Shown here: in pieces, positions 1-19,249 of the stretch
Position numbering within the stretch: position 1 is the stretch's first letter
Layout: every line of letters starts with the position of its first letter
From: Anaerolineaceae bacterium
GTDB lineage: Bacteria > Chloroflexota > Anaerolineae > JAAYZQ01
Length of the DNA: 19,249 bases
Reading direction: 5' to 3'
Assembly: GCA_012514775.1 (NCBI GenBank)
Contig: JAAYZQ010000332.1
Span: forward strand, 1 to 19,249
Notes under the pieces: generated by a model
Database searches by the model: none
Told to the model about the DNA's origin: nothing
What the model saw: only the letters and a program-made list of their open reading frames with translations
Position numbers and translations under genes: made by a program

Positions 1-209
1 CACAGGCCGGCGGTTACGATGGGCAGGGGCAGGGCCAATGCGGCGCTGAGGGGCAAAAACCAAACAGAAGAACTGCCCGCAAAGAGCAGCCAGGGAGCCA
101 GCGGCAGCAGCGCAGCCAGGCTCCAGAGCGCATTGAGGCCGACGAGCAGGACAAGCTCTTCCCAGAAGTCGGCGAGGCCAAAGCGCACCACGCGCAGGGC
201 GTCCAGCAT
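1..209 (-). CDS. DUF624/YesL-like small membrane protein, N-terminal part (3' end outside window)
   Basis: Read on the minus strand, an ATG at 209-207 is preceded by a GAGGAG ribosome-binding site (revcomp of about 211-220) and opens a frame with no stop to the window edge (69 codons). The protein starts MLDALRVVRFGLADFWEELV and continues with two strongly hydrophobic stretches (about residues 18-45 and 48-66), ending in a PIVTAGL-type motif. A short amphipathic start with a W/E-E-L step, then a hydrophobic helix, then 'P-x-V-T-A-G-L', resembles the N-terminus of DUF624 (YesL-like) membrane proteins. Function is unknown in that family. A consensus promoter lies directly upstream on the same strand. 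The family call rests on about 69 residues and is tentative; that this frame is coding is well supported by RBS, promoter and hydrophobic pattern. Confidence 0.6.
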   Translation of the reverse strand, partial: MLDALRVVRFGLADFWEELVLLVGLNALWSLAALLPLAPWLLFAGSSSVWFLPLSAALALPLPIVTAGL

Positions 210-238
210 CCTTTCTCCTCTATGATCCAGTCGCCTCG

Positions 239-267
239 ACTATAACACAGGGACCCGGGCTTGTCAA
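239..267 (-). promoter_or_regulatory. Sigma70-type promoter for the leftward membrane-protein gene
   Basis: On the minus strand there is a perfect TTGACA (revcomp of 262-267), a 17-bp spacer, and TATAGT (revcomp of 239-244). TGT precedes the -10, giving an extended -10. The predicted start of transcription is about 20-25 bases ahead of the ATG at 209. Confidence 0.7.
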
Positions 268-310
268 TCGCGGCGATCCGGCCACACCGTCCCATCGCCG
301 GGTTGACAAG
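260..310. repeat. Imperfect inverted repeat spanning both divergent -35 boxes
   Basis: CTTGTCAA (260-267) pairs with TTGACAAG (303-310), and inside them CGGCGAT (271-277) pairs with ATCGCCG (294-300). This is 15 matched positions per arm, broken by 3 bases on one side and 2 on the other. The outer arms contain both TTGACA boxes. Part of the symmetry comes from having two consensus -35s in opposite orientation, but the inner 7-bp match does not. It could be an operator shared by both genes. Confidence 0.5.
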
Positions 311-331
311 TCATGGTCTGGATGTTACAAT
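303..331 (+). promoter_or_regulatory. Sigma70-type promoter for the pit unit
   Basis: TTGACA at 303-308, a 17-bp spacer, and TACAAT at 326-331. A second possible -10 (TATAAT, 334-339) lies just downstream but at a poor distance. Transcription from here gives a leader of about 80 nt before the ATG at 420. Confidence 0.75.
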
Positions 332-356
332 AATATAATGGACTCGTAAAATAATC

Positions 357-386
357 GGGAGAGCCCCGGGCCCTCCCTTTTGTTTT
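357..386 (+). terminator. Terminator-like hairpin in the pit leader (possible attenuator)
   Basis: GGGAGAG (357-363) can pair with CCCTCCC (371-377) with one A-C mismatch, around a GC-rich loop, followed at once by TTTTGTTTT (378-386). This has the form of an intrinsic terminator but sits between the promoter (303-331) and the ATG at 420. The GGGAG of the likely RBS (about 401-406) is complementary to CTCCC in the 3' arm, so an alternative pairing exists. Attenuation is inference. Confidence 0.4.
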
Positions 387-419
387 CGAGATCAGCGGAA
401 AGGGAGACTCTCGAACCCG

Positions 420-1409
420 ATGCCTTGGCTCTTGCTGGTGATTATCGTCATCGCCCTGATCTTTGACTTTCTGAACGGCTTTCATGATGCCAGCAACATC
501 GTCGCGACCATGATCTCCTCGCGGGCAGTGTCACCCCGCACCGCCCTGATCCTCACGGCCGTGTCCGAGCTGGCAGGCCCTTTTCTCTTCGGGGTCGCCG
601 TGGCGACGACCATCGGCAGCGAGGTGGTCAATCCCGCGGCCATCACCAGCGGCGTCATCGTCGCCGCCCTGCTGGGCGCCATCATCTGGAACCTGATCAC
701 CTGGTATTTTGGCTGGCCGTCGAGCACCTCCCACGCCCTCATCGGCGGCCTTCTCGGCGCGGTGATCGTGGCCTCGGGCCCCGAGACCATCCTCCTGGCG
801 GGCCTGGAAAAGGTGCTCCTTGCCCTGTTCCTCTCGCCGGTGTTTGGCTTTCTCCTGGCCTTTCTGACGCTGCGCATTACCTATTTCCTGGCGCGGGGCG
901 CCACGCCAAGGATCAATACCGTTTTCAAACGTGCACAGATCGGGACGGCCGTGGCCCTGGCGCTGAGCCACGGCACCAACGACGCGCAAAAGACCATGGG
1001 CATGATCGCCATGGCCATGGTCACCACGGGCTACGTAGCCGAGTTTCGGGTGCCGTGGTGGGTCATTGCCATCAGCGCCGCCGCCATCGCCCTGGGGACC
1101 GCCACGGGCGGGTGGCGGCTCATCGAGACCCTCGGCGGCAGGTTTTACAAGATCCGGCCGGTACACGCCTTCGGATCGCAGATCGCCTCGGCGAGCATTA
1201 TCCTGGGAGCAGCCTTGCTGGGTGGGCCGGTGAGCACCACCCAGGTGGCCAGCTCGGCCATCATGGGGGCAGGCTCCGCCGACCGCCTGTCCAAGGTGCG
1301 GTGGGGCGTGGCCCGCGAGATTGCCGTCGCCTGGCTCCTGACCATCCCGGTGGCGGCCTTGCTGGCGGCCGGGCTGTACGTCGTCGTCTCGCTCGTGGTT
1401 CCATCATGA
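420..1409 (+). CDS. pit: PiT-family inorganic phosphate transporter
   Basis: Membrane carrier for inorganic phosphate, normally driven by a proton or sodium gradient. The 329-residue protein has the two inverted PiT repeats: GFHDASN near residues 20-26 (the family G-x-N/H-D-x-x-N motif) and HGTNDAQKTMG from residue 184, with long hydrophobic segments throughout and no soluble insert. Length fits the short bacterial PiT group. The ATG at 420 follows an AGGGAGA element and starts directly in the first membrane helix. The next gene is its usual DUF47 partner, which supports the assignment. Its own promoter is at 303-331 and a terminator-like hairpin lies in the leader. The transported ion could in principle be another oxyanion such as sulfate, since some PiT relatives differ, but the DUF47 partner favours phosphate. 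Confidence 0.93.
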   Translation: MPWLLLVIIVIALIFDFLNGFHDASNIVATMISSRAVSPRTALILTAVSELAGPFLFGVAVATTIGSEVVNPAAITSGVIVAALLGAIIWNLITWYFGWPSSTSHALIGGLLGAVIVASGPETILLAGLEKVLLALFLSPVFGFLLAFLTLRITYFLARGATPRINTVFKRAQIGTAVALALSHGTNDAQKTMGMIAMAMVTTGYVAEFRVPWWVIAISAAAIALGTATGGWRLIETLGGRFYKIRPVHAFGSQIASASIILGAALLGGPVSTTQVASSAIMGAGSADRLSKVRWGVAREIAVAWLLTIPVAALLAAGLYVVVSLVVPS

Positions 1410-1417
1410 TCATCACC

Positions 1418-1435
1418 GGCAAGCAACCGCTTGCC
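1418..1435 (+). other. Intercistronic hairpin between pit and the DUF47 gene
   Basis: GGCAAGC (1418-1424) and GCTTGCC (1429-1435) form a perfect 7-bp stem with an AACC loop, nine bases after the pit stop codon. No T-run follows, so it is not an intrinsic terminator. It ends just before the GGAGGAGG ribosome-binding site at about 1440-1448 and could act as an mRNA processing or stability element. Confidence 0.5.
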
Positions 1436-1458
1436 TCACGGGAGGAGGAAGCCGGGCC

Positions 1459-2085
1459 ATGGGCCTGAAAGAATTCTTTAAGCCACGCCAGGACAAGTTC
1501 CTGGATCTACTGATCCAGCAGGCGGAGCAGACGCTCATCGGCATGAACGCCCTGGAAATGTACATGAAAAAACGCTCCGACAAGTATGCCACGGCGGTGA
1601 GACAGGCCGAAAAGGAGGGGGACGAGCTGCGCCGCATCCTCATCGACCTGCTCAACCGCACCTTTGTCACGCCCCTGGACCGGGAGGACATCTTTGCCCT
1701 GTCGAGGGCCATCGACGACGTGGTGGACTATGCCTATACCACCGTCGAGGAGATGCAGATCCTCGACGTCGACCCCAACGACTATTTGCGGCGGCTGGTG
1801 TCGCTGTTGCAGGACGCGGCCGAAGAGATCCACCTGGCCATGATGCGCCTGAAGGAGAATCCGGGCGTGGCCGCCGAGCACGCCTCCCGGGCCAAGGCCC
1901 TGGAGAACCGCGTGGAGCGCGTCTACCGCGAGGCGGTGGCCGACCTCTTCTCCGGGCCCGAAGACATTCACCACGTCATGGAAATGCTCAAGCTCCGCGA
2001 GCTGTACCGCCACCTGAGCAACTGCGCGGACCGCGGCGACGAGGCGGCCAATATCATTCACGACATTGTCGTGAAGATGACCTGA
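1459..2085 (+). CDS. DUF47 / PhoU-like PiT accessory protein
   Basis: Cytosolic, all-helical protein of 208 residues, the normal size for DUF47 (PhoU-related, often called Pit accessory protein), which is thought to regulate the adjacent PiT carrier. The start 'MGLKEFFKPRQDKFLDLLIQ' matches the family opening in which a short 'F-F' segment precedes the first long helix. Later segments carry the typical pattern of repeated acidic/basic helices: 'E-x-x-G-D-E-L-R' (about residues 53-60), 'DREDIFALSRAIDDVVDY' (about 75-92), and a C-terminal 'CADRGDEAANIIHDIVVK'. The acidic E-x-x-x-D positions in these helices are those that bind metal in PhoU-fold proteins. A strong GGAGGAGG RBS precedes the ATG. 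It lies 49 bp after pit and 14 bp before the ProRS-like gene, so all three may share the promoter at 303-331. Confidence 0.92.
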   Translation: MGLKEFFKPRQDKFLDLLIQQAEQTLIGMNALEMYMKKRSDKYATAVRQAEKEGDELRRILIDLLNRTFVTPLDREDIFALSRAIDDVVDYAYTTVEEMQILDVDPNDYLRRLVSLLQDAAEEIHLAMMRLKENPGVAAEHASRAKALENRVERVYREAVADLFSGPEDIHHVMEMLKLRELYRHLSNCADRGDEAANIIHDIVVKMT

Positions 2086-2099
2086 GAAAGAGGATCGCC

Positions 2100-3701
2100 A
2101 TGCGCTTATCTACGTTGATGGGCAAGACCTTGCGGGAGGCGCCGGCCGAGGCGCACATGGAGGGCCACCGGCTGTCCTTGCGGGCAGGCCTGGTACGGGC
2201 CCTGGAGCCCGGTTTCTTTGCTACCCTGCCCCTTGGCACCCTCAGCCTGCGTCGCCTGGAAGAGATGGCGCGCCGCGAGATGCTGGCCGCGGGCGGGCAA
2301 GAAGTCACCCTCCCCCACCTGCCCGAGACCTCGTCCCGGGACGCCGTGGTGCGCCTGGCCGGCCGCGAGATCGACTCCTACCGCCAGTTGCCCGTCGTGG
2401 CCTTTCGCTTTGGCACCATCGCCACCCCCGAACCCAGGGTCCGGATCGGGCTCTTCGGGGCTGCCCAGCGCCCCTCCCTGGCCGTCGACGTCTTTCACGG
2501 CCAAGGGGGCGCCCCCGAGGCCGCCGAGCCCGGGCAGCCGGTGGCCCTGGCACTGGAGCGCATCTTGCGGGCCTGCGACGTGCCCGTCACCTGGGCCGAG
2601 ACCGGCGAAGGCGAGCAGGGCGCCTTCCTGGCCCACGGCGCCGGCGATGAGGATCTGGCGGCCTGCCCCGGCTGCGGCTATGCTGCCTTGCGCTCCTGGG
2701 CGACGCCGGCCTGGCCCGAACCCCCCGCCGAGCCGGAGATGCCCGTCGAGGAGGTCGAGACGCCCGGCTGCAACACCATCGCCCAGTTGGCCGCCTTCCT
2801 GGAGATTCCCACGAGCCGCACCCTGAAGATGGTCTTTTGCTCCGTGGCAGGCAAGGTGACGTGCGTCGCCGTCCGCGGCGATCGCAGCGTGGACGAGGCC
2901 AAGCTGGCCCGGGTCCTGGGCACGAGCCAGTATTATGCCAGCCTGGAAGAAGAGCTGGACAGGATTGGTGCCGTGGGCGGCTATGCCTCGCCCGTCGGCC
3001 TGGACCCCCGCCAGGTGCGCATCGTGGCCGATCCCTCGGTGCGGTCGGCCAGGAACCTGGTCGGCGGCGCCAATCGCCCCGATTTTCACCTCCGCAACCT
3101 GAACGTGCCGCGCGATTTTCAGCCGGGGGAATGGGTCGACCTGGCCCTCGTCGAGGCCGGCGACCTGTGCCCGCGATGCGCGTCTCCCCTGGCCATCGAG
3201 CCCGCCTTTGCCCTGGCACGCCGTTCCCTGCCCGCCCCCAGCCTGCCGGCCGCCGAGTACCTCGATCAGCAGGGTCGGGCCCAGCCGCTGTGGCGCTCGA
3301 GCTGGCAGCTCGACCTGGGGCGCCTGTGGGCAGCCATCGTGGAGCAACATCACGACGACCACGGCATACTCTGGCCGCCGTCCTGCCCGCCCCTGGACGT
3401 GCACCTGGTGGCCCTGGACCTGAAGAAAGAGTCCGTGGCCGCGCGGGCGGACGAGCTCTATGCCCGGCTCCAGGCCGAGGGCCTGGCCGTCCTGTACGAC
3501 GATCGGGACGCCAGCGCCGGCGTCAAGTTCAACGACGCCGACCTCATCGGCCTGCCCCTGCGCCTGACGGTCAGCAAACGTTGGGAGCAGGATGGCCTGA
3601 CCGAGGCCAAGTGGCGCCACGAGCCAGAGCGCTTGAAGCTCGACGACGAAGGGCTGGCCAGGGAGCTGGCCCGGCTCCGGGAGGCCACAGGCGGGATCTG
3701 A
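2100..3701 (+). CDS. Prolyl-tRNA-synthetase-like protein with degenerate catalytic core and intact editing domain
   Basis: At 533 residues this follows the bacterial ProRS plan but is shorter than the usual ~570. Residues 1-75 match the ProRS N-terminus and motif 1 (L-P-L-G then an R-R-E-M helix). The next ~35 residues, which should include the proline-adenylate T-x-E loop, are missing: the chain goes from 'TLPHLPETSSRD' straight to 'EIDSYRQLP'. The motif 2 region (residues 97-120) keeps E111, R113, R115 and G117-L118, but the ATP-binding arginine position is T109 and the later R-G-R-E-F is lost. Motif 3 reads QLDLGRL (403-409) instead of Y-G-I-G-V-x-R-L. The YbaK-type editing insertion is well kept (about 220-350; G223-C-N-T, K243, 'GANRPDFHLRN'), as are two CxxC knuckles (C189/C192, C357/C360) and the C-terminal anticodon-binding domain (about 430-500). 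An editing or tRNA-binding paralogue is more likely than the housekeeping enzyme. Confidence 0.8.
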   Translation: MRLSTLMGKTLREAPAEAHMEGHRLSLRAGLVRALEPGFFATLPLGTLSLRRLEEMARREMLAAGGQEVTLPHLPETSSRDAVVRLAGREIDSYRQLPVVAFRFGTIATPEPRVRIGLFGAAQRPSLAVDVFHGQGGAPEAAEPGQPVALALERILRACDVPVTWAETGEGEQGAFLAHGAGDEDLAACPGCGYAALRSWATPAWPEPPAEPEMPVEEVETPGCNTIAQLAAFLEIPTSRTLKMVFCSVAGKVTCVAVRGDRSVDEAKLARVLGTSQYYASLEEELDRIGAVGGYASPVGLDPRQVRIVADPSVRSARNLVGGANRPDFHLRNLNVPRDFQPGEWVDLALVEAGDLCPRCASPLAIEPAFALARRSLPAPSLPAAEYLDQQGRAQPLWRSSWQLDLGRLWAAIVEQHHDDHGILWPPSCPPLDVHLVALDLKKESVAARADELYARLQAEGLAVLYDDRDASAGVKFNDADLIGLPLRLTVSKRWEQDGLTEAKWRHEPERLKLDDEGLARELARLREATGGI

Positions 3702-3734
3702 GATGCGCGAGGCCGCGCCACGGCTCGAAATGCT

Positions 3735-3764
3735 TTGGGAGATCTGGCCCTGGAGTGGTATAAT
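3735..3764 (+). promoter_or_regulatory. Extended -10 promoter for the ECF transporter unit
   Basis: TGGTATAAT (3756-3764) is a perfect -10 with the TGn extension. A weak -35, TTGGGA (3735-3740), lies 18 bp upstream. Transcription would start near 3771, leaving a leader of about 26 nt before the TTG start at 3797. No terminator is visible after the preceding gene. Confidence 0.65.
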
Positions 3765-3796
3765 GACGGCCAGCGCCAGGCCGGGGAGATGAAGCA

Positions 3797-5605
3797 TTGT
3801 CGCAGGCAGGTGAGCAGGCGGTCATCGCAATTGAGGGCCTACGTTACGTTTATAATCCCCAGTCGAGCCATCCCATCCAGGCCCTCGATGGTATCGATCT
3901 CGACATAGACGCCGGAGACTATGTGGTCGTCATCGGCCACAACGGCTCCGGCAAATCCACCCTGGCCAAGCACCTGAACGCCCTTTTGCGCCCCACGGCC
4001 GGCACGGTGCGCATCAAGGGCATCGACACCCGCGAGCATTCGCGGGTGTTGGAGGTTCGCAGCACGGTAGGCATGGTCTTTCAGGTGCCCGACAACCAGA
4101 TCGTGGCCACGGTCGTCGAAGAGGACGTGGCCTTTGGCCCCGAAAACCTGGGGGTGCCCGAGGAAGAGCTGCAAAGGCGCGTCGATTGGGCGCTGGACCT
4201 GGTGGGCATGGACGAGCATCGACAGCGTTCTCCTCAGGGACTTTCGGCCGGGCAGAAGCAACGCGTGGCCATTGCCGGGGTCGTGGCCATGCGGCCCGAC
4301 GTCCTGGTGCTGGACGAAGCGACGGCCATGCTGGACCCCATTGGCCGGCGCGAAGTGCTGTCGGCCGTGCGCGCCCTGAACCGGCAGGGCGTCACCGTCG
4401 TCGCCATTACCCACTTCATGGACGAGGCGGTGGAGGGACGGAAGGTGGTGGTCATGGACGGCGGGCACATTGTCATGGATGGCTCGCCCGCGCAGGTCTT
4501 TGCCCGGCTCGAAGAGCTGCGCCGGTTGCAGCTCGACGTGCCCCAGGTGACCGAGCTTGCCCACGAGATCCACAAGCGCGATCCCTCTTTTCCGCCCGTG
4601 CTGCTGACCGTCAACGAGCTGGCCGGCGAGATCGAGCGTCGTGCCCGGCAGGCCAGGAGCGAGGCCGGCCCCATCCCTGCGGGGACCACGCCAGAGGCCC
4701 CACTCCAGGTCGCGGACGAGCCGGCCGCCCCGTCGCTGCCGGCCGGGCCGCCCCTGATCGCGGTCCACGACCTGCACTACACCTACATGCGCGGCACCCC
4801 ACTCCACGCCACCGCCCTGCGCGGGGTGAGCCTGGAGATCCTCCGCGGCGAGGCGGTGGGCATCATCGGCCGGGCGGGCTCGGGCAAGTCGACCCTGGTA
4901 CAGCACTTTAACGGGCTCCTGCGCCCCCGCGAGCCGGGCAAGGTGATGGTCGACGGCCAGGACCTGGGCCGGCCGGGGGTCGACGTCCGGCAGGTCCGCC
5001 AGAAGATCGGCCTCGCGTTCCAGTACCCGGAACAGCAGTTGTTCGAGCGCCTGGTGGGCGACGACATTGCCTTTGGCCCCAAGAAGATGGGCATGCCCCA
5101 GGCCGAGCGCCGGGAGCGGGTGCGGTGGGCCATGGAGGTGGTGGGGCTAGACTTTGAGGCCTTCAAGGACCGCTTTACCTTCTCGTTGAGCGGGGGCGAG
5201 ATGCGCAAGGCCGCCCTGGCGGGCGTGCTGGCCCTCCAACCCCAGGCGCTGATCCTGGACGAGTCGACCTCGGGGCTGGATCCCCGCAGCCGGCGCGATC
5301 TCCTCGACAGGCTCCTGGCCTTGCATCGCGACGCAGGCCTGACCCTGATCTTGATCTCGCCCAGCATGGAGGACGTGGCGGGGTTGGTGGACCGGATCTA
5401 TGTCCTGGACGAGGGCCGGGTGGTCATGAGCGGCACCACGCGGGAGGTCTTTGGCCGGGCCGACGAGCTGCGCCATTACGGGCTCGACGTGCCCCAGGTG
5501 ACGGCCGTGGCCCACGAGCTGGCGCGCCGGGGGTTGCCGTTCGGCCAGGTTCCCCTGACGGTGGCCGAAGGGAGCAGAGAGGTATGGAGGATTTTGAGCT
5601 CCTGA
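3797..5605 (+). CDS. ECF transporter energy-coupling ATPase, EcfA-EcfA fusion
   Basis: Two ABC ATPase domains in one 602-residue chain supply energy to an ECF-type vitamin/nucleoside importer; most bacteria encode them as separate EcfA and EcfA'. Domain 1: Walker A GHNGSGKST (47-55), Q-loop 'VFQVPDNQ', signature LSAGQ (149-153, G to A in the second position after S), Walker B 'VLVLDEATAMLDP', switch His in 'ITHFMDE'. A Pro/Ala/Glu-rich linker (about 285-320) follows. Domain 2: Walker A GRAGSGKST (about 358-366), Q-loop 'AFQYPEQQ', signature LSGGE (464-468), Walker B 'LILDESTSGLDP', but the switch region reads ISPSMED with Pro522 where His is expected. Both domains end with the 'LDVPQVT' element typical of EcfA. 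The start is TTG after GGGGAG; no in-frame ATG fits the RBS. It overlaps ecfT by 22 bp. Confidence 0.93.
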   Translation: MSQAGEQAVIAIEGLRYVYNPQSSHPIQALDGIDLDIDAGDYVVVIGHNGSGKSTLAKHLNALLRPTAGTVRIKGIDTREHSRVLEVRSTVGMVFQVPDNQIVATVVEEDVAFGPENLGVPEEELQRRVDWALDLVGMDEHRQRSPQGLSAGQKQRVAIAGVVAMRPDVLVLDEATAMLDPIGRREVLSAVRALNRQGVTVVAITHFMDEAVEGRKVVVMDGGHIVMDGSPAQVFARLEELRRLQLDVPQVTELAHEIHKRDPSFPPVLLTVNELAGEIERRARQARSEAGPIPAGTTPEAPLQVADEPAAPSLPAGPPLIAVHDLHYTYMRGTPLHATALRGVSLEILRGEAVGIIGRAGSGKSTLVQHFNGLLRPREPGKVMVDGQDLGRPGVDVRQVRQKIGLAFQYPEQQLFERLVGDDIAFGPKKMGMPQAERRERVRWAMEVVGLDFEAFKDRFTFSLSGGEMRKAALAGVLALQPQALILDESTSGLDPRSRRDLLDRLLALHRDAGLTLILISPSMEDVAGLVDRIYVLDEGRVVMSGTTREVFGRADELRHYGLDVPQVTAVAHELARRGLPFGQVPLTVAEGSREVWRILSS

Positions 5606-6441
5606 GGTACGTCACCGTCGGCCAGTACCTGCCCGGCGACTCCCTGGTGCATCGCCTGGATCCGCGGACCAAGCTGTCAGTGTTTCTCTTTCTCGTGGTG
5701 GCCGTCACCTTTAGCACGTCGTACACGGCCAACGCCATCCTGGTGACGGCGACGCTCCTCCTCGTCCTCCTGGCCCGCATTCCCCTGGGCTACATCCTGG
5801 GCGGCCTGAAGCCGGCCATACCCCTCATCGTCATCCTGGCCGTGCTGCAGCTCCTGTTCTACGGCGAAGCCTACACGCCCTATGGCCTGGAGAACAGGAC
5901 GCTCTTCCAGTGGGGCTGGATCCACATCACCAACGGCAGCGTGCAGCTCGTCGTCGTGTCCATGCTGCGCTTTGTCGAGCTGCTGTTTCTGACGAGCCTG
6001 CTGACCAACACCACGCCCCTGACCGATCTGACCCATGGCCTGGAGGCCATGCTCCGGCCCTTCCGGCGCATCGGGGTGCCCTCCCACGAGCTGTCGCTGG
6101 TGGCCACCATCGCCCTGCGCTTTGTGCCCCTCCTCGCCGAGCAGTTGGAGATCATCATGAAGGCCCAGGCCTCGCGAGGGGCCGACATTGCCTACGGCGG
6201 GCGGTTTGGCTTTGTGCGCACGGCGCGCCAGGTGGCCGTGCTCATCGTTCCCCTGTTCGTGGATGCCTTTCGGCGGGCCGAGGACCTGATCCTGGCGATG
6301 CAGGCCCGCTGCTACGTGGGCGGGCGAGGCCGCAGCAGCTACGTCCGGCTGAAGTTTGCTCCCGTCGACGCCGGAGCGCACCTGGTCGGGGCGCTTTTTT
6401 CCCTGGCCATTCTGGCCCTGCGCAACACTTTTCCGGTATAA
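5584..6441 (+). CDS. ecfT: ECF transporter transmembrane coupling protein EcfT
   Basis: EcfT couples ATP hydrolysis by the EcfA domains to the substrate-binding S component. The 285-residue protein begins with a soluble 'GQYLPGDSLVHRLDPRTKL' segment that is a hallmark of the CbiQ/EcfT family, followed by several membrane helices. The two cytosolic coupling motifs are present: ASRGAD (196-201), which matches the first Ala-x-Arg-Gly box, and MQARCY (239-244), where the second Ala-Arg-Gly box has Cys243 in place of Gly. The ATG at 5584 lies inside the end of the ATPase gene and is preceded by GAGAGAGG, so translation is probably coupled. Its C-terminus is hydrophobic and ends a few residues after the last helix. 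Confidence 0.93.
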   Translation: MEDFELLRYVTVGQYLPGDSLVHRLDPRTKLSVFLFLVVAVTFSTSYTANAILVTATLLLVLLARIPLGYILGGLKPAIPLIVILAVLQLLFYGEAYTPYGLENRTLFQWGWIHITNGSVQLVVVSMLRFVELLFLTSLLTNTTPLTDLTHGLEAMLRPFRRIGVPSHELSLVATIALRFVPLLAEQLEIIMKAQASRGADIAYGGRFGFVRTARQVAVLIVPLFVDAFRRAEDLILAMQARCYVGGRGRSSYVRLKFAPVDAGAHLVGALFSLAILALRNTFPV

Positions 6442-6474
6442 TACCACTCGCAGTCTAACAACGAGGAGAAGAGG

Positions 6475-7179
6475 ATGGAAGACGAACGGTTGTCAGTGCG
6501 CAAGATCGTCATTGCCGGCGTGTTGAGCGCCATCGCCATTCTGCTGGGCTCCACCCGGCTGGGCTTTATCCCGGTGCCAACGCCGGCGGCCAACGCCACC
6601 ATCATGCACGTGCCGGCCATCGTGGGCGGCGTGCTGGAGGGTTGGGTCGTGGGCGGCATCGTGGGCACCATCTTTGGCCTCTTTAGCTTTATCCAGGCCG
6701 AAGTGCCCATGTTCAAAGATCCGCTTGTGGCTATCCTGCCCCGCATCTTTATCGGCATCGCCGCCTACCTGGGCTATCGCGGCCTGCGGCGGTTGACGGG
6801 CCCCTGGATGCTGATCTTTGCCGCCATGCTGCTGGGGCTGGCCGGCTATTTCGCCTACGAAGTGAGCCAGACCAGCCTGTGGATCGCGATCCTGGTCGCC
6901 GTCCTGAGCCTGGCCGCCGTGGGCGTGCTGGTCTACCTGATCCTCAAGGGCGAGACCGACGTGGCGGCCCTGGCCGTCGCCGCGGCGCTGGGCACGCTGA
7001 CCAACACCGGCCTGGTGCTGAGCATGGGCGTCTTGCGGGGCTACATGGCACCCAACGTGGCCTGGGTGGTGGCCGTTACCCACGGCATCCCCGAGATCAT
7101 TGTCGCGGCCATCATCACCGTCGCCGTCGTGGTGACCTGGAAGCGGGTCGAGACGGGCCGCGGCGAGGCCAAAATGTAG
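6475..7179 (+). CDS. ECF transporter S component (substrate-binding membrane protein)
   Basis: A 234-residue integral membrane protein in the position of the substrate-specific subunit of the importer. The segment 'STRLGFIPVPTPAANATIMH' followed by 'VPAIVGGVLEGWVVGGIVG' and 'LVAILPRIFIGIAAYLGYRG' is typical of the large ECF S-component family (Pfam ECF_trnsprt) that includes folate-, pantothenate- and other vitamin-type members. It seems to have about seven hydrophobic segments; the stretch around residues 105-155 is longer than in compact six-helix S components (about 180-200 residues). The substrate cannot be read from sequence. The next gene, 11 bp downstream, is a deoxynucleoside kinase, which makes a nucleoside a reasonable guess. 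RBS GAGGAG precedes the ATG at 6475. A TATAAT at 6437-6442 lacks a usable -35. Confidence 0.88.
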   Translation: MEDERLSVRKIVIAGVLSAIAILLGSTRLGFIPVPTPAANATIMHVPAIVGGVLEGWVVGGIVGTIFGLFSFIQAEVPMFKDPLVAILPRIFIGIAAYLGYRGLRRLTGPWMLIFAAMLLGLAGYFAYEVSQTSLWIAILVAVLSLAAVGVLVYLILKGETDVAALAVAAALGTLTNTGLVLSMGVLRGYMAPNVAWVVAVTHGIPEIIVAAIITVAVVVTWKRVETGRGEAKM

Positions 7180-7190
7180 AGGAGGGCTCG

Positions 7191-7844
7191 ATGACCAAGC
7201 GCCTCGTTCTCGTTGCCGGCAACATCGCGTCGGGCAAAACCTCCCTGGCCGAGCGGCTGGGTGCGCGGTTGGGATGGCGCACCGCCTTCGAGTCGGTGAA
7301 CGACAATCCCTACCTGGCCGACTTTTACGCCGACATGCGCCTCTGGTCCTTTCACCTGCAGATCTTTTTTCTGGGTCACAGGGCCCAGCAGCACCTGGAG
7401 CTGGCCCAGGCCCCCCAGTCGGCCATCGCCGACCGCAGCATCTACGAAGATGCCCACATCTTTGCCCGGGCCCTCTACCACCTGGGCAACCTCAGCGAGC
7501 GAGACTACCGGGCGTATCGCCAGGTGTTCGACATGGTCACCTCGGGCCTACCCCGGCCCGACCTCCTCCTCTACCTGCAGGCCCCCGTCACGGTCCTCGT
7601 GGAGCGCATCAACCAGCGCGGCCGGGCCATCGAAAAGGGCATCACGCCCGAGTACCTGTCGCTCCTGGAATCGTTCTATGGCGAGTGGATGCAGACCTTT
7701 GACCTGTGCCCGGTCCTCACCATCCGCACCGACGACCTGGATTTTGTGCACCAGGCACCGCACTTTGATATCGTCGTCGACCGCATCCTCGACCGGCTGG
7801 CCGGCAAGGAAGAGGTGCTGTTTGGCAACCAGGGAGGCGAATGA
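7191..7844 (+). CDS. Deoxynucleoside kinase (dAK/dGK type)
   Basis: Phosphorylates a deoxynucleoside to its 5'-monophosphate in salvage, trapping the imported nucleoside in the cytosol. The 217-residue protein has the P-loop GNIASGKTS (residues 10-18), the family DRS motif as DRSIYEDAHIFA from residue 81, which carries the substrate-contacting Arg and the following 'YED', and the arginine-rich lid 'INQRGRAIEKGITPEYL' with the usual 'L-x-x-Y/F-x-x-W' after it. Length is typical of bacterial deoxyadenosine/deoxyguanosine kinases. The ATG at 7191 follows GGAGGG directly; a longer in-frame extension upstream runs through the S-component gene in another frame and is not used. It ends in a TGATG overlap with the next gene. 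The base preference (purine versus pyrimidine) is not certain. Confidence 0.92.
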   Translation: MTKRLVLVAGNIASGKTSLAERLGARLGWRTAFESVNDNPYLADFYADMRLWSFHLQIFFLGHRAQQHLELAQAPQSAIADRSIYEDAHIFARALYHLGNLSERDYRAYRQVFDMVTSGLPRPDLLLYLQAPVTVLVERINQRGRAIEKGITPEYLSLLESFYGEWMQTFDLCPVLTIRTDDLDFVHQAPHFDIVVDRILDRLAGKEEVLFGNQGGE

Positions 7845-8461
7845 TGTCCAAGATTGACCTCAAGAAGGAGCTAAAGCACCTGTATTCGCCACCGGCCCGC
7901 TTCACGGTGGTGGAGGTGCCGCCCATGCAGTTCCTCATGGTCAACGGCCACGGCGACCCCAATACCGCAGCCGAGTACGCCCAGGCTGTGGAAGCCCTCT
8001 ATGCCGTCTCTTACAAGCTCAAGTTTCTGAGCAAGGCACAGGCCGATCGGGATTACGTGGTCATGCCTCTGGAAGGACTGTGGTGGGCCGCCGACATGGA
8101 GGCCTTTACCGCCCGCGACAAGGGCGCCTGGGATTGGACGATGATGATCGTCCAGCCCGACTGGATCACCGGCGAGATGTTCGAGGAGGCGAAGGGGCAG
8201 GTGACCCGGAAGAAGGACCTGCCCGCCTTGCCCCGTCTGCGCCTGGAGACCTACCACGAGGGCCTGTCGGTGCAGATTATGCACGTGGGCTCCTACGACG
8301 ACGAGGGCCCCGTGCTCCACCGGCTGCACCACGAGTTCCTGCCCGAGAACAACCTGGAGCCGGCGGGCAAGCACCACGAGATCTATCTTGGGGATCCGCG
8401 CAAGGTGGCGCCAGAAAAGCTCAAGACGGTTCTGCGCCAGCCGGTGCGCAAGCTGCCCTGA
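7844..8461 (+). CDS. GyrI-like small-molecule-binding domain protein
   Basis: Soluble protein of 205 residues of the GyrI-like (SOUL/Rob-homology) family. The start 'LKHLYSPPARFTVVEVPPMQFLMVNGHGDP' and the end 'KHHEIYLGDPRKVAPEKLKTVLRQPV' are characteristic of the stand-alone GyrI-like group, in which the domain binds small hydrophobic or cationic molecules; some members have been shown to hydrolyse cyclopropane-containing toxins. No DNA-binding helix-turn-helix is present, so it is not a BmrR-type regulator. Two adjacent ATGs (7841 and 7844) are possible; the second is preferred because GGAGG at 7833-7837 then has a 6-base spacing instead of 3. It is translationally coupled to the kinase gene and lies 42 bp before an ABC exporter, which would suit a drug-handling role. 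Confidence 0.85.
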   Translation: MSKIDLKKELKHLYSPPARFTVVEVPPMQFLMVNGHGDPNTAAEYAQAVEALYAVSYKLKFLSKAQADRDYVVMPLEGLWWAADMEAFTARDKGAWDWTMMIVQPDWITGEMFEEAKGQVTRKKDLPALPRLRLETYHEGLSVQIMHVGSYDDEGPVLHRLHHEFLPENNLEPAGKHHEIYLGDPRKVAPEKLKTVLRQPVRKLP

Positions 8462-8503
8462 GTCGGGGCGCAAGGAGGAACCCATACCGGGGGAAGGGAG
8501 CCG

Positions 8504-9664
8504 ATGAAGGTTCTGCGGGTTGCGCAAAAGACGCTCGTGGAGCTATGGCGAGAGCCCATGCACCTGGCTCTCATGCTCTTCTTTCCCATTATCCTCGTGA
8601 TCTTTTACTACGTGGCCTTTGGCCAGACCGAGAGCGCCGGCATCGGCGCCTATCTCCGGGTCCTGGTCCTGAACCGCGACACGTCCGGAGCCGGTGAGCA
8701 GCTCGTCGCCGCCATGGACGCCCTGGAGTTCGAGGGCAAACCGGTCCTGGACGTGGACATGGTGGCAAGCGAGGGCGACGCCCGCATCGCGCTGTTGGAG
8801 CGCAAGGCCGCCCTGCTCGTCATCGTGCCCCCGGACCTGGGCGAGGCACTGGCCGGCGCCAGCCGCGGCGTGCCTCGCGCCTCTCCCGCTGTCGTGGAGG
8901 TGGTGGGCGACCCCGGCTCCGACACCTTTGTCTTTGCCCGGAGCTTCCTGGCCGGCCTGATCCGCGAGTTCACTTTCGAGGCCGCAGGCGTAAAAGAGGA
9001 GGGCCCGGTCCTGACCTACGAGTTCCTGGCAGGGACCGGCACCATGTCCGATTTCGACTTTGGCGTGCCGGGTACCATCGTCTTTGGCATCGCCTTTGCC
9101 ATTATCACCACCCCCATCGCCCTGGTGCGCGAAAAGGTGGGTGGCACGCTCCAGCGTCTGCGCCTGACGCGCCTGAGCGCCGGGGCGCTGCTGGCGGGTG
9201 TCGCCCTGGCGCAGATGGCCATCGTCGCCGTGCAGGTGCCCATCACGTTCGCCAGCGCCGTGGCCCTGGGTTTCCAGGGCCACGGCTCGCTGTGGCTGGC
9301 GGCGGGCATCTGCGCCCTCCTGGGCCTGGCGGCCGTGGGCGTGGGCCTGCTCATCGCCTGCTTCTCGCGCACCGAGGGCGACGCGGTCAACCTGGCGTCG
9401 GGGGCATTGGTTCCCCTGGTGTTCCTGTCGGGCGCCGTCTTTCCCTTGCCCGCCGTCTCGCTGGGCACCGTGGCGGGGCACGACGTGCAGGCCTACGACC
9501 TCTTGCCCACCACCCACGGCGCCGAGGCCCTGCGCCGCGTGCTGGTTTTCGGCGATGGGGCGGGCGTCATCGCCTACGAGCTGGTCGCCCTGGCGGTTCT
9601 GTCGGCCGCCATCCTGGCTGCCGGGGTCGTGCTCTACCGGCGGCTGCAGATGCAGAGAGGATAG
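8504..9664 (+). CDS. ABC-2 type exporter permease (first of two)
   Basis: A 386-residue membrane subunit of an ABC exporter. The layout is that of ABC-2 permeases with a large extracytoplasmic domain: one helix near residues 20-40, a soluble domain of about 140 residues, then five or six helices from about residue 185, including 'LVREKVGGTLQRLRLTRLSAGALL', the coupling segment that contacts the ATPase. The C-terminal half is clearly paralogous to the second permease: both have 'L-x-R-L-R-L-T-x-L', 'AVALGFQGHGS' versus 'ALALGFQNHGS', and 'LPTTHG' versus 'FPATHG'. RBS GGGAAGGGAG lies just upstream. It is 3 bp from the ATPase gene. Substrate unknown. Confidence 0.88.
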   Translation: MKVLRVAQKTLVELWREPMHLALMLFFPIILVIFYYVAFGQTESAGIGAYLRVLVLNRDTSGAGEQLVAAMDALEFEGKPVLDVDMVASEGDARIALLERKAALLVIVPPDLGEALAGASRGVPRASPAVVEVVGDPGSDTFVFARSFLAGLIREFTFEAAGVKEEGPVLTYEFLAGTGTMSDFDFGVPGTIVFGIAFAIITTPIALVREKVGGTLQRLRLTRLSAGALLAGVALAQMAIVAVQVPITFASAVALGFQGHGSLWLAAGICALLGLAAVGVGLLIACFSRTEGDAVNLASGALVPLVFLSGAVFPLPAVSLGTVAGHDVQAYDLLPTTHGAEALRRVLVFGDGAGVIAYELVALAVLSAAILAAGVVLYRRLQMQRG

Positions 9665-9667
9665 ATC

Positions 9668-10666
9668 GTGGCCGAGACAGTGCTCAAGACAGAGGGGCTG
9701 ACGAAACGCTACGGCACGCTGACCGCCGTTCGCGACCTGAGCCTTGAGGTCTACGCGGGGGAGGTTTTCGGCTTCCTGGGACCCAACGGCGCCGGCAAGA
9801 CGACGTCCATCAACATGATGTGCGGCCTGCTCAAGGCCGACGCCGGGCAGGTGTGGGTGCGGGGTGTGCCCCTGTGGGGCGCGGGCGACGAGGGCGCCCT
9901 CCAGGTGCGGCAGCGGGTGGGCGTTTGCCCGCAAGAGATCGTCCTCTGGGAGCGGCTGACCTGCCTGGAGCAGTTGCAGTTCATGGGGCAGATGTACGGG
10001 CTGAGCGGGCGCCAGGCACGGGCGAGCGGGCAGCGGCTGCTGGACGAGCTGGATCTGGCGGCCAAGGCCAACAAGCAGGCCAGAACCCTGTCCGGCGGGA
10101 TGAAGCGCCGCCTCAACCTGGCCATGGCCCTGGTCCACGATCCCGAGATTGCCGTGTTCGACGAGCCGGAAGCCGGCCTGGACCCCCAGAGCCGGGTCAA
10201 GGTACGGGAGTACATCCAGGCCCTGGCCCGCAGCCGCACCCGCACGGTCATCCTGACGACGCACAACATGGACGAGGCCGAACGCCTGGCGGACCGGGTG
10301 GCCATCATCGACCGGGGACAGCTCCTGGCCCTGGACAGCCCCGAGGCCCTCAAGAGCAGCGTCGCCGGCGCGGCCGGGGGCGACGTCATCGAGATCGGCC
10401 TCGACGCGCAGCCCGAGACCGGGGCGCGGGCCCTGGCCGCCCTCGACGGCGTGCGGGCCGCCGACGGCCGGCCCCTGGCCGCCCAGGCGCACCTGAACGA
10501 GCGCTACGACACCCTCACCATCCGCGCCCTCAATGCCGCGTCCCTGCTGCCGGCGGTCCTGGCCGCCCTGCAAGCGGCGGAGGTGGCCGCGGGCGAGGTG
10601 CGCATCCGGCGCAACACCCTGGAGGACGTCTTTATCCGGCTGACCGGGCGAGGGCTGCGGGAATGA
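9668..10666 (+). CDS. ABC exporter ATP-binding protein (DrrA/CcmA-like)
   Basis: Cytosolic ATPase of 332 residues powering the flanking permeases. It has Walker A GPNGAGKTT (38-46), Q-loop 'VGVCPQEIVLW', signature LSGGM (from residue 141), Walker B 'IAVFDEPEAGLDP' with the catalytic Glu, and a switch His in 'ILTTHNMDEAERLADR'. The ~100-residue C-terminal extension with 'RRNTLEDVFIRLTGRGLRE' is typical of the drug/antibiotic-export (DrrA-type) group. The start is GTG at 9668, three bases after the previous stop, with AGAGAGG upstream. The last four bases form an ATGA overlap with the next permease gene, so the three genes are probably translationally coupled. Confidence 0.92.
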   Translation: MAETVLKTEGLTKRYGTLTAVRDLSLEVYAGEVFGFLGPNGAGKTTSINMMCGLLKADAGQVWVRGVPLWGAGDEGALQVRQRVGVCPQEIVLWERLTCLEQLQFMGQMYGLSGRQARASGQRLLDELDLAAKANKQARTLSGGMKRRLNLAMALVHDPEIAVFDEPEAGLDPQSRVKVREYIQALARSRTRTVILTTHNMDEAERLADRVAIIDRGQLLALDSPEALKSSVAGAAGGDVIEIGLDAQPETGARALAALDGVRAADGRPLAAQAHLNERYDTLTIRALNAASLLPAVLAALQAAEVAAGEVRIRRNTLEDVFIRLTGRGLRE

Positions 10667-11754
10667 AGGCCCTCCTCGTCGCCCGCAAGACGCTCCTGGA
10701 GCTGGTACGGGAGTGGCAGCTTCTGCTCCTCGTCGTCGCCATCCCCGTGGCCTTCTTGTGGATCACAGAGCTGGGCTATGGCTCTCCGCTGCTTGTGACC
10801 CATCCGCTCCTGGTCGCCGGAGGCAAGGGGAGCGAGGAGCTGCTGGCCGAGATCTCGGCCGAGGTCTATGCCGACGGGCGGCCGGTCTTTCAACTGGAGC
10901 CCGCCGCGGGGCCCGCTGCGGCCGACGAGGCCCTGAAAGCCCAGGAGGCCACGGCCCTGCTGACCGTCACCTCCGGCCAGGGCATCACCATCAAGGGCGA
11001 CGCGCTGTCCATGAACTTTTACCGGGCAGGCATCATCCTGGAAGAGATGCTGAACCGCCGGGCCGACCGCCGGGCGGGCCGGCCGGAAACAGTCCGGCTG
11101 GAAGCCCGGCCCCTGGCCGGCAGCGGCCCCCGGAGCCTGTTCGACGTCTACGCGCCGGGCATGATCGTCTTTGCCCTGCTGCTGACCATCCCGCAGGTGG
11201 CCATGTTGGTGGCCCGCGAAAGCCGCTGGCGGACCCTGCACCGGCTGCGCCTCACGCCCCTGCGCGCCTGGGAGCTGCTGGGCGGCGTCGGCGTGGCCCA
11301 GACGGCCATCGGCGCCGTCCTCGTCGCCCTCGTCCTGGGCAGTGCCCTGGCCCTGGGATTTCAGAACCACGGCTCGTTCTGGCTGGCCCTGGTCGTTGGC
11401 CTGGCCATCAACCTGTCGGCCATCGGCTGGGGGCTCGTCGTGGGTTGCTTTGTCGAGAACGACGGGCAGGCCATCAACGTCGGCAGCACGGTGACCATGC
11501 TCCAGGTCTTCTTGTCGGGCTCGTTTTACCAGATGCCGTCTCCCACCCTGTTCCGCCTGGGCGGCCACGCCATCGAGCTGTTCGACGTCTTTCCCGCCAC
11601 CCACGGCTTTTTGGCACTGCAACAGGTTCTGTGCTACGGCGCCGGCTGGCGGGACGTGGCCTTTCGCCTGGCGGCCACCGTGCTCCTTTCCTTCCTGACC
11701 CTCGTCCTGGGCGTGGCGCTGTTCGGGCGGCTGCGGATGAGGGAAAGGCAGTAG
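10663..11754 (+). CDS. ABC-2 type exporter permease (second of two)
   Basis: A 363-residue permease paralogous to the one at 8504. It starts MKALLVARKTLLELVREWQ, has one helix (about residues 18-35), an extracytoplasmic domain up to about residue 155, and a membrane-embedded C-terminal half beginning 'VYAPGMIVFALLLTIPQVAMLVA'. The chosen start is the ATG at 10663, which overlaps the ATPase stop (ATGA); an open frame extends far upstream but runs through the ATPase gene in another frame and is ignored. Two different permeases and one ATPase predict a heterodimeric exporter. The stop codon lies in a small inverted repeat at the edge of the glmS promoter. Confidence 0.88.
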   Translation: MKALLVARKTLLELVREWQLLLLVVAIPVAFLWITELGYGSPLLVTHPLLVAGGKGSEELLAEISAEVYADGRPVFQLEPAAGPAAADEALKAQEATALLTVTSGQGITIKGDALSMNFYRAGIILEEMLNRRADRRAGRPETVRLEARPLAGSGPRSLFDVYAPGMIVFALLLTIPQVAMLVARESRWRTLHRLRLTPLRAWELLGGVGVAQTAIGAVLVALVLGSALALGFQNHGSFWLALVVGLAINLSAIGWGLVVGCFVENDGQAINVGSTVTMLQVFLSGSFYQMPSPTLFRLGGHAIELFDVFPATHGFLALQQVLCYGAGWRDVAFRLAATVLLSFLTLVLGVALFGRLRMRERQ

Positions 11755-11768
11755 GCGGTTTTGCCGCC
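11754..11768. repeat. Short inverted repeat overlapping the glmS -35 region
   Basis: GGCGG (11754-11758) and CCGCC (11764-11768) flank a TTTTG loop. The second arm overlaps the likely -35 of the glmS promoter. No T-run follows, so it is a weak terminator candidate; an operator role is possible. Confidence 0.35.
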
Positions 11769-11790
11769 GGCGAGCCGGGCATGGTATAAT
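11761..11790 (+). promoter_or_regulatory. Extended -10 promoter for glmS
   Basis: TGGTATAAT at 11782-11790 is identical to the extended -10 of the ECF unit promoter. TTGCCG (11761-11766) is a weak -35 at 18 bp. The transcript would have a leader of about 65 nt. Confidence 0.65.
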
Positions 11791-11805
11791 GTCCGCCGAC
11801 GGCAA

Positions 11806-11826
11806 GGGGCAAGGCTTCCCTGCCCC
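11806..11826 (+). other. Hairpin in the glmS 5' leader
   Basis: GGGGCA (11806-11811) pairs with TGCCCC (11821-11826); two further G-C pairs can form inside after one mismatch, with a CTT loop. It lies between the promoter and the GGAG at 11848-11851. The leader is too short to hold the glmS ribozyme, so this is not that element. Confidence 0.4.
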
Positions 11827-11861
11827 GCGCACCCGATCCTGGTCCTTGGAGAACAGCATTC

Positions 11862-13661
11862 ATGTGCGGCATCTTTGGCATCATCACCAACGTTGAAACA
11901 GCCCTCGGCCCGACCCTGTTCCAGGCCGGCAAGCGCCTGGCCTACCGCGGCTACGATTCCGTCGGCTGCGCGACGGTGGCCGCCGACGGCAGCATCGACC
12001 TGCGCAAGGGCGTGGGACGCATCGACGACGTGAGCGCCCGGCTCGACTTTGCCTCCATGCGGGGCTGCCGGGGCATCACCCAGCTTCGGTGGGCCACCTT
12101 TGGCGCGCCATCCTACGAGAACGCCCAGCCGCACCTGGACTCGGACGGCGACCTGGTGGGCGCCCACAATGGCAACGTCGTGAACAACGTGCAGATGCGC
12201 GAGCTGTTCCTCCGCGAGGGGCTGACGGTGCGGGGCACCAACGACGGCGAGACCTGCATCCACGCCGTGGAACGCCACTTTGACCGCAATGGCGGCGACA
12301 TGCTCGCCGCCATCTGCGCCGCCTACGACGACCTGGAGGGCGACTATGCCTTCGTCATCACCCACCGGGACGAGGAGCGGCTGTATGCCATCAAGAAGGG
12401 CTCGGGGCTGGTGGCGGGCCGCGGCGAGGGCATGTCGGTCATCTCGTCGGATCTGCCCAGCCTGCTGCCCCTCACCCGCCGCATCGTCCGCGTCTACGAC
12501 GGCGAGATCGTCGTCCTGACGCCCGACTCGGTGGAGCTGTACAGCGTGCGGGACCGGGCCCCCATCCAGCGGGATGAGGAATGGTACGACGGCCCCATCG
12601 AAGTCGCGGAAAAGGGCGGCTACCCGCACTTTATGCTGAAAGAGATCCACGAGCAACCGACCGTTGCCGGCGAGCTGCTGCACCTGCTGAACAGCTCGCG
12701 CTACGTGCAGCCCTTTCTGGACGCCTTGACCGCCACGGGCGACCGGCCCGTATACCTGGTGGGCTGCGGCACGAGCTATCACGCCTGCCTGCTGGGCGCC
12801 TACTACTTTAACCAGATCGCCAGCCGGCCGGCGGTGGCCGTCCTGGGGCCGCAGTTCATCGAGCAGTACGGCCGCAGCCTGGGGCCGCAAGATACGGCCG
12901 TCTTTGTCAGCCAGAGTGGCGAGACCAAGGACGTGCTGAACGCGGTCAAGGTCATGCGCGAGCGGGGCGGCCGCGTGCTGGGCGTCCTCAACGTCGTGGG
13001 CTCGTCGCTGGCCCACGGCAGCGACGTCTACCTGCCCCTGGCGTGCGGCTACGAGATCAGCGTGCCGGCCACCAAGACCTTTGTCAACCAGGCCGCGCTG
13101 TTCCTGCACCTTGCCACGCGCCTGGCGGGGCGCGACCCGGCCAACCTGAACCCCCTGCCCGAACTGCTCTCCCGCACCCTCGACGCCACCGACGCCGCCG
13201 CCCGCGAGGTCGCCGCCTACCTACACGATTGGAACGACATGTATTACCTGGGCTACGGCATCACGCACCCCATCGCCCTGGAGGGCGCGCTGAAACTCAA
13301 GGAGATCACCTACGCCCACTGCGAGGGCATCTTTTCCAGCGAGTTCAAGCACGGACCGCTGTCGGCCGTCCACGACGGCTACCCCGTGCTGTTCATCACC
13401 GCACCCGGCGACGAGTCGATGATGATCAACCACGTCAACGAGGTCACCGTGCGCGGCGGGCGGACAATCATCGTCGCTGCCGAGCACGAGGCACTGCGCA
13501 AGAACGCGCACGATTATCTCGTCCTGCCCGAGGCCGACCGGTTCACAGTGCCCATCCTGGCTACAATCCCGGCACAGCTCATCTCTTACCACGTGAGCGT
13601 CGCCCGCGGGATCGATCCCGACTTTCCGAGAAACCTGAGCAAGACGCTGACCGTCGATTAG
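11862..13661 (+). CDS. glmS: Glutamine--fructose-6-phosphate aminotransferase (isomerizing), GlmS
   Basis: Makes glucosamine-6-phosphate from fructose-6-phosphate and glutamine, the first step to UDP-GlcNAc for peptidoglycan and other amino sugars. The 599-residue protein has an N-terminal class II glutamine amidotransferase domain: Cys2 becomes the catalytic N-terminus (MCGIFGI), with RGYDS, QLRWATFG (family H-T-R-W-A-T-x-G; Arg kept), AHNGN for the oxyanion hole, and GTNDGE with the substrate-binding Asp. Two SIS sugar-isomerase domains follow: GCGTS (301-305), SQSGET (350-355), 'EISVPATKTF', SEFKHGPL, and the C-terminal KTLTVD (594-599) whose Lys matches the lid lysine. GGAG stands 10 bases before the ATG. 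A partial second copy lies downstream at 14486-14707. The glutaminase motifs deviate slightly from Escherichia coli GlmS, so a related sugar-phosphate substrate is not ruled out. Confidence 0.92.
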   Translation: MCGIFGIITNVETALGPTLFQAGKRLAYRGYDSVGCATVAADGSIDLRKGVGRIDDVSARLDFASMRGCRGITQLRWATFGAPSYENAQPHLDSDGDLVGAHNGNVVNNVQMRELFLREGLTVRGTNDGETCIHAVERHFDRNGGDMLAAICAAYDDLEGDYAFVITHRDEERLYAIKKGSGLVAGRGEGMSVISSDLPSLLPLTRRIVRVYDGEIVVLTPDSVELYSVRDRAPIQRDEEWYDGPIEVAEKGGYPHFMLKEIHEQPTVAGELLHLLNSSRYVQPFLDALTATGDRPVYLVGCGTSYHACLLGAYYFNQIASRPAVAVLGPQFIEQYGRSLGPQDTAVFVSQSGETKDVLNAVKVMRERGGRVLGVLNVVGSSLAHGSDVYLPLACGYEISVPATKTFVNQAALFLHLATRLAGRDPANLNPLPELLSRTLDATDAAAREVAAYLHDWNDMYYLGYGITHPIALEGALKLKEITYAHCEGIFSSEFKHGPLSAVHDGYPVLFITAPGDESMMINHVNEVTVRGGRTIIVAAEHEALRKNAHDYLVLPEADRFTVPILATIPAQLISYHVSVARGIDPDFPRNLSKTLTVD

Positions 13662-13670
13662 ATCTGCTCC

Positions 13671-13699
13671 TTGACCGATTGGCACAATCGGATTATACT
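13671..13699 (+). promoter_or_regulatory. Promoter of the retropepsin module, overlapped by an inverted repeat
   Basis: TTGACC (13671-13676), a 17-bp spacer, and TATACT (13694-13699). The perfect inverted repeat CCGATT-ggcac-AATCGG (13675-13691) starts in the -35 and fills most of the spacer. Its position suits an operator better than a terminator, as no T-run follows. The promoter starts only about 10 bases after the glmS stop. Confidence 0.6.
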
Positions 13700-13770
13700 A
13701 CTACCATAGACGCGAGTCCCATCTCACGTTGCTATGAGGTTTTTGAGGTGAACAGAAAGGGTACGAGACT

Positions 13771-14049
13771 ATGACGTGGCAAGAGGTGCGCAAGGCGTAT
13801 CCGGATCAGTGGCTTGTCATCGAAGCGATCGAGGCGCACACGGAAGAAAACCGGCGATTGCTCGACCAGATCTCTGTCGTAGAGACCAGCGCAGACGGCG
13901 CAGCGGCATTGCAAGCCTACGAGCGCCTGCATCGAGCGCACCCTCAACGCGAGTTCTACTTTGTGCACACCGGGCGCGAGAGTCTGGACATCCGTGAGCG
14001 GCGTTGGATCGGCATTCGGAGGGCAGATGCGGCTTACGCTCAAAGATAA
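13771..14049 (+). CDS. Conserved hypothetical protein, partner of the retropepsin-like protease
   Basis: A 92-residue soluble protein beginning MTWQEVRKAYPDQWLVIEAI and containing 'HPQREFYFVHTGRESLDI'. I know no named domain for it, but small proteins with this 'Y-P-x-Q-W' start and 'P-x-R-E-F-Y-F-V-H-T' segment are often encoded directly upstream of retropepsin-like proteins in Chloroflexota and some other phyla. The ATG at 13771 follows AAAGGG with a spacing of 9. Its end overlaps the next gene by 23 bp, so the two are probably translated together. Base composition is visibly lower in GC than glmS or the ABC genes, as is that of its partner. The function is unknown; a chaperone, substrate or adaptor for the protease would all fit. 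Confidence 0.8.
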   Translation: MTWQEVRKAYPDQWLVIEAIEAHTEENRRLLDQISVVETSADGAAALQAYERLHRAHPQREFYFVHTGRESLDIRERRWIGIRRADAAYAQR

Positions 14050-14425
14050 CCTGCCATTCACCCATGTGAAACTCAAGTATCTGGAGACCGAGATCGAGAT
14101 TCCGGATGTACTCATAGACACTGGATCCGCGAGCACGATTTTGGCAGCGCACTTGGTGGCAGAAGCAGGTATCGAGCCCGAGATGTCCGATATTCTGTAT
14201 ACAATTCGAGGCGTGGGTGGAACAGAAGCAGTATTCAGCCGCCGAGTCGACACGTTACAAGTTGGCCCCTCTACCGTCTCCGACTTTGAGATCGAGGTTG
14301 GCGGAATGGACTACGGGTTCGAGATCAATGGCATCCTTGGTATGGACTATATGCTCCAGACTGGCATGATCATCAATCTTGATGAGTTGAGGCTCGAGTT
14401 TTCGGAGCGACTCCGCAATCAGTAG
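14027..14425 (+). CDS. Retropepsin-like aspartic protease domain protein
   Basis: A 132-residue single-domain protein. It carries the aspartic protease motif 'VLIDTGSASTIL' (D-T-G-S, about residues 26-34), the flap region, and the second hydrophobic-hydrophobic-G element as 'INGILGMDYML', all as in bacterial retropepsin-like proteins that act as homodimers. No signal peptide or membrane helix is seen, so it is probably cytosolic. The start is placed at the ATG at 14027, where GGAGGG lies at 14018-14023 and the protein begins 'MRLTLKDNLPFTHVKLKYL'; an in-frame ATG at 13961 would add 22 residues unlike the family. It overlaps the upstream gene. Composition is AT-richer than the flanks, consistent with transfer. 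Target protein unknown. Confidence 0.85.
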   Translation: MRLTLKDNLPFTHVKLKYLETEIEIPDVLIDTGSASTILAAHLVAEAGIEPEMSDILYTIRGVGGTEAVFSRRVDTLQVGPSTVSDFEIEVGGMDYGFEINGILGMDYMLQTGMIINLDELRLEFSERLRNQ

Positions 14426-14452
14426 AGCCTTGGCTGAGTAGTAGGCGGCAGG

Positions 14453-14468
14453 ACAAGGACAGCCTTGT
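14453..14468 (+). other. Small hairpin after the retropepsin gene
   Basis: ACAAGG (14453-14458) and CCTTGT (14463-14468) form a 6-bp stem with an ACAG loop, 28 bases after the stop. The T-run expected of an intrinsic terminator is absent. It also sits 18 bases before the left end of the glmS fragment. Confidence 0.3.
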
Positions 14469-14485
14469 TAGTCGGTTGCGTCCCA

Positions 14486-14707
14486 TACTACCTGGGCCAC
14501 GGCGTGACACACCCCATCGCCCTGGAGGGCGCGCTGAAGCTCAAGGAGATCACCTACGCCCACTGCGAGGGCAGCTTTTTCAGCGAGTTCAAGCACGGAC
14601 CCCTGTCCGCCGTCCACGACGGCTACCCCGTGCTGTTCATCACCGCGCCCGGCGACGAGTCGATGATGATCAACCCGGTTCGCTCGAGCCGCAACGAGGT
14701 CACCGTG
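14486..14707 (+). pseudogene. glmS fragment (second SIS domain remnant)
   Basis: This stretch aligns with 13242-13451 of the intact glmS, covering GlmS residues 461-530. By hand I count 14 substitutions in 210 aligned bases (about 93% identity), seven of them synonymous, plus a 12-base in-frame insertion (codons R-S-S-R) just before the shared N-E-V-T-V. Changes include Y465H, I467V, S492F and H524P. Similarity starts sharply at 'YYLG' and fades after 14707. There is no glutaminase domain, no first SIS domain and no C-terminus, so no working enzyme can be made, although the frame from 14465 to 14785 is open. The high share of silent changes suggests the parent copy was once under selection. 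The retropepsin pair lies exactly between the intact gene and this remnant. Confidence 0.88.
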
Positions 14708-14816
14708 GGCGCCCTGCGGCCCAACGTCGACGCCCGTCTGGCCAATCGAGCATCAGCCGTGAATGGCTGGCGGCGCGTGGAGTGACATGCCTGGTAACCC
14801 AGGAAGCGAGGCGAGT

Positions 14817-15200
14817 ATGCTGCAAAATGTCAACCAGCAGATCCTGACCTGGGTCGAGTTCACCGCAGTGGTCATGGAGGTCCTGGCGGTGGCCGTCATC
14901 GTGCTGGCCATGCTTTATTTCACCGTCCGATTCCTGCTCAAGGCGACGTTGCAACGCCACGAGAGCTGGTACGAAAAACTGAGATCCGGCCTGGGTCGCT
15001 CACTGATCCTGGGGCTGGAGTTCCTTCTCGCCGCCGATGTGGTTCGCACCGTCGCCCTGGATGCCACCCTGGAAAGCGTGGCCGTCCTGGGCCTCCTGGT
15101 GTTGATTCGAACCTTCCTGAGCTGGGCGTTGATCGTCGAGATCGAGGGCCGTTGGCCGTGGCAGGCTCACCGGGCCAACGTGCCTCCTCCGCGGGATTGA
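14817..15200 (+). CDS. DUF1622 family membrane protein
   Basis: A 127-residue protein with three hydrophobic segments (about residues 10-42, 62-78 and 85-105). The block 'LGRSLILGLEFLLAADVVRTV' followed by 'LESVAVLGLLVLIRTFLSW' and 'VEIEGRWPW' is the DUF1622 signature. The family has no assigned function. The start at 14817 (MLQNVNQQ) is preferred: GAGG (14808-14811) lies at the right distance and the length then equals the family norm; upstream in-frame ATGs at 14763 and 14787 would add residues without family similarity. A small CCTGG/CCAGG hairpin (14790-14803) precedes the RBS. No clear promoter is seen; it may be read from the unit upstream. Confidence 0.88.
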   Translation: MLQNVNQQILTWVEFTAVVMEVLAVAVIVLAMLYFTVRFLLKATLQRHESWYEKLRSGLGRSLILGLEFLLAADVVRTVALDATLESVAVLGLLVLIRTFLSWALIVEIEGRWPWQAHRANVPPPRD

Positions 15201-15204
15201 TTGG

Positions 15205-15316
15205 TCTCTCCCGATCTTTTTCGAGCCTGTTCATCCTCACCGGCGCCATCGAGACCACCGGCCTGTCCAGGCGACTGGTTGCCATGGCGAGACGGAACAA
15301 GGTGCACGGCTATCAC
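15205..15316 (+). pseudogene. Possible remnant of an ion-transporter membrane segment
   Basis: In one frame of the intergenic region the translation includes 'SSLFILTGAIETTGLSRRLV', a hydrophobic stretch with the look of the 'G-A-(I/L)-E-x-T-G-L' segment of ArsB/SLC13-type anion transporters. There is no start with an RBS of its own and the frame ends at 15343, just past the promoter. A chance match is quite possible. Confidence 0.18.
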
Positions 15317-15344
15317 TTGACGGGACCTGGAAAGGGTGTATAAT
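15317..15344 (+). promoter_or_regulatory. Promoter of the multi-GAF gene
   Basis: TTGACG (15317-15322), a 16-bp spacer, and a perfect TATAAT (15339-15344). Transcription starting near 15351 gives a leader of about 135 nt. Confidence 0.7.
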
Positions 15345-15350
15345 TATCAT

Positions 15351-15486
15351 CTAGACGGGCCTGATCTTGTGCCAAACAAGGCAAAGGCCTTTCCCTGAGT
15401 GCCGCACTGATCAGTTGGACGGGTCTCAAGTTCTGAAACGACGGTCGGTGAACGACGTCTTCGCCACCAAAGAAGGAGGCTCCATC
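15351..15486 (+). other. Leader region of the multi-GAF gene
   Basis: It holds a long-range inverted repeat CTGATC (15361-15366) / GATCAG (15409-15414), a 10-bp palindrome AAAGGCCTTT (15383-15392), and two similar GACGGG-x-CT words at about 15354 and 15418. No known riboswitch is recognised. A strong AAGGAGG (15473-15479) lies seven bases before the ATG. Confidence 0.35.
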
Positions 15487-18400
15487 ATGCACGGTTCAGT
15501 CACCCCTGGCTCGGCACCGCGCGAGCTCAACGAGCTGGAAAACGCGCTTCAGAGCTTCGTGGAGCAGGTAGCGCGAGACTTCCGAGCCGACATTGTCACT
15601 CTGTATCTCTACGACGCCGATCAAGACCGCTTTTACCTCCCTGTGGGCTGTGGGCTGCGCGACGAAATCACCTTCAAGACCGTCATGCCGCGCACCGACA
15701 GGCTGGCGGGCAAGATCGTCAAAGGCCGGGTACCAATCATCGCCGAAGAAGCGCGGCTGCATCCGGATATGGCGGGACCGTTCACCTTCCGGGAGCGTGT
15801 CGAATCGGCGGCCGGCTTTCCTGTCTTTTTGCAGGAGCGCTCTGCCGGCGTATGCTTTGTCAGTTTTCGCAAGCCTCACACCTTCCAGGAGCGGGAGAAG
15901 GAGAACATCCAGGAGTGCCTGCGCGAGGTGTCGACCATCCTCAGAACAGCGCAGTTGGCCGAGATGCGCCAGGTGCTGGAACCCAGCGCTCCAACCGCCA
16001 GCATCGTCGACCGCAGCCTGAGCTTTATCGTCAAAGCAGCCTGTATGTACACCAACGCCCCCGTGGCCCTTTGGATGCTGGAGCCCAGCCAGAACCGGCT
16101 CTCCATCCAGGCCGCCACCGGCATCGGCCACGGTTTTGTGCAGTCGGCCCAGCTCTCGCTGGGTAAAAACCATATCCTGGCCGAGATCATGCGCACAAGA
16201 GAGTCCAGGACCTGTTCCGACCTGGAAGACAACCCCGGGTTCCCCTTCCAACGAGCGCTGCGCAACGAGGGCTGGAAGTCCCTGCTCGCCGTCCCGGTCG
16301 TGCTGCGTGACCAGGCGGTCGGCGTGCTGGCAATATTCGGCTTTCCCGGGCGCGCCTTTGCTGCGTCCGATGAAAAGCTGCTGGCCGAGCTTGCCCAGCG
16401 CGTGAGCGACGTGTTGATCATTGTCAGCAATTTGCACGAGGTCAGCCTGGCGCTGGCCGCCAAGCAGGAGCTGAAGCAACTCCTGCGGTTGATTGTCGAT
16501 AAGGCAGCGGAGACTTTTGGCGCAGACATCGCCACGCTTTATCTCTACGACCAGGACCGGGACGAGTTCGGCGAGGTGATTGCCCAGGGGGTCACGGACG
16601 ACTTTTTCGAACATCCCAAACCCAGCAAAACAGGCATTGCGTCCCAGATCGTGCGCACAGCCACACCTGTTTTCTCGGAGGATGCCGAGCACGACGAGCG
16701 GATGTCAAAGGGATTCATCATCCGCCAGGGAGTCAAATCCACAGCAGGCTCGCCCCTCGTCGTGGGGGATCAGGTTGTCGGAGTGCTTTTCATCAACTTT
16801 CGAACCCCTCACCGGTTCCTGAAAAGTGACCAGGAGCTGCTCGCCCTGTATGCCGGGCAGGCGGCAGCGGCGATCATGAACGCCCAGCTCTTCGAGGAGG
16901 AACAACGGCGAACGACGATGGCCCAGATCGCCAACACCTTTGGCGAGACGTTCGACCGGCAGAAGACGTTGCAGGCCGTGGTGGAAGGGGCGCAGAAGCT
17001 AACCGGCGCTTCCAGCAGTTCCCTGTACCTCTTTGCACGGGACAAGGGCAAGAAAGGATCCTTCGAGCTCAGTGCCCGCTCGCCCAGGCTCGCGGAGAGC
17101 CACCGGCAGCCGCCCCGCTCAACACGCGGCTTGAGCCGGCTAATCCTCGACACGGGCCGGCCTGTCGTCATCGCCGATACGCGCCAGCCCCTGCGCCTGG
17201 GAGATGCGGGCCAGGAGATCCGGGTGCGGGCGAGTGTGGTTCGTGAGGGGACCCTGTCCATCCTCGGGGTGCCCGTCCAGATCAAGGGCGAGCGTGTGGG
17301 TGTCTTGTATGTGAACAGCAGCGAGGTCAATCACTTTCGTGAGCGCGATAAGGAACTGCTCCAGAGGTTGGCCGATTATGGGGCCGTGGCCATCGAGCGC
17401 ACGCGGCTCCTGGACGCCATCACAGAGGTCAACAGGGCCACGGGCGAGATCCTTCGCCTGGACGACCAGATCAAGGAACTGCTTGGCAAGATCGTCAACG
17501 ATCTTGGGTTCGAGTTCGCCGCGCTCCAGTTGGTGAACTGGGAGCAAAAGACCATCGAGACGGTGGACGGCATCAATGCGGCGTGGGGTGCCGAGGCAAA
17601 ACATGCCCTCGACAGCGACGATATCCAGGCTGCCATCGTGCGCTCTCGCCGCACGGAAGTCATCACCGGGCCAGACAAACGCTTCGACCCGGCCATCTAT
17701 GACCGCTACCGCCACGAGCGACTGGTGCGCGTCTTTGTGCCCATCATCGCCCACAACACGGTACTGGGCACGGTCGAAGCCGGACACGACCGCCACAGCC
17801 ACCCCGAAATCTCCCCCGAGGAACGCCAGGGCCTGGAGAGCCTCATCCACGACTATGCTCAGCGGCTGTGGCGGGCCACCCTGCCCTGCGTAATCGAGGT
17901 CGTCATCGTCAACGCCGTGCGCATGGTGCGCGCCCATTCGGGCAGCATCCACCTGCTCTGGGACAAGGACGGCAAGCGCTACGTGTACCAGGCCTGCGCC
18001 GGCCGCATCGGCTCCGAGTTTCTCAAGGCCTTTCCCCCGCGCGAGCGGGGTATCGGCGAACAATCACTCAGGGAAAAACACTCCAGGTTCATCGACGATC
18101 CGGATAGGCTGGCCAAGACCCATCCGAACGTCTACACTCCTCGGATCCTGTGGGAAAAGCATCCCACCAGGTACAAGGAAGGAGAGGGCATCCGGGCCAT
18201 CGCCAGCCTGCCCCTGGTGACGGGCGGCAAGTACGAGGGGGTATTCTACATCCATTTCTGGGAGCCGCACACCTTCACCGACGACGAGATAAGCTGGCTC
18301 GAGCTTTTCGCCGAGCAGGTTTCGACCGTGATCCAGAACGCGCAGTTCTACGAAAAGCTGCGAGACCGAAACCGTGCCCTGACCAGCCTGTCGATGATCG

Positions 18401-19249
18401 GCGAGTCGGTAGTGGGCGAGCTGGAGCTGGACGCCCTTCTGACCCAGATTGCCCAGGGCGCAGTCGACGTCCTCAAGGCCGACATCGTGACCATCTACCA
18501 GTACTACCAGGACAGGGACGAGTTTGTCACACCCCCCACCATGAAGGGCAAGGACATCAAGCTAAGCTTCATGCAATCCTCCGTCGCAGAGAGGGACGCT
18601 CCCTCGGTGATCGTGCGCCAGTTGCGGCGCAGCCGCTACGCGCCCGATGCCCGGAACGACGAGGTCATGTGCAATCGTGCTTCCGCCCGGGCAGTCGGCA
18701 GAGTGCCATTCGTGGATCGTGAAGGGATCGAGTCTTCCGCGGGCATTCTGCTGCAGTGGCAGCAAGAGATCGTCGGCGTGATGTTTGTGAACTATCGCGC
18801 CCGCAGGGACTTTACCGACACCGAGCGACGGGTCATCGAAAGTTTTGCCTCCTATGCCGCCGTCGCCATTCGCAGCGCGCGGCAGGCTATCTATCGACGG
18901 GTCAGCCAATTTGAGGCGATCCAGGAGATCGACAAGGAGATCTCTTCGACACTCGACCTCGATCGGGTGTTGCACCTGATCCTGGACAAGAGCATGGAGC
19001 ACCTGCGGGTCACGGACGGCTACGGGACGCTGTATCTATACGACGAACGATCGCAGAGGCTCATCCTGCGCGCCGCCAGAAACGTGCCGCCCGACAAGCT
19101 CGTCCAGCAGTTACCCATGGACAGGCACTGCGTCACGACACGCGCAGCCCGAGAAAAAGAGGTGGTCCTCGTCCCGAACACGATGATCGAGCCGGAGTAT
19201 GCCGAGCTCGTGCCCGGTGCGCGCTCGGAGCTGGCCGCCCCGCTGGTCC
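15487..19249 (+). CDS. Very large tandem-GAF sensor protein (at least seven GAF domains plus a partial eighth; 3' end outside window)
   Basis: From the ATG at 15487, behind a strong AAGGAGG, the frame runs 1,254 codons to the window edge without a stop. I translated every line to check this. The chain is a string of GAF domains of about 150-170 residues: about 17-160, 160-320, 320-476, 479-644, 645-800, 799-962, 962-1135, and a partial one from 1139. Each has a helix, a 'Y-L-Y-D'-type strand, a central 'P' loop, 'S-x-x-(A/G)-x-P-(L/V)' before a 'G-V-L/F-x-(V/I)-x-F/Y' strand, then 'F-x-x-x-(D/E)-x-x-x-L' and a long linking helix. Examples are 'DIVTLYLYDADQDRF' in the first and 'DIATLYLYDQDRDEF' in the third. 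There is no signal peptide or membrane helix, so it is cytosolic. GAF domains bind cyclic nucleotides and other small ligands; ligands and output domain (kinase, cyclase, phosphatase or other) are not visible here. Confidence 0.9.
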   Translation, partial: MHGSVTPGSAPRELNELENALQSFVEQVARDFRADIVTLYLYDADQDRFYLPVGCGLRDEITFKTVMPRTDRLAGKIVKGRVPIIAEEARLHPDMAGPFTFRERVESAAGFPVFLQERSAGVCFVSFRKPHTFQEREKENIQECLREVSTILRTAQLAEMRQVLEPSAPTASIVDRSLSFIVKAACMYTNAPVALWMLEPSQNRLSIQAATGIGHGFVQSAQLSLGKNHILAEIMRTRESRTCSDLEDNPGFPFQRALRNEGWKSLLAVPVVLRDQAVGVLAIFGFPGRAFAASDEKLLAELAQRVSDVLIIVSNLHEVSLALAAKQELKQLLRLIVDKAAETFGADIATLYLYDQDRDEFGEVIAQGVTDDFFEHPKPSKTGIASQIVRTATPVFSEDAEHDERMSKGFIIRQGVKSTAGSPLVVGDQVVGVLFINFRTPHRFLKSDQELLALYAGQAAAAIMNAQLFEEEQRRTTMAQIANTFGETFDRQKTLQAVVEGAQKLTGASSSSLYLFARDKGKKGSFELSARSPRLAESHRQPPRSTRGLSRLILDTGRPVVIADTRQPLRLGDAGQEIRVRASVVREGTLSILGVPVQIKGERVGVLYVNSSEVNHFRERDKELLQRLADYGAVAIERTRLLDAITEVNRATGEILRLDDQIKELLGKIVNDLGFEFAALQLVNWEQKTIETVDGINAAWGAEAKHALDSDDIQAAIVRSRRTEVITGPDKRFDPAIYDRYRHERLVRVFVPIIAHNTVLGTVEAGHDRHSHPEISPEERQGLESLIHDYAQRLWRATLPCVIEVVIVNAVRMVRAHSGSIHLLWDKDGKRYVYQACAGRIGSEFLKAFPPRERGIGEQSLREKHSRFIDDPDRLAKTHPNVYTPRILWEKHPTRYKEGEGIRAIASLPLVTGGKYEGVFYIHFWEPHTFTDDEISWLELFAEQVSTVIQNAQFYEKLRDRNRALTSLSMIGESVVGELELDALLTQIAQGAVDVLKADIVTIYQYYQDRDEFVTPPTMKGKDIKLSFMQSSVAERDAPSVIVRQLRRSRYAPDARNDEVMCNRASARAVGRVPFVDREGIESSAGILLQWQQEIVGVMFVNYRARRDFTDTERRVIESFASYAAVAIRSARQAIYRRVSQFEAIQEIDKEISSTLDLDRVLHLILDKSMEHLRVTDGYGTLYLYDERSQRLILRAARNVPPDKLVQQLPMDRHCVTTRAAREKEVVLVPNTMIEPEYAELVPGARSELAAPLV

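Follow-up and report, generated by a model that had tools for sequence, protein, structure and literature searches.

A GAF-array gene cut by the window edge and its nine-GAF relatives: a fixed order of domains with exchanged outputs

What is the task of a bacterial protein in which one GAF domain follows another and nothing else comes into view? The question is posed by the last gene of a 19,249-nucleotide stretch of DNA from an Anaerolineaceae bacterium (the window), whose frame stays open throughout from an ATG at 15487 to the window edge at 19249 (Table 1). The original prediction saw in this frame seven complete GAF domains and part of an eighth, took the protein to be built almost wholly of such domains, and offered multi-input sensing, a signalling rod made by long linker helices, or a scaffold as its possible roles; it proposed profile searches and structure prediction as a check on the folds, together with a comparison of domain counts in homologues. 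The long frame of 1,254 codons and its eight domains hold under these checks. Pfam GAF models match all eight segments at E<=0.01, with the cut GAF8 scoring under every curated Pfam cut-off, and the structure model gives the window segments a GAF fold, including GAF5, the weakest complete GAF by profile. The linker helices stand as well, the predicted structure of the array consisting of GAF units separated by helices of 20-45 residues. Among the matches listed (for P0002, 25 of 82), NCBIfam gave none at its curated cut-offs for the window protein (P0001) or its relatives P0002 and P0008; Rfam gave none at E<=0.1 in the leader region 13600-15600 and none at gathering scores in the whole window.

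Table 1. Sensor gene of the window, its putative expression signals and its GAF domains
Feature	Coordinates	Strand	Remarks
5' part of nine-GAF sensor kinase gene	15487..19249	+	1,254 of ~1,705 codons, total judged from P0002; cut by window edge
Sigma-70-like promoter TTGACG-16-TATAAT	15317..15344	+	Pattern match 11/12; sequence pattern alone, no evidence of function
Shine-Dalgarno-like AAGGAGG, 7 nt 5' of ATG	15473..15479	+	Read from sequence
GAF1	15526..15975	+	
GAF2	15979..16425	+	
GAF3	16435..16911	+	No counterpart in KSB1-group relatives or P0011
GAF4	16912..17415	+	
GAF5, divergent GAF subtype	17416..17871	+	
GAF6	17872..18369	+	Pfam GAF_2 45.2 bits; structure model
GAF7	18370..18906	+	Pfam GAF 38.3 bits; structure model
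GAF8, N-terminal part, cut by window edge	18910..19248	+	Pfam GAF_2 27.9 bits (cut-off 28.6), profile positions 2-97 of 136

What follows the array past the window edge can be judged from the relatives. The closest of 188 homologues, of which 120 were listed, is P0002, a protein of 1,710 aa that is 94% identical to the window protein over the entire window part and in which nine GAFs lead into a helical stretch that bears a histidine of the kinase type and then into an HATPase_c domain (residues 1589-1695, Pfam E 2.3e-20). Its residues 1475-1697 align to the sporulation kinase KinB (3d36) with an E of 5.9e-15, and H1491 falls opposite the KinB histidine, marking a DHp region with its phosphoacceptor; the N box (NLIDNAVKA, 1599), the G1 box (DTGVGM, 1633) and the G2 box (SLGLGLW, 1657) of the catalytic domain are all in place, and the corresponding DHp and HATPase_c parts of the window gene would lie past the window. 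Pfam HisKA has no match in P0002 at E<=0.1. By pattern test, the histidine and the N, G1 and G2 boxes occur together in 5 of 14 proteins (P0002, P0003, P0004, P0005 and P0007), part of the boxes being missed in the other nine, which include P0009, P0010, P0122-P0124 and P0011; in P0009, P0010, P0011 and a set of three proteins that we call the KSB1 group, the kinase histidine was recognised by eye only. According to the HMMs built for the family, P0003 (83% identical) shares both the GAF order and the kinase type of P0002, while P0004 (71% identical) carries a different type of kinase.

The missing output is thus an edge effect, the gene being cut before the GAF9 and the kinase seen in P0002, and the impression of a protein made almost wholly of GAFs goes with it, as the relatives at 94%, 83% and 71% identity all add GAF9 and a histidine-kinase core. 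A scaffold or rod without catalytic output would agree with the window, where GAFs alone are seen, and with the distant homologue P0137, annotated with GAFs and DUF3369 only; but all eight full-length nine-GAF relatives have an output (kinase in seven, ATPase in one), the closest of them with a kinase core right after the array, so that this suggestion finds no support and appears very improbable. The window gene is a real and sound gene of the multi-GAF histidine kinase type, and the reading of its product that best fits the sequence comparison is a soluble histidine kinase some 1,705 residues long, about 73% of which falls in the window. Over 19-residue stretches of P0001 and P0002, mean hydrophobicity does not exceed 1.86; none is strongly hydrophobic, and nothing resembles a membrane helix.

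We are therefore largely confident that the product of the gene is a sensor histidine kinase, soluble in the cytosol and some 1,705 residues long, in which nine ordered GAFs, long helices, a DHp-like region with its histidine and an HATPase_c domain follow one another, and in which the GAF rod integrates several internal signals, in keeping with the multi-input sensing first envisaged. GAF sequence and fold, fixed order, the kinase motifs of the homologues and the exchange of outputs among relatives were computed; from them we infer that the window gene continues like P0002, and that its product would dimerise along the linker helices. Several of the GAFs would bind internal small molecules or partners, and the resulting changes may be summed along the rod by the helices, setting the autophosphorylation of the DHp histidine. 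From there the phosphate would pass to a response regulator encoded elsewhere; none was found among the 20 window frames scanned. The rod need not be a simple parallel one, because a 2006 analysis describes the coiled coils that join GAFs in prokaryotic structures as anti-parallel (PMC1592074).

How common are such arrays? Eight GAFs in a row had been regarded as exceptional, and the comparison of homologues upholds the high counts while taking away their rarity: with the window protein set aside, 76 of 181 homologues reach at least eight GAFs, the maximum being 16 in P0132, a protein of 2,948 aa whose 16 GAF stretches, HisKA and HATPase_c are confirmed by Pfam. These counts come from HMMs made from the family, on a homologue set gathered by similarity search and so not a census of GAF proteins; a cross-check with Pfam on the window protein, P0002, P0004, P0005, P0007, P0008, P0010, P0011, P0012, P0123 and P0132 gave somewhat lower numbers for P0007 (8 vs 9), P0011 (5 vs 6) and P0123 (6 vs 7). 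The number of GAFs is ordinary, and the points of interest are a fixed order, an inverted conservation and the exchange of outputs.

The nine positions follow one another in identical order in all eight full-length family members (P0002-P0005 and P0007-P0010), and positions 1-6 are present in P0006, which is shorter (906 aa). The KSB1 group (1,434-1,436 aa, one of the three being named KSB1) has the order 1-2-4-5-6-7-9 and a kinase whose best match is type A, whereas P0011 shows the order 1-2-4-5-6-7 ahead of a kinase that bears a weak likeness to type B (58 bits); neither contains a position 3 or 8. A quick tree, built on 75 domains from nine proteins, returns each of the nine GAF positions as a single clade (SH-aLRT 96-100), and hence the array does not come from a recent duplication and no positions were swapped within the set. 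This tree took 9 of the 12 full-length related proteins, P0003, P0010 and P0123 being omitted as near copies and P0001 and P0006 as fragments. Labels 3 and 8 discriminate less well than the others, label 8 being assigned to further homologues as well, among them P0013, P0125 and P0129. Among the papers listed for multi-GAF kinases, numbers of GAFs, GAF arrays, Chloroflexi/Anaerolineae/KSB1, output exchange and GAF in conflict systems, with few subscription papers covered, none describes the family as far as titles and abstract openings tell.

Behind this stable array, the outputs differ. P0002 and P0004 are 68% identical in their GAFs and 23% in their kinases, while P0004 and P0005 share 59% and 58%, respectively. 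The two parts also give conflicting trees: six joined GAF positions place P0004 with P0002 and P0003 (support 100/100), and reject both the joining of P0004 with P0005 (p 1.4e-55) and that of the five type-A proteins (p 1.1e-4), whereas the kinase tree puts P0004 and P0005 together (support 99) and rejects holding the seven nine-GAF kinases as one group (p 0.003). P0008 has no kinase at all, but a tenth GAF followed by an ATPase_2/AAA domain (Pfam). By these sequence comparisons, outputs have been exchanged within the family at least once, between two dissimilar kinase types and, in one case, for an AAA/STAND-like ATPase. The number and direction of the exchanges are not fixed by the trees, since a grouping of nine-GAF and KSB1 kinases is not rejected (p 0.16), type A has a support of only 94 in the kinase tree, and P0011 sits on a long branch that the tree tool flagged in both trees. 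The kinase tree covers 61 of the 138 proteins with a kinase match, namely the best 60 by score and P0011. A second possible case of output exchange is seen in P0012 and P0131, with 57% identity in the sensor and 28% in the kinase.

The same exchange bears on the window gene itself, whose output could differ from that of P0002, given that P0004, at 71% identity, has the other kinase type and that the last quarter of the gene lies past the window. The same nine-GAF array could then lead into the kinase type of P0004 and P0005, the second of the two, or into an AAA/STAND-like ATPase like that of P0008, where a tenth GAF and ATPase_2 stand in place of the kinase. The divergent kinases behind similar arrays and the conflicting trees speak for such an outcome, but the two relatives nearest to the window protein (94% and 83%) have one common kinase type, and we consider it improbable; the soluble histidine kinase of the P0002 type is preferred.

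Conservation along these proteins runs opposite to what is found in most of the other pairs. Mean pairwise identity amounts to 47-65% for the nine GAFs (8 proteins) and to 36-37% for the DHp and catalytic parts (7 proteins). The GAF array comes out ahead of the kinase in all 21 family pairs, against other pairs from the same searches in which the kinase is better conserved in 198 of 277 and not in 79; the three KSB1-group pairs, counted within the 277, tend to the side of the array as well. When both proteins carry one kinase type, the array still leads in all 11 pairs, though in two of these the margin is just 1-2 points. Pairs were taken at a BLASTP identity of 40-92%, a query coverage of at least 70% and 200/120 aligned residues in sensor/kinase, and they are not independent of one another.

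Such observations lead us to a tentative proposal, which we hold at somewhat less than even chances: the ordered core 1-2-4-5-6-7, extended here to nine, may have been passed on as a single conserved machine for sensing and integration among bacteria that are very distant and probably belong to different phyla, with positions that are not interchangeable and an output (two kinase types, a STAND-like ATPase) that is replaceable. If true, this would turn round the common view, in which the sensors vary and the kinase stays. A family that keeps the order and sequence of nine sensors but changes its output is itself a natural experiment on what selection keeps. Matched pairs with arrays 68% identical and dissimilar kinases could be used to test how a signal passes along a GAF rod, even if the practical weight of the nine-GAF family is still low. 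Another reading would make the array a hub that binds several fixed partners or ligands and that selection keeps as a whole, with the kinase as its exchangeable read-out. The lead of the sensor in every family pair, an order kept across distant relatives and an output replaced at least once would all fit a hub, but nine ligand pockets feeding one kinase could also keep the array conserved, and the lead itself comes from non-independent pairs, 2 of 11 within-type ones being nearly level; on balance we find the hub rather unlikely, and return to the multi-input kinase.

As for what the GAFs might bind, those that carry bilins are marked by a Cys-His dipeptide, the usual site of the bilin-binding cysteine, and by a D-x-C-F motif. 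Neither the dipeptide nor D-x-C-F occurs in any of 11 family proteins, and light sensing was set aside on the first of these counts; bilin is an unlikely ligand of the family GAFs as far as their motifs tell, and a cyanobacteriochrome-like light sensor is scarcely credible. A long series of GAFs in one sensor is likewise described for PtxD of Nostoc punctiforme, a seven-GAF cyanobacteriochrome in which at least six GAFs are reported to bind bilin (PMC5812497, PMC6696110), unlike a family devoid of the Cys-His dipeptide. The histidine kinases DosS and DosT have two GAFs; for DosT, the first is described as holding heme (PMC8534201). The tandem GAFs of cyclases and phosphodiesterases (1ykd, PDE2A, PDE5A, PDE6), which share fold and helical linkers and are among the best Foldseek matches of the array, also come in twos and serve cyclic-nucleotide enzymes, in contrast to the nine-GAF family. 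Similar in build are the soluble multi-GAF/PAS sensor histidine kinases such as P0132, alike in their serial GAFs and C-terminal kinase core; the nine-GAF family differs from them in an order kept between distant relatives, an array better conserved than the kinase, outputs exchanged between relatives and the lack of a Pfam HisKA match in P0002.

Farther relatives were sought in genome contigs, where a search with alignment A1 yielded 63 pattern matches and three distant loci at 27-28% identity, and a search with the window protein 16 pattern matches and no relatives. Against 396 genomes of the class of the Anaerolineae MAG (G003), P0002 gave 0/396 at E<=1e-60, a figure that does not amount to absence, with two candidates per genome scored among the 20 rows listed and no positive control; a GAF5-7 query gave 2/396 at E<=1e-30, both covering only the end of GAF6 and GAF7. 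Run on the phylum to which the Nostoc genome belongs, the same query gave 0/292, yet the genome (G001) that holds a GAF5-6-7 locus was itself missed at this threshold. Domains of the GAF5 type are present at E<=1e-8 in 35 of the 396 Anaerolineae genomes and in 1 of 297 from the phylum of the Terriglobia genome (G002), mostly inside other GAF arrays in the loci examined. The idea that GAF5, GAF6 and GAF7 always travel together was rejected, as 0 of 20 loci from the Anaerolineae class (L012-L031; about 2.4-3.5 kb, some ends out of view) have GAF6 and GAF7 next. The ordered trio was seen in the nine-GAF family, the KSB1 group, P0011 and the loci L001 and L002 (L032 is apparently the same gene as L002). 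In the Anaerolineae MAG, 55 matches to P0002 were counted at E<=1e-10 in the whole genome, and on its contig C46 the matches fall in two long open frames (1,549 and 1,742 aa) a few kb apart.

Two of these distant loci have suggestive company. In Nostoc calcicola (L001:8027-12349), an EAD8 frame precedes a pentapeptide-repeat protein that contains domains of the GAF5, GAF6 and GAF7 types in this order, and in the Terriglobia MAG (L002:3-5681) a GAF5-6-7 protein with HATPase_c lies beside a TIR_2 frame. An eLife paper lists GAF among the nucleotide-binding domains of conflict systems, a set of domains that it describes as rarer than the nucleotide-generating enzymes (PMC7159879). Together with the ATPase of P0008, the only AAA output within the family, these neighbours hint, by domain content, at a possible use in conflict-type systems; EAD8 and TIR neighbours occur only at relatives of 27-28% identity, and PADLOC gave 0 matches for P0002 and four weak ones for P0008 (E 4e-4 to 8e-3).

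The genes upstream of the sensor gene in the window cover phosphate transport, a prolyl-tRNA synthetase (2100-3701), ECF and ABC transporters, GlmS and DUF1622, and no functional link between them and the sensor gene was seen. The prolyl-tRNA synthetase has relatives at 78-96% identity, and among the 120 listed of 441, the two that carry an organism name (60-62%) are from Anaerolineae, which makes an origin in Chloroflexota likely. The DUF1622 frame (14763-15200) lies directly upstream of the latter. An intact glmS (11862-13661) is accompanied by a glmS fragment with a SIS domain (14465-14785), a partial duplicate 86% identical to it over 248 nt, and between the two copies there is an aspartyl-protease-like frame (13961-14425).
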